A stretch of DNA of 64,000 nt, taken from the NCBI RefSeq assembly GCF_000829395.1, contig NZ_AP014680.1, forward strand, positions 1,922,001 through 1,986,000, in the 5' to 3' direction. The notes beneath the pieces were generated by a model, which searched no databases, was not told the origin of the DNA, and worked only from the letters and a program-made list of their open reading frames with translations. The position numbers and the translations under genes were made by a program. Positions within the stretch are counted from its first letter, which is position 1, and each line of letters opens with the position of its first letter. Shown one piece after another: positions 1-64,000 of this stretch. The stretch is from Paucilactobacillus hokkaidonensis JCM 18461 (lineage in GTDB: Bacteria > Bacillota > Bacilli > Lactobacillales > Lactobacillaceae).

Positions 1-562
1 TGGTCGGTTCGTCAAGTAAAATAACATCTGGGCTTTCTAGCAATAACTTGGCCAAAATAATTTTAGACCGCTGTCCACCACTCATCTCTGATACAACGTG
101 ATCAGCCCCAATATCATTTAAGCCCAATCCACTCATTACTCTACTAATCTCAGTTTCAATATCATAAAAATTACGAGCCTCCAGCTGTTCTTGATAACGA
201 CCAGCACGCTCTAATAACTTATCTTCCATTGTGGTGGCATATTCTTCATAGCACGCATTCATTAAATCATTAATTTTATATAGATCAGCAAATGCTGTGT
301 GCAAAAAATCAATTAATGTTGTTCCTGCAGGAATGTCAGCGTATTGATCCAAGTAACCAATCCGAATATTTTTCTGCCATTTAATATCACCAGTAACCGG
401 TAAAACAGTCTCAGTTATAATTTTAATGAGAGTACTTTTCCCGGCACCATTTTGTCCCACTATTCCCATATGCTCGTTTTGATTAAGCTGAAAGCTTGCG
501 TCATCATACAACTTTTTGTCCGCAAAGCTCATGCTTAAATTTTCAACTTCTAATAAACTCAT
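1..562 (-). CDS. ABC-F family ATPase, 3' part beyond the window
   Basis: This is the N-terminal ~187 codons of a soluble tandem-ATPase protein of the ABC-F family, which act on ribosomes in translation or antibiotic protection rather than in transport. Read on the minus strand it has a Walker A GQNGAGKST at residues 36-44, a signature SGGQRSK near residue 160 and the start of a Walker B (LLLDEPT) running off the left edge. There is no membrane segment. The ATG at 562-560 follows AAAAGGTGGTAAGA, a well-placed ribosome site. The second ATPase domain must lie outside the window, so the subfamily cannot be decided. Confidence 0.9.
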   Translation of the reverse strand, partial: MSLLEVENLSMSFADKKLYDDASFQLNQNEHMGIVGQNGAGKSTLIKIITETVLPVTGDIKWQKNIRIGYLDQYADIPAGTTLIDFLHTAFADLYKINDLMNACYEEYATTMEDKLLERAGRYQEQLEARNFYDIETEISRVMSGLGLNDIGADHVVSEMSGGQRSKIILAKLLLESPDVILLDEPT

Positions 563-699
563 TCTTACCACCTTTTAAAAGCTTAGTCAGGTTGGCTAAG
601 TTTTTCCCTTTTTCTCTCGCCTAAACGTAGCATTAGCAACACTCTTGATAGCTCAATGCTCCCACACTATCACAATCACATATCAAGCGTCAATTGGTA

Positions 700-708
700 T
701 GCTATACT
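700..708 (+). promoter_or_regulatory. extended -10 promoter of the VOC gene
   Basis: TGCTATACT is a TGn-extended -10 box 37 bp before the ATG at 746. No good -35 is seen, which is common for extended -10 promoters. Confidence 0.5.
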
Positions 709-745
709 ATTAGCCAAATAACTAGACAAAAGGAAGCTACTAATT

Positions 746-1126
746 ATGAAAATTAGAGACATTGATCATATTACTCTAACTGTTACAGATTTAGATGCTA
801 CATTACGTTTTTACCATGAAGTTTTTGATATGCCAATTATAGAATCTGATGATGGCCGGCAGTCTGTTTTATGCGGTAAACAAGAAATTAAATTTCAGCT
901 TATTGATCATCCCCACAAGCCACTCGCCGGAGTGCCAACTGTCGGAGCTGCCGATTTTTGTATTATTGTGAAGGATCCATTGGAAGATGTTAAAAATCAT
1001 CTTGCCAGCTACTACGTCCCACTGATTGCTGGCCCAGTAGAACGTAATGGAGCTCACGGAAAGATGACTTCTTTGTATGTTAATGATCCAGATAATAATT
1101 TGATTGAGGTATCTGAGTATAATTAA
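746..1126 (+). CDS. VOC (glyoxalase/bleomycin-resistance fold) protein
   Basis: A 126-residue single-domain vicinal-oxygen-chelate protein. It begins with the typical HITLTVTDLDATLRFYHEVF strand-helix and ends with the family signature DPDNNLIEVSEYN. His8 and Glu121 sit where the family binds its metal. Members include lactoylglutathione lyases, dioxygenases and thiol transferases; no substrate can be assigned. AAAGGAAG lies at proper distance before the ATG. It is a monocistronic gene, convergent with thrC, and the two share the hairpin terminator between them. Confidence 0.85.
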   Translation: MKIRDIDHITLTVTDLDATLRFYHEVFDMPIIESDDGRQSVLCGKQEIKFQLIDHPHKPLAGVPTVGAADFCIIVKDPLEDVKNHLASYYVPLIAGPVERNGAHGKMTSLYVNDPDNNLIEVSEYN

Positions 1127-1163
1127 GCTTTATTTATTACCCATTCTTTTTACCTTTATTGAC

Positions 1164-1296
1164 TAAACGTGATCAGCAACCGCAGAAGACTGCGTGCAAC
1201 TAAAAAAATAGACATGTCGCGATTCAAAACCCGAATCGTGACATGTCTATTTTTTACGTTGCACTCCGTTTTCTAACCGCGTTTGTTCACACTCTT
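1164..1296. repeat. hairpin repeat element 1 with bidirectional terminator core
   Basis: The core is a 23-bp inverted repeat (1203-1225 with 1233-1255) ending in A/T runs on both sides, so it can terminate both the VOC gene and thrC. The outer arms match the repeat family: the minus-strand side reads AGAGTGTGAACAAACGCG and the plus-strand side AACGTGATCAGCAACCGCAG. The right arm reaches into thrC and encodes its last residues and stop codon. Confidence 0.8.
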
Positions 1297-2763
1297 TATT
1301 AGACCTCGCATTCCCTTTGTTTCAATCACAACTTCTTGTCTACTCTTAGTAGTAAACAGTTCCTTGATTCCTACTGGTAACTCGTCTTGTAGCAATTCAT
1401 TTAGTTGTTTCACGGCTGGTAATCCTGGTTGTTTCACCTGGTTACCCGTAATTGCTTCAAAAACTGTTTCCGGAAACTTATATGGACTCGCTGTTGAAAC
1501 AATCACAGTCGGCGTTTGATCATCAGTTTTTTGTTGATACTGATGAACCACACTTGATGCTACAGCAGTATGCGGGTCAATTGCATACTTGGCTTCATCA
1601 AACACCCGTTTGATTTCCTTTTTAATTTGGATTTCATCAGCAGAACCGCCAATAAAATCAGTTAATTTAGCTTTCATTGTTGTTGAAATTTGATATTTAC
1701 CATTTTGTTTTAATTGATCCATTAAATCAATCACTATGTGTTCATCTTCATCAGCAATCATAAACAATAAGCGCTCTAAATTGCTGGAAACTAAAATATC
1801 CATTGAAGGTGAATTGGTCAAATAAAATGGACGATTACGATCATAAATTCCAGTTTTGAAGAAATCAGTGAGGACGTTATTTTGATTTGAGGCACAAATT
1901 AATTTATTAATTGGTAGTCCTAATTTTTTAGCATAATAGCCGGCTAAAATATCACCAAAATTACCGGTTGGCACAGCAAAATTAATTGATGTACCACTTT
2001 CGATTTCATCGCGCTTGACCATTTGAGCATACGTATAAAAATAATATGCAACCTGTGGTATTAAACGACCAATATTCATTGAATTTGCAGATGAAAATTG
2101 GGTTCCTTGTTCATGTAATTGTTGATTAAATGATTGATCGTTAAAAATTTCTTTGACCATTGATTGAGCTTGGTCAAAGTTTCCCTTTACAGCTATTACT
2201 TGCAAGTTACTTCCTTGCTGAGATAACATCTGCTTTAATTGAACTGGGCTAACTCCGCCCTCCGGATAAAACACGATTACTTGTGTGCCAGCTACATCGC
2301 TGAATCCACGCATAGATGCCGTACCAGTATCACCAGAAGTAGCTGTTAAAATCATAATTTGATTGTCCACTTGTTGGATTTTAACTGCTTTAGTCATCAA
2401 CTGTGGTAATAACTGCAACGCTAAATCTTTAAACGCCAAGGTTGGACCGTGAAACAGTTCCATATAATCGTTGCCGGCTTTATTTTCAGTCACTGGTACA
2501 ATTTCTGACTGATCAAATTGGTCACCATACGCTGCCGTTACACTGGCTGTGATTTGTTCATCAGAAAAGTCATCAAAAAACCATTGTAAAATTAGTTTAG
2601 CAACTTGTTGATATGATAGTCCAGTTAATTCTTCTAATTTAAATTTAGGCTGCGGAAATTTAACTGGTACATAAAGGCCACCATCAGGAGCCAATCCTTG
2701 TAACACAGCTTCAGCACTTGTTAAAGTTTGTTTCTTATTACCCCGTGTACTTCGATATTCCAT
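1273..2763 (-). CDS. thrC: threonine synthase
   Basis: PLP enzyme that converts O-phosphohomoserine to threonine, the last step of threonine synthesis, in the cytoplasm. 496 residues matches the long fungal/proteobacterial-type threonine synthase. The PLP lysine is K112 in HGPTLAFKDLA, with a TSGDTG phosphate-binding motif after it. GGGAGG precedes the ATG. It is divergent from hom-thrB, which make its substrate. The last codons (KSVNKRG-stop) lie inside hairpin repeat element 1. Confidence 0.95.
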   Translation of the reverse strand: MEYRSTRGNKKQTLTSAEAVLQGLAPDGGLYVPVKFPQPKFKLEELTGLSYQQVAKLILQWFFDDFSDEQITASVTAAYGDQFDQSEIVPVTENKAGNDYMELFHGPTLAFKDLALQLLPQLMTKAVKIQQVDNQIMILTATSGDTGTASMRGFSDVAGTQVIVFYPEGGVSPVQLKQMLSQQGSNLQVIAVKGNFDQAQSMVKEIFNDQSFNQQLHEQGTQFSSANSMNIGRLIPQVAYYFYTYAQMVKRDEIESGTSINFAVPTGNFGDILAGYYAKKLGLPINKLICASNQNNVLTDFFKTGIYDRNRPFYLTNSPSMDILVSSNLERLLFMIADEDEHIVIDLMDQLKQNGKYQISTTMKAKLTDFIGGSADEIQIKKEIKRVFDEAKYAIDPHTAVASSVVHQYQQKTDDQTPTVIVSTASPYKFPETVFEAITGNQVKQPGLPAVKQLNELLQDELPVGIKELFTTKSRQEVVIETKGMRGLIKSVNKRG

Positions 2764-2793
2764 TATTCAGCCTCCCATTCTTCTACTTTACCA

Positions 2794-2832
2794 ATTATAA
2801 ACTATGCGCAATACATTTGCCTATGCTAAAAT
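2794..2832. promoter_or_regulatory. back-to-back promoters of thrC and hom
   Basis: On the minus strand TATAAT (2799-2794) serves thrC. On the plus strand an extended -10, TGCTAAAAT (2824-2832), serves hom, with TGCGCA (2805-2810) 16 bp upstream as a weak -35. The two promoters share under 40 bp, so one regulator could act on both. No riboswitch or T-box is seen here. Confidence 0.45.
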
Positions 2833-2872
2833 ACTCTTTAACTGAAGTCAAAGAAAAATTGGGGTAAATAAT

Positions 2873-4153
2873 ATGGAAACAATCAAAATTGGACTGGTCG
2901 GATTAGGAACAGTCGGCAGTGGTGTCTTACAAATGGTCACCCAAAACCAAGATAAGATTTCTAATATTACCGGGCGACAATTAAGTGTTAAAACAATTGT
3001 CGTCCATGACATTAATAAACCGCGCCAAGTAAATACCGATAATATCATATTAACTGATGATTTAAATCAAATTATTAACGATCCTGAAATAAAAATTGTT
3101 GTCGAAGTAATGGGCGGCATTCATCCCGCCAAAGAAGTAATCACAGCATTGTTAAATGCAAAAAAACACGTGGTTACTGCCAACAAAGATTTGATTGCTT
3201 CAGCAGGTGATGAGCTTGCCAAAATTGCCCATGATAACCATTGTGATCTAGTTTATGAAGCAAGTGTTGCTGGCGGAATTCCGATTTTACGAACGATCGT
3301 AAACAGCTTTGCGGCAGACCAAATATTGGAAGTTAAGGGAATCGTCAATGGGACTACTAACTATATTTTGACACAAATGCAACAAAAAAATTGGAGCTAT
3401 GAACAAGCCTTGAAAGAAGCCCAAAAATTAGGCTTTGCTGAAAGTGACCCGACTAATGACGTTGCTGGTATTGACGCTGCTTATAAAATGATCATTCCAA
3501 GTCAATTTTCATTTGGAACTCACCTAACCATGGATGATATGCAAGTCGAGGGAATTCAAAATCTTCAACTAGCAGACGTTAAGCAAGCAGATGCCTTCGG
3601 ATTTACCATTAAATTACTTGGTATTGCAAAACGGATTAACAATGGTATTTTCGCAGATGTCGCTCCTGTTTTAGTAGCAAAAGATCATCCTTTGGCCACT
3701 ATTAATAATGAAAATAATGCAGTAATGGTTACTGGTATTGCCGTTGGTGAAACCCTCTTTTACGGCCCTGGTGCCGGTGGGTTACCAACTGCTAACAGTG
3801 TGTTGAGTGATATCGTATCCGTAACCAAAAATATTGTTCTGGGCACCACTGGCAACTCGTTTAATAACTATCAACACGAAAACGACTTAATCGTTGCTAA
3901 AAACGCTTTTTTCCCATACTATCTTTCATTACAAATGTTAGATGTACCTGGACAAATGTTGAAATTAACTAAACTATTGACGGACCTAGATATCAGTTTT
4001 AGTCAAATTGTACAAACTAAAAACACTGCTGAATATGCATATGTTGCAATCATCACCCATGAAATGAATCATTTTACAATTCCTAAACTATCAAAAGCTA
4101 TTGGAAACTTAAGAGACATAAACTTAATAGGTGCATACAAGGTTATAAATTAA
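2873..4153 (+). CDS. hom: homoserine dehydrogenase
   Basis: NAD(P)-dependent reduction of aspartate semialdehyde to homoserine, the branch point to threonine and methionine. 426 residues: Rossmann motif GLGTVGSG at residues 10-17, a central catalytic domain with ESDPTNDVAGIDAAYKM, and a C-terminal region from about residue 345 that resembles an ACT domain and probably gives threonine feedback. It is followed 32 bp later by thrB and forms an operon with it. The aspartate semialdehyde comes from asd, which lies far away at 32.3-33.4 kb. Confidence 0.95.
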   Translation: METIKIGLVGLGTVGSGVLQMVTQNQDKISNITGRQLSVKTIVVHDINKPRQVNTDNIILTDDLNQIINDPEIKIVVEVMGGIHPAKEVITALLNAKKHVVTANKDLIASAGDELAKIAHDNHCDLVYEASVAGGIPILRTIVNSFAADQILEVKGIVNGTTNYILTQMQQKNWSYEQALKEAQKLGFAESDPTNDVAGIDAAYKMIIPSQFSFGTHLTMDDMQVEGIQNLQLADVKQADAFGFTIKLLGIAKRINNGIFADVAPVLVAKDHPLATINNENNAVMVTGIAVGETLFYGPGAGGLPTANSVLSDIVSVTKNIVLGTTGNSFNNYQHENDLIVAKNAFFPYYLSLQMLDVPGQMLKLTKLLTDLDISFSQIVQTKNTAEYAYVAIITHEMNHFTIPKLSKAIGNLRDINLIGAYKVIN

Positions 4154-4185
4154 TTAATCTAAAAAATAACGAAACAGGTGTTTTA

Positions 4186-5052
4186 ATGATAATAAAAGTA
4201 CCAGCCACAAGTGCAAACATAGGTCCTGGTTTTGATTCAATTGGAATTGCAGTTTCATTATTTCTAACTATCAAAGTATTGGGTCCAAGTAAGACTTGGA
4301 ACATAAGACATTCTTTAGGCAGCACAGTCCCATCAGATGACACAAATTTGATACTTAGCACTGCGCTAAGTATCGTTCCAAAATTAACACCTCATCATAT
4401 TGAAATGATTACTGATATTCCAATGACTCGAGGATTGGGAAGTAGCTCTTCTGCTATCGTTGCCGGAATTGAACTTGCTAATCAATTGGGAAATTTAAAA
4501 CTAAGTAATGATGAAAAATTACAATTTGCTTGTACGATTGAAGGTCATCCAGATAATGTTGCTCCTGCTATTCTGGGAAATTTAGTAATAGGAACTAATG
4601 TTAATGGCCGCTTTTCTGCCGTAAAAGCAAACTTTCCAAATTTCGCATTAGTCGCGTGTATCCCTAGCTACGAGCTAAAAACAAGTGAAAGTAGAAATGT
4701 ACTACCACGAAAATTAGAATTTAATATTGCAACTCATGCCAGTTCAGTTTCAAATACTTTTGTAGCTGCATTACTAACTGGTGATTATAAAATCATGGGA
4801 CAAATGATTGAATTAGACCAATTTCACGAGCCTTTTAGGCAAGCTATGGTTCCAGAACTAAAACCAATTCGTAAGCTTGGTCATAGATGTGGTGCTATTG
4901 CCACATATTTGAGTGGTGCTGGTCCAACAGTAATGACAATTATCGAAAATAAAAAAGTAGATAATTTTATAAGTGAATTAAAAAAAATAAGTTTATCACT
5001 TGAGCAAATAAAAATTATTTCAATAGTCCATGATGGAGTAACGGTAATGTAA
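4186..5052 (+). CDS. thrB: homoserine kinase
   Basis: GHMP-superfamily kinase that phosphorylates homoserine for threonine synthase. 288 residues. The N-terminal PATSANIGPGFDSIG and the glycine/serine-rich ATP loop RGLGSSSSAIVAGIELAN (about residues 83-100) are both intact. AGGTG precedes the ATG. It is the second gene after hom. Base composition is more AT-rich than hom, but nothing is broken. Confidence 0.93.
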   Translation: MIIKVPATSANIGPGFDSIGIAVSLFLTIKVLGPSKTWNIRHSLGSTVPSDDTNLILSTALSIVPKLTPHHIEMITDIPMTRGLGSSSSAIVAGIELANQLGNLKLSNDEKLQFACTIEGHPDNVAPAILGNLVIGTNVNGRFSAVKANFPNFALVACIPSYELKTSESRNVLPRKLEFNIATHASSVSNTFVAALLTGDYKIMGQMIELDQFHEPFRQAMVPELKPIRKLGHRCGAIATYLSGAGPTVMTIIENKKVDNFISELKKISLSLEQIKIISIVHDGVTVM

Positions 5053-5392
5053 CCCCCTACTGTAAGATTATATTTATAACTCGCCGAAAACATATTGTAA
5101 GTACTAGATTTTTATATCAAACTTTCACTTTAAAAACAATAAATAATTACAGCATTGAAAAATTATTTTATTTTAATTCAAAGATTAAAACATAAATTTT
5201 TAATTTTTTTATCAATTTCATTTCATGGTAGCCACTAGCAACCTATTTTTTATTTTCCTACTGTTTATTTACATTCTGCTACACGTGTCAAAATAATTTT
5301 TATTATTAATTATTTCCAACAGGACTACTCTACATAACTGTGAACATGAACATTTAAAATCAATGAAAATAGTAAAATACAAAAAATTACCA
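5053..5392. other. AT-rich stretch with no gene seen
   Basis: About 340 bp of very AT-rich sequence between thrB and the thrS promoter. I see no ORF with a ribosome site, no clear terminator for thrB and no repeat. Confidence 0.5.
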
Positions 5393-5420
5393 TTGACAAT
5401 TATAATATGGGTGATATAGT
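5393..5420 (+). promoter_or_regulatory. promoter of the thrS T-box transcript
   Basis: TTGACA (5393-5398), 16-bp spacer, TATAGT (5415-5420). Transcription would start near 5427, just ahead of T-box stem I. Confidence 0.7.
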
Positions 5421-5426
5421 TATGTC

Positions 5427-5690
5427 AGATTAAAGGACGAGCTGATTAGTAATCCGATAGAGATGTTAAGACATAGGCTGAAATCTTAACTGTTAGGAAA
5501 GTTAATCATGTACTACCTTTGAATATCTATTTCCGAAACAAGGAAATTCAGGTGGTTCCTGCTAGCAACCAATGGAGGCAAGATTATTGTGCATTTTAAA
5601 AGCACACATCTTGTGAACATGGGTGGAACCACGTTAGAAATGTTAATAACGTCCCTAGTATCAAACGATACTAGGGGCTTTTTTTATTTT
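5427..5690 (+). promoter_or_regulatory. T-box leader (threonine) of thrS
   Basis: tRNA-sensing antitermination leader. The T-box sequence TGGGTGGAACCACG is at 5620-5633. A terminator follows: CCCTAGTATC (5653-5662) pairs with GATACTAGGG (5667-5676), then a T run. Stem I can be closed by AAAGG (5432-5436) with CCTTT (5516-5520). The specifier then reads ACU (5512-5514) followed by A, a threonine codon, matching the gene it controls. Uncharged tRNA-Thr would raise thrS expression. Confidence 0.92.
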
Positions 5691-5710
5691 AAAAAGGAGA
5701 GTGGAAGAGG

Positions 5711-7513
5711 ATGGCACAAATTCAAGTTTTATCAGCAGATGGTTCAGTTAAAAAAATTGACCGTGATTCATCAGAAGGTTTACAGGCATTGCGCCAAACA
5801 GCTGCACTACTACTAGCTGCTTCATTACACCAGAAATTTGCTGGAATTCGATTAGGATCAGTTGTTGCCAGCGATGATGGCTTTTATGTTGACTCTGATA
5901 AAGATGAAGTTCAGGTCTCAGCAGATGAATTAGGCGAATTGGAAGATAGTATCAAACAATTGGTTAATAATGATGCCAAAATTGAACGGGTTGATGCATC
6001 TTTAAATGATGCATTGGCAGAAGTTAAAGCTGATCAATTTCAAGCCGAATTATTAAAAGAAGCTGCCAAAGACGATAAAGTTTCATTGTTTAAAATCGGA
6101 GATTTCGCCACAGTTGCAAGTGAAGATGTCCTTTGCTATATCGATGTTGTTAAAAACTTTAAAATTCTTTCAGTTGCAGGCGCTTATTGGCAAGGTAAGT
6201 CATCAAATCCAATGTTACAACGGATTTATGGGACGGTTTTCTATAAGAAAGATGAATTTGAAGCAGATTTACAAGCTCGTCAAGAAGCACGTGAACGAGA
6301 TCACCGGGTTATCGGCAATGACTTGGACCTCTTCTTCGTTGATCCTAAAGTTGGTGCCGGTCTACCTTACTGGATGCCAAAGGGTGCAACTATTCGCCGA
6401 GTAATTGAACGCTACATTATTGACAAGGAAGTTGCTAATGGATATAAACATGTTTATACACCAGTTTTAATGAACCTAGATGTGTATAAAACTTCAGGTC
6501 ATTGGCAGCATTACCGTGAAGATATGTTTCCACCAATGGACATGGGTGATGGCGAGCAACTTGAACTACGTCCAATGAACTGCCCAAGTCATATTCAAAT
6601 TTATAATCATCATATTCGTTCATATCGTGAATTACCATTACGGATTGCTGAACTAGGCATGATGCACCGTTATGAAAAATCAGGTGCCTTATCTGGTTTG
6701 CAACGTGTTCGTGAAATGACATTAAATGATGGACATACTTTTGTTGCTCCAAACCAAATTCAGGATGAATTTAAGAGTATTTTGAAATTAATGATCGAAG
6801 TTTATCATGACTTTAACATTGATGATTACAGTTTCCGTCTTAGTTATCGTGATCCAAAGAATACCGATAAGTACTTTGACGATGACGAAATGTGGAACAA
6901 TGCTCAAGACATGTTGAAAAAAGCGATGGATGACATGGGTCTTGATTATTATGAAGCAGAAGGTGAAGCTGCATTCTACGGTCCTAAGTTGGATGTTCAG
7001 ACTAAGACTGCTTTAGGTAATGACGAAACACTTTCTACTATTCAATTAGACTTCATGTTACCAAAGCAATTTGATTTACATTATGTTGGTGAAGATGGAC
7101 AACAACATCGTCCAATCATGATTCATCGTGGCTTGGTATCAACCATGGAACGCTTTACAGCTTACTTAACTGAAATGTATAAAGGAGCTTTCCCAACATG
7201 GTTGGCACCCGAACAAGTTAAAATTATTCCAGTTAAGGAAGAAATCCATGCAGATTATGCTGAAAGCCTACGCAAGGAATTCGCAGCTGCGGGAATCCGA
7301 GTTTCGGTTGATCACCGTAATGAAAAAATGAGTTATAAGATTCGTGAAGCCCAAACACAAAAAGTGCCATATACATTGGTTGTCGGCGACAACGAAGTCA
7401 AAGATACCGGTGTAACAGTTCGTAAATATGGTGAAGAAAAACAAGTAAGTAAGTCAAAACAAGATTTCTTGGATGAAATCTTAGGAGATTTGGCTAGTTA
7501 TTCTAGAGTATAG
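5711..7513 (+). CDS. thrS: threonyl-tRNA synthetase with degenerate N-terminal editing domain
   Basis: Charges tRNA-Thr. At 600 residues it is ~45 shorter than usual, because most of the TGS domain is missing. The N2 editing domain is present but altered: HxxxH is replaced by Q29-T-A-A-L33, and the segment that usually reads DLCRGPH reads TVASEDV, so all five known editing residues appear lost. The class II catalytic core is intact, with HRYE motif 2 and zinc ligands in [12 protein letters not shown] and [10 protein letters not shown], followed by the anticodon-binding domain. AAAGGAGAGTGG precedes the ATG. It is controlled by the T-box upstream, and the stop codon starts hairpin element 2. 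Confidence 0.95.
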
Positions 7514-7625
7514 AGTGTGAACAGCCGCATTTAGATGGCGTGGTGTAATGTAAAATATCCCTGTACGATTCAAAGATTGAATCGTACAGGGATATTTTGG
7601 CTCTTTGTAAACTGCTGTTGGTAAA
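7511..7625. repeat. hairpin repeat element 2 with thrS terminator
   Basis: Begins in the thrS stop codon (TAGAGTGTGAACAGCCGC). The core is a perfect 21-bp stem (7552-7572 with 7578-7598) with a 5-nt loop and a TTTT tail. The left arm matches the family well; the right arm (to about 7625) is weakly conserved. Confidence 0.75.
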
Positions 7626-7924
7626 TTAATTTTATATGGCTGTCTGTCAAATCCTGTTGCTGGATAGATTTTATAGACCAATATTTTTCAATACACGCTA
7701 GCCGTCTTCAACAATAAACAATGGGACTTTAACTCGTCTTGGCGAACATATCAATTTTGTGACATTGTTCAGATATTTATTTTACAATTGGCTAAACAAG
7801 AAATTTACTACCAGTTATTCACCAAAATTGAATAGTACATATTAATTTAAATATCCTAAAATTATATTAAATAAAAGGACTGTGTTACTTGCTTTTGATA
7901 ATCATTATTTTAGCTAATCTAAAT
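7626..7924. other. intergenic, nothing recognised
   Basis: AT-rich spacer between the thrS terminator and the 3' end of tdh. No ribosome-site-backed ORF and no strong terminator for tdh are seen. Confidence 0.5.
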
Positions 7925-8872
7925 TTATATTCTATCTTTTAACTTATCTAACATATCTTTACTCATTTTGTCTAAATCATATGATGGCTCAAATCCCCAT
8001 TCGTTTTGAGCATCCGTTGGATCTATTGAGTTGGGCCAAGAATCTGCAATTTTTTGACGGTCTGGATCTACATCATAATCCATTTTAAATTCTGGGATTA
8101 TTTTTTGGATTGATTTTTTAATATCTTCTGGTTCAAAAGACATAGCAGTAATGTTAAATGAATTTCTGTGAATCAAGCGACTTGGATCAGCGTTTAGCAA
8201 TTTAACAACGGCGTCAATAGCATCAGGCATGTACATCATATCCATTTGTGTTCCTTCTGCAATAAAACTAGTATAACTTTTTTTCTTCAGTGCCTCATAA
8301 TATATATCTACCGCATAGTCTGTTGTTCCACCACCGGGAAGAGTTTTATATGAAATTAACCCCGGAAATCTGACACTACGAGTATCAACACCAAATTTCG
8401 TGAAATAGTAATCTTCCAGCAATTCTCCAGCAACTTTTGTAACTCCATACATTGTTGTTGGGCGCATGATAGTATCCTGTGGAGTATTATTTTTAGGAGT
8501 GTTAGGCCCAAAGGCACCAATGGAACTTGGCGAAAAAAACTTGGCATTTAAAATTCTTGCAGTTTCTAGAGCATTATATAATCCCTTCATATTCAAATTC
8601 CAAGCTAATTGTGGTTTCTGCTCTGCAACAGCAGACAACAAAGCTGCAAGATGTATAATGGTATCAACATTATTTCTTTTTGCAATGTCTAACATTGCTT
8701 CTCCATCATTAACATCTAATATCTCAAAGGGCCCGCTTTCAACAGTCTGATTTCCTTCTGGCTTGCGAATATCAGTTGCGATAACGCCGTTCTCACCTAA
8801 ATCTTTTCTTAAGCGTTCTACTAGTTCAGAACCAATTTGTCCTAGAGCACCTGTAATTAATACTTTTTTCAA
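7925..8872 (-). CDS. tdh: L-threonine 3-dehydrogenase, SDR (epimerase-like) type
   Basis: Oxidises L-threonine to 2-amino-3-oxobutyrate with NAD+. 315 residues. It is of the extended short-chain-dehydrogenase type rather than the zinc MDR type: N-terminal GALGQIG nucleotide loop, SPSSIGAFG and the YGVTK catalytic Tyr/Lys motif. The start is most likely the TTG at 8872 (KKVLITGALGQIG follows), 7 nt after AAGGAG; the GTG at 8881 overlaps that ribosome site. It lies 35 bp behind kbl, whose product cleaves the Tdh product, so the pair form a threonine-to-glycine operon. Confidence 0.9.
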   Translation of the reverse strand: MKKVLITGALGQIGSELVERLRKDLGENGVIATDIRKPEGNQTVESGPFEILDVNDGEAMLDIAKRNNVDTIIHLAALLSAVAEQKPQLAWNLNMKGLYNALETARILNAKFFSPSSIGAFGPNTPKNNTPQDTIMRPTTMYGVTKVAGELLEDYYFTKFGVDTRSVRFPGLISYKTLPGGGTTDYAVDIYYEALKKKSYTSFIAEGTQMDMMYMPDAIDAVVKLLNADPSRLIHRNSFNITAMSFEPEDIKKSIQKIIPEFKMDYDVDPDRQKIADSWPNSIDPTDAQNEWGFEPSYDLDKMSKDMLDKLKDRI

Positions 8873-8907
8873 AATAATCACTCCTTTTAAGGTTTATTAG
8901 ATTTAAT

Positions 8908-10095
8908 TTACAGATAGTTTAATTCATTTCCGACTTTTTTATAAACTTCAATTGCAGTATCAAGCATCTCTTTGGTATGTGTCCTCATGGGCATATTCCT
9001 AATTCTTCCAGTTCCCAGTGGTACCGTTGGATAAACAATTGGTTTTGCATAGACACCATTTTTAATCAATAATTCAGAAAATTTCTGTGTTTTTGCTTCA
9101 TCACCAATAATTACGGGGCTTATTGGCGTTTCAGATTCCCCAATATTAAATCCTATTTCTTTTATTCTCTTTTTAAAATAACGCGCATTATCCCATAATT
9201 GTTCAACATACTCAGGGTGACTCATAATTTCATCCAGTGCTTCAATGACTGCTGCTGCAGATCCCGGAGTTATTGAAGTAGAAAATAGAAATGAACGACT
9301 TTGAGATTTTAACCATTTTATTAATTCACCTTTACCGGCAACATACCCACCAACAACTCCAACAGCCTTAGATAAAGTCCCCATTTGAAAGTCAATTTTA
9401 TCTTGTAAGCCGAATGATTTAACCGTTCCAGCACCTTTACCCATAACTCCTGAACCATGAGCATCATCAACATAAGTAATTAAATTATACTTTTCTGCAA
9501 TCTTTACTACTGCTGGCAGATCCTGTATATCTCCATCCATGGAAAATACTCCATCAGTAATGTACATAACTTTTTCATATAAACCACTCTCAGTAGCTTC
9601 TTTTGCTTTGTTTTCCAGATCCGTCATGTCTTTGTGTTTAATTCTAATAATCTTAGCGCCTGAGAGTCTAGATCCATCAATAATAGAGGCGTGATTCAAT
9701 TCATCCGATAATATCGCGTCTTTTTTATTCATTACTGCGGCGATAGCTCCCATATTTGCATTAAATCCTGATTGATAAGCCAAAGCATCTTCAGTGCCTT
9801 TAAACTCAGCAATTTTTTTCTCTAACTGATCATGAATTTGTAATGTCCCATTTATTGGGCGTACCGCTCCCGCTCCAACACCCCACTTTTTCGTTGCAGA
9901 AATATTTGCATCAATCAATTCTTTTTTATCTGCAAACCCCAAATAATTGTTGGATGCTAGATTGATTAACTGATTACCATTGACCGTTATCAATGGACCA
10001 TTCGGGCCCTGTAAAGTATCAATTGTATTCAATAATCCTTTAGATTCAAGATTATTTAGACCACTAGATAAAAAGCTGTGTAATGATTCTGTCAT
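8908..10095 (-). CDS. kbl: glycine C-acetyltransferase (2-amino-3-ketobutyrate CoA ligase)
   Basis: PLP-dependent alpha-oxoamine synthase family enzyme that splits 2-amino-3-ketobutyrate with CoA to glycine and acetyl-CoA. 395 residues, the family's usual length. The PLP lysine lies in [17 protein letters not shown], and the DDAHGSGV motif precedes it. AAGGAGGC is placed 7 nt before the ATG. First gene of kbl-tdh, with a promoter carrying a cre site upstream, so the operon is probably repressed by CcpA on good sugars. Confidence 0.92.
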
Positions 10096-10138
10096 AATAC
10101 GCCTCCTTGAATTTGTGAATCTTCTTTATGGTTCGTTA

Positions 10139-10167
10139 AATATACATCTTTTTGTAACCGCTTACAA
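10139..10167 (-). promoter_or_regulatory. kbl-tdh promoter with overlapping cre site
   Basis: On the minus strand TTGTAA (10167-10162), a 17-bp spacer and TATATT (10144-10139). TGTAACCGCTTACA (10153-10166) fits the catabolite-responsive element consensus TGWNANCGNTNWCA and covers the -35, a position expected to give CcpA repression. Confidence 0.7.
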
Positions 10168-10189
10168 ATATTTTGCATTTTTATGATAA

Positions 10190-10242
10190 AAAACTAATTA
10201 AAGGACATAACTGTGAGCCTAAAAATTCACAGTTATGTCCTT
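10190..10242 (-). terminator. terminator of the amino-acid permease operon
   Basis: A perfect 16-bp stem (10201-10216 with 10227-10242) with a T-rich tail on the minus strand. It isolates the permease operon from the kbl promoter just downstream. Confidence 0.75.
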
Positions 10243-10323
10243 CATGTATCTTTTTGAATAAAATGAACTCATTTAAAATAAAGTACAAAATAATATTTAT
10301 TCTCATATTTGAACGATATAATT

Positions 10324-11676
10324 TTAATCCTCAAACTTATATTTTTTCTTCAAATAGAAGTAGAAAGGAATACCAATTGCAGTTAAAACAATTCCAATTG
10401 CTGCAAGTATGAACTGGGTAAATAATGTATTTATAACAATAAATAACCCTCCAAGCAACGCAATTATTGGAATAACAGGATAGGCTGGAACCTTATATGG
10501 TCGTACTAAATTTGGTTCACGTTTTCTTAAAATCATAACGGCCATGAATGCCATGCAATAGAATAACCAAATGACAAACACAAGCATATTAGTCAAAGCA
10601 TCAAATGCATTTGTTAACATCATGATTATAGCAACGCAAAGTTGGAACACTCCACTAAACCAAGGAATTCTTGTTTTTTTAGTTAATGCGCCAAATAAAT
10701 TACTGAATGGTAATTTATGTTCTTCAGCCATTGCCAAAGGAATTCTCATACCAGTCATAGTATATCCATTAATTGTTCCATAAACTGAGATTAAAATACC
10801 AATGGTTACAATTTTTCCACCTAAACCGCCAAATAGTACCTTTGAAGCATCAGATGCAACATTTAAATTTCCAATTACAGCATTGTGTGCTCCAAGTAGA
10901 GGAAGTAGCATCAAAAATACAGCGTTAACGATCAGATAAACCACCATAATTAAACCAATACCTATCGAAATAGCTTTGGGTAAATCTTTACTTGGATTTT
11001 TCATTTCACCAGCAATATTTCCGACATGAATCCAACCATCATATGCAAACATTGTTGCTAATAGACCTTGTCCTAAACCAGTCCATAAACCAATATGCTG
11101 ACCAGGTGTAACAGGAAATAAAGAGAAATTTACACCACTGGAGCCACCATGAAATAATCCCACAACAACAATCAAGGCAAGGGGAATCAACTTAATTACC
11201 AATGTTAAAGATTGAACAAAACCAGCTGCCTTTGCTCCCATAAGATTAATTAATGTAACGGTAATGGCACAAATAATTGCAATCGGAACGACAGCAGAAT
11301 TACTGATACCAAATAAATTAGCAACTTGTGTTCCAAAAATTATAGCTAATGCAGCAACATTGGCAGGAAAATAAATAATTGATTGGGCCCATCCAGCTAA
11401 GAATCCCCAGAACCCTCCATAAGTGTGTTGCAGATATTTTGTTAAACCACCAGTTTCTGGAATTGCGGCAGCTAATTCAGCACCTGTCAATCCAGCACAA
11501 ATACTGATTATGCCCCCAATAAACCAAGCCATCATTGCTAAACTTGTAGATCCAGTAACCTCTGCAACGTTAGATGCTTTAAAGAAAACACCTGCACCAA
11601 TAACTGTACCCATAACTGTTGCTAGCGCCGGGAAAAAACCAATTGTTTTCTTTAACTGATTCTCCTGATTTTTCAT
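10324..11676 (-). CDS. APC-family amino-acid permease, SteT-like
   Basis: 450-residue, 12-helix APC-superfamily transporter. The N-terminal ALATVMGTVIGAGVFFKAS and ELAAAIPETGG motifs are typical of the LAT/SteT-like exchangers; Bacillus SteT exchanges serine and threonine. The ATG overlaps the upstream permease stop (ATGA), and its AAGGAGG ribosome site lies inside the end of that gene, so translation is coupled. Neighbouring threonine-degrading genes make serine/threonine or alanine exchange likely, but this is inference. Confidence 0.85.
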   Translation of the reverse strand: MKNQENQLKKTIGFFPALATVMGTVIGAGVFFKASNVAEVTGSTSLAMMAWFIGGIISICAGLTGAELAAAIPETGGLTKYLQHTYGGFWGFLAGWAQSIIYFPANVAALAIIFGTQVANLFGISNSAVVPIAIICAITVTLINLMGAKAAGFVQSLTLVIKLIPLALIVVVGLFHGGSSGVNFSLFPVTPGQHIGLWTGLGQGLLATMFAYDGWIHVGNIAGEMKNPSKDLPKAISIGIGLIMVVYLIVNAVFLMLLPLLGAHNAVIGNLNVASDASKVLFGGLGGKIVTIGILISVYGTINGYTMTGMRIPLAMAEEHKLPFSNLFGALTKKTRIPWFSGVFQLCVAIIMMLTNAFDALTNMLVFVIWLFYCMAFMAVMILRKREPNLVRPYKVPAYPVIPIIALLGGLFIVINTLFTQFILAAIGIVLTAIGIPFYFYLKKKYKFED

Positions 11677-13028
11677 AATTTTACCTCCTTTTTCACATTT
11701 CTAAATTTATAAACCACAAGTAATAATGTAAACCAAATCGCAGATATAATTAGTGATAATAACATAGACTTATCTAACATCAACACTACCAATACAGCAG
11801 CAAAAAATAAAATAGTCATATAATCAGAAACAGGATATCCTGGCATCTTAAAAATTAAATTTTCTATATTTTGACTGCGGCGGTACAAAATATGACAAAC
11901 TATTAACACTATCCAAACAAAGACAAAATTGATAGTAGCCATACCAGATATTAGTCCAAAAACATCATTTGGAACAAAATAATTTAAAACAACTACAATC
12001 AACAATACGAGAGACGAAAAATTAAGAGCAATATTAGGAACTTGATTATGACCAATTCTCTTAAATATTTTAGGAGCGTTACCCCCTTTGGCGAGTGCAA
12101 ACATTGTCCTACTTGTACTAAAAATAGCACTGTTACATGCAGATAGTGCAGCTGTCAAAACTACAAAGTTTATAATACCAGCAGCCTGTTGTATCCCTAC
12201 ATCATTAAAAACAGTAACAAAAGGGCTTTGTGAGCTTGAAAGTGCATTCCATGGATAAATACTCATAATAACTATCATTGACCCAACATAAAACAGAGCA
12301 ATTCTAATCGGTAACGAATTAATAGCTTTTGGTAAATTATGCTTTGGATCCTCGGTCTCTCCAGCAGTAATACCGACCATCTCTATTCCAGCAAAAGCAA
12401 ACAACACCATCTGAAAAGAAATTAAAAAACCGTGAATTTCTTTTGGAAATAAGCCACCAAAAGCAATTAGGTTATTAAGTGAGGCTTTTGTTCCACCACC
12501 ACTATAACCAGTAATAATTAAATATCCACCAATACCAATCAATGCAAGAATTGCAATAACTTTTATAAAAGAGAACCAAGATTCCATTTCTCCAAATATT
12601 TTGACACTTGCAGTATTAGTAATTAACAAAGCTATAATTATTATTAAAGGTGTTGCCCATTGAGGAAAATTGGGGAACCAAAATTTTACATATATCCCCG
12701 ACGCAGTTAGATCAGCCATTGCAATATTGATCCAACACAACCAATACGTCCATCCAGTTACAAACTCAAATTTATCACCCATGTATCGTTTGATAAAATC
12801 GATAAATGAATGTAGACGTATATCTGACAATAGTAATTCTCCAATTGCTCGCATCAAAAAGAAACAAAACATTCCAGAAATTGCGTAAGCCAAAATAATC
12901 GATGGTCCAGACTCTCGAATTGCAGTACCGGATCCTAAAAATAATCCTGTTCCAATTGCACCTCCAATTGCAATCATTTCTATATGTCTACTTTTAAGAG
13001 ATCTTGAAAGGTCCGGTACATTCTTCAT
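11673..13028 (-). CDS. amino-acid permease, AAT (APC) family
   Basis: 451 residues with 12 predicted membrane segments. The N-terminal LKSRHIEMIAIGGAIGTGLF and the conserved GWTYWLCWI region mark the proton-coupled AAT family of Gram-positive and enteric permeases (CycA/AnsP/ProY-like). The substrate is not certain. It is the first gene of a two-permease operon, coupled by a 4-nt overlap to the following SteT-like gene. GGAG stands 10 nt before the ATG. Confidence 0.85.
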   Translation of the reverse strand: MKNVPDLSRSLKSRHIEMIAIGGAIGTGLFLGSGTAIRESGPSIILAYAISGMFCFFLMRAIGELLLSDIRLHSFIDFIKRYMGDKFEFVTGWTYWLCWINIAMADLTASGIYVKFWFPNFPQWATPLIIIIALLITNTASVKIFGEMESWFSFIKVIAILALIGIGGYLIITGYSGGGTKASLNNLIAFGGLFPKEIHGFLISFQMVLFAFAGIEMVGITAGETEDPKHNLPKAINSLPIRIALFYVGSMIVIMSIYPWNALSSSQSPFVTVFNDVGIQQAAGIINFVVLTAALSACNSAIFSTSRTMFALAKGGNAPKIFKRIGHNQVPNIALNFSSLVLLIVVVLNYFVPNDVFGLISGMATINFVFVWIVLIVCHILYRRSQNIENLIFKMPGYPVSDYMTILFFAAVLVVLMLDKSMLLSLIISAIWFTLLLVVYKFRNVKKEVKL

Positions 13029-13063
13029 ACTTCGTTTACTCCAATCATACTTTCAAACATTAC

Positions 13064-13105
13064 TTTTTTATAAAAACCCCAACACATCATAACATTGTGT
13101 CAGGG
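13064..13105 (-). terminator. terminator of the threonine dehydratase gene
   Basis: A 10-bp stem with two G-U pairs (13077-13086 with 13096-13105) followed on the minus strand by TTTTTATAAAAAA. It separates the dehydratase gene from the permease operon. Confidence 0.7.
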
Positions 13106-13215
13106 TCTAAATGAATTTAATTTAATTTGAAATATAATCTAATTTCAAATTCCATAACAACGTTGGACAGTCTATTAAAAAAATGTGTTCTCAAAACACT
13201 AGCTAATTTTTAAAG

Positions 13216-14253
13216 TTATCCAATTCCTTTTTCTGTACCAACTGGTGCCAAGAACTGATCAATAATCTTTGATACTCGTTGCAAGTCAACATTACCACCA
13301 GATACTAAGGCAACAGTTTTTTTGTTTTTAAGCCATTTCTGATCAATTTTACCCGATTCAAGTGCAGCGGTTGGAAGAGCTCCAGCTCCTTCAACACAAA
13401 TTTTTGTTCTTTGCATTAAATCTTTCATTGCAAGTGCAATTTCATCCTCACTAACTAATACAATCTCGTCAACAAGATTCTGCACAATTGGGAAAGTTAA
13501 ATCTCCAGGGGTGGCAACATCTGTACCATCAGCCAGCGTGAAGTCAGCATGATGAGTCGTTATTTTACCAGCTTCAACTGAGGCCTCCATACCATGAACA
13601 TTCTCTGATTGAACTCCCACAACATGAATAGATGGGTTAAATGACTTCAGTGCGGTAGCAATTCCAGAAATCATTCCACCACCACCAACTGGAACAATCA
13701 CAGTATCTACGTCCCATATTTCATCTAAAATCTCCAGGCCAATTGTCCCTTGCCCAGCAATAACATATTTGTCATTAAAAGGATCAACAACTGTCTTTCC
13801 TTCTTTTTCAGCCCGCTCGAACATCCATTTATGAGCATCATCAAACGTAGCACCGTGAATATCTACCTCAGCACCGTATCCACGAGTAGCATCCCGTTTC
13901 ATTTGAGGTGCTTCATCTGGCATAACAACTGTTGTGTTAATTCCTAATAGCTTACCGGTCAACGCAACACCTTGTGCATGGTTCCCTGCAGATGCTGTAA
14001 TTACACCACGTTTTTTCTCGTCATCAGTTAAATGATTTATTTTGTTATTTGCACCTCTGAATTTAAACGATCCAGTTAATTGCATATTTTCTAATTTCAA
14101 GTAGACATCGCCTTGTGCGACATTTCTCGAAAGAAACATTGACTGAATCAATGGTGTTTTACGTGCGTACTTGCTAATAATCTCTTTAGCTTCTTCTATA
14201 TCTTTAATATCACATATATCAGCGGTTTTTGTAACTAAATTATTTGTTGGCAT
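13216..14253 (-). CDS. tdcB: threonine dehydratase, catabolic type
   Basis: PLP enzyme that deaminates threonine (or serine) to 2-oxobutyrate (or pyruvate) and ammonia. 345 residues. PLP lysine K64 lies in LTGSFKFRGANNKI, and the phosphate-binding glycine loop reads VPVGGGGMISG. There is no C-terminal ACT-like regulatory domain, so this is the short catabolic form rather than biosynthetic IlvA. GGGAG precedes the ATG. It is flanked by its own terminator and sits between permeases and alanine dehydrogenase in an amino-acid-use cluster. Confidence 0.9.
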   Translation of the reverse strand: MPTNNLVTKTADICDIKDIEEAKEIISKYARKTPLIQSMFLSRNVAQGDVYLKLENMQLTGSFKFRGANNKINHLTDDEKKRGVITASAGNHAQGVALTGKLLGINTTVVMPDEAPQMKRDATRGYGAEVDIHGATFDDAHKWMFERAEKEGKTVVDPFNDKYVIAGQGTIGLEILDEIWDVDTVIVPVGGGGMISGIATALKSFNPSIHVVGVQSENVHGMEASVEAGKITTHHADFTLADGTDVATPGDLTFPIVQNLVDEIVLVSEDEIALAMKDLMQRTKICVEGAGALPTAALESGKIDQKWLKNKKTVALVSGGNVDLQRVSKIIDQFLAPVGTEKGIG

Positions 14254-14401
14254 TATAACAATACTCCCTTAGTTTCTATATAGTTAAAGTGTTAAATAAC
14301 TAACTAACTAATCAATCTCATGCTCTAAAATTCACAAAACCTGATAAACACATAGCGGATTAAAAACATAAATCCACTACATCAATACTATTTGAAAGAC
14401 T

Positions 14402-15511
14402 CTAAATATTTAAATTCTCATATGGTAAATCTAATGATTTGCCTAAACCTTCATTAGTGATTTTTCCCTTATAAATATTAATCCCTGAAGCTAATGCAGC
14501 ATCGGACTTAGCAGCTGCATCAAGTCCCTTATCAGCAATTTCTAACAAGTATTTTAAATTACCTGCTGCTAACGCCATAGTTGCGGTACGTGGAACAGCT
14601 CCAGGTTGATTTGGAACAGCATAATGAATAACACCATCTTTGATAAATACAGGATCATCAATTGTAGTTGGTTTATCAATAGTTTCTACAGTTCCACCCT
14701 GATCAATGGCAACATCAACAATAACACTTCCTGGCCTCATAGACTTAACCATGTACTCTTTAACAAGCTTTGGTGGCTTGCTTCCTGGAATCAAAATTGT
14801 TGAAACAAACAAATCAGCATCTTTAATTTCTTTAGCAAGATTTTCTTCGTTAGACTTAACTAACCGAACTTGTTTGCCTGAATATTGATCTTTTAACTGA
14901 CTAATACGGTTATCATTGAGCTCAATAATTACAACTGAACAACCAAGGCCCAAAGCCATATCTGCAGCATTGGTTGCAGCGTTCCCACCACCAAAAATAA
15001 CAACATTACCAGGTGTAATACCGGGAACATCAATCCCAGGTAGTAAAATACCTTCTCCTTGATGTTGAGCCTCAAGATAATAAGCACCCATAATAACTGA
15101 TCGTCTTCCTGCAATTGCACTCATAGGAGCCAACAATTCAAGAGCACCATTATTTACAATAGTTTCACCACCAATAGCCGTAGTACCAGCTTTCATCATA
15201 GCTTCTACAGTTGGCTTAGAAGAAGCCAAATGCTGAAATCCCCAGATAATCTTACCCTCTGAAAAATATTGATATTCTTCAGAATCTGGCTCTTTCACCT
15301 TAATAATTAGATCAGCCTTCCATCCTTCTGCGTGACTCACAAGTTTTCCGCCTACTTTTTCAAATTCTTCATTTGAAAAGCCTGCCCCTACACCTGCATC
15401 TGTCTCAACGAGGACATCGTTTCCGGCTTCGACCATTTTCCGAACATTCTCTGGAGTAGCCGCAACACGGCCTTCTCCTTCTTTTTGTTCCTTGATAACT
15501 GCTATCTTCAT
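14402..15511 (-). CDS. ald: alanine dehydrogenase
   Basis: NAD-dependent interconversion of L-alanine and pyruvate plus ammonia. 369 residues, the usual length. It has the N-terminal signature MKIAVIKEQKEGEGRVAATP with the substrate arginine, a GFQHLA histidine motif and the nucleotide-binding FGGGNAATNAADMALGLG loop. AAAGGGAG precedes the ATG. It is monocistronic, with its own promoter overlapped by a cre site. Next to threonine dehydratase it probably balances pyruvate, alanine and ammonia. Confidence 0.93.
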   Translation of the reverse strand: MKIAVIKEQKEGEGRVAATPENVRKMVEAGNDVLVETDAGVGAGFSNEEFEKVGGKLVSHAEGWKADLIIKVKEPDSEEYQYFSEGKIIWGFQHLASSKPTVEAMMKAGTTAIGGETIVNNGALELLAPMSAIAGRRSVIMGAYYLEAQHQGEGILLPGIDVPGITPGNVVIFGGGNAATNAADMALGLGCSVVIIELNDNRISQLKDQYSGKQVRLVKSNEENLAKEIKDADLFVSTILIPGSKPPKLVKEYMVKSMRPGSVIVDVAIDQGGTVETIDKPTTIDDPVFIKDGVIHYAVPNQPGAVPRTATMALAAGNLKYLLEIADKGLDAAAKSDAALASGINIYKGKITNEGLGKSLDLPYENLNI

Positions 15512-15550
15512 TCCAACACTCCCTTTAGAATTACTTTTGATACCATATTC

Positions 15551-15579
15551 ATGATAGCGCTATCACATAAAAGAGTCAA
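15551..15579 (-). promoter_or_regulatory. ald promoter with cre site over the -10
   Basis: On the minus strand TTGACT (15579-15574), a 17-bp spacer and TATCAT (15556-15551). The palindrome TGATAGCGCTATCA (15552-15565) fits the cre consensus and covers the -10 and spacer, which predicts CcpA repression. Confidence 0.75.
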
Positions 15580-15708
15580 CTTGCTTTGTGAAAAGATTAA
15601 TTATATTATAATTAAATAAATTCTAATCTATTTTTAATAAAATCACTTTAAAATCGTTGTATTATCTACTTAGTTTACATGCAATTTATTTAAGAATTGA
15701 GGTGTTCT

Positions 15709-16509
15709 ATGTTGATAAAGTATATTTTTCTTGATCTTGACGGCACTTTATTAGATAAAAATAAAAAAATTGGCGTCAATAATCTTAAGACGCTAACAGA
15801 TATAAGTACCAGATTTGATATTGTTCTATGCAGTGGAAGATCACCACTTGCTATGAAGCCGTATATCGATTCTTTATCACTCAATACAGGCTTTTCAATT
15901 TCTTTTAATGGAGCCATTATTTTTGAAAATAATTCTTTAGAAACATTGCGATCTTTCACTCTAAGTAATAAAGATCTTTTAATGATATTTACATTTATTT
16001 TACTGTTAAATATACCGGTTTCCGTTGATATATCGACATCTAACGATGTGTATCAAATTACAGATTTTGCTCCTTCAAAATATCAAACTATTTCGCATAA
16101 TTTTTTGAATTTTCATAAAATTAAAATTATAGAAATTCCCCAAAAAATAGCAATAGCAACTTGTATAATTATGGGCTCACCATCTAACATAGAAAAAATT
16201 AAAAATAATATAACTCCTAAATTAAATAACCTTTTCTCAATAACCAAATCTCGTTCGGACATGCTGGAATTTTTACCGAGTGAAGCAAATAAATTAAATG
16301 CAGCAAAAAATTTGGTTTCAAAAAAAGGTGATAATTTATCTAATATTATTTTTTTTGGAAATGACGAGAATGATATAACGTTATTAAAGAAAGCGGGAAT
16401 AGGCGTAGCAATGGGGAATTCTTCCGATATTGTAAAGAAAAATAGCGATATGGTAATTGGCAGTAATAACAATGATTCAATTAGTAATTTATTAAATTTG
16501 CTGATTTAA
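15709..16509 (+). CDS. Cof-type HAD-IIB phosphatase
   Basis: 266-residue haloacid-dehalogenase-like phosphatase of the Cof/YwpJ group, which dephosphorylate sugar phosphates, FMN or other metabolites. Motif I is FLDLDGTLLDK at residues 6-16. Motif IV is FFGNDENDITLLKKAG, followed by GVAMGNSSD. I use the ATG at 15709, preceded by GAGGTG; an in-frame TTG at 15697 overlaps that site. The gene is unusually AT-rich with many AAA/AAT/TTT codons compared with its neighbours. It is monocistronic and ends at a bidirectional terminator. Confidence 0.85.
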   Translation: MLIKYIFLDLDGTLLDKNKKIGVNNLKTLTDISTRFDIVLCSGRSPLAMKPYIDSLSLNTGFSISFNGAIIFENNSLETLRSFTLSNKDLLMIFTFILLLNIPVSVDISTSNDVYQITDFAPSKYQTISHNFLNFHKIKIIEIPQKIAIATCIIMGSPSNIEKIKNNITPKLNNLFSITKSRSDMLEFLPSEANKLNAAKNLVSKKGDNLSNIIFFGNDENDITLLKKAGIGVAMGNSSDIVKKNSDMVIGSNNNDSISNLLNLLI

Positions 16510-16593
16510 ATAATATTGATAATATGTATCAATAGAAGCTCTCATCGCTGGGTAGAGAGTTGTGTGATACACACATTTGCTTGATATATAATC

Positions 16594-16634
16594 ACAAAAA
16601 TCCCGATTTGGATTTTTCCAATTTTCGGGATTTA
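16594..16634. terminator. bidirectional terminator between HAD and PanE-like genes
   Basis: AAATCCCGA pairs with TCGGGATTT, with TTGG/CCAA continuing the stem and A/T runs on both flanks. TGGGTAG (from 16551) and CTACCCA (from 16643) lie symmetrically outside it and could be a degenerate form of the hairpin-repeat arms. Confidence 0.65.
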
Positions 16635-16671
16635 TTTCATGCTACCCACAAGTTACATGATTTTTAATTTA

Positions 16672-17670
16672 CTAAACTACTATACTTTTAATCTCATCTT
16701 GTTTAATTTTTACATCAAATCGCGCTTTAAATTGTCGCATTTGTTCAGCTAAGTGTACTTCATGAACAACAAATTCATGGGTACGACAAATATAATCATG
16801 TTCTCTCCCGATTTTTGCAATGTATCCATTAATATAATCTACTTCAGTCGGACGATTTTTGGAGAAGTCTTGATACATAGATGGATAATGGTATGCATAG
16901 ATATGACTAACCGTTTTCACTGAATCAATCTCTTCTTGTCGGGTTTCAACTAACTTAATTCCGGCACGTTCACAAGCATCGTAAGCCTCATTAAACATTT
17001 GTGTTGCCATATCACGTACACCTGGGTATTGAATAAATTGTCCCATTTGAATTTCAAACATGGTACAAATTGTATTGACAACCGCATTGAAGACCACTTT
17101 AGACATCATTGTTCCCATAAAGTTTTGGGTAACTACAGGTCCTAATCCTGCATTTTTAAAATCAGTTTCAATCGCATTAGTGTACTCATTAATTTGTTCA
17201 TCATAATTACACATGTGCATTACTTCTGTTCCCTTGGCACCCATAAAGTCCACATCACCAGGTCCATTGAAAACAGTGGCAATCATTGCTGTCCCACCAA
17301 TAATTCGTTCTTTTGGAAAATATTGGTTGATAATATCAAAATGTCCCATTCCATTCATTGCTGAAAATGCGATTTGGTGATCTTTAAAAATAGGTGCACA
17401 ACGTTTCATAACATCAGCTAATTGCATCTGTTTAACGAAAATAATCCATGCATCTGGATCGCCTTTGTATTCTTCTGGATAATAAATATCAATAGGAACA
17501 ATGTGCCGATTTTCATGATCTCTGGCGACATTAACTCCACCTTGTTCTTTAATTTTTTCAACGTTAGGTTCCCAAGTGTCAATAAAATCAACGTCACAAC
17601 CTGCATTTTCTTGAATCATAGTTCCAAAACGAACACCCATTGCACCGGCACCAATTATTCCATATTTCAT
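16672..17670 (-). CDS. ketopantoate reductase (PanE/ApbA) family oxidoreductase
   Basis: 332-residue NADP-dependent 2-hydroxyacid-forming reductase family protein. It has an N-terminal GAGAMG Rossmann motif, a KQMQLADVM segment and the C-terminal helical domain with SKVVFNAVVNT that carries the catalytic lysine. It could reduce ketopantoate for pantothenate synthesis or branched-chain 2-oxoacids, as the Lactococcus PanE paralogue does. The ATG at 17670 is 10 nt from AAGGGA; an in-frame TTG at 17679 is too close. The T-box leader upstream points to an amino-acid-linked role. Confidence 0.85.
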   Translation of the reverse strand: MKYGIIGAGAMGVRFGTMIQENAGCDVDFIDTWEPNVEKIKEQGGVNVARDHENRHIVPIDIYYPEEYKGDPDAWIIFVKQMQLADVMKRCAPIFKDHQIAFSAMNGMGHFDIINQYFPKERIIGGTAMIATVFNGPGDVDFMGAKGTEVMHMCNYDEQINEYTNAIETDFKNAGLGPVVTQNFMGTMMSKVVFNAVVNTICTMFEIQMGQFIQYPGVRDMATQMFNEAYDACERAGIKLVETRQEEIDSVKTVSHIYAYHYPSMYQDFSKNRPTEVDYINGYIAKIGREHDYICRTHEFVVHEVHLAEQMRQFKARFDVKIKQDEIKSIVV

Positions 17671-17705
17671 AAGATTCAAATCCCTTCATTTTTTAGATTC
17701 ATTAC

Positions 17706-17777
17706 TTAAACAATTCTCGCAAAGAATGATAAGTGCGGCCAATTAACGTTAGTAGTTTTAAATTTAAGATATGTCAT
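17706..17777 (-). pseudogene. small ORF / possible oxidoreductase gene remnant
   Basis: Two readings overlap here. An ATG (17777-17775) behind AGAGGA opens a 23-residue ORF with no recognised homologue. In another frame, without a start, the same bases read LIGRTYHSLRELFK-stop, which resembles the C-terminus of NAD(P)H-binding (NmrA-like) oxidoreductases. I favour a decayed gene end left between the T-box and the PanE-like gene, but this is weak. Confidence 0.3.
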
Positions 17778-17858
17778 TTTGAATTCATCCTCTCTATGTA
17801 GCGCAATATGTGTTGTGAGTTTAAAATAAGCTATGTGAAATTTTTAAATTTGATGAAC

Positions 17859-18139
17859 AAAAAAGCGTCCTTGTCATAATTTTCATTACGACAAGGACGC
17901 TTTTGCGTGTTACCACCTTGATTTATAACATACTCACATATGCTATCTCAATCGGAACTGAATAAGATCAATACCGTGGCATTATATTGGGTGTCTGCCC
18001 ATAATCTCTCGAAAAAGATTAACGCTTTAGATAATCTTTCGTCATCAGGAACTTACATCTTCTCATCATCGATGCTTGCTGAAAAGTTCGCTAATAATTA
18101 ATCCACTATCTAAGTTACACGTCGTGCATCAAATTTGTT
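17859..18139 (-). promoter_or_regulatory. T-box leader upstream of the PanE-like gene
   Basis: On the minus strand the T-box motif AAGGTGGTAACACG (17919-17906) precedes a terminator in which GCGTCCTTGTC (17865-17875) pairs with GACAAGGACGC (17890-17900), followed by six T. Stem I can be closed by AACTTA with TAAGTT. I cannot settle the specifier: GAU fits the spacing seen in the thrS leader, but this is not reliable. The only downstream gene on this strand is the PanE-like reductase. Confidence 0.8.
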
Positions 18140-18145
18140 GAAGTT

Positions 18146-18175
18146 AGTATACAAATTAAACTAGTTGTTTGTCAA
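18146..18175 (-). promoter_or_regulatory. promoter of the second T-box transcript
   Basis: TTGACA (18175-18170), 18-bp spacer, TATACT (18151-18146) on the minus strand. The start would be near 18139. Confidence 0.7.
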
Positions 18176-18237
18176 CACTTTTTCTAATTTATTTTTAATG
18201 TGCAGTCTTTAATCGCTGCTAAATCAATGGATTTAAT

Positions 18238-19479
18238 CTAATCTTTTTTTAATTTTTCTAAATCATGAACAAACAAGCCACTCAATAATTTGGGCTCAAA
18301 CCAAGTAGACTTAGCAGGCATTAACTCATGGTTATCTGCTACTGCCAGCAATTGATTCATCTTAGTTGGGTACATTGCAAAAGCAATTGAATATTCACCA
18401 CTATCAACTAGTGACTGAAGTTTGCTCAAGCCTTCGATTCCGCCAACAAATGCAATTCGTTTTTCATGAGCTAAATCGTGTAGGCCAAAAATATCCTCTA
18501 AAATATTATGCTGTAATAACGAAACATCAAGTTCTTCGACCGGATCCACTTGTTTGACCACTTGAAGTGGTGTCAATTCAAACCATTGATTGCTCCAGTA
18601 CATGCTCACTTGGCCCTGCTTTTGTGGTTTGTGCGGTTGTATTAATGGTTCGACATCATATTTTTTGGCTAATATTGCTAAAAAATTGTCTGGAATAGGA
18701 ACATTCAAGACCCGATTATAATCCCAAATCTGTAATTCACTTGCAGGAAATGCAATTGCTAAAAAGTAATTAAATTCAGCTTCAGCATCGTCATTTGGAA
18801 ATTGTGCCCGTCTTTTCTGTGCTACCTTAACCGTTGATGCTGCCCGATGATGGCCATCTGCAATATAAAATGCAGGTACTTTTGTATCAAAGACGTCCGC
18901 TAGCTCATTAAAACGTTGTGGTAATTGCCAAACCTCATGTTGCACACCAAAAAAAGCTGTGAAGGAAGCGTTTGGTTTATTTTGATCACAAAAATCACTA
19001 ACCTCATTCATAATTTCTTTTTGATCGCGATAAGTTAACAGGATTGGGCTTGAATTTACATTGGTTGTATCAATATGTTTGATTCGATCAGCTTCTTTAG
19101 CTGCACGAGTTAACTCATGTTTTTTTATCCGATCATTTTCATAATCAATGGCACTCGCTGCTCCAACTATCCCAAGTTGTCGTTTTCCATTAAGTGTCAT
19201 GCCATAAGCGTAGTATGATGCCTGAGCATCTTGTTGTAACGTACCATTTTTCAACCACTTAATTAAATTTTTACGAGCTTGTTGATAAACTTGGTCATCG
19301 TATGGGTCAATTGTTGGGGGTAAGTCCACTTCTGCTCGGTCAATGTGAATAAATGATAATTCATTTTTAGCAGCATCCCTTGCTTGCTGATCATCTAACA
19401 CGTCATACGGCAATGACGCCACCTGATCCATTAGTTCAAACGGTGGCCGAATAACACGAAACGGCTTGAATTTAACCAC
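18238..19479 (-). CDS. DUF1015 family protein, serine-operon partner
   Basis: 413-residue cytoplasmic protein of the DUF1015 family: N-terminal FKPFRVIRPP and SLPYDVLDDQQARD, then YADGHHRAAST-like motif FYIADGHHRAAS. Biochemical function is not established to my knowledge; members often lie next to serA/serC, and some related proteins have been proposed as serine kinases. The GTG start shares one base with the serA stop, and AAGGAGG lies within the serA end, so the three genes are one coupled operon. Confidence 0.85.
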   Translation of the reverse strand: MVKFKPFRVIRPPFELMDQVASLPYDVLDDQQARDAAKNELSFIHIDRAEVDLPPTIDPYDDQVYQQARKNLIKWLKNGTLQQDAQASYYAYGMTLNGKRQLGIVGAASAIDYENDRIKKHELTRAAKEADRIKHIDTTNVNSSPILLTYRDQKEIMNEVSDFCDQNKPNASFTAFFGVQHEVWQLPQRFNELADVFDTKVPAFYIADGHHRAASTVKVAQKRRAQFPNDDAEAEFNYFLAIAFPASELQIWDYNRVLNVPIPDNFLAILAKKYDVEPLIQPHKPQKQGQVSMYWSNQWFELTPLQVVKQVDPVEELDVSLLQHNILEDIFGLHDLAHEKRIAFVGGIEGLSKLQSLVDSGEYSIAFAMYPTKMNQLLAVADNHELMPAKSTWFEPKLLSGLFVHDLEKLKKD

Positions 19480-20678
19480 TAGAATTCCTCCTTCACTGGA
19501 TTAGCCAGCCCACGAACACGAATAATTTCATCAATTGCCAAACATTTTTGTTCAAATTCTTGATAAAGTTCTTCACTCATTACTGCATCCACATCAATCA
19601 TAGTGTAAGCAAAGTTCCCCTTAGACGCATTAATCATGTTAGCAATATTGATATTTAATTCTGCTAATACCGTTGTGATCTGCCCTAACATATTAGGCAC
19701 ATTTTGATGTAAAAAAGTTAATCGATATGGTGAACTAAACGGCATTTTTACTGTTGGATAGTTTACTGAATCCTTTATCTGTCCGGTTTCTAAATATAAC
19801 CTCAAAGTATTGGCCACCATTTGAGCACAATTGTCTTCAGCTTCTTGCGTGGTTCCACCTAAATGCGGTGTAACTATAACCTGTTCGTGCTTCAATAACT
19901 CATCGGAGGCAAAATCGGTCCAATATTGTCTTAGATGTCCGACGTTTAAAGCAGCCAATACTGGTGCTTCTTCCACAATGCCATTACGAGAGTAATTTAG
20001 CAAAGTGGCATCTTTTTTCATCATTAATAATTCATTTGCTCCAATTAAATTCTTGTTCTGCTCGTTATAAGGAATGTGAATCGTTACAAAATCACTTTCT
20101 GATAGTACTTCCTTCAAGGTTGTCGCTCTTTTAATGTCACTAGTAACCTGCCAAGCATGTTCAACTGAAATATATGGATCATACCCAATCACATTCATTC
20201 CAAGTTGACGTGCAGTGTCAGCAACCTTAGATCCAACCGCTCCTAATCCAATCACGCCAAGAGTTTTACCAGCTAATTCGGTCCCACGATAGTGATTTTT
20301 ACCTGCCTCAGCTTGTAACGTTACATCTGCCTCTTTTCCAGAAGAGAGTGATTTAGTCCACGCAATTGCTGGAATGACAGGCCGAGAAGCTAGGATTAAA
20401 ATGGCAATAATCAATTCCTTAACCGCATTAGCATTAGCTCCAGGTGCATTAAAAACAACGACCCCATTCTCGCTCGCTTTTTGCAGTGGAATATTATTGA
20501 CACCGGCGCCAGCACGTCCAATTGCTAATAAACTTACTGGTAATACATTTCGATGCAAATTCTGGCTTCTGATTAGTAACGCATCAGGTTCTTCTACACC
20601 ATTAATAGTGTATTGATTCTTTGGAAAAACAGCTAATCCAACGTTAGAGATAACATTGTAAGTTTTAATTGCAAACAT
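19479..20678 (-). CDS. serA: D-3-phosphoglycerate dehydrogenase
   Basis: NAD-dependent first step of serine synthesis (3-phosphoglycerate to phosphohydroxypyruvate). 399 residues. It has the nucleotide loop GVIGLGAVGSKVADTA, an active-site segment NYSRNGIVEEAP in place of the usual ARGG, and the VTPHLGGTT histidine motif. A C-terminal ACT domain (from about residue 318) suits serine feedback. The correct ATG is 20678: GGAGGATTTTAAT precedes it, and the ATG at 20693 overlaps that ribosome site. It starts one base after the serC stop. Confidence 0.95.
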   Translation of the reverse strand: MFAIKTYNVISNVGLAVFPKNQYTINGVEEPDALLIRSQNLHRNVLPVSLLAIGRAGAGVNNIPLQKASENGVVVFNAPGANANAVKELIIAILILASRPVIPAIAWTKSLSSGKEADVTLQAEAGKNHYRGTELAGKTLGVIGLGAVGSKVADTARQLGMNVIGYDPYISVEHAWQVTSDIKRATTLKEVLSESDFVTIHIPYNEQNKNLIGANELLMMKKDATLLNYSRNGIVEEAPVLAALNVGHLRQYWTDFASDELLKHEQVIVTPHLGGTTQEAEDNCAQMVANTLRLYLETGQIKDSVNYPTVKMPFSSPYRLTFLHQNVPNMLGQITTVLAELNINIANMINASKGNFAYTMIDVDAVMSEELYQEFEQKCLAIDEIIRVRGLANPVKEEF

Positions 20679-20679
20679 A

Positions 20680-21750
20680 TTAAAATCCTCCATGATTCAT
20701 TTCAAATTGTTTCATTTGGTTAATTAAGGCTTTTACTCCAGCAGTTGGCATTGCATTGTATAAACTAGCACGCATTCCTCCAACTAACCGATGACCTGCT
20801 AAATTAACTAAACCTTTGTCAGCTGCGTCAGCAATAAATTGTTGATCAAGTTGTTTGTTGCCAGTACCGAAGACAAGATTAGTTAATGAACGCTCATCTT
20901 TAGCAACAGAATTATTAAATAGTTTTGAATTATCCACATAATCGTATAGTAACTTAGCTTGTTCCAAATTCTGTTGATAAATTGCTGGTACTCCGCCAAA
21001 TTTTTTCAGCCATTTGAACACTAATCCAGCTGCATAGATACAGAAAACAGGTGGTGTGTTTAGCGCCGAATGCTTTTGATCCTCTAGCCAATAATCCATA
21101 ATTTCTGACAGCTCTGGATGACTAGTTAATCGATCTCGTTTGACAATGACAACAGCCATGCCAGCTGGCCCAATATTTTTCTGGGCACCAGCATAAATTA
21201 AATCAAATTGATTAACATCATACGGTTGCGCCATAATATTGGATGACATATCAGCAACTAGTGGCTGTGTACTATTTGGGATTTGATGATACGTTGTTCC
21301 TTCAATTGTGTTATTGGTAGTTATGTGGAGGTAATCAAGTGGATCGTCATCTGGTGCCGAAATTTTTGGTAAATTATTGTCAGAACTGCCAATTCGGTCA
21401 ACTTGTAATCCATCAATTTTTTGTGCTGCTTCCATCGCTTTTTGTGCCCAATGACCAGAATCTACATATGCTACATGATGATATTTGTCTGTAAGGTTAA
21501 GTGCTATATTCGTAAACTGAAGCGTTCCTCCACCATGTAAAAATAAAACGGCATAGCTATCATCAATATTCATTAAATCACGAAAATCTTTCTCAGCTTC
21601 AAGCTCCATTTCTTCATATTGCTTGGAACGATGACTGATTTCTAATATACTCATTTGACTGCCATTAAATGATTTCATTTCTGTTTGAATCTGATCGAGC
21701 ACAGTTGCAGGTAAAACTCCTGGACCGGCTGAAAAATTATATACTGTCAT
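20680..21750 (-). CDS. serC: phosphoserine aminotransferase
   Basis: PLP enzyme that transaminates phosphohydroxypyruvate to phosphoserine. 356 residues, the usual length. It has N-terminal YNFSAGPGVLP, FLHGGGTLQF and the PLP lysine in LIYAGAQKNIGPAG. First gene of serC-serA-DUF1015. CGGAGGAAC precedes the ATG. No serB is seen nearby. Confidence 0.95.
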   Translation of the reverse strand: MTVYNFSAGPGVLPATVLDQIQTEMKSFNGSQMSILEISHRSKQYEEMELEAEKDFRDLMNIDDSYAVLFLHGGGTLQFTNIALNLTDKYHHVAYVDSGHWAQKAMEAAQKIDGLQVDRIGSSDNNLPKISAPDDDPLDYLHITTNNTIEGTTYHQIPNSTQPLVADMSSNIMAQPYDVNQFDLIYAGAQKNIGPAGMAVVIVKRDRLTSHPELSEIMDYWLEDQKHSALNTPPVFCIYAAGLVFKWLKKFGGVPAIYQQNLEQAKLLYDYVDNSKLFNNSVAKDERSLTNLVFGTGNKQLDQQFIADAADKGLVNLAGHRLVGGMRASLYNAMPTAGVKALINQMKQFEMNHGGF

Positions 21751-21777
21751 CTACGTTCCTCCGTTTCAATTGTTTTC

Positions 21778-21805
21778 ATCATACTGGACCTATAAATATA
21801 TGCAA
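21778..21805 (-). promoter_or_regulatory. serC promoter
   Basis: TTGCAT (21805-21800), 16-bp spacer, TATGAT (21783-21778) on the minus strand, 27 bp before the serC ATG. Confidence 0.5.
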
Positions 21806-22007
21806 TTGATTTATTAATCATGTTTTAGACGATTTTGTATCTATCCCAGTATTGATAAGGTTTGTGCGCCATTAAATTAAAATAATAAAAATATTTATAT
21901 TTATTAGATGACAGCTAAATTATCCTAGTTATTAAGGATTAAACAGCGTAATTTGGTTGTATAAATATTTTTATATAGATTTACGTTCAAAAATTAGAAA
22001 ATTCTCA

Positions 22008-22037
22008 TTGACAACCCTATTCAGTTTAATCTATACT
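22008..22037 (+). promoter_or_regulatory. promoter of the trpXYZ-like leader transcript
   Basis: TTGACA (22008-22013), 18-bp spacer, TATACT (22032-22037). The start near 22044 leaves only ~28 nt before the leader ORF, too little room for a T-box stem I. The ~200 bp between the serC promoter and this one is AT-rich and holds nothing I recognise. Confidence 0.7.
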
Positions 22038-22071
22038 TATTCACATTAAGACGACGTAGGAGATTAGTCAT

Positions 22072-22119
22072 ATGAGCAATTACACACAACAATTGAATAA
22101 TGGTTGGCAAAGCCGGTAA
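22072..22119 (+). CDS. 15-residue leader peptide with a Trp codon
   Basis: Reads MSNYTQQLNNGWQSR. GTAGGAG stands 9 nt before the ATG, a strong site for such a short ORF. The Trp codon (22105-22107) lies four codons before the stop, and a Tyr codon is at position 4. The stop codon overlaps the first arm of the hairpin system that follows. I interpret it as the sensing peptide of an attenuator for the tryptophan-type transporter operon downstream. Confidence 0.7.
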   Translation: MSNYTQQLNNGWQSR

Positions 22120-22232
22120 TTCGGGTTATGTGTGTTCATCACAGATATAACCTGAATTTTCAGATTATATCTGTGCCGACTTATTAAGTTTTACGAGTCT
22201 GCATGGATTTTCCACTGCAGGCTTTTTCTTTT
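22118..22232 (+). promoter_or_regulatory. attenuator: competing hairpins and terminator
   Basis: Segment 1 (22118-22134) pairs with segment 2 (22140-22158). Segment 2 (22140-22150) also pairs perfectly with segment 3 (22165-22175). GTGCCGACT at the end of segment 3 can pair with AGTCTGCAT (22196-22204), the 5' arm of a terminator (22196-22223 plus TTTTTCTTTT). A ribosome held at the Trp codon would leave segment 1 free, favour 1:2, free segment 3 and block the terminator. A ribosome at the stop would do the opposite. Confidence 0.6.
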
Positions 22233-22241
22233 GTCATTTAG

Positions 22242-22276
22242 AAGAAGTCACCGCAATGGGGACTTCTTTTTTATTT
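22242..22276 (+). terminator. second terminator in the trpXYZ-like leader
   Basis: AAGAAGTC (22242-22249) pairs with GACTTCTT (22261-22268), with CC/GG continuing inside around a GCAAT loop, then a T-rich tail. It lies just after the attenuator terminator and 50 bp before the first structural gene. Confidence 0.6.
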
Positions 22277-22326
22277 TCAAAATGATACGTTATGTAATCA
22301 AATTTTAGATGGGGTGGTTATTAATT

Positions 22327-23319
22327 ATGAAACGCATGTATGGGTTTATAGCTATTATTTTAGTTTTTCTTGGATTTGCCTACTTTATGGAAGGTGGCTC
22401 AATAACCAAAAATAAAATACCTAAGGTTGGTATTTTAACTTTGATGCATCAACCCGCATTGGATCAAATTCATAAGGGTGTTGTCGCTGGGTTAGCAAAA
22501 GAAGGCTACCACGATGGTAAAAATATTAAAATCGATTACCAAAATGCTCAAGGTGACCAAAGTAATTTGAAAACAATGAGTACTAAGTTAGTCAATGAGG
22601 ACAATAATGTTATCGTTGGTATTACCACACCAGCAGCACAAGCACTAGCTAATACAACAACTAAAATTCCAATTGTTTTAGGAGCAGTAACCGATCCAAA
22701 ATCGGCGGGACTAGTCAAAAATAATAAAAAACCAGGTGGCAATATTTCTGGGATCTCTGACCAGGCACCATTAGAAGAACAATTGAAATTAATTCAATCG
22801 TTTATGCCCCACTTAAAAACGCTAGGAATCATTTATACTTCCAGTGATAATTCAGCTGTGACAGAAGAAAAAAAATTCGTGGCATTATGTAAAAAAGAGC
22901 ACGTTAACCTGAAAACATACTCGATTTCCAATAGTAATGATCTAAATCAAGTCTCTCAAGAAATGATGACCCAAGTTGATGCAGTCTTTGTTCCAACTGA
23001 CAATACAATTGCCGGAGCAATGCAAACACTCGTTAAAAATGCTGATGCAGCCAATAAACCGATTTTTCCTACTGTTGATACAATGGTAAAAGATGGTGGT
23101 GTTGCAACCTACAGTATTAACCAATATAAGTTAGGTGTGCAAGGCGGTAAATTAGCGGGTCAGATTCTTAAAGGTAAAAAGGAAACTGCCACTACTGCAA
23201 TTCAATATATTCGTCACGGTGAACCAACATTGAATTTAAAACAAGCTAAGAAATTAGGACTACATGTCCCAACTAAATTCTTACAGGATGCACAGAAAAA
23301 TGGGGAGGTCTTCAAATGA
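22327..23319 (+). CDS. trpX: ABC transporter substrate-binding protein, TrpX (PF04392) type
   Basis: 330-residue extracytoplasmic binding protein of the ABC_sub_bind family, whose lactic-acid-bacterial members are annotated as tryptophan/tyrosine binders. The N-terminus is a hydrophobic anchor (residues ~4-20) with no lipobox cysteine, so it is probably membrane-anchored rather than a lipoprotein. I use the ATG at 22327, 9 nt after GGGGTGG; the ATG at 22309 precedes that site. The stop overlaps the permease start by 4 nt (ATGA). Substrate assignment rests on family and on the Trp codon in the leader. Confidence 0.8.
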   Translation: MKRMYGFIAIILVFLGFAYFMEGGSITKNKIPKVGILTLMHQPALDQIHKGVVAGLAKEGYHDGKNIKIDYQNAQGDQSNLKTMSTKLVNEDNNVIVGITTPAAQALANTTTKIPIVLGAVTDPKSAGLVKNNKKPGGNISGISDQAPLEEQLKLIQSFMPHLKTLGIIYTSSDNSAVTEEKKFVALCKKEHVNLKTYSISNSNDLNQVSQEMMTQVDAVFVPTDNTIAGAMQTLVKNADAANKPIFPTVDTMVKDGGVATYSINQYKLGVQGGKLAGQILKGKKETATTAIQYIRHGEPTLNLKQAKKLGLHVPTKFLQDAQKNGEVFK

Positions 23320-24215
23320 ATTTAATCGTATCAGCAATCGGGCAAGGCCTATTATGGGCTATCTTAGGCCTCGGCTTATTTCTAACTTTTAGAATATTAG
23401 ATTTTCCCGATATGACCGTTGAAGGAACTTTCCCATTAGGTGCGGCTGTGGCAGTTACTGCTATCGTCCACGGAATGTCACCACTACTAGCAACATTTCT
23501 CGCTTTTATTGCGGGAATGATCGCTGGTTTGATTACTGGCCTCTTATACACGAAAGGAAAAATCCCAATTTTACTGGCTGGAATCTTAACTATGACAGCT
23601 GCCTATTCAATTAACCTACGAATCATGGGCAAATCAAATACCTCTCTGATAGGACAAAAAACTTTGCTTAAGACAAAATTTTTGTCAAGCTTACCAACCT
23701 ATTTTGACAGTGTTCTATTAGGAATGATCATCATTGCAATTATCACAATTATCTTGATTTTCTTTTTGCAAACCGATCTAGGTCAATCATTTATTGCCAC
23801 AGGTGATAATGAAAAAATGGCTAAATCATTGGGAATCCATACAGACAACATGAAAAACATGGGACTCATGGTTTCTAATGGTATGATTGGTATCTGTGGT
23901 GCTTTAATTGCACAAAGTAATGGCTATGCGGATATCAACATGGGAATTGGTACCATCGTGATTGCGTTAGCTTCGATTATTATTGGTGAAGTTGCCTTTG
24001 GCGAACTAACGCTTAATCAACGGTTAGTTGCAGTAACTTTGGGTAGTATTATTTACCGCCTAATTCTCTTAGCCGTATTGCAACTAGGTTTCAGTGCAAA
24101 TGATCTAAATGTACTTTCTTCCATCGTTTTGGCACTTTGCATGATGTTGCCACAATTTAAAAAGGCACTGCATTTAGAACACGTATTCTCAAAGGGGGTT
24201 AAGGTTGATGACTAA
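23316..24215 (+). CDS. trpY: ABC transporter permease, TrpY-like
   Basis: 299-residue membrane protein of the branched-chain-type (LivH-like) permease family, with about eight hydrophobic segments and the conserved FLTFRILDFPDMTVEGTF start and IALASIIIGEVAFGE near the end. It is the channel subunit of the operon's importer and is translationally coupled to the binding-protein gene by a 4-nt overlap. The ATPase gene overlaps its end by 8 nt. Confidence 0.85.
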   Translation: MNLIVSAIGQGLLWAILGLGLFLTFRILDFPDMTVEGTFPLGAAVAVTAIVHGMSPLLATFLAFIAGMIAGLITGLLYTKGKIPILLAGILTMTAAYSINLRIMGKSNTSLIGQKTLLKTKFLSSLPTYFDSVLLGMIIIAIITIILIFFLQTDLGQSFIATGDNEKMAKSLGIHTDNMKNMGLMVSNGMIGICGALIAQSNGYADINMGIGTIVIALASIIIGEVAFGELTLNQRLVAVTLGSIIYRLILLAVLQLGFSANDLNVLSSIVLALCMMLPQFKKALHLEHVFSKGVKVDD

Positions 24216-24972
24216 ACCAATTTTGGAATTAAAAAACGTTGCTACACTTGTCAACAAAGGAACTTCTAACGAGACCAAAATTCTTAAAAAACTAAATTTA
24301 ACGATCAATGATGGTGATTTCATTACAATTGTTGGTTCCAATGGTGCTGGTAAATCAACACTTTTTAACGTAATTGGCGGTAATCTACCCGCTGATTCTG
24401 GAGAATTACTGTTACATGGCCAAAATATTACAAATCAAAACGAAGAAGAACGCACTAAGTTTTTAAGTCGCGTCTTTCAGGATCCAAAACTAGGCACTGC
24501 TCCAAGAATGACTGTTGCTGAAAATTTATTATTGGCACAAAAACGTGGTGAAAAGCGAAGATTGAAACCACGTCAGCTAAAACAATCAATGGAAAAATTC
24601 ACTAAATTAGCTGCTACCATGAACAATGGCCTTGAAGAAAGAATGAACACAGCTACTGGTAATTTATCCGGTGGTCAACGCCAAGCATTAAGCTTCTTAA
24701 TGGCCACGCTAAAACGACCAGACGTTATCTTACTTGATGAACATACGGCGGCATTAGATCCTCGCACCAGTCAAGAATTATTGCACGCAACAAATCAACG
24801 AATTAATGAAGATCATCTAACTGCATTAATGATTACGCATCACTTAGAAGCCGCATTGAAATATGGTAATCGACTAGTAGTACTAGATGATGGCCAGATT
24901 AAAGCAGACTTTAAGGGTGCGGAAAAAGAGCAACTGACGATGGATCAGTTGTATGAGTATTTCGAAATATAG
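24208..24972 (+). CDS. trpZ: ABC transporter ATP-binding protein, TrpZ-like
   Basis: 254-residue ATPase: Walker A VGSNGAGKST at about residue 42, signature LSGGQRQALS, Walker B with VILLDEHTAALD and switch histidine in MITHH. DEHTAALD rather than DEPTAALD is usual in this transporter group. The start is ATG 24208 behind AAAGGGGGT; a TTG sits one codon upstream. The TAG stop is the first codon of hairpin element 3. Confidence 0.88.
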   Translation: MTKPILELKNVATLVNKGTSNETKILKKLNLTINDGDFITIVGSNGAGKSTLFNVIGGNLPADSGELLLHGQNITNQNEEERTKFLSRVFQDPKLGTAPRMTVAENLLLAQKRGEKRRLKPRQLKQSMEKFTKLAATMNNGLEERMNTATGNLSGGQRQALSFLMATLKRPDVILLDEHTAALDPRTSQELLHATNQRINEDHLTALMITHHLEAALKYGNRLVVLDDGQIKADFKGAEKEQLTMDQLYEYFEI

Positions 24973-25097
24973 AGTGTAAACACCCGCGTTTAGGCGTCGG
25001 AGTGCAACGTAAAAAAGCAATAGCCTGATTCGTATTTTGAATCAGGCTATTACATTTTTTGGGTTACACGCAGACTCCTGCGGTTGCAAACACATTT
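24970..25097. repeat. hairpin repeat element 3 with terminator core
   Basis: Starts in the ATPase stop codon (TAGAGTGTAAACACCCGCG) and ends with CGGTTGCAAACACATT. The core is a perfect 13-bp stem (25019-25031 with 25039-25051) inside A and T runs. Both arms match element 1 closely, in the opposite orientation, and are the best examples of the family. It can terminate the transporter operon and the convergent dehydrogenase gene. Confidence 0.8.
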
Positions 25098-25119
25098 AGT
25101 CTATAAAGGATACGTGGTT

Positions 25120-25986
25120 TTAATTATCCCACCACAACTTAACCAAAGCTTGAGTACCATCGTCCCCAAGCCCACGTTCATCAACCAGCTTCTCATACAG
25201 CTGTTTAGCTTGCTTAGTAGCTGGTAAATCAAGGCCCATTTTATCAGCCTCATCCAACGCAATTCGCAAATCTTTCAAAAAATGCTTGGTAAAAAAACCA
25301 GGAGTATAATCCTCTTTTAAAATCCGAGGAACGTAATTCGCCATACTCCAATTAGCCGCACCACCAGAATTTAAAGTTTCCAGTACTGTTGGTAAATCTA
25401 ATTTAGCTTTTTTAGCATAAACCAGCATTTCAGTTAGCCCGGTCATTGTTCCGGCAATCATAATTTGATTAGCCATCTTAGTATGTTGTCCCGCTCCATA
25501 AGAACCAAAATAGTTCACTCGTTGACCAATCTGATTGAAAATTGGAACCAATTTATCAAAAGCAGTTTTATTTCCACCAATCATAACGGTTAACGTAGCA
25601 TTTTTAGCACCCACATCTCCACCGGAAACTGGTGCATCTAGCGCCAATAATCCATTTTTTTCAGCAAATTGTCCAATTTTCAATGCCAAAGATGGTGTAC
25701 TGGTTGTCATATCAACCACCAACTGATTTTTACTTGCTACACTAAAAATTCCCTGATCACCAAAATAAACTTCTTCAACATCTTTCGGATAACCAACCAT
25801 GGTAAAAACAACATCGTTATTTAATGTGGCATCTGCTGGTGTGTTCGCCCATTTAGCTCCTTGATCTAACAGACCTTGTGCCTTACTTTTGGTTCGATTA
25901 TAAATCGTTAACTCGTTCCCGGCAGCTAATAAATTTGAAATAATACCGGTTCCCATCACGCCTGTGCCAATAAATCCGATCTTCAT
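25120..25986 (-). CDS. NAD(P)-dependent beta-hydroxyacid dehydrogenase (HIBADH family)
   Basis: 288-residue 6-phosphogluconate/3-hydroxyisobutyrate-dehydrogenase-like enzyme. It has the N-terminal GFIGTGVMGTGIISNLL Rossmann motif, the substrate loop DAPVSGGDVGA, the catalytic lysine in GQHTKMANQIM and the DLRIALDEAD helix. Members reduce tartronate or succinic semialdehyde or oxidise hydroxyisobutyrate; the substrate here is unknown. The ATG at 25986 is 9 nt from AAGGAG; earlier in-frame starts lie before that site. It is divergent from an aldo/keto reductase. Confidence 0.85.
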   Translation of the reverse strand: MKIGFIGTGVMGTGIISNLLAAGNELTIYNRTKSKAQGLLDQGAKWANTPADATLNNDVVFTMVGYPKDVEEVYFGDQGIFSVASKNQLVVDMTTSTPSLALKIGQFAEKNGLLALDAPVSGGDVGAKNATLTVMIGGNKTAFDKLVPIFNQIGQRVNYFGSYGAGQHTKMANQIMIAGTMTGLTEMLVYAKKAKLDLPTVLETLNSGGAANWSMANYVPRILKEDYTPGFFTKHFLKDLRIALDEADKMGLDLPATKQAKQLYEKLVDERGLGDDGTQALVKLWWDN

Positions 25987-26098
25987 CCTAGCCAACTCCT
26001 TAACTTTTCTAAAACCCATTGATTCTGCCATTATCCTACCACGAAATTAGCAATTAGTGCTAAACTTGGGCTGTAATAAATATGAGGAGATGGCAAAT

Positions 26099-27052
26099 TT
26101 GAAAACAATTAAACTCGGACAAAGTGGCCTTGAAGCATCCCAAATTGCATTAGGAATAATGCGTATGGGGTCTTTGAGTGTTGCTGACGCAACTAAAGTG
26201 ATTGAAACAACTTATAATGCAGGTGTTAATTTCTATGATGCAGCCGATATCTATCTCAATGGTAAATCAGAAAAAACATTTGGTGAAGCTTTAAAGCAAG
26301 CCTCGTTTTCACGTGATGACATTTATATCCAATCTAAGGGGGGAATTGTCCTTGATCCCAGCCGTAGTAATGGCGACTTGGTATTTGGTCAACGATATGA
26401 TTTTTCTAAACAACATCTTTTAGAAGCCGTCGACGGTATTTTGCAGCGACTAGATATTGATTATTTGGATTCATTTTTGTTACATCGACCAGATGCATTA
26501 ATGGAGCCAGAAGAAATTGCTGACGCATTTAATGAACTTCAAGCTAGTGGAAAAGTACGCCATTTTGGTGTTTCAAACTTTAATGGTAGCCAAATTGATG
26601 TATTACAAAGTTATTTAAACCAGAAATTGATTGTTGATCAACTACAATTTGGTGTTATGCATACCGGGATGGTTGACAGCGGCATCCACGTTAATATGAC
26701 TGATGCTGACAGTGTCGATCATGATAGTGGTTTACTTGAATATCTACGTTTCCACAAAATGAATATTCAGGCTTGGTCACCATATCAATATGGTATGTTC
26801 GAAGGTGCCTTCATTGATAATCCTAAGTTCCCTGAATTAAACGCTAAATTACAAGAAGTGGCAGACAAGTATAATGTCACTAAAAATGCAATTGCCACCG
26901 CTTGGATTACAAGAATGCCACAAAACATTCAAGTATTGCTAGGATCAATGAATCCTAAACATTTGCAAGAAAGTATTGCCGGTGCAGATGTCCAATTAGA
27001 TAAACAAGAATGGTATGATATTTACTTTGCTGCAGGTCATACATTGCCTTAA
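26099..27052 (+). CDS. aldo/keto reductase
   Basis: 317-residue NADPH-dependent (alpha/beta)8 oxidoreductase of the YcsN/YdhF-like group. The catalytic tetrad is visible: Asp and Tyr in YDAADIYLNGKSE, Lys in IQSKGG, His in LLHRPD. The TTG at 26099 is the best start, 9 nt after GAGGAG; the ATG at 26090 abuts the ribosome site. Substrate unknown. A bidirectional terminator shared with trxA follows. Confidence 0.85.
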   Translation: MKTIKLGQSGLEASQIALGIMRMGSLSVADATKVIETTYNAGVNFYDAADIYLNGKSEKTFGEALKQASFSRDDIYIQSKGGIVLDPSRSNGDLVFGQRYDFSKQHLLEAVDGILQRLDIDYLDSFLLHRPDALMEPEEIADAFNELQASGKVRHFGVSNFNGSQIDVLQSYLNQKLIVDQLQFGVMHTGMVDSGIHVNMTDADSVDHDSGLLEYLRFHKMNIQAWSPYQYGMFEGAFIDNPKFPELNAKLQEVADKYNVTKNAIATAWITRMPQNIQVLLGSMNPKHLQESIAGADVQLDKQEWYDIYFAAGHTLP

Positions 27053-27064
27053 ACGTATTAATTA

Positions 27065-27109
27065 AAAAAGAGTCATTAATCGAACGTTCATCGATTAATG
27101 ACTCTTTTT
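27065..27109. terminator. bidirectional terminator overlapping the trxA stop codon
   Basis: A perfect 19-bp inverted repeat (27065-27083 with 27091-27109) with A/T ends serves both the aldo/keto reductase and the convergent thioredoxin gene, whose stop codon is at its right edge. Confidence 0.8.
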
Positions 27110-27434
27110 ATTTTTCAAGTTGTTCTATTTTTTTATCCAAATACTTACTCAATTTATCTTTAGGATATACGCCGGTTACTTTTTCCTTTGCCACACCTTC
27201 GTTGAAGACTACTAAGCTAGGAATACTCATTACCTTATATTCCATTGCAATGTCTTGACTATCATCCACATTGAATTTCACAAATTTAATTTGTTTGCCG
27301 TACTGTTGTTCCAATTGGTCTAATACTGGTTCCATCATTTTACAAGGAGCACACCAAGGCGCCCAAAAATCGACCAACGTCATTGTTCCTTGCGTGTTTT
27401 CTTTAAAATTATCTTTAGTTGCACTTACTGCCAT
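27108..27434 (-). CDS. trxA: thioredoxin
   Basis: 108-residue dithiol reductase with the active site WAPWCAPCK (Cys28, Cys31), an Ala in place of the usual Gly, and the cis-proline motif MSIPSLVVF. Cytoplasmic. RBS-like AGGTAAGAAGT precedes the ATG. It begins one base after the terC stop on the minus strand, so the two form an operon. Confidence 0.9.
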   Translation of the reverse strand: MAVSATKDNFKENTQGTMTLVDFWAPWCAPCKMMEPVLDQLEQQYGKQIKFVKFNVDDSQDIAMEYKVMSIPSLVVFNEGVAKEKVTGVYPKDKLSKYLDKKIEQLEK

Positions 27435-27435
27435 T

Positions 27436-28185
27436 TTACTTCTTACCTCGCTTTAATCCTGTTCGAACCCAGTGAATCACAAAAGTCATGACAAACATGA
27501 ACACAATGAAAACACCAAATGCCGTTGATGATATTTCAATATCAATCATCGGGATTGTCAAAAATAGTTTAACTGCAATCAGGCCGATTAATATATAAGC
27601 CATTGGTTCTAGTTCAGGTATTTTATGCATCAAGCGCATGATTACTTCCGCAACTCCACGCATCCCCAATATCCCGATTAATCCACCAATCAAAACAATG
27701 ACAGGATTGCTGGAAATCGCAAGTGATGCCAACACTGAATCAACTGAAAAGACAATATCCATCAATTCAATTTGAATGACCACTGACCAAAAAAGTGAAA
27801 AAAAGCGTTTTTTAGGCATTCGAATAATTTTTTTCTGTCGATTACCGTGCAGCTTATGATAAAAGAAATTCACCGACAAATAGAGTAAATATGCTGCTCC
27901 GACTACTTTGATTGCCCAAAAATTAATAAGATAAGTTCCAACACCAATGATCAAAAATCTGAAAATATAAGCACCCCAGATACCGTAAAAAAGGGATTTT
28001 TCTTGATCTTTTTTATCTGGTAATGCCCGTGTTTGAGCTGCTAAAACGATCGCATTATCGACTGACAGTAAGCATTCAATCATAACCAATGAAAAAATTA
28101 TCAACCAGTCATTTTCTGATTCAATCACCGTTGCCCAATTATGTAAATCAAAAAACGGACCGTAAAGTTTTTCTATAAGTGACAA
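27436..28185 (-). CDS. TerC-family integral membrane protein
   Basis: 249-residue membrane protein with about seven hydrophobic segments and the two conserved acidic TerC motifs: ECLLSVDNAIVLAAQT near residue 40 and DIVFSVDSVLASLAIS near residue 130. Relatives export manganese or metalate exported enzymes. The TTG at 28185 follows GGAGG with a 7-nt spacer and is the likely start; the upstream reading frame covers the ribosome site. Upstream of trxA in the same operon. Confidence 0.83.
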   Translation of the reverse strand: MSLIEKLYGPFFDLHNWATVIESENDWLIIFSLVMIECLLSVDNAIVLAAQTRALPDKKDQEKSLFYGIWGAYIFRFLIIGVGTYLINFWAIKVVGAAYLLYLSVNFFYHKLHGNRQKKIIRMPKKRFFSLFWSVVIQIELMDIVFSVDSVLASLAISSNPVIVLIGGLIGILGMRGVAEVIMRLMHKIPELEPMAYILIGLIAVKLFLTIPMIDIEISSTAFGVFIVFMFVMTFVIHWVRTGLKRGKK

Positions 28186-28239
28186 TAATTTTCCTCCAAC
28201 GTTTAAATACCCAATAATCTTTATCAAAAAACTATTTTA

Positions 28240-29127
28240 CTACAAATTATTAAAATAAGTTGGAATAGGTGCATTAATTTTTAATTTTGTTTGCTCAAAA
28301 GGTAAAATCAACTGTAACTCAGCTGCATGCAACAACATTTTATCATTTTGAACACTCGAATACAGTGGATCACCAATAATCGGATGACCAATTCCAGCTA
28401 AATGGACACGTAATTGATGAGTTCTGCCAGTTGCAAGTTCCAATTTGACTAACGAATTACCAGCTTTTTGGTCCACAACTTGATAAGTTGTTAATGCAGA
28501 TTGTGCATTTAGTCCAGCGATTATTCTTTTTCGTTTATCTTCTGGATCGCGTCCAATTGGAAGTTCTATTTTTCCATCTTGTTGTTCAAATTCACCACTA
28601 ACCCATGCTAGGTAATTTCGTGCAATCTGTTTAGTACTAATTAAACGATCTAAAATTGGTACGACAACCGGATTTTTTGCAATAATTATTGCTCCACTAG
28701 TTTGCTGATCTATTCGATGAACCATGTACGGAGCCAGTTGTTTTTTTGCCAAATATCCAGCGACAAAATTCATTAAAGTCCCCATTTCAAGCGGTTGATT
28801 GGGGTGTGTTTTGATTCCAGCCGGTTTGTTAACTACTAGTAAATGTTCATTTTCAAATAAAACCTCAATTGGCACACTACTATCCTTAAGATAGTTTGAT
28901 TGGCCAGTTCTAAAATCACTAGCTAAAAAATTCATTGTAATTTTATCTGCCGCTTTTACTGTATAATTCATTGGATAGTATTGTTGGTTAACCAATACAT
29001 CTTGTCGAATCCGTAAATAATGGACAATTCGGTGTGGTAACAACCATGTTTGTTCTAACAAGCTACGCAGATTGCATGCCTGAAAATTAGCTGGTAATTC
29101 ATATGTAAACTGCCATGTTTCCATCAT
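28240..29127 (-). CDS. RluA/RluD-family pseudouridine synthase
   Basis: 295-residue RNA pseudouridine synthase. Catalytic motif HRIDQQTSGAIIIAKN (the aspartate attacks uridine), followed by GRTHQLRVHLAGIGHPIIGDPLY, both intact. A possible S4-like segment lies at residues ~14-75. The precise rRNA or tRNA target cannot be deduced. It is divergent from the DUF218 gene. Confidence 0.88.
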   Translation of the reverse strand: MMETWQFTYELPANFQACNLRSLLEQTWLLPHRIVHYLRIRQDVLVNQQYYPMNYTVKAADKITMNFLASDFRTGQSNYLKDSSVPIEVLFENEHLLVVNKPAGIKTHPNQPLEMGTLMNFVAGYLAKKQLAPYMVHRIDQQTSGAIIIAKNPVVVPILDRLISTKQIARNYLAWVSGEFEQQDGKIELPIGRDPEDKRKRIIAGLNAQSALTTYQVVDQKAGNSLVKLELATGRTHQLRVHLAGIGHPIIGDPLYSSVQNDKMLLHAAELQLILPFEQTKLKINAPIPTYFNNL

Positions 29128-29162
29128 TAACTACATGCTTTCTTCATGAAAGGAGCGCTCGT

Positions 29163-30134
29163 ATGCTCACTTTACTGATTATTTTATTTCTAGTTGGGCT
29201 ACTTATTTTAGTGGTCACAATCAAGCAACCATTTCTACAGCTAAATGGTTACCTGATCGTTAGTTTGTTTTTTGTATTGTTAGTAATTGGGCTGAATATA
29301 TTTCATTTTACGACTGCCATAGCTATCTTAGTGCTTATGTTAGTACTAATAATTTGGTTATTGCTTGGACTCGTTGGATTGATCAGACGAACCCCTCAAC
29401 TCTTGGCCAAATTAAATTTTAAATTCAAACTAGCATTATTTATTGCCACAGTTTGGTTTATTATTGCCAGCTTCTTTATTTTTTTAATTCTTTTTAACTT
29501 AGTTAATTTCACAGCTGTCTTTTTATGGCTTATTTTTATTCCCGTTTATTTCATCTTAGCGCTATTAGCGTACTACGTTAATTCGTTTCTACTAACAAGA
29601 TCATTTAAATCACCAATAACAAATCAAATTTTATTAATTCTAGGTGCAGGTTTATTTGATGGCAAGCATCCTGGATCAGAGTTAAAACGACGTTTAAATA
29701 AAGCTATTCAACTCAGCCAGTTAGCTGATCGTGTTGCAATTATTGTTTCTGGCGGTCAAGGTCTTGATGAACAGCGCTCAGAGGCATCAGCCATGAAAGA
29801 ATATCTTATTGAACATCAAGTTATGGCTCAGAAAATCACCATCGAAGATCAATCAAAAAACACCTGGAAAAACTTAGTGAATAGTCAACAAATTATCCTT
29901 CACCATTTCGACGACAAACGCTCCATAGCGGTTATCTCTAATCAATATCACCTGTTGCGAGTTTGCTTGTACGCTCAAAAGCTTCACTTTAAAGTTGAAC
30001 CGATTGGGGTCACCAGTGATTATCAGCTTTATCCAAGTGCCTCAATCCGTGAGTTGATTAGCATCTTGTTACTCCATCCCTATCGCCATTGTCTGATGGC
30101 GATTATCCTGGCTATCATAATTAGCTTAGTTTAA
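29163..30134 (+). CDS. YdcF/SanA-like (DUF218) membrane protein
   Basis: 323 residues. The first ~150 form about five hydrophobic helices. The rest is the DUF218 domain with ILGAGLFDGKHPGSELKRRL, VSGGQGLDEQRSEA and DQSKNTWKNL, the family's conserved sites. Relatives (ElyC, SanA) act in envelope or peptidoglycan precursor metabolism; the reaction is unclear. ATG 29163 follows AAAGGAG; a far upstream in-frame ATG lies before the ribosome site. A short hydrophobic stretch at the C-terminus may be a last membrane helix. It ends 9 bp inside the convergent hydrolase gene. Confidence 0.82.
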   Translation: MLTLLIILFLVGLLILVVTIKQPFLQLNGYLIVSLFFVLLVIGLNIFHFTTAIAILVLMLVLIIWLLLGLVGLIRRTPQLLAKLNFKFKLALFIATVWFIIASFFIFLILFNLVNFTAVFLWLIFIPVYFILALLAYYVNSFLLTRSFKSPITNQILLILGAGLFDGKHPGSELKRRLNKAIQLSQLADRVAIIVSGGQGLDEQRSEASAMKEYLIEHQVMAQKITIEDQSKNTWKNLVNSQQIILHHFDDKRSIAVISNQYHLLRVCLYAQKLHFKVEPIGVTSDYQLYPSASIRELISILLLHPYRHCLMAIILAIIISLV

Positions 30135-31103
30135 GTTATTAACCGTCAACTCATCTGCCACAGAATAAATTCGAAGCTCGGTCCAAGATAGCATCTCTGG
30201 TTTTAACTGTAATTTAGTGATTTCTCCACGATTATACGATTGGAAATAGTAGCTCCGACTTTCCGCAACTGTGGCAGCACGATAGACTGAAAATGTTTGT
30301 TGATGAGCTGTATTACGTGGCACACTTACACTCTCTAATAAATGCCAACTAGAAATAATGGCTGCTTGTTCATCGACAGGTTGGTCTGCCCTTTCTTTGA
30401 AGTAAGCAGCTCGGATGAACCTTGAACCTGGTGAATACGAACCTGGCGGTGTTGATTTACCAGACAAGTTTCCAGTTGTAACTTTGGGTGTGTTCAACGG
30501 AACTTCACCTGCTTTAAATGCAGGTGTGAAATCAACATACTTATCCAAGCGTTCCAATTGTCGTTCAAAATGAGGACTATTAGTAACTATTCCAAGTGGA
30601 TTTTCGATGATCCGCATCGGATTTTGCGTTGGCTCAATCACTACAATTCGACCGGTTTCATCAACCATTGAAAAATGAAGTTCTGGCTTTCCATATTTCC
30701 AATCACTAAATTTTTCAGACATTAACTCAACTTCGCTTATATGTTCTTCAATTTCTAATACCGATTTGAAATTACCTAATACCCAAAAAATGAATTCAAA
30801 TGGCGCTAGTTGGATCTTGTCTGTATGCCGTTCATCAACTAATTGTGCTCCGTTTGCAAATGTTAATTTTTGTGCACATAAACCAAACTCGTTTACACCA
30901 TCTGAAACATCAATCCGGCCACGCTTCATACTGCCGCCACCAATTAGTGCATACTTATTTTGATAGTTTCGATGATCGAAAACAGTTTGCCATTTAAACC
31001 CGCGTGGTACAAATAGCGGTGAATTTTCTAATGTTGGCCAATCCATCGTTCGTGACAAAACATGGACGCCATCTTTAGCAATTTGTAAAATACTGGTACA
31101 CAT
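30126..31103 (-). CDS. choloylglycine hydrolase / penicillin V acylase family enzyme
   Basis: 325-residue Ntn-hydrolase (C-N hydrolase on linear amides). The start ATG 31103 is fixed both by GGAGG 8 nt before it and by chemistry: Cys2 must become the N-terminal nucleophile after Met removal. Arg18 and Asp21 (SRTMDW) match the family's catalytic set. Members deconjugate bile salts, hydrolyse penicillin V or cleave N-acyl homoserine lactones; sequence by eye does not decide, and the RTMDW form leans to the acylase side. No signal peptide. Likely cytoplasmic. Confidence 0.85.
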   Translation of the reverse strand: MCTSILQIAKDGVHVLSRTMDWPTLENSPLFVPRGFKWQTVFDHRNYQNKYALIGGGSMKRGRIDVSDGVNEFGLCAQKLTFANGAQLVDERHTDKIQLAPFEFIFWVLGNFKSVLEIEEHISEVELMSEKFSDWKYGKPELHFSMVDETGRIVVIEPTQNPMRIIENPLGIVTNSPHFERQLERLDKYVDFTPAFKAGEVPLNTPKVTTGNLSGKSTPPGSYSPGSRFIRAAYFKERADQPVDEQAAIISSWHLLESVSVPRNTAHQQTFSVYRAATVAESRSYYFQSYNRGEITKLQLKPEMLSWTELRIYSVADELTVNNLN

Positions 31104-31251
31104 TTGCTGGTCCTCCATTCGTATTAGTTTAAATTCAATCTAGCACATATTTTTTGTAAAAGCACTCATTTGCGCCTAATCAACCCTTTACAGATGCGAT
31201 AACAAAGTGTTTACTTTAGATATTATAATTTCGTTTCAAAGGAGTATCACT

Positions 31252-32169
31252 GTGCTTAAAATTCAACCAATTAATAGCCAAACAAAATGGATTCGAGTCC
31301 ATCAACCTGATGATCAAGACCGTCAGAGTTTAATAAATGATTTTGAAGTTACTACCGAAATGCTTAATTACGCCATTGATCCAGATGAACGAGCCCGTGT
31401 GGAATCTGATGAAGCTGCCAAAATTACTTTGCTTATTTTTGATGTTTTTGTTGCCGATATGAATAGTTCCAAACCACAGACCGCCCCTGTCGGCATTATG
31501 TTTACAGCGGATAATTTAATTACATTCACAAATGATCAAACTATTTTTGTTACCGACTTAATTAGTCAGCAACTTGAACGAACTGATCACGACCTCGAAG
31601 AAATTGAAACCGTTGATCTGATTTTACCTGTGTTATATCAGCTCTCTACCGCCTATTTTGCACCTATTCGTTCTGCCGACAAACAGCGTCTAAACATTCA
31701 ACGCTCATTAGAGAAAAGAACTGAGCGCTCTGCAATTGCCTCATTCATGAATCTGGAAACAGGTTTGGTTTATATTGTTACTTCTTTAAACACCGATGCA
31801 GCTCTTTTACAGGAGTTGCGGCGCCGTTCCAGTAATCTATCGCAATCACAGTTAGAGCTCCTTGACGACGTCATCATTGAAGCAAAACAAGGTCTTGAAA
31901 TGGCACAAACCACTTCCGACATTATTGAACGTGTTTCTAATGCTTATTCGAAGGTATTGGACAGTAACTTGAATAATACAATGCGTTTTTTAACTATTTA
32001 TTCGATTGTTTTGACTGTACCTGCTTCTGTGTTTGGCTTTTTTGGCCAAAACGTTCATTTACCGTTTAGTACATCACCAGTTGGATGGGAACTGACACTT
32101 GTTGTTACCCTTGTTTTAGTCATTATTGCTAGTTTTTTGTTGTGGGGGAGTATATTTAGAAGGAAATAG
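31252..32169 (+). CDS. CorA-like magnesium/metal transporter
   Basis: 305-residue protein with a cytoplasmic alpha/beta and coiled helical domain (residues 1-245) and two C-terminal membrane helices, the CorA layout. The pore signature, normally GMN, reads GQN in FGFFGQNVHLPF. The GTG at 31252 follows AAAGGAG by 7 nt. TATAAT at 31224-31229 is a likely -10. Metal selectivity cannot be predicted, especially with the altered signature. It ends shortly before hairpin element 4. Confidence 0.83.
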   Translation: MLKIQPINSQTKWIRVHQPDDQDRQSLINDFEVTTEMLNYAIDPDERARVESDEAAKITLLIFDVFVADMNSSKPQTAPVGIMFTADNLITFTNDQTIFVTDLISQQLERTDHDLEEIETVDLILPVLYQLSTAYFAPIRSADKQRLNIQRSLEKRTERSAIASFMNLETGLVYIVTSLNTDAALLQELRRRSSNLSQSQLELLDDVIIEAKQGLEMAQTTSDIIERVSNAYSKVLDSNLNNTMRFLTIYSIVLTVPASVFGFFGQNVHLPFSTSPVGWELTLVVTLVLVIIASFLLWGSIFRRK

Positions 32170-32209
32170 GGTTGTTTTTTTAAATTTCTTTTCGTCATTT
32201 TTTCTAGTT

Positions 32210-32345
32210 TAAACGTGTTCGCGACCACTGGCTCCTAACGTATAAGTAAAGAATCCCCTGATTGACTTCAAACCACGAAGTCAATCAGGGGATTCTTTAC
32301 TTATACCACGGAGCCAAACCGTGGACACTCACACTCTACACTCTT
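32210..32345. repeat. hairpin repeat element 4 with perfect 30-bp core
   Basis: The core is a flawless 30-bp inverted repeat (32240-32269 with 32277-32306) around AAACCAC. Outside lie the family arms: AAACGTGTTCGCGACCACTGG on the left minus its last base, and on the minus strand TAGAGTGTGAGTGTCCACGG, which begins in the asd stop codon. AGAGTGT is duplicated in tandem at the asd end (32332-32345). It separates corA and asd, which converge. Confidence 0.8.
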
Positions 32346-33394
32346 AACAAATCCATCTCATCCAAATACTCGGCAATCTCCACCGAATTCCAAGCAGCGC
32401 CCTTTAATAAGTTATCAGAAACATTCCATAAGTGGAATGATCCTTTGTTTTCTTGATCAGGGCGAATTCGGCCTACGAATGTATCCTTTTTACCCTCTGC
32501 ATTGATTGGTTGTGGATAGATTTGATTATCTGGATCATCTTGTAAAATATCACCATCAAAATTTCTAATTGCGTCACGAATTCCTTCTACCGTTGCGTTT
32601 TTATCTAACACGTCAAAATAAACTGATTCGCTATGTGCAACTGGAACTGGAACACGTGAGCATGTGGCGGTGACTTGAATATCATCACTATTCATATCCC
32701 CACCACACATAATTTTTTTCGTTTCGTGAATCATTTTCCATTCTTCATGTGTATAGCCATCTTCTTCAAAAACATCGATTTGTGGCAAAACATTAAATGC
32801 TTGTTGATAATGTTTTTTGTCACCCTTAACCGGCAATACTTCTGGTTTATACTCTTTACCATCTAAAGAAGCTCGGCTTTCATCTAATAGTTCTTGCGTA
32901 GCTCTGTTACCAGCGCCACTGACAGCTTGTAACGTTGTCACAATTACTCGTGATAACCCGTATTTTTCACGAATTGGTTCAAGTGCCATTACCATTTGGA
33001 TTGTTGAACAATTTGGATTAGCAATAATTCCATGATGTTCTTTTAGCGCCTCAGAATTAACTTCTGGTACTACCAAAGGAACGTCTGGATCCATTCTGAA
33101 AGCAGATGTATTGTCTATGACCACTGCACCACGTTTAACTGCTTCTGGTGCAAATTTTTTAGATACAGAACCACCTACTGAAAATAAAGCTAAATCAATA
33201 CCATCAAATGAATCTGGAGTCGTTTCTTCAACGGTAAGTTCTTCACCATTATACTTAACCTTAGTTCCCGCTGAACGTTTCGAAGCTAGCATTTTAACTG
33301 ACTTAACATGTAGCTTAGACTCTTCGACCATTTTAATCATGCGCGTACCGACAGCACCTGTTGCTCCGACGATTGCCACGTTGTATTCACTCAA
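32336..33394 (-). CDS. asd: aspartate-semialdehyde dehydrogenase
   Basis: NADPH-dependent reduction of aspartyl phosphate to aspartate semialdehyde, feeding lysine/diaminopimelate, threonine and methionine. 352 residues: [15 protein letters not shown] at the N-terminus, active cysteine in [11 protein letters not shown], histidine in [12 protein letters not shown]. The likely start is TTG 33394, 8 nt after GTGAGG; the longer in-frame ATG at 33424 precedes that site. The stop codon lies in hairpin element 4. It is apart from hom-thrB. Confidence 0.93.
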
Positions 33395-33469
33395 AGTAAA
33401 GACCTCACTTATCTTAAATTTCACCTATTTTATCACATTAAACTACAAATGGATGCTAATGTTCATCAA

Positions 33470-33919
33470 TTATTGCTCTTCTTCTTTTTCAGGTAGTGGT
33501 TTAACAGCATAACTAATTTTTCCACCTTCATTAAAGCCATATAAAGTTTGCCTGTTTTCCTGATCAAAAAAACCTAAATTGACCGCACGTTTCCCATCAA
33601 TTAGCTCAATTCCTTTAAATGAATCTTCAAAAAAACGATGTAACCATAATTCATCTTCGATTACATCCTTACTTTTTTCATTTGCTGCAGCTAGTTTGTA
33701 TCCTTCATCTAAGTAATGCTTAATTAGCAATACTTTGATGTACATCCGAAAACTAAACACCCGTGCATCTTGATCAGCTTCTCGTTCATTTGCTGAAATA
33801 AATTTTTTTTGTTCCCAGTAACGCAATTGGCGCGTTGAAACGCCAGCCATTTTACTCAATTCACCAATTTTAAATCGTAAATTAGTTAAGTTAACTAGGT
33901 CTGATAAATTATTTACCAT
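33470..33919 (-). CDS. MerR-family transcriptional regulator
   Basis: 149 residues. The N-terminal winged helix-turn-helix reads FKIGELSKMAGVSTRQLRYW, the classic MerR start. The remainder is short, without a cysteine metal site or long coiled coil, so the effector is unknown. AGGGAG precedes the ATG by 9 nt. It lies 15 bp behind a GNAT acetyltransferase gene and is probably co-transcribed with it. Confidence 0.8.
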   Translation of the reverse strand: MVNNLSDLVNLTNLRFKIGELSKMAGVSTRQLRYWEQKKFISANEREADQDARVFSFRMYIKVLLIKHYLDEGYKLAAANEKSKDVIEDELWLHRFFEDSFKGIELIDGKRAVNLGFFDQENRQTLYGFNEGGKISYAVKPLPEKEEEQ

Positions 33920-33934
33920 CAAGTCTGACTCCCT

Positions 33935-34369
33935 TCATCGGATCGTCAACTGCATGTGCCGATGCAAAATACCGGCCTCTGTAAAAATTGAACCAACAGC
34001 CTGAAACCCCAAATGCTCATAAAATTCGATTGCTGTAATTTGCCCATCTAAAACAACTTTTTTTATACTATCTTGTTGTCGTGCTTGCGCAACAATGGCT
34101 TCAATTATTTGTCCTGCATAACCATGCTTACGGTTATCTTTAAGTGTAGCCACGCGTTGGATCCGCCACTCCTCTAAATGTTCTCGAACACGGACAGTTG
34201 CAACCGGTTTGCCATCAACGTAACCGACAAAATGGTGTGCTCCGCGTTCGTGATGATCTCGTTCCAAATCTTCTGGAACGTGTTGTTCTTGAACAAACAC
34301 GGCCATTCTTATTTGAAATGCATCATCAAAAATAGGACTTGTAATATCAGTAGTCTCTTTAATCTCCAT
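33935..34369 (-). CDS. GNAT-family N-acetyltransferase
   Basis: 144-residue acetyl-CoA-dependent acyltransferase of the ElaA/YjcF type: IRMAVFVQEQHVPEDLE near the start, the acetyl-CoA loop RKHGYAGQII and FYEHLGFQAVGSIFTEAGI at the end. Substrate unknown. Upstream of the MerR gene, with 15 bp between them. Confidence 0.85.
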   Translation of the reverse strand: MEIKETTDITSPIFDDAFQIRMAVFVQEQHVPEDLERDHHERGAHHFVGYVDGKPVATVRVREHLEEWRIQRVATLKDNRKHGYAGQIIEAIVAQARQQDSIKKVVLDGQITAIEFYEHLGFQAVGSIFTEAGILHRHMQLTIR

Positions 34370-34478
34370 AATTAATTTGGTCCTTTATTTATTAGTCTAT
34401 TTTAACCAGACACTTTCCGTGCAAAACAGCCATATTAACATTATACTACCCTTAAAATAAGATTGAGGTGAAACTGTC

Positions 34479-35366
34479 ATGAAAATTCATCATATTTCGA
34501 ATCTCGCAGCTAACGCAACCGTTAATCAACATTTTTATACCGATATTTTGGGCCTAAGATTAGTTAAAAACACTGTTAATCAAGAAAATTTTAAAATTCG
34601 GCACCTATTTTATGGCGATTACGAAGGTACCCCTGGTACTGTCATCACTTTTTTTGTTTTTCCTTATTTAGGACACCGCACAGATGGTAATCATTATATC
34701 GGTGGCATGACACTAGCAATCCCAGCTGGATCAATTGGTTGGTGGCAGCAATGGCTGACAAATCAACAAGTACCTGTAGTATTACAAAATAATCAGCTAG
34801 TATTTACAGATCCAGATGAGATGACAATCGTGCTCACGCAGACTGACGATGTTTTGCCGCCTAAACGCCAAGTACCTGATAATAATATTCCTGGTGAATA
34901 TCAGCTCACTGGTATCTTAGGAACTAATTGGGCTGGACCTAACATTGATCCAACTAAAGATTTTTTTCAGCAATTTATTGATACGTCAACTGATAATCAA
35001 AGCAAAGTAACACTGTCGGATGGACAATTTATCCAACTAATTCAATCTGATAAAAACGTTCGTTCAAGGTTTGGTCGCGGTAGTATTGATCACTTAGCTC
35101 TTCAGGTCACCAATGAAACTGAATTATTTGATTTTTGGCAACAAGCAGTCGATCAAGGGTGGCAAGTTGAAATGTATCGTGATCGAACTTGGTTCAAAAG
35201 TATCTATTTGCGTGATCCAAGCGATAACCGCCTTGAGTTAGCAACTACATCCCCAGGCTTCACGATTGATGAACCACTAGCATCTTTGGGAGAAAAATTA
35301 ACGTTACCACAGTGGCTAGAACCTAAACGCTCAGAAATTGAAATAGCATTATCCAAACAAAAATAG
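34479..35366 (+). CDS. VOC-family ring-cleaving dioxygenase-like protein (MhqO type)
   Basis: 295 residues with two glyoxalase-fold repeats. The N-terminal IHHISNLAANATVNQHFYTDILGLRLVKNTVNQ region and SIDHLALQV in the second half supply metal-binding histidines, and NRLELATTSPGF a glutamate. Similar Bacillus proteins (MhqO) respond to quinones. TTGAGGTGAAACTGTC precedes the ATG. Monocistronic, divergent from the GNAT-MerR pair. Confidence 0.85.
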   Translation: MKIHHISNLAANATVNQHFYTDILGLRLVKNTVNQENFKIRHLFYGDYEGTPGTVITFFVFPYLGHRTDGNHYIGGMTLAIPAGSIGWWQQWLTNQQVPVVLQNNQLVFTDPDEMTIVLTQTDDVLPPKRQVPDNNIPGEYQLTGILGTNWAGPNIDPTKDFFQQFIDTSTDNQSKVTLSDGQFIQLIQSDKNVRSRFGRGSIDHLALQVTNETELFDFWQQAVDQGWQVEMYRDRTWFKSIYLRDPSDNRLELATTSPGFTIDEPLASLGEKLTLPQWLEPKRSEIEIALSKQK

Positions 35367-35368
35367 TT

Positions 35369-36025
35369 TTAGTGATTATAATATTCAACCTTAACATCTT
35401 GACCGGTTAGAATCATTTTTGTAACACTGCCGTTGTCTGGACGGACCGATAAATCATACTTATCTCCAGCAAACCGTTCCATCATGCTCAACAAAGTATT
35501 GCCATGACTAATTAATAGTACATTATCGTTGTCATGCAGCTGTTTGTTAGCTCGAATTAATTGAAATCCTTGATTCAATCGCTGCCAATATTCGTCGTTA
35601 TTTTCAGCGTCATGAAATGGATCCGCTTCTTTAAGAAAATCTTTAGCTTTTCCAATTGAATACTTAGCAACAATTTCTTTAAAAGTTGGCACTCCGTGTG
35701 GGGCGCCAGCTACATACCAAGCTTCATCCATGTTGGTTCCTTCATAATAACCATAAAACTCTTCTCTAAAAAATGGTGTTGATTGGGCCTTTTTAACTGA
35801 GCCTGATTCATTAAGATTTAAGATTGTTTGAACCGTTTGTTGGGCCCGCGTAGTATCACTGCAATATGCTGCAGCAAAGCTTAAGTTTGCTAGTTTCTGA
35901 CCGGCAGTATTGGCGTCTTCAATTCCCTTTTCAGTCAGGGGTGAATTACTCCATCCCTGCAATTTATTATAAATATTATAGTAAGTCTGTCCGTGTCGAA
36001 CAACATAAACATTAACTTTAGTCAT
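35369..36025 (-). CDS. histidine phosphatase family protein
   Basis: 218-residue phosphoglycerate-mutase-like phosphatase with the phosphohistidine motif VVRHGQTYYN at residues 8-17, EEFYGYYEG and the second catalytic His in LLISHGNTLLS. Lactobacilli carry several such paralogues; a broad phosphatase is more likely than a glycolytic mutase. GGGAGGAATCAAA precedes the ATG. Its end is 3 bp from the convergent dioxygenase-like gene. Confidence 0.85.
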   Translation of the reverse strand: MTKVNVYVVRHGQTYYNIYNKLQGWSNSPLTEKGIEDANTAGQKLANLSFAAAYCSDTTRAQQTVQTILNLNESGSVKKAQSTPFFREEFYGYYEGTNMDEAWYVAGAPHGVPTFKEIVAKYSIGKAKDFLKEADPFHDAENNDEYWQRLNQGFQLIRANKQLHDNDNVLLISHGNTLLSMMERFAGDKYDLSVRPDNGSVTKMILTGQDVKVEYYNH

Positions 36026-36164
36026 TTTGATTCCTCCCGTTTGATCAGTACCACATCGAAATCAGTTCTCTTTTCTTACCTTAACGCAAGTATTAGGTTT
36101 AAGCCACAAATTCTTCATAGCCACTCGCTATGCTTACTACAATCTAGAAAAGCAGGTGACTAAC

Positions 36165-36425
36165 ATGAACTTAATCGAAAACACAAATCAACATTCAGAA
36201 AATATGGTTGCCGCTAAAGTTATTGCTATGACTCAAAAATTAATTACTGTAATGACACAAGATGGTCAATACTTAACTGTTCCAATTACCATTCAAGAAC
36301 GTCGTGACAATTTATTTATTGCTTCAATCAAGGATATTTGGCACGCCGGAATTTGGATTCCAGTGAACCGTAAATTTCACGGTTTGTTAGAATATGATTG
36401 GATTACCAACCCAACTTTAGGTTAA
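36165..36425 (+). CDS. small conserved-looking hypothetical protein
   Basis: 86 residues, soluble, no motif I recognise. Two beta-rich stretches (VIAMTQKLITVMTQDGQYL and LFIASIKDIWHAGIWI) suggest a small beta-barrel or nucleic-acid-binding fold, which is a guess. AGCAGGTG stands before the ATG at 36165. Independent, between the phosphatase and ltaS. Confidence 0.6.
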   Translation: MNLIENTNQHSENMVAAKVIAMTQKLITVMTQDGQYLTVPITIQERRDNLFIASIKDIWHAGIWIPVNRKFHGLLEYDWITNPTLG

Positions 36426-36635
36426 AAAACATTCACACGGACACTTCAATGAACTCTTAACTTTTCATTATTCTTAGCACTCGCTAGTTTCTCACTCTCA
36501 ATTTATGATAAAATGTTGATATTTGATAAATCAATTGCGATCTGAAATCAATGGATCATTTGATCAATTTAAATTTAACTGCAAAAATATACGTTATGTA
36601 TTTTTGAATTCTATTGAGACTGTGAGGAACATTAA

Positions 36636-38768
36636 ATGAAGAAGTTACGTGCAATGAAGGATACTAGAACAGGTCTCTTTATGATTCTAGTATTCCTTTT
36701 TTGGCTCAAAACAATCTTCGCCTATTTTGTTGATTTTCGTTTGGGTGCAAGTGGTATTTTTCAATACCTAATTTTATTAATTAATCCCTTAGCGACAACA
36801 ATTTTTTTGTTTGGAATTGCATTTTATTTTAAACGATCCAGATTTTTTTATCCGGTCTTGGGTGGAATATACATTGCTAACACTTTCTTGCTATATTTAA
36901 ACGTAATTTACTTTCGTGAATTTACCGATTTCATGACAGTTGCTACAATGACTGGTTACTCTAAAGTCAATCAAGGACTAAGTGGTAGCTCTCTGGCCTT
37001 AACAAATGTGCATGATGTTTTATATTGGATCGATATAGTCATTATTATTGGTCTAATGCTCTTTAAAAAGATAAAATTTGATCCACGTAGCGTTAACCAT
37101 CGAATGGCTTTTTCACTGACTTCGATCGCCTTTCTGTTATTTGGTATTAATCTGACTTTAGGTGAAATGAACCGACCACAATTGTTAACTCGGACATTTG
37201 ATCGGACCTATATTGTTAAGTATTTAGGCTTAGATGCTTTCACTGCCTACGATGGCATAAAATCTCAGCATACTAATAAATTGCGGGCAAGTGCTACTAA
37301 GTCACAACTGAAAGTAGTCAAGAAATTCACTGATAGCCACTATGCTAGCCCTAAAAAGAGTATGTATGGAATCGCAAAGGGTCGTAATGTTTTTGTCATT
37401 CATTTAGAGAGTTTTCAACAATTCTTGATCAATAAAAAAATTAATGGACAAGAAGTTACTCCGTTCCTGAACTCAATCTATAGTGGTGATAACACCTATT
37501 CATTTGATAACTTCTTCCATCAAGTGGGGCAAGGAAAAACAAGTGACGCTGAAAACTTGCTAGAAACCAGCACCTATGGACTACCACAAGGATCATTGTT
37601 TGCCACGTTAGGTAGTGACAACACTTTTCAGGCTGCTCCCGCAATCTTAAAACAACGAGCTGGCTATACTAGTGCTGTCTTCCACGGAAATGTAGCTAGT
37701 TTTTGGAACCGGAATAATGTTTATAAGAATATGGGCTATCAGTATTTCTTTGATGCTAGTTATTATGATACTTCAGGTGACAAAGCGACCGGATACGGCC
37801 TAAAAGATAAACTATTGTTTAATGATTCAATTAAGTATTTACAACGGCTGCAGCAACCATTTTATGCCAAATACATTACCGTTACGAATCACTTCCCGTA
37901 TGATTTAGATTCAGAAGATATGGATCCTAATTTTAAAACGGTCGATACCGGTACAAAAGCTGTCGATAATTACTTTGTAACTGCTCATTATTTGGATCAA
38001 TCATTACAAGAATTCTTCACTTACCTTAAAAAAGCTGGCTTGTACGACAACTCTATGTTCGTGATCTACGGTGATCATTATGGTATTTCTGATTCCGAGA
38101 ACAAAAAGTTAGCCACAGTCCTAGGTAAAAGTGCTGATAATTGGACTGACTTTGACGATGCTCAGCTACAACGAGTGCCATTGATGTTCTTGATTCCAAA
38201 TTCAGGTGGCAACGGTAAAGTTTATCATCAATATGGTGGTGAAGTGGATGTCTTACCAACTCTCATGCACTTAATGGGAATTAGTTCCAAACGTTACATC
38301 CAATTCGGTACAGATCTATTTTCTAGTCACCATGACCAAGTTGTTGCATTTAGAAATCAAGATTTTGTCACACCAAACTATACTAGTATTTCTGGTGTAA
38401 TTTATAAAAATAGCACCGGCGAAGTCATCAAACCAACTGGAAAATTGAAACAACAATTGGCTAAAGATGCAAAGAAAGTTTCAACCGAATTAGATTTATC
38501 TGATTCATTGAATGAAAAGAACCTACTCCGATTCTATCATCCAAAGGGATTCAAAGCCGTTGATGCTGCTGACTATAATTATTCAAACGGATTAGATCAA
38601 GCTATTGATATTGAAAAGAAACTAAAAACAAAATCAACCAGCATCTACTCTGAGAATAACAACAAGAGCACAACTGATGAGTACAGCACCGATGCGCCAG
38701 AAGCAGGTCATTCAACAACAGAATCCAATAGAATTAAGATTACAAATCCTGATGACAACAAAAACTAA
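36636..38768 (+). CDS. ltaS: LtaS-type lipoteichoic acid synthase (sulfatase family)
   Basis: 710-residue membrane enzyme that polymerises glycerol phosphate from phosphatidylglycerol. Five N-terminal membrane helices (to about residue 180), then an extracellular sulfatase domain. Glu in HLESFQQF (~257), catalytic Thr in GQGKTSDAEN (~300) and Asp-His in YGDHYGISD (~479) match the metal/catalytic set. The C-terminal ~50 residues are Ser/Thr/Asn-rich low-complexity sequence. TGAGGAAC precedes the ATG. Monocistronic. Confidence 0.93.
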   Translation: MKKLRAMKDTRTGLFMILVFLFWLKTIFAYFVDFRLGASGIFQYLILLINPLATTIFLFGIAFYFKRSRFFYPVLGGIYIANTFLLYLNVIYFREFTDFMTVATMTGYSKVNQGLSGSSLALTNVHDVLYWIDIVIIIGLMLFKKIKFDPRSVNHRMAFSLTSIAFLLFGINLTLGEMNRPQLLTRTFDRTYIVKYLGLDAFTAYDGIKSQHTNKLRASATKSQLKVVKKFTDSHYASPKKSMYGIAKGRNVFVIHLESFQQFLINKKINGQEVTPFLNSIYSGDNTYSFDNFFHQVGQGKTSDAENLLETSTYGLPQGSLFATLGSDNTFQAAPAILKQRAGYTSAVFHGNVASFWNRNNVYKNMGYQYFFDASYYDTSGDKATGYGLKDKLLFNDSIKYLQRLQQPFYAKYITVTNHFPYDLDSEDMDPNFKTVDTGTKAVDNYFVTAHYLDQSLQEFFTYLKKAGLYDNSMFVIYGDHYGISDSENKKLATVLGKSADNWTDFDDAQLQRVPLMFLIPNSGGNGKVYHQYGGEVDVLPTLMHLMGISSKRYIQFGTDLFSSHHDQVVAFRNQDFVTPNYTSISGVIYKNSTGEVIKPTGKLKQQLAKDAKKVSTELDLSDSLNEKNLLRFYHPKGFKAVDAADYNYSNGLDQAIDIEKKLKTKSTSIYSENNNKSTTDEYSTDAPEAGHSTTESNRIKITNPDDNKN

Positions 38769-38777
38769 TTAGTAAAC

Positions 38778-38892
38778 TGACACGCTCATAAATTATTATG
38801 AACAGTGTACAAATAGGCATCCTTCATTTTTTGAATCGAAGGATGCCTATTTTTTAGGTAACGCAGCGGTTGTCATAACTACAAGCGTGTTG
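38778..38892. repeat. hairpin repeat element 11 with ltaS terminator
   Basis: The core is a perfect 15-bp stem (38811-38825 with 38838-38852) with a T tail. Outside, GACACGCTCATAAATTATTATGA on the left (not written in full by family consensus) resembles the reverse complement of the right arm, which contains CAACCGCTGCGTTACC as in elements 1 and 3. Weaker member of the family. Confidence 0.55.
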
Positions 38893-39001
38893 TAAAAATA
38901 TTAAATTTATCGATTTTGATAGCACAATCCAGCCTTTCCAACTCTAAATCGATGTGGCATAATTAAGCTTGATTATTATTTTAAGGGGAGTCCAGTTAGT
39001 C

Positions 39002-39667
39002 ATGTACATTGTCAAAGATCGAGATCGGATTTTGAATATTGCCATTACAGCGTTATTGTTCCTTATTATTTTCTCTCTTGCACTAACTAATTCACCTATT
39101 ATGATGACCTTTGATACCCTTATTCAGGACTTCGTTTTAGGATTAAGTTTTAATCATCCATTTTTGAATCATTTACTTTCATTTTTAGGACATCCTGTCA
39201 TGACTGGACTTTATCTAATTATTTTGTGGTTTTTATTATGGGGATTCAAACATAAACTAATTTCTTTCTGGGCTATTTGCACTTACATCAGCGGTGAAAT
39301 TCTATTTTTGATAATCCGTAAAATAGTCGCAAGAGAATTGCCATCTGGCCACCCCCAAAATATTTCTGCTGGTTCTTTTCCTAGTCATCATGTTTTTTCA
39401 CTGATACTAATTTTTATGTTGATTTATATTTGTGCCATGCCGTTTCTAAAGAAACGGTGGCATGTTTGGTTGGCACTAGTTTGTATGTGGCTAATAATTT
39501 TCATATTAGCAATTGCCAGAATTCAATTACATGCCAATTATCCATTTGACACTATTGCTGGAATTTTATTGGCTTATAGTTGGGTTGAAATTTGGGAAAT
39601 CGTTTATTTGAGCTTTTTCGGTAATTTAACAAGAATTCAAGTATTTAGACATTCAGATTTTAATTAA
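39002..39667 (+). CDS. PAP2-family membrane phosphatase
   Basis: 221-residue integral membrane phosphatase with about six helices. Motif KIVARELPSG, motif SFPSHHVFS and motif ARIQLHANYPFDTIAG match the three PAP2 phosphatase motifs. Such enzymes recycle undecaprenyl pyrophosphate or dephosphorylate lipid phosphates. ATG 39002 follows AAGGGGAG; an in-frame TTG further upstream lies before the ribosome site. Monocistronic. Confidence 0.85.
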   Translation: MYIVKDRDRILNIAITALLFLIIFSLALTNSPIMMTFDTLIQDFVLGLSFNHPFLNHLLSFLGHPVMTGLYLIILWFLLWGFKHKLISFWAICTYISGEILFLIIRKIVARELPSGHPQNISAGSFPSHHVFSLILIFMLIYICAMPFLKKRWHVWLALVCMWLIIFILAIARIQLHANYPFDTIAGILLAYSWVEIWEIVYLSFFGNLTRIQVFRHSDFN

Positions 39668-39685
39668 AAAGTTGGATCATAGCGT

Positions 39686-39737
39686 AGGTACCAAAAAACA
39701 TCTACTAAGTTTACAAAGTAGATGTTTTTTGGTGCCT
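39686..39737. terminator. bidirectional terminator between PAP2 and ferredoxin-NADP reductase genes
   Basis: A 21-bp stem with one or two mismatches (39686-39706 with 39717-39737) containing AAAAAACATCTACT and its complement. It serves the two convergent genes. Confidence 0.75.
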
Positions 39738-39743
39738 AAATTA

Positions 39744-40739
39744 TCACTTTTCCAAGTTAATCGAAGTACTATGAATCGGTGCTCGTTTTCCTGGATAAAT
39801 TTGATTAACAACTGAACTGATTGCAGTTGGCGCCTCCCCAAATGCAGTCGCAATCAATTTTACTTTTCCTGGGTAAATTACCCCATCACCAATCGCATAA
39901 ACTCCAGGAACACTGGTTTGCATCTCTGTATTGACCACAATATCATGCCGCTTCTCTTCAAAATCAAGTGACCAACTGGTTAATGCCTTATTATCTGAGG
40001 TAAAACCGTAGTTAACAATTAAATCATCAACTGTTAAATGCCTTTCGTCATCTGAACGCATTTTTTTTAGTGTTAGATCAAGTGCACCTGCAAAATCCTG
40101 ATCAATTTGTTTCAGTAAGTATGGCACTTCTAGCTTAACACTGGACTGTTTCAACAAAGTCACATCATGTTCCAACCCGCGGAAAGTCTCACGGCGATGC
40201 ATTAAATGAACTTGCTTGGCAATTGGCTCTAGCATTAATGCCATATCAACTGCCGAATCTCCACCACCAGCAATTAGCACCCGGTGATCGCGAAAATCTT
40301 CTTTATGAGTAACAAAATAAAATAATTGTTTATTTTCAAATTGAGCCACATTCTCAACCGCCAATTTTCGGGGTGAAAATGCACCATTTCCAAGTGCAAT
40401 AATGACAGTTTTGGAATATGAAACTCGTTTATCAGTTACAATTTTAAAGCTATTTTCTTCTTTAATGACATCGGTCACAGTTTCACCAAGGAACGTATCA
40501 ATTGGTGCCTCTTGCATTTGATGATATAACTGATCAATCATTTGGTTGGCTTGAATATTAGGTAACCCAGCAATGTCTAATATTGTTTTTTCTGGATATA
40601 ATGCATTTACTTGTCCGCCTAATTGCGGCAAACTCTCGATTAGTTGTGCCTTAACTTCGCGTAACCCGGCATAAAAAGCAGCAAACATTCCGGCAGGCCC
40701 ACCGCCGACAATCGTAACATCGTATATTTGATCTTTCAT
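39744..40739 (-). CDS. ferredoxin--NADP(+) reductase, thioredoxin-reductase-like type
   Basis: 331-residue FAD/NADPH oxidoreductase of the YumC type. FAD motif VGGGPAGMFAAFYAG at the N-terminus, NADPH motif IAGGGDSAVDMAL in the middle, and C-terminal GDGVIYPGKVKLIATAFGEA. The CxxC redox pair of true thioredoxin reductases is absent, hence the ferredoxin/flavodoxin reductase call. The ATG at 40739 follows AAGGAAGG; a TTG three codons upstream is less likely. Confidence 0.88.
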   Translation of the reverse strand: MKDQIYDVTIVGGGPAGMFAAFYAGLREVKAQLIESLPQLGGQVNALYPEKTILDIAGLPNIQANQMIDQLYHQMQEAPIDTFLGETVTDVIKEENSFKIVTDKRVSYSKTVIIALGNGAFSPRKLAVENVAQFENKQLFYFVTHKEDFRDHRVLIAGGGDSAVDMALMLEPIAKQVHLMHRRETFRGLEHDVTLLKQSSVKLEVPYLLKQIDQDFAGALDLTLKKMRSDDERHLTVDDLIVNYGFTSDNKALTSWSLDFEEKRHDIVVNTEMQTSVPGVYAIGDGVIYPGKVKLIATAFGEAPTAISSVVNQIYPGKRAPIHSTSINLEK

Positions 40740-40914
40740 TTTCAACAACCTTCCTTTTCAGTTGAATTTATCTTACACTATTCAGATTTAATTATCATTT
40801 GTTTGTATTCAAAAAAATATCAATTAAATTCTGGATATGATTTGTCTTTTAAGTCTTGGTCAGCTATGATTGAGTAGTGATAAGGCTTTCATAAAATCTA
40901 TTGGAGGTAATTTG

Positions 40915-41871
40915 ATGGCAACAAAGAAAATGATTCTTGATTTAGATACTGGGATTGATGATGCACTGGCAATTGCGTATGCATTGGCTGCTCCTGACGT
41001 TGATTTGCTTGGAATTGTTAGTTCATATGGTAACTGCTTAATTGAACAAGCAGGAGCTAACAGTCTGAAACTACTGGAACTTTTAGGTGCAACCGATGTA
41101 CCAGTATACTTAGGTCTCAGTCATTCCAGCACAACAGATCATTTTGACGTAATGCAAGTAAGCAAGGATATTCACGGTAATAACGGAATTGGTGAAGTTA
41201 AACTTCCCGCCGCTAAACGACCACTTGAAAGTAAAACTGGTGTTGACTTCATTATTGAAGCAGCTCATGAATATGCCGAAAACTTGATTTTTGTACCAAC
41301 CGGCCCAATGACTAACTTAGACGCTGCATTAGCTAAAGATCCTGAAATTGCTCATTTAATTGGCAATGTTACCTTCATGGGTGGTGCTTTAACCGTTGAA
41401 GGAAATGTTACTCCATTCGCTGAAGCAAACATTAATCAAGATCCACAAGCTGCTGATCGTGTTTTACGCAGTGACTTACAAATTACTATGGTTGGCTTGG
41501 ATGTTACGTTGCGCACATTGCTAACTAAAGCAGAAACACAAGTATGGCGTAATTTAGGTACAGCTGCAGGAAAAGCATATGCCGATATTACCGATTTTTA
41601 TATTGACGCTTATTACAACTTAGGCATCGATAAAACTGGCTGTGCGATCCATGATCCATTATCTGTCGGTGTTGCCTTAGATCCATCATTTGTTAAAACA
41701 ATTGATCTAAACATGAAGGTCACATATGATGATAATAATTATGGCCGTACAATCGGTGACAATGCTCGCTTGAACGATCCAACTACCAATGTAAAGGTAG
41801 CCGTTGATGTTGATAAAGATCGCTATCTAAGTGTCTTTATGAACTACTTGACCACATTATTCAAGAAATAA
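40915..41871 (+). CDS. nucleoside hydrolase (inosine-uridine type)
   Basis: 318-residue ribonucleoside hydrolase that frees base from ribose. The calcium site ILDLDTGIDDALA is at residues 7-19, with VPTGPMTNLDAAL and the C-terminal CAIHDPLSVGVAL histidine motif. GGAGG precedes the ATG at 40915; a farther in-frame ATG lies upstream of it. Monocistronic, for nucleoside salvage; exact substrate not decided. Confidence 0.88.
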   Translation: MATKKMILDLDTGIDDALAIAYALAAPDVDLLGIVSSYGNCLIEQAGANSLKLLELLGATDVPVYLGLSHSSTTDHFDVMQVSKDIHGNNGIGEVKLPAAKRPLESKTGVDFIIEAAHEYAENLIFVPTGPMTNLDAALAKDPEIAHLIGNVTFMGGALTVEGNVTPFAEANINQDPQAADRVLRSDLQITMVGLDVTLRTLLTKAETQVWRNLGTAAGKAYADITDFYIDAYYNLGIDKTGCAIHDPLSVGVALDPSFVKTIDLNMKVTYDDNNYGRTIGDNARLNDPTTNVKVAVDVDKDRYLSVFMNYLTTLFKK

Positions 41872-41920
41872 AAATTTGCTTTTTATCGCCAAATAACTTA
41901 TATTGGCTATGAATCAATAT

Positions 41921-41998
41921 TACATCTGGGGTGCCATTCGGCTGAGATATACCCATTGAACCTGCTCTGGTTAGTACCAGCGAAGGGAGATAATTAGT
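41921..41998 (+). promoter_or_regulatory. TPP riboswitch (THI box)
   Basis: Contains the conserved GGGGTGCC, CTGAGA, ACCC, GAACCTGCTCTGG and TTAGTACCAGCGAAGGGA elements in order. It lies upstream of ykoEDC with a terminator directly after, so thiamine pyrophosphate would stop transcription. Confidence 0.95.
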
Positions 41999-42024
41999 CA
42001 ATCAATTCGATTAACGATTAGTGA

Positions 42025-42055
42025 ACGTCTCTCCTTTTTTGGAGAGGCGTTTTTT
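42025..42055 (+). terminator. expression-platform terminator of the TPP riboswitch
   Basis: ACGTCTCTCC (42025-42034) pairs with GGAGAGGCGT (42041-42050), followed by a run of T. Confidence 0.85.
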
Positions 42056-42099
42056 ACTCCAATTTGTAATTTGATAAAAAATTTTTGGAGGTTGATTAT

Positions 42100-42663
42100 A
42101 TGAATCAACGAGCACACTGGCACGTCCGCGACATTATTTTACTTGCACTAATTGGAATTTTATTTGGTGCCATTTTCCTAGGTACCAATTTTATTTACGA
42201 CGGGCTAACTGTCGCACTTACACCAATTGGGCTAGCCCCAATGGCAAATGATTTGTCCATGGGGATTTGGATTATGGCTGGTCCACTAGCTGGTTTTATG
42301 CTAAGAATTCCAGGAGCTGGATTCTTGGGTGAATTTCTAGCCGCCATCGGTGAAATGTTTTTCGGTGGCCAATGGGGTGCCTCAACCCTAATTTCAGGGG
42401 CCGTTCAAGGGGTTGCAATTGAACTCGGATTTACTTTGACTGGCTACAAATTTTATAACTGGTTGACATTAACGCTATCAACGTTAACTTCCACAATAAT
42501 TACTTTTGGTTGGGATATGTTCCGTAATGGCTATGCAGCCTTTTCTCCCAAATTATTAATTCTTTTATTCATCGTCAGATTTATTTCCATTTTCTTCTTT
42601 GGTGGTATTCTTGTTAAGTTAATTACTAATTTATTGGAACGTAGCCACGTATTAAATCGCTAA
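42100..42663 (+). CDS. ykoE: HMP/thiamine ECF transporter substrate-binding subunit
   Basis: 187-residue membrane S-component of the YkoE family with about five helices; the region IPGAGFLGEFLAAIGEMFFGGQWG (in two parts) is characteristic. It binds a thiamine precursor, probably hydroxymethylpyrimidine, or thiamine. GGAGG precedes the ATG at 42100. First gene of ykoEDC, under the TPP riboswitch. Confidence 0.9.
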   Translation: MNQRAHWHVRDIILLALIGILFGAIFLGTNFIYDGLTVALTPIGLAPMANDLSMGIWIMAGPLAGFMLRIPGAGFLGEFLAAIGEMFFGGQWGASTLISGAVQGVAIELGFTLTGYKFYNWLTLTLSTLTSTIITFGWDMFRNGYAAFSPKLLILLFIVRFISIFFFGGILVKLITNLLERSHVLNR

Positions 42664-42672
42664 GAGGACACT

Positions 42673-44082
42673 ATGCAAACACTCAATGTTAACAACCTTA
42701 CATTTGAATACCAGCCTGATAGCGTCATTTTTCAAGATGTGAACATTCAATTTCCACTCCACAAATTTAGTTTATTGATCGGTCCATCTGGGAGTGGTAA
42801 ATCAACCCTTTTGAAAATCATTGCTGGACTATACCCACAATTTGGTGGACGGTTAACTGGAGGTCAGCTATCCATGGATGGCATCGATTTTACTGATTGG
42901 AATAGTCACAAAGTTGCCATGCTTTTTCAAAATCCAAACCAACAATTTACTATGGATACGCCCAAAAACGAACTAATTTTTGTGCTAGAAAATTTACAAG
43001 TGCCACCCAGCGAAATGGATGATCAGATATCGGCAGCTTTGAATTTTGTTGATTGTGCTGATTTAGCCGACCGTAATTTTAATACACTCTCCGGTGGTGA
43101 AAAACAAAAAGTAGCGCTTGCTGTTATTGTGGCAATGGATAACGATGTCATTTTATTGGATGAACCTTTTGCCAGTGTTGATCCTGGGGCCCGTGCGCAT
43201 TTACTTGGAAAACTTACTGAGTTACGCGATAAATATCATAAAACCATTATCCTGGCTGAACATGATCTGCACGGTTATCAATCCATTGCCGATGAGGTCT
43301 TCCAAATAACTGCGAATAACGGTCAAATTGTTCCGCTAGAACAAACTGCACGTCAACAATTATTTAACCAGTTTGAAAATGCAACAGATGCAACCAAAAT
43401 TAAATTGCCCAACGGTGCTGATCAACCTGTTATTTCATTGAGTAATCTACAAATAGATCGACAAAATAAAACTTTACTAAAGCAAAAAAGTTTCGCTTTT
43501 TTTCGTGATAAAATCACTCTGATTACAGGTGAAAATGGAATTGGAAAATCGACTCTCTTCAACGGTATTATCAAGTTATTGCCATATCAAGGTAGCATTA
43601 AACTAAATAACAATGATATCAAATCAATCCGTTCTAAAAAGTTGGCACTTCAAGTTGGCTTGGTGTTTCAAGATGCTCAGGATCAATTTTTATCAATTAC
43701 AATGGCAGAAGAAATTGCACTGAGTAAAAAGCATCGTTTAACTGATTATTTTACTGACAAATTAATCAAAGAATCACTTCATCAATTAAATTTGTCAGAT
43801 CACTTAGACCAGGTCGTGTATTCACTTAGCGATGGTCAAAAAAAGAAACTGCAAATTTTATTAATGTTAATCAGGGGTCAATCGATTTTATTATTAGATG
43901 AGCCTCTTAAAGGTCTTGATATTGACTCTTTAACAATTGTATTGAAAATTATTAAACAATCCAGCATCGCACAACATCAAACTATCATCATGATTAGCCA
44001 TCAATTAACTGGTTTGGCTGACTGGATTGATTACCATGTCTCATTTGAACAACAGCAACTCAGCTATCAGGAGGTGTTGTAA
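42673..44082 (+). CDS. ykoD: ECF transporter ATPase with two fused ATPase domains
   Basis: 469 residues: two ABC ATPase domains in one chain. The first has GPSGSGKST (~38-46), NTLSGGEKQK and ILLDEPFASVDPG. The second has TGENGIGKST (~290), YSLSDGQKKK and LLLDEPLKGLD. It powers the YkoEDC importer. The stop shares its last base with the ykoC ATG. Confidence 0.92.
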   Translation: MQTLNVNNLTFEYQPDSVIFQDVNIQFPLHKFSLLIGPSGSGKSTLLKIIAGLYPQFGGRLTGGQLSMDGIDFTDWNSHKVAMLFQNPNQQFTMDTPKNELIFVLENLQVPPSEMDDQISAALNFVDCADLADRNFNTLSGGEKQKVALAVIVAMDNDVILLDEPFASVDPGARAHLLGKLTELRDKYHKTIILAEHDLHGYQSIADEVFQITANNGQIVPLEQTARQQLFNQFENATDATKIKLPNGADQPVISLSNLQIDRQNKTLLKQKSFAFFRDKITLITGENGIGKSTLFNGIIKLLPYQGSIKLNNNDIKSIRSKKLALQVGLVFQDAQDQFLSITMAEEIALSKKHRLTDYFTDKLIKESLHQLNLSDHLDQVVYSLSDGQKKKLQILLMLIRGQSILLLDEPLKGLDIDSLTIVLKIIKQSSIAQHQTIIMISHQLTGLADWIDYHVSFEQQQLSYQEVL

Positions 44083-44735
44083 TGAATTCAAGTATTAAAT
44101 TATTGCTAGTTCTACTAATTTCTTTGGAAGTATCCTTCACTCACAGTCTCAGTGCAAATTTACTTTTAATTGTGTGTGGTTTGATTTACTTAATCGTTCA
44201 TAAAATATCAATCAAGGCGTTATTATTTCTAGCAGTCGTTCCATTACTGCCAGCATTAGGATTATTCGTAACGATTTATTTCTATAGTCCTGGGCAAGAC
44301 CTTCATTTCGCTTTAGTACTATTTACACGGATGTACGTTTACGTTACTGTGGGAGCTGGTTTTACAATGACTAGTAATCCCTTGGCCTTAGCTCTAAGTC
44401 TTGAACAAAACTGGCACCTACCGTCTAAATTTGCTTATGGCTCATTAGCGGCCTTTAACATGTTACCCAAAATTAAAACGGCTATTTTTACAATTCGTAC
44501 AGCCGGATTAATGCGTGGCATTGTTTTATCTTGGTGGTCACCACAATTATATTTTAAAGCCATTCTAGTCGCATTAAATTGGTCCGAAAATTTAGCCCAA
44601 GCGATGATTTCACACGGCTTCGTGGAAGATCAACCAAGAACATTTTATCACCAAATCAAAATAACTATGAGCGATTATAGTTGGTTAATTGGTATTTTGT
44701 TAGTCATCCAACTACCAATTTGGTTATTACCATAG
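44082..44735 (+). CDS. ykoC: ECF transporter transmembrane (T) subunit
   Basis: 217-residue membrane coupling subunit of the CbiQ/EcfT type, with about five helices and the ATPase-coupling segment RTAGLMRGI. Last gene of the operon, overlapping ykoD by one base, with AGGAGGTG ahead of the ATG. Confidence 0.88.
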   Translation: MNSSIKLLLVLLISLEVSFTHSLSANLLLIVCGLIYLIVHKISIKALLFLAVVPLLPALGLFVTIYFYSPGQDLHFALVLFTRMYVYVTVGAGFTMTSNPLALALSLEQNWHLPSKFAYGSLAAFNMLPKIKTAIFTIRTAGLMRGIVLSWWSPQLYFKAILVALNWSENLAQAMISHGFVEDQPRTFYHQIKITMSDYSWLIGILLVIQLPIWLLP

Positions 44736-44793
44736 CATCATAATATCTTTATAAGATTCTGATTGGTACAATAAGATTCAAGGAGGGACCACA

Positions 44794-45123
44794 ATGGAAA
44801 ATAGTACACGTAATAAAATTATTAATGGTTTAAGCTACCTGAGTATATTATTTTTACCTGTTATTTTTCCGCTAATTGTTTGGATTGTCGCTGGAAAGCA
44901 AGCTGATATTCGCCACCACGCAGTCCGTGCCTTTTGGACACAGCTAATCCCTGTAATCCTTGGCATTGGTCAACTTGTTATCGGAGCAATGTATGGCTTT
45001 ATTACTAACGATTTACAGTCAACAAGTTGGTTGTTCATTGGCATGCTCGCGATTGTTGTTCTGATCTCAGTTATATTATTTTTATATAATATTGTTAAAG
45101 CAATTCAGGTCTTTATTGCTTAA
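44794..45123 (+). CDS. DUF4870-like small membrane protein
   Basis: 109 residues with three hydrophobic helices (about 15-31, 47-68, 78-105). The arrangement LPVIFPLIVWIVAGKQADIRHHAVRAFW is typical of DUF4870 proteins, whose function is unknown. AAGGAGG precedes the ATG. It may be read from its own weak promoter, since 58 bp separate it from ykoC. Confidence 0.75.
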   Translation: MENSTRNKIINGLSYLSILFLPVIFPLIVWIVAGKQADIRHHAVRAFWTQLIPVILGIGQLVIGAMYGFITNDLQSTSWLFIGMLAIVVLISVILFLYNIVKAIQVFIA

Positions 45124-45153
45124 AATAGTTGTACTTTAACTTTTTGATAGATT

Positions 45154-45275
45154 AAATGTGTTCGCGACCACAGAAGTTTCCGTGTAACATAAAAATAGCT
45201 CTGGCGTGGTTAAGTTCAACCATGTCAGAGCTATTTTTACATTATGCTACGACCTCTTAACGTGGTCGCTCACTA
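45154..45275. repeat. hairpin repeat element 5 with terminator core
   Basis: The core is a 21-bp stem with two G-U pairs (45191-45211 with 45218-45238) flanked by A/T runs. The outer arms share GCGACCAC on opposite strands (AATGTGTTCGCGACCAC on the left). The minus-strand arm TAGTGAGCGACCACG begins in the gshA stop codon. It separates the convergent DUF4870 and gshA genes. Confidence 0.75.
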
Positions 45276-46631
45276 TTTTGGTTCCCAGCTTCCCTTAAAC
45301 AACTGTTCTTTCAAATCATTCGCTGATAATTTTTTCTGTGATTCAAAACCATGAAACGGGTTAATTGATTGTAATGCTGAATTTTGATAACGCTTGGCTC
45401 GCTCTAGTGCGTATTCGCTTAGCGAACCGTCTTTAATATGAGCCGTTAATCTGGCACTTGGCGTAGTTCTTGGATTTTCTACTCGATCTTCCAAATCTTC
45501 TAGTTCTTCTTGATATTCTGGTCCTAGTTGAATTTGATTCGCATATCGTTCTAATCGTGCCAACATTGCTCTAGCACTAGTTTGATACTTACAAACTGCA
45601 TCCGGAGACTCGGTTGCAACCTCTTCATTCATCTGATCAGCACGCAGCAAAACTTTGTTAACTTCCTCTTCGTGCAAAGCTGGTGTCATAATGAAGTAAC
45701 TCGACATTAACCGAATAAAGCGCAATGTATTGGTCCGAACGCCCACAGAACTACTTGGGTCTAAGTCCAGCATACGTAACTCTAGATATTTGACACCTGA
45801 CTTAGCTAAGTCAGCTAACTTTCCATCACCCTTAAATCGAACTGCTCCATGAAATTCATAATCTGAAATTAGAGTTCCATCCTTGGCACCTTGTTTAATG
45901 CGATCAACATATTGCTGCACATTTGTATAATCTCCAGTAAATTTAGTACCAAAGCCATAAGAACTTTGTCGTACGCTTCTAATTGGTGCAGCCGGTCCTG
46001 CATTATTTTCAAAATAATTAGCCTCTGCAATCGGACTAGCTCCAAATAGATATGTAATTAACCAACGGTAGCGCATGAAACCTTGTGCTATTTTTGTGTA
46101 CATATAGTTTTCAAGTTCCGTCTCACTCGCAAATTGATCTTTTAAATGCGGATAAACCATATCAAACACTCGTGGATCAATACTTAAATTAATATGAGCG
46201 CCGCATGGTGTTCCCTCTGAAAAGCCGTGACGTTTCAGCCATTCTTTTAAATAAGCTTCTTTTTCGGGACCCATTTTGGCTAATAGTAATGTCTGTTTAT
46301 CTTTTGGCAATCTAGGTGGCATTGATAATGGCCACAATAATTCTCCGGGTGCCAATGCAGTTCTTAACGCATTGTTGATGCTAAATAAATAGTGCATTGC
46401 ATCCAGTGCATGGGCAGCAGGTGGCGTGACTACTTCAGACATTGTTTCAAGAAAATCGTTAGTTACCCAAGGGTTCGTTCGTTCATCCCCAACTCCAGCA
46501 GGATATGGTTCCTTACTCAAGTCTCCATTTTCGTCTACTCGTTGCATCTCAATTTCCAGGCCCATTGTAAAATCTTGCGTTTTAGCAACTGCCTCATTAT
46601 CAAATATTAATTGGCCAATTTCACTAAACAT
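45273..46631 (-). CDS. gshA: glutamate--cysteine ligase
   Basis: 452-residue gamma-glutamylcysteine synthetase of the Gram-positive GshA/GshAB N-terminal type: TMGLEIEMQRV, GTPCGAHINLSID, NYFENNAGPAAPIRSVRQS and KYLELRMLDLDP motifs. The C-terminal ATP-grasp glutathione synthetase domain found in fused GshF enzymes is absent, so it makes gamma-glutamylcysteine alone unless a gshB lies elsewhere. The ATG at 46631 follows GGAGGTG; a GTG three codons earlier overlaps it. Confidence 0.9.
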   Translation of the reverse strand: MFSEIGQLIFDNEAVAKTQDFTMGLEIEMQRVDENGDLSKEPYPAGVGDERTNPWVTNDFLETMSEVVTPPAAHALDAMHYLFSINNALRTALAPGELLWPLSMPPRLPKDKQTLLLAKMGPEKEAYLKEWLKRHGFSEGTPCGAHINLSIDPRVFDMVYPHLKDQFASETELENYMYTKIAQGFMRYRWLITYLFGASPIAEANYFENNAGPAAPIRSVRQSSYGFGTKFTGDYTNVQQYVDRIKQGAKDGTLISDYEFHGAVRFKGDGKLADLAKSGVKYLELRMLDLDPSSSVGVRTNTLRFIRLMSSYFIMTPALHEEEVNKVLLRADQMNEEVATESPDAVCKYQTSARAMLARLERYANQIQLGPEYQEELEDLEDRVENPRTTPSARLTAHIKDGSLSEYALERAKRYQNSALQSINPFHGFESQKKLSANDLKEQLFKGSWEPK

Positions 46632-46834
46632 TTTAATCACCTCCTCATTTTAATAATTATTAATTTTTACCATTTTACAAACTGAGCAAAACAAAGTCAA
46701 TCTAATCGTTAATAATTTTCTTACCAAATTTTAATGTTTCAACTGATAATTGATTATATTTAATTCTCTTATCGTTAACCTTTGTTACAATAGATGAAAA
46801 GTGTTTTCACTTATAAAAAAATCGAGGTTTACTT

Positions 46835-48796
46835 ATGTCAGCTATCCTTTCAATTATGCTACTAGCAATTGCAGTAGTAGTCGCTAATATTTTTAGTTTA
46901 ATCTGGCCAGTCATTCCATTAGCAGTGTACCAAATCGCAGCTGGTTTGCTATTATCCTTGGATCCTCAATTTAATCATTTTACGTTTGAACCAGAGCTAT
47001 TTATGTTAGCTATCATTGCACCATTAATGTTTAATGACGGTCAAAATCAGTCAGCACGTAGTTTATCAAAAAATTTATCTTCAATTTTATCGATGGCCAT
47101 ATTTTTATCGATCTTTACCGTTTTAATAGCCGGAACATTAACACATGCCATCTGACCTGCCTTATCATTGCCAATCGCTTTAATGTTAGCAGCAATCATC
47201 ACTCCCACAGATGCAGTTGCGGTAAATTCTATTACCAGAAATGTTATCTTACCCGATAATGTTCACACGGCACTAAAGCATGAATCACTATTTAACGACG
47301 CTTCAGGAATTGTTTTATTCAGCTTGGCGCTTGGTGCGTACACAACTGGATCATTCTCACTAGGATTGGGAATTTTATCTTTTGTCAAAGTATTTTTCGG
47401 TGGCATTTTATTCGGACTAATTGTGGGAGCTTTAATCGTTCAACTACGACTCCAGCTAACACGGACACACGCTGACATTAGTGCCATTGTGATTCCAATC
47501 AATATCATGACGCCGTTGGTAGTTTATTGGTTGGCTGAGCATCTGGGTCTTTCAGGTATTCTAGCCGTTGTAGCAACCGGTCTCGTCCACGGTGTTTTGA
47601 GTGATCGACTGCAACTAACCTCGACCAAACTACAAATCGTAACCGCGACAACTTGGACAATCATTGAAGATATTTTAAATGGATTTGTATTTGTTTTACT
47701 GGGTGCCACTTTACCGACCGTTTTATCTTCTCATAATTTATCGAACATTGGATTTTTGTTTTTAATCGCCATCGTTTTATATTTAACCTTATTTGTAATT
47801 CGCTATCTGTGGGTTCGCCTAGGTGCAGTCAAACTAAAGCGCCATACCAGTAATGAACCACAAGCAGCTTGGCAAGTAGCTTTAGGTGGCATTCATGGCA
47901 CAATCACGTTGGCAATGGCTTTCTCAATTCCAACAATGATTAACCATCATCAGTTCATTTATCGCGATCAAATCATTTTGGTTGCGGCGATAGTAATTTT
48001 AATTAGCTTATCTGTGCCAGCAATTATTTTTCCACTAGTACTACCGACCAAGCAAAAGAGCTATAGTGCAGAACAACTTGATCACCACGTGGCACAACTG
48101 GTCTCATATGCAGTTACTGAGTTAAAGCAATCTAATCAGCCTTCAGAAGAAGTTCGTCAGGTTAGTGAAACATTAGCCAGTCAGGCAAAAGCATCACAAT
48201 TCATTAACCGTAAACGATTTTTTGAAATTGCCAATCAAACACGCCAAGTGGAACAAGATGCCATTGAAAAGCTAAGCGATAGTGGTGAAATTTCAAGTAA
48301 GACGCAAGCTTACTATGAACGCTTTATAGAGCGCTCCGCCTTTCAATCCAGTCACCGTAGCTTTTGGAAAGTCTTGTGGCACCGGTTTAAACATGGCATT
48401 CAAAGAAAATTAGCTCATCCAAGGAAAAATCGAATCTCAACAGAGGCAATGAAGCAAAGAAGACATGAATTTCTAAACAAAAATGCCGCCACAATCGAAG
48501 TCCTAGGACACGTTAGTGTGGCGGCAATAAGCTATTTAGATTCAATTGAAACCGCAGAAAATAGGGCTGAAGTTGCAGCGTTACGACGTACGTACACATC
48601 TCGGACCAGGTTTGCCAGTGAACATAAAACTTTAGATGATGATTTGTTGCAACGGTTGTTCATTCAAGCATTTCAATTCGAACACACTTATGTGCAACAA
48701 CAAGTCGCAGTGCAAAATATTACCCAAGAACTTGCGAACCATCTTAATGAAAAAATTTCTACTGATGAACTAGTCTACATGCAATCTATGGCTTAA
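46835..48796 (+). pseudogene. CPA1-type Na+/H+ antiporter interrupted by one in-frame TGA
   Basis: Sodium:proton antiporter of the NhaP/CPA1 family, 653 codons. About twelve membrane helices with the ion-site motif TPTDAVAV and HESLFNDASGIVLF, then a ~240-residue cytosolic tail. The frame is open throughout except TGA at 47153-47155, where the family context (HAI-stop-PALSLPIALMLAAIITPTDAVAV) suggests Trp TGG. No ribosome site supports a restart at the following TTG. Everything else looks intact, so the loss is recent, or the base is a sequencing error. GAGG precedes the ATG. Confidence 0.85.
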
Positions 48797-49728
48797 CGCA
48801 TGTATTTATCCAAAAATTGTGAAATGTGTTGTTGATATGCTTTAGGTGCTGTTACATAAGACTTAGCATGTTGGGCATTTTTTACGATCCACAACTGCTT
48901 AGGTCCTTTAGTGGCATGATAATTCTGATACACCATTTTAGTTGGTACAAAGGTATCTTTTGCTCCATGAATAAATAACATTGGACGCTTATTGTGAGCT
49001 AACTGATTGACTGAACTTGCAGATCCAAAGAAATATCCAGCCCGAACTCTAGTAATCAAGCTAACTACATCTACCAATGGAAAGCTGGGTAAATTATACA
49101 TTTCTTTAGCTTGATAGCTAATTTCTTGTTTTACATCTGTATAGCCGCAGTCCTCAACAAATACTTTAACCTGAGATGGTAGCTTTTCACCACTGGTCAT
49201 CATCGTTGTAGCGCCACCCATACTAACACCAAACATGACAATCTTAGATTTTTGTCCGTTTGCCGAAATAATTCGATTAATCCACTTTTTATCATCTAAT
49301 CGGTCAGGCCAACCGTAACCAATATAATTACCCTGACTGTGGCCTTGGCCACGGGCATCTGGCGCTAAAACATTGTATCCTAGTTGATGAAATAAATAGG
49401 CATATGCACCCATGCTTTCTTTATTGCCCATGAACCCATGCGCAATTAAAACGGTTCGATTCGTTTTTACTTTTGCCGGAACATAATCAGCTACCAGTTT
49501 TAAATGACCAGTTGCTGATTGCATGGTCCAGTGTTGTTTTTTAGTCTGCTGAAACCACTTTTTTTGATGATATAATGGATCTGACCTTTTAATTATATTT
49601 TGATTACTTATGAAACTTTTATGGCTGGGAACTACTGCCATTTGATAAAAATATAAGCCACCAGCAAATAATCCTCCTGTAAGGAGTAAAATAATAACAA
49701 TGATAATCACCCAGTATCTACGTTTCAT
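48793..49728 (-). CDS. membrane-anchored alpha/beta hydrolase
   Basis: 311 residues. One N-terminal membrane helix (about 5-30) is followed by an extracellular serine hydrolase domain: oxyanion HGFMGNKES, nucleophile GVSMGGAT, and Asp/His in GAKDTFVP and NAQHAKSY. Similar to the YqkD-type hydrolases of Firmicutes; substrate unknown. It overlaps the antiporter pseudogene by 4 bp at the 3' ends. Confidence 0.85.
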   Translation of the reverse strand: MKRRYWVIIIVIILLLTGGLFAGGLYFYQMAVVPSHKSFISNQNIIKRSDPLYHQKKWFQQTKKQHWTMQSATGHLKLVADYVPAKVKTNRTVLIAHGFMGNKESMGAYAYLFHQLGYNVLAPDARGQGHSQGNYIGYGWPDRLDDKKWINRIISANGQKSKIVMFGVSMGGATTMMTSGEKLPSQVKVFVEDCGYTDVKQEISYQAKEMYNLPSFPLVDVVSLITRVRAGYFFGSASSVNQLAHNKRPMLFIHGAKDTFVPTKMVYQNYHATKGPKQLWIVKNAQHAKSYVTAPKAYQQHISQFLDKYMR

Positions 49729-49823
49729 GCTTTAAACTCCATTTCTACAATTCTATGTAATTTATTAATCATGCGGTTCTAACCAACTATTTATATAATA
49801 CTTTATTTAAAGAAGGCTTTTCT

Positions 49824-50747
49824 ATGACAACTGAATTTCATTTTAAATCTACTGATCGTCAAACTAATTTATACGCCAAAATGTGGCTCCCAGAAAATAA
49901 TCCTGTTGGTGTAATTCAATTGATACACGGAATGGCTGAACACATTAATCGTTATAGTGAGTTTGCTGAATTTTTAGTAAACCAAGGTTTTATTGTTGTT
50001 GGTGATGATCATCTTGGCCATGGTCATTCAGCCACCAACCATAATTTGGGCTATTTTTGTAGTGGCGATGCTGTTCATATTTTGTTACAAGACGAAATTA
50101 ATTTATGCCACAAAATCAAAAAAGACTACCCTAGTTTACCATATATTTTGATTGGTCACAGCATGGGATCCATGATGGCACAGTGTTTATTACCCATATT
50201 AGATCAAGATATTGATGGCTCAATTTTAATTGGAACCAGCGCAACCCATCCAGAATTAGGCCCAGTTTGGCCACTTATCTGTGCATTAAATAAAGTTGCA
50301 CCACATCGAATTGGTCGCTTCTTGGATGCGATGGCCTTTGGAAGTTTTTCTAAACCATTTAATCGTCATGTTAAATTTTCATGGTTAACGCACTCACCTG
50401 AAATTATTAACCAGTATGATCTTGATCCTTGGTCTGGCTTTACCTTTACCAATAATGGTTTTCATACATTATTCTCGCTAACAAAACGGGCTACAAATCC
50501 CAATTGGGTCAGTGGCATTCGACGCGATTTACCAATTTTAATAGCTAGTGGTACTCACGATCCAGTTGGTAAATTTGGCCGTGGACCTCGTTACCATTTT
50601 AACCTACTAGAAAAGAATGATTTTACCGGTGTTACATTAAAATTATTTGATAAAATGCGTCACGAAATCTTAAATGAAACCGATCGACAACAAGTTTATC
50701 AATTTATTGCGCGATGGCTAGGTAAAAATGTGCTACATTATAGTTAA
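49824..50747 (+). CDS. alpha/beta hydrolase, monoacylglycerol-lipase-like
   Basis: 307-residue cytosolic serine hydrolase of the PldB/lysophospholipase group: HGMAEHINRY, DDHLGHGHSA, nucleophile GHSMGSMMA, acid in GTHDPVGKFG and His in MRHEILNE. No signal peptide. Divergent from the membrane-anchored hydrolase. Likely lipid or ester turnover. Confidence 0.88.
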   Translation: MTTEFHFKSTDRQTNLYAKMWLPENNPVGVIQLIHGMAEHINRYSEFAEFLVNQGFIVVGDDHLGHGHSATNHNLGYFCSGDAVHILLQDEINLCHKIKKDYPSLPYILIGHSMGSMMAQCLLPILDQDIDGSILIGTSATHPELGPVWPLICALNKVAPHRIGRFLDAMAFGSFSKPFNRHVKFSWLTHSPEIINQYDLDPWSGFTFTNNGFHTLFSLTKRATNPNWVSGIRRDLPILIASGTHDPVGKFGRGPRYHFNLLEKNDFTGVTLKLFDKMRHEILNETDRQQVYQFIARWLGKNVLHYS

Positions 50748-50788
50748 GTATTTTTTCACGATAAAAGTATGTGCAAGGAAGTGAGCAA

Positions 50789-51199
50789 ATGTTTCCAGAA
50801 CGATTAAGGGCATTACGGCGTGGTCGCAATATTACTCTAAAAGAATTGGCCACTGCACTAAACCAGCATTTAACTGGTGATGAAAAAGCTAATACTCCAT
50901 CTCAAATTGGTAACTGGGAACGCGGCATTCGCACTCCTTCGTACATTGAGGCTCGTAAATTGGCAGAATATTTCGATATCAGTCTAGATTATTTAACTGG
51001 TAAAGAAGATCAAAATGATTATGATTTAGGCAAATTATTCCTTTCTGGTAAAGAACTATCGTTTAATCACACAGTACTAACAAGCCAAGATCGCTATGAA
51101 ATCTTCCAGTTAATTGATGGCTATCTCCATGGTCGCCAAAAACGTCGTGAGACGGAGAAGTTTTACGCAACGCAAGAAGAATTGGATTTGGATTTGTAA
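50789..51199 (+). CDS. XRE-family transcriptional regulator
   Basis: 136 residues: an N-terminal helix-turn-helix (about 1-68) with ITLKELATALNQ and QIGNWERGIRTPSYIEARKLAEYF, then a short C-terminal extension. Target unknown. The ATG at 50789 follows AAGGAAG; a GTG at 50771 lies before that site. It lies 41 bp behind the lipase-like gene and might be co-transcribed. Hairpin element 6 follows the TAA. Confidence 0.82.
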   Translation: MFPERLRALRRGRNITLKELATALNQHLTGDEKANTPSQIGNWERGIRTPSYIEARKLAEYFDISLDYLTGKEDQNDYDLGKLFLSGKELSFNHTVLTSQDRYEIFQLIDGYLHGRQKRRETEKFYATQEELDLDL

Positions 51200-51206
51200 A
51201 ACAAAA

Positions 51207-51332
51207 CAGTGTGAGTAAAGGCGATTAGATGTCGTATGCTAAGCCTGAAATAACGATCAATAAATCGGTCTATGCTTTATTGATTGTTATTTCTGGTTTA
51301 TCCCTAGACATCTGCCTATGCGAATACGACTA
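51207..51332. repeat. hairpin repeat element 6
   Basis: A 21-bp core stem with one mismatch and one G-U pair (51244-51264 with 51276-51296) around an 11-nt loop. Outer arms CAGTGTGAGTAAAGGCGA and, on the other strand, TAGTCGTATTCGCATAGGC are diverged members of the family; GATGTC occurs in both. It has no strong T run, so it is a poor classical terminator. Confidence 0.65.
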
Positions 51333-51362
51333 GTAAAACAACAACCATGATAAAGGAGCACC

Positions 51363-52217
51363 ATGAATCCCAAACAACGTAAACGACTTAAAAAAGTCCT
51401 GAAACAGCACCACCAAATAAAGCCAAATAGTTATATCCAGCAATTGACGGATTACCGCGATTTATTTGATGCCTTTCCTCCAATTAAATATCTAGTTAAT
51501 AACGTTTTGGAAAGTAATCGCCTATTACAAAATGGACTTTTACCACAGCCATTACCGAAATTATTGTTACCAGATAATATCCAAGATACTATTTTTGCAG
51601 ATGTACAAGCTAAGTATGCATCGGATGACCCTAGAGGAGATCAGCAATGGTCTCGTTATACTGAAGCTTTACCAGAACTAGATCGCCTTTTACGAAATTA
51701 TCGCGATTATTTAGAAACGACATATGGAATGTGGTCATACACCAATTCTTTATTTATTAAACAATTATCTCAACTGCTGGATGGTCAGCCAGTACTTGAA
51801 GTGATGGCTGGAAATGGCTATATTTCTAAGGGACTGAAAAATTTAAATCCACATCAAACAGTTATCACCACGGACAGTCAGTCGTGGATATCAGAAAATG
51901 AAACTGGAAAACATCCGGTAACAACAATAGAACCTTTGGATGCACTAGTTGCATTTGATAAATATGAAAATAAGATAAAATATATAATTATGTCATGGGC
52001 TCCAGATAAACAAACAACTGACTGGGAACTACTCCAAAAAATTAGAGCAAGTGATCAAGACATTAAATTGCTAGTAATTGGTGAAAAAGACGGAGCCACT
52101 AACTCAAAGATATTTTGGCAAAATGTCAAAATTATTTCCAATGAAAGTATTGACCAAATTAATGCACAATTTAAGAGCTTTGATTTGATTGATGAAAAAT
52201 TAATAGAGTGCAAATGA
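51363..52217 (+). CDS. SAM-dependent methyltransferase-like protein
   Basis: 284 residues. The N-terminal ~135 are charged and helical. A Rossmann-type methyltransferase motif I, VLEVMAGNGYISKGL, starts at about residue 142, followed by TTDSQ and IIMSWAPD. The usual catalytic motifs are not clear, so the substrate is unknown. AAAGGAG precedes the ATG. The last codons (IECK-stop) lie in hairpin element 7. Confidence 0.65.
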   Translation: MNPKQRKRLKKVLKQHHQIKPNSYIQQLTDYRDLFDAFPPIKYLVNNVLESNRLLQNGLLPQPLPKLLLPDNIQDTIFADVQAKYASDDPRGDQQWSRYTEALPELDRLLRNYRDYLETTYGMWSYTNSLFIKQLSQLLDGQPVLEVMAGNGYISKGLKNLNPHQTVITTDSQSWISENETGKHPVTTIEPLDALVAFDKYENKIKYIIMSWAPDKQTTDWELLQKIRASDQDIKLLVIGEKDGATNSKIFWQNVKIISNESIDQINAQFKSFDLIDEKLIECK

Positions 52218-52320
52218 ACGCGGATAAATATCGTGATGTCGCACAAAGAGAATCTCTACATGAGCGGAATTTTAGTCATGTAGAGATTCTCTTTTGTTCT
52301 ACAGCCTAGGTGATTGAGGT
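52206..52320. repeat. hairpin repeat element 7 with terminator core
   Basis: A perfect 19-bp stem (52245-52263 with 52276-52294) with a 12-nt loop. The left arm AGAGTGCAAATGAACGCGG matches the family and spans the methyltransferase-like stop codon. The right arm is poorly conserved. Confidence 0.65.
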
Positions 52321-52367
52321 AATTTACCCGTTTTCTCAATTAAATTGAACAAATAGTTATTAAAAAC

Positions 52368-52407
52368 AAAAAAATAGAACCGAAAACCATAAATGGTTTT
52401 CAGTCCT
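52368..52407 (-). terminator. terminator of the structured RNA
   Basis: On the minus strand AGGACTGAAAACCA pairs with TGGTTTTCGGTTCT (two G-U pairs) over a TTTA loop, followed by A and seven T. Confidence 0.8.
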
Positions 52408-52576
52408 ATTCTCAATGTGTATTGGTAGCAAAACTACCTCAGATTATCAGAGTTCCACAACACATAATAATCGAACACCCTACACATCCGGTAGGAATAC
52501 GTGTCCCACTAAAAAAGTCACCAGCCGCTTGCGCGAAACAATCAAAAGATTGTCTGACTTTCTCGACTCATCGCAT
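52369..52576 (-). ncRNA. unassigned structured RNA of about 205 nt
   Basis: A promoter and a terminator bracket a stretch with no credible ORF. On the minus strand it folds locally into AAAGTCA/TGACTTT closing two hairpins (ACAATC-TTTT-GATTGT and CGC-GCAA-GCG, a GNRA loop), then GGACAC/GTGTTC around CCTAC/GTAGG, then ATGTGTTG/CAATACACAT around GGTAG/CTACC. It lacks the signatures of RNase P, tmRNA and SRP RNA. The length suits 6S RNA, but I do not see its single long rod with central bubble. No gene follows on this strand, so it is not a leader. Confidence 0.6.
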
Positions 52577-52582
52577 GGAATC

Positions 52583-52611
52583 ATTGTACCATCTTCGTTC
52601 ACACAATACAA
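52583..52611 (-). promoter_or_regulatory. promoter of the structured RNA
   Basis: TTGTAT (52611-52606), exactly 17-bp spacer, TACAAT (52588-52583) on the minus strand, giving a start near 52576. It lies just after the 3' end of the upstream gene. Confidence 0.65.
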
Positions 52612-52612
52612 A

Positions 52613-53089
52613 CTACTTTTTTTCTTCTTTAGCTGCTTCACGATTTGTTTGAATGGTAGTCAACTGTGTAGTGATCCATTCTTGTGCCATTTTTACAACA
52701 CTCTCTTGATCATCTGCCAACGCTGTTACAGATGCACATAAATCAATCCGCAAGCCAGAACGATTTAGGTCTGGATCCTCACAAACTAAATAAACGTTTA
52801 CTTCGCTATCTTGATCAACATCTAATATTTTAGTAATAGTTTTTGAATTCATCAATGGTAAATTAATAATGCTGGTTTCTAATCTGACAGATGTGTCATC
52901 ACCAACGGGCATTTTTACTTTCCACTCAAATTGAGCCAATTCATTTTTTGCTGTAGTTTGACTAATATAAGTTAACCCATCGCTAATTGTCTTTTCTTGT
53001 TCAAGCTTTGCTACAGTTGTCTTTTCGTTCTTTGATTGATACTTTTCATCTAAAATCTGATCAACAAACGTTTGCACATTAATTTTCAT
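52613..53089 (-). CDS. uncharacterised cytosolic protein
   Basis: 158 residues, no membrane segment, with an N-terminal helical part and a beta-rich middle (FEWKVKMPVGDDTSVRLETSI). The charged C-terminus ends in EEKK. It loosely resembles lactobacillar DUF1149 proteins, which have a SecB-like fold, but I am not sure. AAGGAAG precedes the ATG. It follows the membrane-protein gene by 4 bp and is in one operon with it. Confidence 0.65.
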   Translation of the reverse strand: MKINVQTFVDQILDEKYQSKNEKTTVAKLEQEKTISDGLTYISQTTAKNELAQFEWKVKMPVGDDTSVRLETSIINLPLMNSKTITKILDVDQDSEVNVYLVCEDPDLNRSGLRIDLCASVTALADDQESVVKMAQEWITTQLTTIQTNREAAKEEKK

Positions 53090-53093
53090 AAAT

Positions 53094-53492
53094 TTACTTC
53101 CTTCTTAGTTTAGGACTAATATATTGGCCACGTTGTCGTAACGCAGCGATTCCAGCCATAATGTTCATTACTATTCCAATCACGCTCAAGACGTCAACAC
53201 TGAGCCGAAATATTGCGTCTACCTTACCATGAAAATTAACTTCCATAAACGCACCAAACAAAGCTACCGTGTAGATTACAAGAACAAAAATAGTTAGATA
53301 CACCGAAAAACGAAAATTGAGTGCACTGAAAATTATTACTAGTAGATAAAGTACAATTGCAATTCCTAAATGATTAATCACTTCACTGCTTAACAATGCT
53401 GTGCCTTCCTTATGATACATCAATAAATTAACTACACAATAAAGCACAAGCGAAATGGTTGAATATGAAATTACTTTTTGAGCTACCTTCAA
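53094..53492 (-). CDS. four-helix membrane protein, unknown
   Basis: 132 residues with four hydrophobic helices (about 10-26, 41-61, 65-87, 98-120) and a basic C-terminus (SPKLRRK), which predicts a cytoplasmic end. No family recognised. First gene of a two-gene operon. GGGGGATATATTTTGA precedes the ATG. Confidence 0.65.
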   Translation of the reverse strand: MKVAQKVISYSTISLVLYCVVNLLMYHKEGTALLSSEVINHLGIAIVLYLLVIIFSALNFRFSVYLTIFVLVIYTVALFGAFMEVNFHGKVDAIFRLSVDVLSVIGIVMNIMAGIAALRQRGQYISPKLRRK

Positions 53493-53561
53493 AATATATC
53501 CCCCGTTTTGTTGAATTATATATTCATTTTACTATTAATCATTGTTCAACACCACAAGGAT

Positions 53562-53593
53562 AAAAAAAACACGCATAATTTTAATTATGCGTG
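53562..53593 (-). terminator. lplA terminator
   Basis: A perfect 11-bp stem CACGCATAATT/AATTATGCGTG (53570-53580 with 53583-53593), followed by eight T on the minus strand. Confidence 0.85.
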
Positions 53594-53600
53594 CCAATCT

Positions 53601-54611
53601 TTATGCCAGCAAATCAACTAATTGTTCCACTGTCACTCCGACAATGTATTGATTCGTATTAGCCTGTGTTAAAACCTTTGTTAATGTTTCTCGGTTATAG
53701 GTAATTCCCTTTAATTGCTCAGCTAATTGAGTAACATCTTGTGGCCCAAAGAAATCTCCAAAGAATTTAATGTTTTCGATTTTTCCATCATCAACTTGTA
53801 TTCTGGCATCAACGGTACCCATGTCAAAATGTTGTCTCTTTTTAACTGTAAACTCTGGTGACTTGCCATAAACCCAGTCCCAATTATTATATGATTCTTC
53901 ATAAATTTTATCGATTTTAACTTGCTCGTCTTCTGTAACAACATATTCTTGTTCCTTAATCTGAGCTAGATCGTCAACATGGAATAACTTTTTTAATAAG
54001 ATATCGCGAAATTCTGGAACAGTTAAATTTTGATATTCAGGATCTAAATATGGTTTGAGATTCGTTACCCGTGAACGAACTGATTTGATTCCCTTAGATT
54101 TAATTTTATCCTCAGGGACATTTAAAGCATGCGTAACAACGTCCAAATCGACATTAAGCATCAGTGTACCATGTGAGAATGTTTTGCCGTTACGCGTGTA
54201 CATGGCGTTTCCAGAAAACTTGTGGCCATCAACCAAAATATCGTTACGACCACTTACTTCTACACCTGAAGCACCCATTTCATGAAGTGCATCAACGATT
54301 GGTTGGGTAAATGATTTAAAATCACCAAACTCTTCGCTACTATTATCAACAACGAAACTAAAGCATAGATTACCTAAATCTTGATAAACTGCTCCACCAC
54401 CAGATAATCGCCGAGTAACGCGAATATTATTATCCTGAACATATTTTTGATCAATTTCTTCCAACGTATTTTGGTTTCGACCAACAATGATGCAAGGTTC
54501 TTCATAATAAAATAGTAATAAGGGCTCCCCAAAGTCCTTATTATTCATCAGATATTGTTCTGTCGCCAAATTCTCACCGATATTATGGGATTTCATAGAT
54601 ACGTAACGCAT
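53601..54611 (-). CDS. lplA: lipoate--protein ligase
   Basis: 336-residue ligase that attaches lipoate (via lipoyl-AMP) to E2 and GcvH proteins. It has the LplA signatures CIIVGRNQNTLEEI, RRLSGGGAVYQDLGNL and DILVDGHKFSGNAM (lysine), plus the C-terminal accessory domain. The ATG at 54611 follows GGAGGATGAAAAT; a GTG 15 nt upstream overlaps the site. No pyruvate dehydrogenase genes are in the window. Its promoter carries a cre site, which fits catabolite control of pyruvate or acetoin metabolism. Confidence 0.92.
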   Translation of the reverse strand: MRYVSMKSHNIGENLATEQYLMNNKDFGEPLLLFYYEEPCIIVGRNQNTLEEIDQKYVQDNNIRVTRRLSGGGAVYQDLGNLCFSFVVDNSSEEFGDFKSFTQPIVDALHEMGASGVEVSGRNDILVDGHKFSGNAMYTRNGKTFSHGTLMLNVDLDVVTHALNVPEDKIKSKGIKSVRSRVTNLKPYLDPEYQNLTVPEFRDILLKKLFHVDDLAQIKEQEYVVTEDEQVKIDKIYEESYNNWDWVYGKSPEFTVKKRQHFDMGTVDARIQVDDGKIENIKFFGDFFGPQDVTQLAEQLKGITYNRETLTKVLTQANTNQYIVGVTVEQLVDLLA

Positions 54612-54671
54612 ATTTTCATCCTCCACCTAAAGTTATTTGTAAAAAAACACTGTTAAACTAATTACACACAG

Positions 54672-54700
54672 ATTTTAGCACCATATGAAACCGATTACAA
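54672..54700 (-). promoter_or_regulatory. lplA promoter with overlapping cre site
   Basis: On the minus strand TTGTAA (54700-54695), 17-bp spacer, extended -10 TGCTAAAAT (-10 at 54677-54672). TGAAACCGATTACA (54686-54699) fits the cre consensus and covers the -35, the same layout as the kbl promoter. Confidence 0.7.
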
Positions 54701-54854
54701 CAAAGTGTTAAACACATCTTCCATGATTAGCATGTTTATTTCAAGATAGTGAAAAAGGTTCCTAAAAATATCAATTAAATCGTGACTAAATAGGCACTTA
54801 TTCCTTGTTTTTATATTTAATGTTGAGAAAATCACAATAAAATAAAATGAAGGG
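54701..54854. other. spacer between the lplA and usp promoters
   Basis: AT-rich. I see no further motif or ORF in it. Confidence 0.4.
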
Positions 54855-54883
54855 CTTACATAAAGGACAATCAATAGTATAAT
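54855..54883 (+). promoter_or_regulatory. promoter of the usp gene
   Basis: CTTACA (54855-54860), 17-bp spacer, TATAAT (54878-54883), 36 bp before the ATG. Confidence 0.6.
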
Positions 54884-54918
54884 TAAGTCAGATAAGAATT
54901 GGAAAGAAGGTTTTTGTT

Positions 54919-55365
54919 ATGACACAACAGTATCAAAATATTCTTGCTCCAGTCGATGGATCCAAAGCAACTGCTCAGGTAATTGATAAAGCAATTCAAA
55001 TTGCTTTGCAAAATGATACCCATCTGGACATCCTTAATGTAGTTGAAGTAAATCAATTCAGCGACAGTTATGGTGGTGCCGTGAGTGGCGATGTCATTTA
55101 TGGCCTTGTTGAAGAAATTGAAACACGATTAAATGATTTAAAGAAAAGAGCTACGGATGCTGGTTTAACAGATGTTAGCATCCATGTTCGGTTTGGTAAT
55201 CCAAAACCAGTTATTGCTCGTGAATTCCCAGGCGATCATAAAAATGAATTAATCGTTATTGGTACTACTGGTTTGTCTGCAGTAGAACGTTTCATGGTGG
55301 GATCGGTTACTAGCTATGTTAATCGAACTGCTAAATCAGATGTATTGATTGTGAAAATTAAATAG
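54919..55365 (+). CDS. universal stress protein UspA family
   Basis: 148 residues, one Usp domain. N-terminal NILAPVDGSKATAQVIDKA; the C-terminal ATP-binding motif reads GTTGLSAVERFMVGSVTSYV, matching G2xG9xG(S/T), so it probably binds ATP. Cytoplasmic. GAAAGAAGG precedes the ATG. The TAG stop is the start of hairpin element 8. Confidence 0.9.
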   Translation: MTQQYQNILAPVDGSKATAQVIDKAIQIALQNDTHLDILNVVEVNQFSDSYGGAVSGDVIYGLVEEIETRLNDLKKRATDAGLTDVSIHVRFGNPKPVIAREFPGDHKNELIVIGTTGLSAVERFMVGSVTSYVNRTAKSDVLIVKIK

Positions 55366-55484
55366 AGTGTTTTCAGCCACGAGAGAAGTCGTGGTGTAAT
55401 GACAAAAAGGCTAATGCGGATGAATATTTCCGTATTAGTCTTTTTGTCATTACACCCTAGACTTCTGTGGTTGAAAACACATTT
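55363..55484. repeat. hairpin repeat element 8, longest duplex of the family
   Basis: Starts in the usp stop codon. The core stem pairs 55393-55420 with 55429-55456 (28 bp with two G-U pairs). The outer arms then also pair: GTGTTTTCAGCCAC with GTGGTTGAAAACAC, and AGAAGTC with GACTTCT. Nearly the whole 122 bp can fold into one hairpin. Confidence 0.8.
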
Positions 55485-55506
55485 TGACAATTAGAGAAAA
55501 TTAAGG

Positions 55507-55545
55507 TAAAAAAAGAGACCGGAAAATTAATTTTTCCAGTCTCTT
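55507..55545 (-). terminator. phosphoketolase terminator
   Basis: A 14-bp stem (55513-55526 with 55532-55545) followed on the minus strand by a run of T. Confidence 0.8.
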
Positions 55546-55625
55546 CAATTTACCCATTAATTGGGTTCAAAAAGGTAGCTCAGTTCTATGACCAACGAAA
55601 TATGCTCATAAGCTAATCAACTTTT

Positions 55626-58001
55626 TTACTTAAGACCCTTCCATTGCCAATTCATAACTTCAGGAAGATCTGTTCCTTCAGTACGGATAAAGTGATTATG
55701 TTTAGCAATCATATCATCCATTCGTTGTGCAAAGTAAGCACTCTTTTCAGCATAAGCAGGAACTGAAAGGATAGCATCCTTAGCAAGATCAAAGCGATCT
55801 AATTGGTTCAAGACACGCATATCAAATGGTGTTGTAATATCACCATTTTCACGATAGCCATGAATATTGATGTTGTGGTTATGACGATCAAAGAAGATAC
55901 TTTCAATCATATCTTCAAAGCCATGGAATGCGAAGATAATTGGTGCATCAGTCGTAAAGTAACGATCAAATTCATCATCAGTCAATCCACGAGGATCTTT
56001 CTTTTGTGTCCGAAGCTTCAAAATATCAACCACGTTAATAAAGCGAATCTTCAATTCTGGAAATTCATCATGCAAAATATCAATAGCTGCTAATGATTCA
56101 AGCGTTGGCTCTGTACCGGCTGCAGCAAAGACAATATCTGGTTTTAAACCTTGATCAGTAGAAGCCCAATCAACATAGCCAAGACCATTATTAACTAATT
56201 GTGTGGCTTCATCAATTGAGAACCATTGTTGCCGTGGATGCTTTGAAGTTGTAATGATATTAATAACTTCACGCTCAGTAAATGCCTTGTTACCTACAGC
56301 CAACAATGTATTAGCATCAGCTGGCAAGTATTCACGAACCAAATCAGCTTTCTTTTCAGCCATATGTGTCAACATACCAGGATCTTGATGAGTATAACCG
56401 TTATGATCCTGCTGAAAGACAGTTGAAGTATTAATAAAGTTCAATGATGGGTAATCGTGACGCCAATTTTGTTCCTTGGCCTTACGTAACCACTTCATAT
56501 GTTGAGTCAACATTGAATCAACTACACGTCCAAATGATTCGTATGTGGCAAATAAGCCATGACGACCAGTTAGAACATATCCTTCAAGCCAACCTTCAGC
56601 TTGATGTTCTGATAATTGTGAATCAATCAAACGACCGGCATGAGCAACATATTGATCATTAGGTTCTTTGATTTCTTCCATCCATTGGCGATTGGTAACA
56701 TCAAAAATACCGTAGAGACGGTTTGACATTGACTCATCAGGTCCGAAGGCACGGAATGTAGTAGGATTTTTCTTGATAACGGCGCCTAGCCACTGTGACC
56801 AAACAGCCATATCTTCTTTAACTTCTTTACCAGGAACCTTATTATCAACCGCAAATTCGCGGTAATCTGGCAACTTCAAAGGTTCTGGGTTAATCCCACC
56901 ATTTGTGATTGGGTTAACGGCCATCCGACTGTTGCCTGCTGGAATGATTGCTTTAATTTCATCTTTAACTGTTCCGTCTTCATTAAATAATTCTTCTGGT
57001 TTATATGATTTCAACCAGTTGATCAATAATTCTTTATGTTCCATGTGATTTTGATCTACTGGAATTGGAATTTGGTGCGCACGGAATGAATTTTCAATTG
57101 GTTCACCATCCAAGTTTTCCTTAGGACCAGTCCAGCCCTTAGGTGCACGAAGAACGATCATTGGCCATACTGGTAGTGAATCGTCATTGTTATCACGCGC
57201 ATTCTTTTGGATAGCTTTTATTTTTTCAACAGCTTCATCAACTGTCTTAGCCATTTCTTCATGTGCTTGTGAAACTGGTTTGTCATACACATTAACGAAC
57301 AATGGATCCCAACCCATACCTTCAAAGTATTTAGTCAAATCAGCGTCGCTCATACGAGAAACGATGGTTGGGTTTGAAATCTTAAATCCATTAACTTGTA
57401 AAATTGGTAAAACTGCACCGTCATTAATAGGATTGATGAACTTGTCTGAGAACCATGATGCTGCTAATGGACCAGTTTCAGCTTCACCATCACCAATTTC
57501 AACAGCAGCAATGACGTCTGGGTTATCCAAGATGGCACCAACACCGTGAGATAGTGAATAACCAAGTTCTCCACCTTCATGAATTGAACCTGGTGTTTCA
57601 GGGGCAGCGTGGGAAGCCACACCACCTGGGAATGAAAATTGTTTGAATAAATGCTTCATCCCTTCAAGATCTTGAGATACATCGGGATAAATGTCGCTAT
57701 AACTTCCATCAAGATATGAGTTAGAAACCATAACTTGGCCACCATGACCTGAACCTTCGATATAAAACATGTTCAAATCATACTTCTTAATCGCACGGTT
57801 TAGATGTGCGTAAATGAAGTTTTGCGGAACAATCGTGCCCCAGTGCCCAATTGGCTTAACTTTAACATCGGAAGCCTTTAAGTCGCTTTGAAGTAATGGA
57901 TTGTCCTTTAAGAACAATTGTCCAACTGAGAGGTAATTGGCTGCGCGCCAGTATGCATCAACACTTTCCAAATATTCTTTGGAATCGTAATCTACTGCCA
58001 T
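55626..58001 (-). CDS. xfp: phosphoketolase (xylulose-5-phosphate/fructose-6-phosphate)
   Basis: TPP enzyme that cleaves xylulose 5-phosphate to acetyl phosphate and glyceraldehyde 3-phosphate, the key step of pentose or heterolactic fermentation. 791 residues, full length. N-terminal [38 protein letters not shown] motif GDGEAETGP, and C-terminal [26 protein letters not shown] precedes the ATG. Monocistronic. Whether fructose 6-phosphate is also used cannot be read from the sequence. Confidence 0.96.
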
Positions 58002-58163
58002 AAAATTAACACTCCTTCAATAAATTTAGTAACTACTTACCATTTGACTATGCAACAACGTAAATTCACCAAAATTCAATTTACAATTACTATGTTACGA
58101 TTCCCAGTTCAAAAGTCAAACTTTACGACTATTGATACGGTCCAATTTAAGTACAGTACTAAC

Positions 58164-58207
58164 AAAATAAAAACAACTGATTATGTTAAAAATTATAATT
58201 AGTTGTT
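58164..58207 (-). terminator. terminator of the glycerate operon
   Basis: AACAACTGATTAT (58172-58184) pairs with ATAATTAGTTGTT (58195-58207) with one G-U, followed on the minus strand by TTTTATTTTG. Confidence 0.75.
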
Positions 58208-58219
58208 TGATTGCTCATT

Positions 58220-59365
58220 CTATTTTTTTAAAGAAAAAATTAGCCGACCAATGTTTTCAGCTGAATTAGCTAAATTAGCTGGACCATTTTTAATCGCTTT
58301 TGGCAGGGTTGTAACTCCAGGCACAATTGGAAAAATAGCATCAATTGAATCTTTACTGTACAAAGACTCTACCCCACTTCCCACATTTCCAGCAACAACA
58401 ATTACTGGTGCATCAGGGGCAATCTTTTTTGTCGCCATTGCCACACCATAAGGAGTTTTACCAAATTTAGTTTGAAAGTCGATACCACCTTCACCGGTAA
58501 AAATAATGTCAGCATTCTTGGCTTTCTCCGATAATCGAGAGTATTTAATCACAATATCTATTCCTTTTTGCATTTTGGCGGGTGTAAATGCAAGCAATCC
58601 CGCTCCTAAACCACCAGCAGCTCCAGCTCCCGGATAATTCGCCAAATCTTTACCCAAAAATTCTTTTATTATTTTTGCATAATGCGTCAGGTTCTGATCA
58701 AGAATTTTAACCATGCCATCTGTCGCCCCTTTTTGTGGCCCAAAAACAGCTGATGCACCTTCTGCTCCTACTAAGGGGTTAGTAACATCAGAGGCAATAA
58801 TAAAATTAGTCTCTTTTATACGAGAATCAATTTGTTCGTCATTAATATAGCGCAGTTTTCCTAGCTCACCGCCACCATATGCTAAATCATTATTGGCTTC
58901 ATCCAATAATTTTACACCTAAAGCTTGCGCCATTCCTGCACCACCATCATTAGTTGCACTACCGCCAATTCCTAAAATAATTGTTTTAGCCCCGTAGTCC
59001 AACGCTTTGATGATCAGTTCTCCAGTTCCAAATGTAGTGGTAACTAAGGGATTGTGTGTATGACTATTAACATATTGAATGCCACTTGCCTGTGCCATTT
59101 CAATCACAGCAGTAGTCTGATCTCCCAAAATACCAAAATTAGCTTTAACTTGAGTAGCCAATGGACCAGTAACAGATGCAGATACTAATTTACCATTGGT
59201 TGCATCTACTAGCGATTGTACTGTTCCTTCGCCACCATCTGCCATCGGAACCTTAACGTACTCTGCATTTGGGTATATTCGTTCAAGTCCAGTCTGAATA
59301 GCTGTAGCCGCCTCTTTAGCCGTCATACCACCTTTAAAAGAATCTGGTGCAATTACAAATTTCAT
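58220..59365 (-). CDS. glxK: glycerate kinase
   Basis: 381-residue GlxK/GarK-family kinase that phosphorylates D-glycerate with ATP. IAPDSFKGGMTAKEAA at the N-terminus, VPMADGGEGT, LGIGGSATNDGGAGMAQALG, and FTGEGGIDFQT near the C-terminus. GGGAGG precedes the ATG. It follows the GntP-type permease gene by 31 bp in one operon. Confidence 0.93.
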   Translation of the reverse strand: MKFVIAPDSFKGGMTAKEAATAIQTGLERIYPNAEYVKVPMADGGEGTVQSLVDATNGKLVSASVTGPLATQVKANFGILGDQTTAVIEMAQASGIQYVNSHTHNPLVTTTFGTGELIIKALDYGAKTIILGIGGSATNDGGAGMAQALGVKLLDEANNDLAYGGGELGKLRYINDEQIDSRIKETNFIIASDVTNPLVGAEGASAVFGPQKGATDGMVKILDQNLTHYAKIIKEFLGKDLANYPGAGAAGGLGAGLLAFTPAKMQKGIDIVIKYSRLSEKAKNADIIFTGEGGIDFQTKFGKTPYGVAMATKKIAPDAPVIVVAGNVGSGVESLYSKDSIDAIFPIVPGVTTLPKAIKNGPANLANSAENIGRLIFSLKK

Positions 59366-59396
59366 CTTTTCTACCTCCCTTATTTAGCTGTAATTA

Positions 59397-60707
59397 TTAT
59401 AAGTGTAAGAATCCATACATAATCGTTGCAACAAACGCACACGTCAAACCAATTATTGATTCATATAAAATACCCTTAGAACGTTCAGTAATATCCATAT
59501 GCATAGCATTAGCTGTAACATGGAAATAATTACCGTGTGGAAGGTGGTCAATAACAATCGCACCTGTATGCACCATTGCTGCAGCAGCTAATGGCGCAAC
59601 TCCGAAGCCTAAGATAGCTTTACCAAATGATCCAGTCGCTAAAATAACCCCTGTAGATGTTGAAGCTGCGGCTGCGGCCATTAAGATACCAGCTATTGGG
59701 GCTAATATCGTCCCCGACAAATGGGATGCTTTGATTAAATTGATAACTTGTTGTGGCAAGCTAGAATTGGTAATTAGTCCACCAATTGCTCCTGCACCAA
59801 TCAAAATTAGGACAACATCTGTCATCCGTCCCATTCCAGATTGTGCATACTCTCTTATTTTCTTGCCCTGTCCCATTGCTATTGCGCCAATAATAGCCGC
59901 AATAGGTAACACATATAGAGCATCCAGATTAAACTTAGTTAGAAAATCAATGTGAAAAATTGAACCAATTGGATTTAATAATAACAAAATAATTGCAACG
60001 ACTGGTGTTACCAATGAGCTTTTTAAGCTAGGTAAATCAGTCCGTTCAGGTGTATCCGCAGTTAAGTTGGCAATATCTTCATCCAATACTTTAGAACCTT
60101 TATTTCTTAATAATGAAGCCAAAACTACTGTCATGGCTAATCCAAACAAAGCTGGAATAAAGTCAGCTATCATAACTTGACTTAGTTCAACACCAAATCC
60201 CTTGGCTGCAGCAATTGTATTTGGATTTGGTGAGATAATATTTCCTGCTTTACCACCACCAGATAAAGCTACTAATAAAGCCAGCTTAGAAATATGCATT
60301 CTTTTACCAGCTTCAAGCGCTATTGGAGCAACTATCAAAACTGCTACAGGAATAAAAACACCCACAGCTGTTATGACCATTGTTGCTAGAGCTAACGCAA
60401 AGATAGCCAAACGATCACCAAGCTTCATTACAATCGTACGCGCTAAAGTATCTGCTGATCCAGATTCCATCATCACACCTGCTAACATTCCAGCTGCTAA
60501 GACTCGTAAAATTGTTCCTACAACACTTTGTGAACCAACAACCAGAATATTAATTGTTTGAACAAGATTTGCACCACCTAAAATTGAACCAACAATTGCT
60601 CCCAGTAATAGCGAATAAACCGGATTTAGCTTCCATAATATTAAAATAATTGCTAATGCCAATCCAATTAACGCCGCCCACCAAGAAACAGTCACCCCTA
60701 CATCCAT
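59397..60707 (-). CDS. GntP-family permease, probably for glycerate
   Basis: 436-residue membrane protein with about twelve helices, of the gluconate:H+ symporter family. Conserved SGGGKAGNIISPNPNTIAAAKGFG and GAGAIGGLI are visible. The family carries gluconate, fructuronate or glycerate; the glycerate kinase gene behind it points to glycerate, by inference. ATG 60707 follows AGGAGG with a 9-nt spacer; an ATG at 60725 overlaps it. Confidence 0.85.
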   Translation of the reverse strand: MDVGVTVSWWAALIGLALAIILILWKLNPVYSLLLGAIVGSILGGANLVQTINILVVGSQSVVGTILRVLAAGMLAGVMMESGSADTLARTIVMKLGDRLAIFALALATMVITAVGVFIPVAVLIVAPIALEAGKRMHISKLALLVALSGGGKAGNIISPNPNTIAAAKGFGVELSQVMIADFIPALFGLAMTVVLASLLRNKGSKVLDEDIANLTADTPERTDLPSLKSSLVTPVVAIILLLLNPIGSIFHIDFLTKFNLDALYVLPIAAIIGAIAMGQGKKIREYAQSGMGRMTDVVLILIGAGAIGGLITNSSLPQQVINLIKASHLSGTILAPIAGILMAAAAASTSTGVILATGSFGKAILGFGVAPLAAAAMVHTGAIVIDHLPHGNYFHVTANAMHMDITERSKGILYESIIGLTCAFVATIMYGFLHL

Positions 60708-60799
60708 AAAAAAATTCCTCCTCATCTCAAATAGATAAATATTTCACAATCAATACTAACTTAGATACTAAACGTTGGCAAATAACATTTTAGTGTAAA

Positions 60800-60831
60800 C
60801 AAAAAAACAGGTTGCAATAGCATGCCTGTTT
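60800..60831 (-). terminator. terminator of the GntR regulator gene
   Basis: AAACAGG (60825-60831 complement) pairs with CCTGTTT (60805-60811 complement) over a 13-nt loop, followed by T on the minus strand. It lies upstream of the permease promoter. Confidence 0.65.
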
Positions 60832-60881
60832 AAAACTATAATTTATTATGTTCAACTACTTCAAAACTAAATAATTGGTAT

Positions 60882-61610
60882 TTATTCCTCACTCAAACTA
60901 ACAAACGTATTGTACTTCAGATACTTATAATGTAATCTCATATTTGAAACTTCAAATGGAGTTCCATCATCCAAGAAAAAGATACCTTCCATGATACCTA
61001 CTGGTTCCTTTTCCGTTAATCCGAGCAATTTTTGATCCTCTTTATTGGATGGTTCTGCTAGAATTGACAAGAAAGACTTAGTAACTGATTTACCTTCAAT
61101 ATCTTCCAAATAATTAAAAATAGAGCCTTCAACAACATCACGAGTTAATGCTGGAACTATTTTTATTGGAATATATCCCGTTTCAATAATAATTGGTTTG
61201 TCATCAAATAAACGCAACCGCTTGATTTGATAAACAAAATCGTTATCATTTAAAAAGAGGTCTTGTTGCATTTCTTTACTAGCAGGAACTACCTGATAAT
61301 CAAGCAATTTTACAGTAGGCGTTTTACCATCTAGATGAAAGCTATCGGTAACTCCAAGATTAGTTCCTTCATAGTTAAATAAGGACTGGTTTTTCAAATA
61401 CAGTGGGTTGATAAATGTACCAGAACCACGCTTCTTGAAAATAATTCCTTGCTGCGCCAGCACATTCAACGCTCGTTTGATTGAGCTACGGCTTACACCA
61501 TAAGACTCACTTAAACTACGTTCATCTGGCAATCTTTTATTATTAAATTCATTTTTAAAGATTCGTGCTTTGAGATCATGCATGACCTTGCGATATACTA
61601 AGTCTGCCAT
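60882..61610 (-). CDS. GntR/HutC-family transcriptional regulator
   Basis: 242 residues: winged helix (SLSESYGVSRSSIKRALNVL and QQGIIFKKRGSGTFI) in the first 70 residues, then a UTRA ligand domain (YQIKRLRLFDDKPIIIETGYIP). It probably senses a glycerate-related metabolite and controls the adjoining permease-kinase operon; that is inferred from position. The ATG at 61610 follows GGAG by 9 nt. Confidence 0.85.
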   Translation of the reverse strand: MADLVYRKVMHDLKARIFKNEFNNKRLPDERSLSESYGVSRSSIKRALNVLAQQGIIFKKRGSGTFINPLYLKNQSLFNYEGTNLGVTDSFHLDGKTPTVKLLDYQVVPASKEMQQDLFLNDNDFVYQIKRLRLFDDKPIIIETGYIPIKIVPALTRDVVEGSIFNYLEDIEGKSVTKSFLSILAEPSNKEDQKLLGLTEKEPVGIMEGIFFLDDGTPFEVSNMRLHYKYLKYNTFVSLSEE

Positions 61611-61657
61611 CACATTAAACTCCTATATTTAGACGATTAGTTACTTATCCTGTCATG

Positions 61658-61691
61658 AGTATAACAGATTTTAATAATTGGTTGTATACTT
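61658..61691 (-). promoter_or_regulatory. gntR-type gene promoter with flanking inverted repeat
   Basis: AGTATAACA (61658-61666) and TGTATACT (61684-61691) form an imperfect inverted repeat. The first half is also the minus-strand -10 TATACT of the regulator gene. A possible autoregulatory operator; no clear -35. Confidence 0.4.
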
Positions 61692-61724
61692 TTAAAAAAT
61701 TGGTCCGAACCAAGCCACAAAAAA

Positions 61725-61846
61725 GAGTGCGAAACGACCGGGTTGGCTCCGTGGGATAAGACGGAATAATTGATGGCTCGATCTATGAGTCATTGATTAT
61801 TCTGGCTTATCCGTTAGGAGTCAGGTCTGTGTAGCACGTTTCAGCA
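61725..61846. repeat. hairpin repeat element 9 (first of tandem pair)
   Basis: AGAGTGCGAAACGACCGGG at the left and, on the other strand, AACGTGCTACACAGACCTG at the right. The core pairs 61755-61780 with 61788-61813 with a few mismatches. It lies between two genes that diverge, so it is not a terminator for either. Confidence 0.7.
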
Positions 61847-61847
61847 A

Positions 61848-61972
61848 AAGTGCGGAACAGACCGATTAGCTTCCGTGGTGTAAACCTGAATTATTGATGA
61901 CTTAGGGCTTTAAGTCATTGATAATTCAGGCTTACACGATAGGAAGTTGGTCTGTGTAGCATGTTTCCACAA
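61848..61972. repeat. hairpin repeat element 10 (second of tandem pair)
   Basis: Begins AAAGTGCGGAACAGACCG, 2 bp after element 9. The core pairs 61880-61905 with 61912-61937. Core sequence ATTATTGATGAC resembles that of element 9, the only pair of elements with related cores, so the two probably arose by duplication. Confidence 0.7.
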
Positions 61973-62001
61973 CATAAAAACAACCCGAAAGGAAACCCAA
62001 A

Positions 62002-62499
62002 ATGTCCAAAAAGAAAAAAGTAAAAAAAACTCTAGTAGAACAAATCCTAGATAAAAATAAAATCTCCTACGAACAAGCTACATTTCCAACCCATCAAGAA
62101 GGTGATGTAGCACAACTAAGTGTTGATCATAGTAATATTGATGAACATCTAATCTATAAAACATTGGTACTAGAAGGTAACACTACCGGACCAGTAGTTG
62201 GGGTTTTACCAGTTGACTACCATTTGGATGAAAAAAAATTAGCAAAAGCTTCCGGTAACAAAAAAGTCAACATGGTACCTTTAAAAGACTTATTAAAGAC
62301 CACCGGCTATGAACATGGTGCTAATACCCCCATTGGCATTTATGAAAAGTTTAAATATCCGATATATATCGATCAATCAGCCCAGGAACCAGCGACAATT
62401 TACGTTTCTTCTGGTAAAATCGGACGATCAGTTAAAATTAATGCTGTTGATCTGACAAATTTGGTTCATGCCGAATTTGTTGATTTGCAGCAAAATTAA
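62002..62499 (+). CDS. ybaK: YbaK/EbsC-family aminoacyl-tRNA deacylase
   Basis: 165-residue single-domain trans-editing enzyme, related to the Cys-tRNA(Pro) deacylase YbaK. KTLVLEGN carries the catalytic lysine, PVDYHLDEKKLAKASGNKKVNMV and TGYEHGANTPIGIY are family motifs. GAAAGGAAACCC precedes the ATG. It is followed by a membrane-protein gene 19 bp on. Confidence 0.88.
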   Translation: MSKKKKVKKTLVEQILDKNKISYEQATFPTHQEGDVAQLSVDHSNIDEHLIYKTLVLEGNTTGPVVGVLPVDYHLDEKKLAKASGNKKVNMVPLKDLLKTTGYEHGANTPIGIYEKFKYPIYIDQSAQEPATIYVSSGKIGRSVKINAVDLTNLVHAEFVDLQQN

Positions 62500-62518
62500 A
62501 CCTCATGGGAGACTTTAA

Positions 62519-63277
62519 ATGCTTCAAACGATTGCAACCACCTTATGGCAAACAATTCTATATTTGATTATTATTCCAGGTATCTTAGGTACTGGGCTGG
62601 TATTAATTAATCGCAACAGCAAGGGTCAAGTCGTTAATTATTTCGGCTTTCGGGCTCAAATTTTTGGTGGCTGGCTAGGAATTATAATTCACGAAACAAG
62701 TCATTTACTAATGGCAATTATTTTTGGCCATCACATCACTAGTTTTAGGCTTCTTCGCAGTCCTAGACGTAACGATCCAACCGATAATTCATTAGGCTAC
62801 GTCAACCACACTTGGAATCAACATAATTTCTATCAACAAACCGGCAATGTCCTGATTGGTATCTCCCCAATTATTGGTAACACAATTGCGATTTACTTTA
62901 TTACTAAATGGTTGCTGCCTGCCACACTAACATCTTGGCAAGACCTGTTAACTAACCATGAGTTTATTTCGCCAATGCTAATCAGTCCGACTTATGGATT
63001 TTTAGGCTTTTTACTTTGGGTTCTATTGGTTATTAATATCTGTCTAGGTGGCTTTGATCTCAGCTCCGCAGATTTGAAAAACTCTGCGTTAGGACTAATC
63101 AGTCTAGCCGTTTTCATCATCATAATTGCTGTACTTGTCAGTTTGGCTAGTTGGAACAGTTCAATGGTTAGTGGTTTACAATCTGTGATGATCCCGTTTA
63201 TTACCGCCATGTTATTTGCTCTATTAATTGCCATAATTACCAATTTAGTACTACGCCTTATCGGACACTTTCTGTAG
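62519..63277 (+). CDS. membrane protein with HExxH metallopeptidase motif
   Basis: 252 residues with about six hydrophobic helices. WLGIIIHETSHLLMAIIFGHH (first part, ~57-70) contains HETSH inside a hydrophobic segment, as in membrane-embedded zinc peptidases of the M50 type, and GISPIIGNT follows at ~115. A clear NxxPxxxxD third-ligand motif is not seen, so peptidase activity is uncertain. TGGGAG precedes the ATG. Likely operon with ybaK. Its 3' end overlaps the HD gene by 20 bp. Confidence 0.7.
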   Translation: MLQTIATTLWQTILYLIIIPGILGTGLVLINRNSKGQVVNYFGFRAQIFGGWLGIIIHETSHLLMAIIFGHHITSFRLLRSPRRNDPTDNSLGYVNHTWNQHNFYQQTGNVLIGISPIIGNTIAIYFITKWLLPATLTSWQDLLTNHEFISPMLISPTYGFLGFLLWVLLVINICLGGFDLSSADLKNSALGLISLAVFIIIIAVLVSLASWNSSMVSGLQSVMIPFITAMLFALLIAIITNLVLRLIGHFL

Positions 63278-63929
63278 TCCCATTCCACTCGTTTTTAAAT
63301 TCAGTCAAAAAGTCCTGCATTACTTGTTGTCGTTTAGCGCCAATTTTTTTGGCCGCAGTTGTATTTAATTGGTCTGTCAATAACAATAATTTCTCATAAA
63401 AATGATTAATCGCAGTCCCCGGTTCATGACGATACTGTTCCTTTGTCATGTTCAACCGTGGCTTTTTTTGTGGATCATAAATTTTTTCACCAGCATGACC
63501 GCTATAATAAAAGGCTCTAGCAATACCAAGTGCCCCAATCGCATCCAAGCGGTCAGCATCCTGCACGATTTGGCCCTCTAGTGAAAGCCTATATTGCTTG
63601 CCATCTAGTGTTTTTGAAAATGACATATTAGTGATAATTACCATAATCGCTTCTATTTGAGTATCATTCATACCAATTTTACGTAACAATGCCACAACTT
63701 TATCCTGTTGTTCTTGTGGATTATGCGTTAATTTATCATCGATCACATCATGCAACCATCCAGCACTGAGTGCAATAAATTGATCAGCAGGTTCTTGCTT
63801 GCAAATTTGACTGATCATGTTGGTGACCCGCTGCAAATGATCCATTCCATGACCACTTTTATCTTGACCCTCTTGTTCAAACACAAATTGTTTAATTTGG
63901 GATAATTGTCGAGTTTGTTCAGCTTTCAT
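63258..63929 (-). CDS. HD-domain phosphohydrolase
   Basis: 223-residue metal-dependent phosphohydrolase of the HD superfamily, YpgQ/YedJ-like: GHGMDHLQRV (His), GWLHDVIDDKL (His-Asp) and QDADRLDAIGALGIARAF (Asp) make the metal site. YpgQ-type enzymes hydrolyse nucleotides to pyrophosphate; the substrate here is not known. AAGGAAG precedes the ATG. Last gene of the window; 63930-64000 holds only its upstream region. Confidence 0.88.
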   Translation of the reverse strand: MKAEQTRQLSQIKQFVFEQEGQDKSGHGMDHLQRVTNMISQICKQEPADQFIALSAGWLHDVIDDKLTHNPQEQQDKVVALLRKIGMNDTQIEAIMVIITNMSFSKTLDGKQYRLSLEGQIVQDADRLDAIGALGIARAFYYSGHAGEKIYDPQKKPRLNMTKEQYRHEPGTAINHFYEKLLLLTDQLNTTAAKKIGAKRQQVMQDFLTEFKNEWNGTTESVR

Positions 63930-64000
63930 TAGTAGTCTTCCTTTTTTAAGATACTTTTAGTTTACATCAAAAAAGACAATCCAATTAACATTTTGCTAAT

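Follow-up and report, generated by a model that had tools for sequence, protein, structure and literature searches.

A candidate leader-peptide transcription attenuator upstream of trpXYZ in a lactobacillus and its relationship to the trpB motif RNA family

The window, that is, the entire 64,000-nucleotide stretch of DNA analyzed here, comes from a 2.4-Mb genome (contig 1, 2,277,985 bases) and encodes a TrpXYZ-type transporter on its forward strand. The first gene, trpX (22327-23319, +), specifies a substrate-binding protein (SBP) that scored 473.1 bits against NF041285 (cut-off, 390) and also matched PF04392; it is followed by a TrpY-like permease gene (23316-24215, +; PF02653, 88.9 bits) and a TrpZ-like ABC ATPase gene (24205-24972, +; PF00005, 104.7 bits). 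The trpX copies of six further genomes of the genus were 78-92% identical to that of the window, the nearest named ones being those of Paucilactobacillus wasatchensis (92%) and P. kaifaensis (90%). The promoter claimed in the original prediction was borne out as a sigma-70-type element, TTGACA-18-TATACT, at 22008-22037 (+) with 11 of 12 consensus matches, and a comparable promoter, then a ATTAAGACGAC-type stretch, was found in leader-bearing relatives of the same genus. Elsewhere in the window were a TPP riboswitch match (41917-42005, +, 68.9 bits), an Enterococcus sRNA 68-type RNA (52450-52575, -, 94.6 bits), and two T-box matches below the gathering score (5424-5659, +, 50.5 bits; 17890-18112, -, 48.4 bits).

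Between the promoter and trpX, a Shine-Dalgarno sequence, AGGAG (22058-22062, +), precedes a 15-codon ORF that starts at ATG 22072 and runs to 22119 (+), encoding MSNYTQQLNNGWQSR followed by a stop codon; the short ORF and ribosome site originally predicted are therefore both present, as expected of a putative ribosome-mediated attenuator. The candidate sensor is the Trp codon TGG at 22105-22107 (+). Trp occupied the same column in 94 of 100 aligned loci, and the remaining 6, none of them upstream of TrpX, had CTG-CGA there. The predicted position of Trp four codons before the stop holds in the window but not in relatives, where the distance varies from about three to eight codons, and a fixed spacing was dropped. 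Textbook leader-peptide attenuators carry more than one codon for the regulated amino acid, a number that the lone Trp codon of the window leader falls below.

The RNA segments that follow, all on the forward strand, offer several alternative pairings. Strand A, AGCCGG (the Ser-Arg codons, 22111-22116), can pair with strand A' (22176-22181); segment 1 (22118-22131) can pair with 22145-22158 to form helix 1:2; and segment 2 (22140-22158) can pair with either segment 1 or segment 3 (22161-22175). The first terminator, recognized from its sequence and fold, consists of a 5' arm, T5 (22196-22208), and a 3' arm with its U-run, T3 (22212-22227). From 22195 onward, T5 can instead pair with 22169-22182, the 3' part of segment 3 together with A', in an antiterminator. 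Folded singly and compared with 200 shuffles, the two exclusive hairpins and the terminator of the original prediction were each confirmed (1:2, -14.2 kcal/mol, z -5.3; 2:3, -16.9 kcal/mol, z -8.3; T5:T3, -14.6 kcal/mol, z -5.3), and the antiterminator reached -13.0 kcal/mol (z -3.4, with 1 of 200 shuffles as good). The full leader (22044-22280) folded at -75.8 kcal/mol versus -47.8 ± 4.2 for its shuffles (z -6.6, 0 of 200 as good). The A:A' helix of the window contains one C.A mismatch and has an alternative 7-bp pairing, 22103-22109 with 22174-22180.

Within the genus, trpX was present in all seven examined genomes and the leader in five, with peptides ending TQQLNxxWQSR; the other two loci (L036 and L037) have no leader before trpX, only a promoter and then a short plain terminator. 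A Trp-Gln leader was found at 28 of the 30 best family loci, and a covariance model (R1) was built from 27 of these loci with the ORF region included. R1 matched in 266 of 397 Lactobacillaceae genomes, representing 28 of 40 genera, and in 58 of 295 genomes (26 of 74 genera) of the order, further families among them. The original expectation that a peptide-leader attenuator would be unusual in this group did not hold, for at trpXYZ it is the rule in Lactobacillaceae. Diverged Trp-codon leaders were also recognized by eye in 17 of 20 R1-negative genomes with TrpX, including some with tandem Trp codons (WWRR, WWRS, WWRI, and, in L187, WWW). Trp leaders were found in L. reuteri, L. johnsonii, Levilactobacillus brevis, Weissella uvarum, and Fructobacillus ficulneus. 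A simple rule applied to 24 named loci gave no convincing leader in Mannheimia, S. vestibularis, P. argentinicus, and several clostridia and treponemes, and those leaderless named loci covered by the Rfam search showed no T-box (E up to 0.05). At the three leaderless TrpX loci (L036, L037, and L183), visual inspection revealed no paired helices, and R1 gave no match. L118 contains a fragment of TrpX, and L132 was rejected by eye as a tRNA-like stretch. At L116/L248 (G049:C1:26817-26965), the place of trpX after a Trp leader is taken by an ORF resembling a reverse transcriptase (by eye of the group II intron type), which seems to have been inserted downstream of the terminator.

Covariation was assessed by permutation tests, within whose statistics shared ancestry remains. 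In an alignment of 27 sequences, the A:A', 2:3, and terminator helices together had 95.7% of cells paired, 12 pairs changed on both sides, and a covariation of 0.349 versus 0.205 ± 0.011 (0 of 500 shuffles on all five measures). The antiterminator played no part in building any alignment, and it was nevertheless 89.7% paired in the 27 sequences, with a covariation of 0.281 versus 0.186 (0 of 500 for both) and a conserved mismatch in its middle. Helix 1:2 covaried little in this set (one pair changed on both sides, equaled by 206 of 500 shuffles). A second alignment (A2) comprised 100 loci picked among R1 hits, so that their all matching R1 is uninformative; left out of it were L045, L046, L056, L117, L118, L130, L132, L165, and L173, along with further loci among L061-L113, mostly second copies, and the diverged L174-L191. 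This alignment was fitted to A:A' but not to 1:2 or the antiterminator. In it, the antiterminator was 83.2% paired (0 of 500 shuffles for paired cells and covariation, 72 of 500 for pair types), and helix 1:2 was 89.7% paired (0 of 500 for paired cells and covariation, with 138 of 500 shuffles matching the count of pairs changed on both sides). The claim that a freed third segment could mask the terminator 5' arm thus gained support from covariation across relatives, by which the mutually exclusive antiterminator and terminator are both kept.

Strand A adds a feature that had not been predicted. In the 100 loci, A:A' was 93.6% paired with 47 cells changed on both sides (0 of 500 for both), the number of pairs so changed being equaled by 79 of 500 shuffles; in the unfitted alignment A1, it was 96.3% paired. 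Compensation was visible in individual leaders, with AGTCGG in A facing CTGACT in A' and AGCCAG facing CTGGCA. Across 109 loci that were chosen blind to the ORF (see below), the end of each leader paired with its own A' at -8.4 kcal/mol, versus -5.8 ± 0.2 with swapped partners (0 of 5,000); the helix is weak in several WQNWRR-type leaders. Because A and A' change in compensation, the residues after Trp seem to be set by RNA pairing, and Trp itself by sensing.

The element is also longer than first proposed. Of the extent originally assigned to it, 22072-22232, the 3' end did not stand: terminator 1 occupies 22196-22227, and a second hairpin with a T-run (22241-22269, +; -14.3 kcal/mol, z -4.2) belongs to the element, which therefore extends to about 22272. 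A second hairpin with a T-run lay downstream in 93 of the 100 loci, and in 21 of these 93 the first hairpin had, by our count, a poor or absent U-run; at those loci, termination may depend on the second. In the window, a proposed 10-bp relay helix, 22220-22229 with 22240-22249 (+; -8.7 kcal/mol, z -3.1), excludes both terminators. Pairing between the 3' arm and U-run of terminator 1 and the 5' arm of the second hairpin averaged -7.64 kcal/mol versus -5.32 ± 0.21 when permuted (0 of 5,000), with 24% of loci no better than their own shuffled arm. The two terminators thus seem to be coupled through the relay helix, as their complementarity suggests.

The window leader coincides with a match to the Rfam family RF04312, the trpB motif (22138-22234, +; locus L031, 1312-1408), which at 52.3 bits falls short of the gathering score of 59; homologous copies exceed it (e.g., L143, 63.8; L248, 86.6). 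The trpB motif (SRC-39-1) was described in 2024 as having over 900 members across Firmicutes and Fusobacteria, with at least two hairpins, and as being associated most often with the gene of an amino-acid-type ABC transporter (PMC11109978). The window agrees with this description in having two hairpins, of which the second is a terminator, and an antiterminator in the right (3') shoulder of P1, P1 being the 2:3 helix and P2 terminator 1; it also agrees in gene types, amino-acid-type ABC transporter and trpB. In contrast, the available part of PMC11109978 describes no ORF, strand A, segment 1, or second terminator. Searches of the open-access literature with the names of the trpB motif returned PMC11109978 only, and among the matches listed for trpXYZ and for leader peptides no paper claimed a leader for the motif.

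R1 was built with the ORF region and so cannot test for the ORF; RF04312, which has none, was used instead. At E up to 0.001, it was found in 127 of the 227 genomes searched in the order (45 above the cut-off); in a second order of the phylum, it matched in 29 of 147 genomes, 0 of which reached the gathering score. It was rare outside these two orders, with matches in 5 of 398 genomes drawn across the phylum, the source genome included and two false hits among them. Leaders were called by a fixed rule (ATG, Shine-Dalgarno of at least 4 letters, 8-50 codons, and stop near the RF04312 hit). Relatives with the hairpins but no ORF, the pattern named beforehand as refuting, were not seen: 109 of 120 loci (119 places, L247 being the same as L291) had a rule-defined leader, compared with 131 of 3,645 random positions in the same loci. 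Among the other 11, 6 showed by eye a leader that fails the rule (L247/L291, L265, L295, L312, and L336, whose start is unverified), and 5 (L301, L313, L315, L317, and L333) looked like plain terminators and were rejected by eye as leaderless. L217 and L218 were likewise rejected, as plain terminators near unrelated genes.

The codons of the leaders tracked the genes downstream, which were named by BLAST cluster, with one or few proteins per cluster scanned against protein families. Trp leaders lay upstream of TrpX-type SBPs and of five TrpB genes (L252, L259, L263, L297, and L335; the one cluster member scanned scored 612 against a cut-off of 392). Three or four His codons were present at all nine HisS/HisZ-type genes of the set; the HisS with an HHHH leader scored 372 against a cut-off of 287 (one cluster member scanned), and the HisZ (L219), at 218, was under its NCBIfam cut-off of 272 and was named by PF13393. 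A YYFSYF leader preceded four AroE genes (233 versus 200, one cluster member scanned). The three scored SBPs with Trp leaders exceeded the TrpX cut-off of 390 (window, 473; L214, 625; L323, 410), whereas the five scored SBPs with Tyr/Phe leaders, which precede a set of PF04392 SBPs, fell under it, at 316-343. On an SBP tree of 134 rows, 129 of them different (the duplicates being L260/L147, L275/L151, L265/L144, and L269/L143, plus L194/L198, identical neighboring paralogues), the codon label (117 Trp, 17 Tyr/Phe) changed 2 times, versus 16.3 when shuffled (0 of 500). One of the 17 Tyr/Phe rows, L336, proved to be a wrong-frame ORF whose right frame ends SWQSWQG, so that one of the two changes would remain. 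Five genomes carried both a TrpX with a Trp leader and a paralogue with a Tyr/Phe leader; the latter was present at seven of the nine paralogue loci in those genomes (L192-L196, L198, and L199), and the other two (L197 and L200) lie directly 3' of another coding stretch. Likewise, the leaders of sodium:neurotransmitter symporters were mostly runs of Leu, Phe, or Tyr, and these labels changed 2 times on the symporter tree, the minimum possible, versus 10.9 when shuffled (0 of 200; 26 of 28 loci, the two without a rule-defined leader being omitted).

The codons thus named the amino acid handled by the controlled genes, BrnQ excepted: two BrnQ-family genes, L225 (TIGR00796, branched-chain) and L229 (by BLAST cluster), have Tyr/Phe leaders that clash with their annotation, which either predicts aromatic substrates or is a mismatch. 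In six copies from four genomes of one genus (L115, L120, L123, L124, L126, and L131), CTG-CGA replaces TGG-CAA and the leaders read RLRSR or RLRSQ; these precede polar amino-acid-type SBP-permease fusions and one OppA-like protein, and the sensed residue may be either Leu or Arg. Trp-codon leaders also occurred before a 193-aa ORF (L327; a membrane protein by eye), whose product may be another Trp importer, and before an OppA-like protein (L324). In Streptococcus gordonii (L404, 1259-1461), a Tyr/Phe-type leader, MVKQTSSQTIKLNTYFYFSFFR, precedes a TrpX-like SBP and lies in or beside a subthreshold match to RF02863, "Enterococcus sRNA 2410" (39.6 versus 61 bits); some of the sRNAs annotated in enterococci may be leaders of this attenuator family that ended at the terminator.

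Judged from its sequence and those of its relatives, the window element is very probably a ribosome-mediated transcription attenuator, and the logic originally proposed, in which 1:2 would free segment 3 with the ribosome at Trp and 2:3 would form with the ribosome at the stop, fits the covarying helices and the gene-tracking codon. The leader would be transcribed while a ribosome translates the 15-codon ORF. With charged tRNA-Trp in short supply, the ribosome would wait at TGG 22105, covering strand A and leaving segment 1 free; 1:2 would then form, segment 3 and A' would engage T5, and transcription would enter trpXYZ. With Trp plentiful, a ribosome at the stop would cover segment 1, 2:3 and terminator 1 would fold, and transcription would halt; after ribosome release, A:A' and 2:3 could hold the antiterminator closed. 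By the proposed relay, an opened terminator 1 would leave its 3' strand available to the 5' arm of terminator 2, whose hairpin would open in turn. With other codons, the same scaffold would respond to other amino acids. We infer that ribosomes stall, which way the switch responds, in what sequence the steps follow, and that the relay acts in living cells.

These states were modeled by folding leaders truncated at T5 whose 5' portion was masked as far as 14 bases beyond the first base of the Trp or stop codon; each probability is the mean of 27 leaders and, for any one helix, takes in the better two thirds of its pairs. A ribosome at Trp gave predicted probabilities of 0.80 for 1:2 and 0.81 for the antiterminator; at the stop, 2:3 rose to 0.92, with the antiterminator still at 0.55; and the unmasked, untranslated leader favored 1:2 and the antiterminator (0.63). 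In 23 of 27 leaders (4 of 27 going against this), masking to Trp made the antiterminator more probable than masking to the stop did, and in 25 of 27 it did so relative to the unmasked state. The modeled difference between Trp and stop is of moderate size, and without masking the switch is not plainly in its off state. Since terminator 1 of the window exceeds the antiterminator in stability by 1.6 kcal/mol and is retained in the best fold of 22117-22236, the choice between them must be kinetic, as is usual for attenuators.

Might the nascent chain itself stall the ribosome in response to a ligand, as in TnaC, rather than codon starvation? In 69 of 109 leaders, a hydrophobic residue with Asn directly after it stood 5-14 residues ahead of the end of the leader, which hints at peptide selection; the feature was found across specificities, the hydrophobic residue being written with many codons. 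An arrest peptide of the TnaC type is conserved beyond the sensor residue, and the leader comparison found no such conserved peptide past that residue: what follows the sensor varies (WQSR, WQNWRR, WWRR, WQFQH, WQSQ), whereas A:A' is kept. Chemically different sensors within one scaffold, and the expectation that an importer should switch on by lack of its substrate and not by excess, also argue against ligand-sensing arrest, which we regard as very unlikely. A metabolite riboswitch, in which an amino acid would be a direct ligand of the RNA and the ORF would be of no consequence, is the reading under which the trpB motif was published: PMC11109978 considered it a strong candidate, with the antiterminator in the right shoulder of P1, and left a protein factor or a classic attenuator possible. 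The spread of the hairpins through the order and the second order would accord with this. However, one scaffold carries Trp, His, Phe, Tyr, Leu, or Arg codons that match different downstream genes, and an aptamer would therefore need a new pocket each time; moreover, most of the strongly conserved bases lie within helices or codons. A riboswitch appears highly improbable. In the alignment, no aptamer core apart from helices and codons was visible.

The six RLRSR/RLRSQ copies raise the further idea of leaders at which antibiotic-stalled ribosomes open the terminator, Arg-Leu-Arg being known from drug-responsive leaders (PMC8632094). The scanned downstream genes, however, were amino-acid or peptide transporters and amino-acid enzymes, with no resistance genes among them, and the TrpX-linked leaders have Trp instead; a drug response has exceedingly little to recommend it. 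The chance that trpXYZ is under T-box control and the short ORF fortuitous seems negligible, even though the trpXYZ operon of Streptococcus suis is so controlled (PMC9382623) and the source genome has 32 T-box matches, 10 above the cut-off, because the leader is absent from those 32 sites and the T-box model RF00230 gave no match at the locus. Elsewhere in the same genome, trpB (641.6 bits) was identified, and upstream of it, within the trp biosynthetic region, lie three T-box matches below the gathering score (28-36 bits versus 93), two of which show GGUGGUACCGCG. With T-box-like elements at biosynthesis and a peptide leader at trpXYZ, the two look to be governed by different devices.

Ribosome-mediated attenuation thus remains our reading of the window leader, and one of the closest known systems is the S. 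suis element. The latter, a 461-nt T-box described in PMC9382623, resembles the window in operon type, in being predicted to be on when Trp is short, and in acting by transcription termination; it senses uncharged tRNA directly, whereas the window leader would sense by way of the ribosome. The classical E. coli trp and his attenuators share with the window a short translated leader containing codons for the regulated amino acid, alternative helices, and an intrinsic terminator, as treated in the available part of PMC9413887. Relative to these, the window adds a helix (A:A') made by the codons after the sensor and two seemingly coupled terminators. In E. coli trp, 2:3 is the antiterminator; in the window, by contrast, starvation is predicted to favor 1:2, freeing segment 3 for 3:T5. 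The mechanism as such is known, and earlier reports from Firmicutes place it at His and branched-chain genes, with his attenuators in the B. cereus group, Eubacteriales, and Erysipelotrichales (PMC9413887), leader-peptide attenuators at hisS paralogues in bacilli (PMC2965389), and a branched-chain leader in S. aureus (PMC5794164). These share mechanism class and phylum with the window, but they concern His or branched-chain genes, and nothing on trpXYZ or the trpB motif was found in the available parts of the three sources. Some HisS/HisZ leaders of our set may overlap the known His group.

As far as comparison can show, the window attenuator is a local member of a large family, part of which was published and taken for a possible riboswitch. 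To the original prediction, our analyses seem to add two features, namely, that codons after the sensor pair with an antiterminator strand and that a second conserved terminator is coupled by relay. RF04312 is probably one codon-programmable attenuator cassette, spread across Lactobacillales and at least one second order and redirected, through exchange of a few leader codons and the strand pairing with them, to at least Trp, Tyr/Phe, Leu, His, and perhaps Arg, with two terminators opened via a relay. A codon-reading attenuator would explain a widespread published riboswitch candidate, with a single codon change serving as a test. The coupled double terminator, if true, would be an unusual means to tighten an attenuator switch. 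The leader codons would also predict transporter substrates beyond what similarity affords, as for the Tyr/Phe sister clade of TrpX and the three sodium symporter clades, and leader-peptide attenuation would take its place, alongside T-boxes, as a standing control of Trp import in lactobacilli and their relatives.
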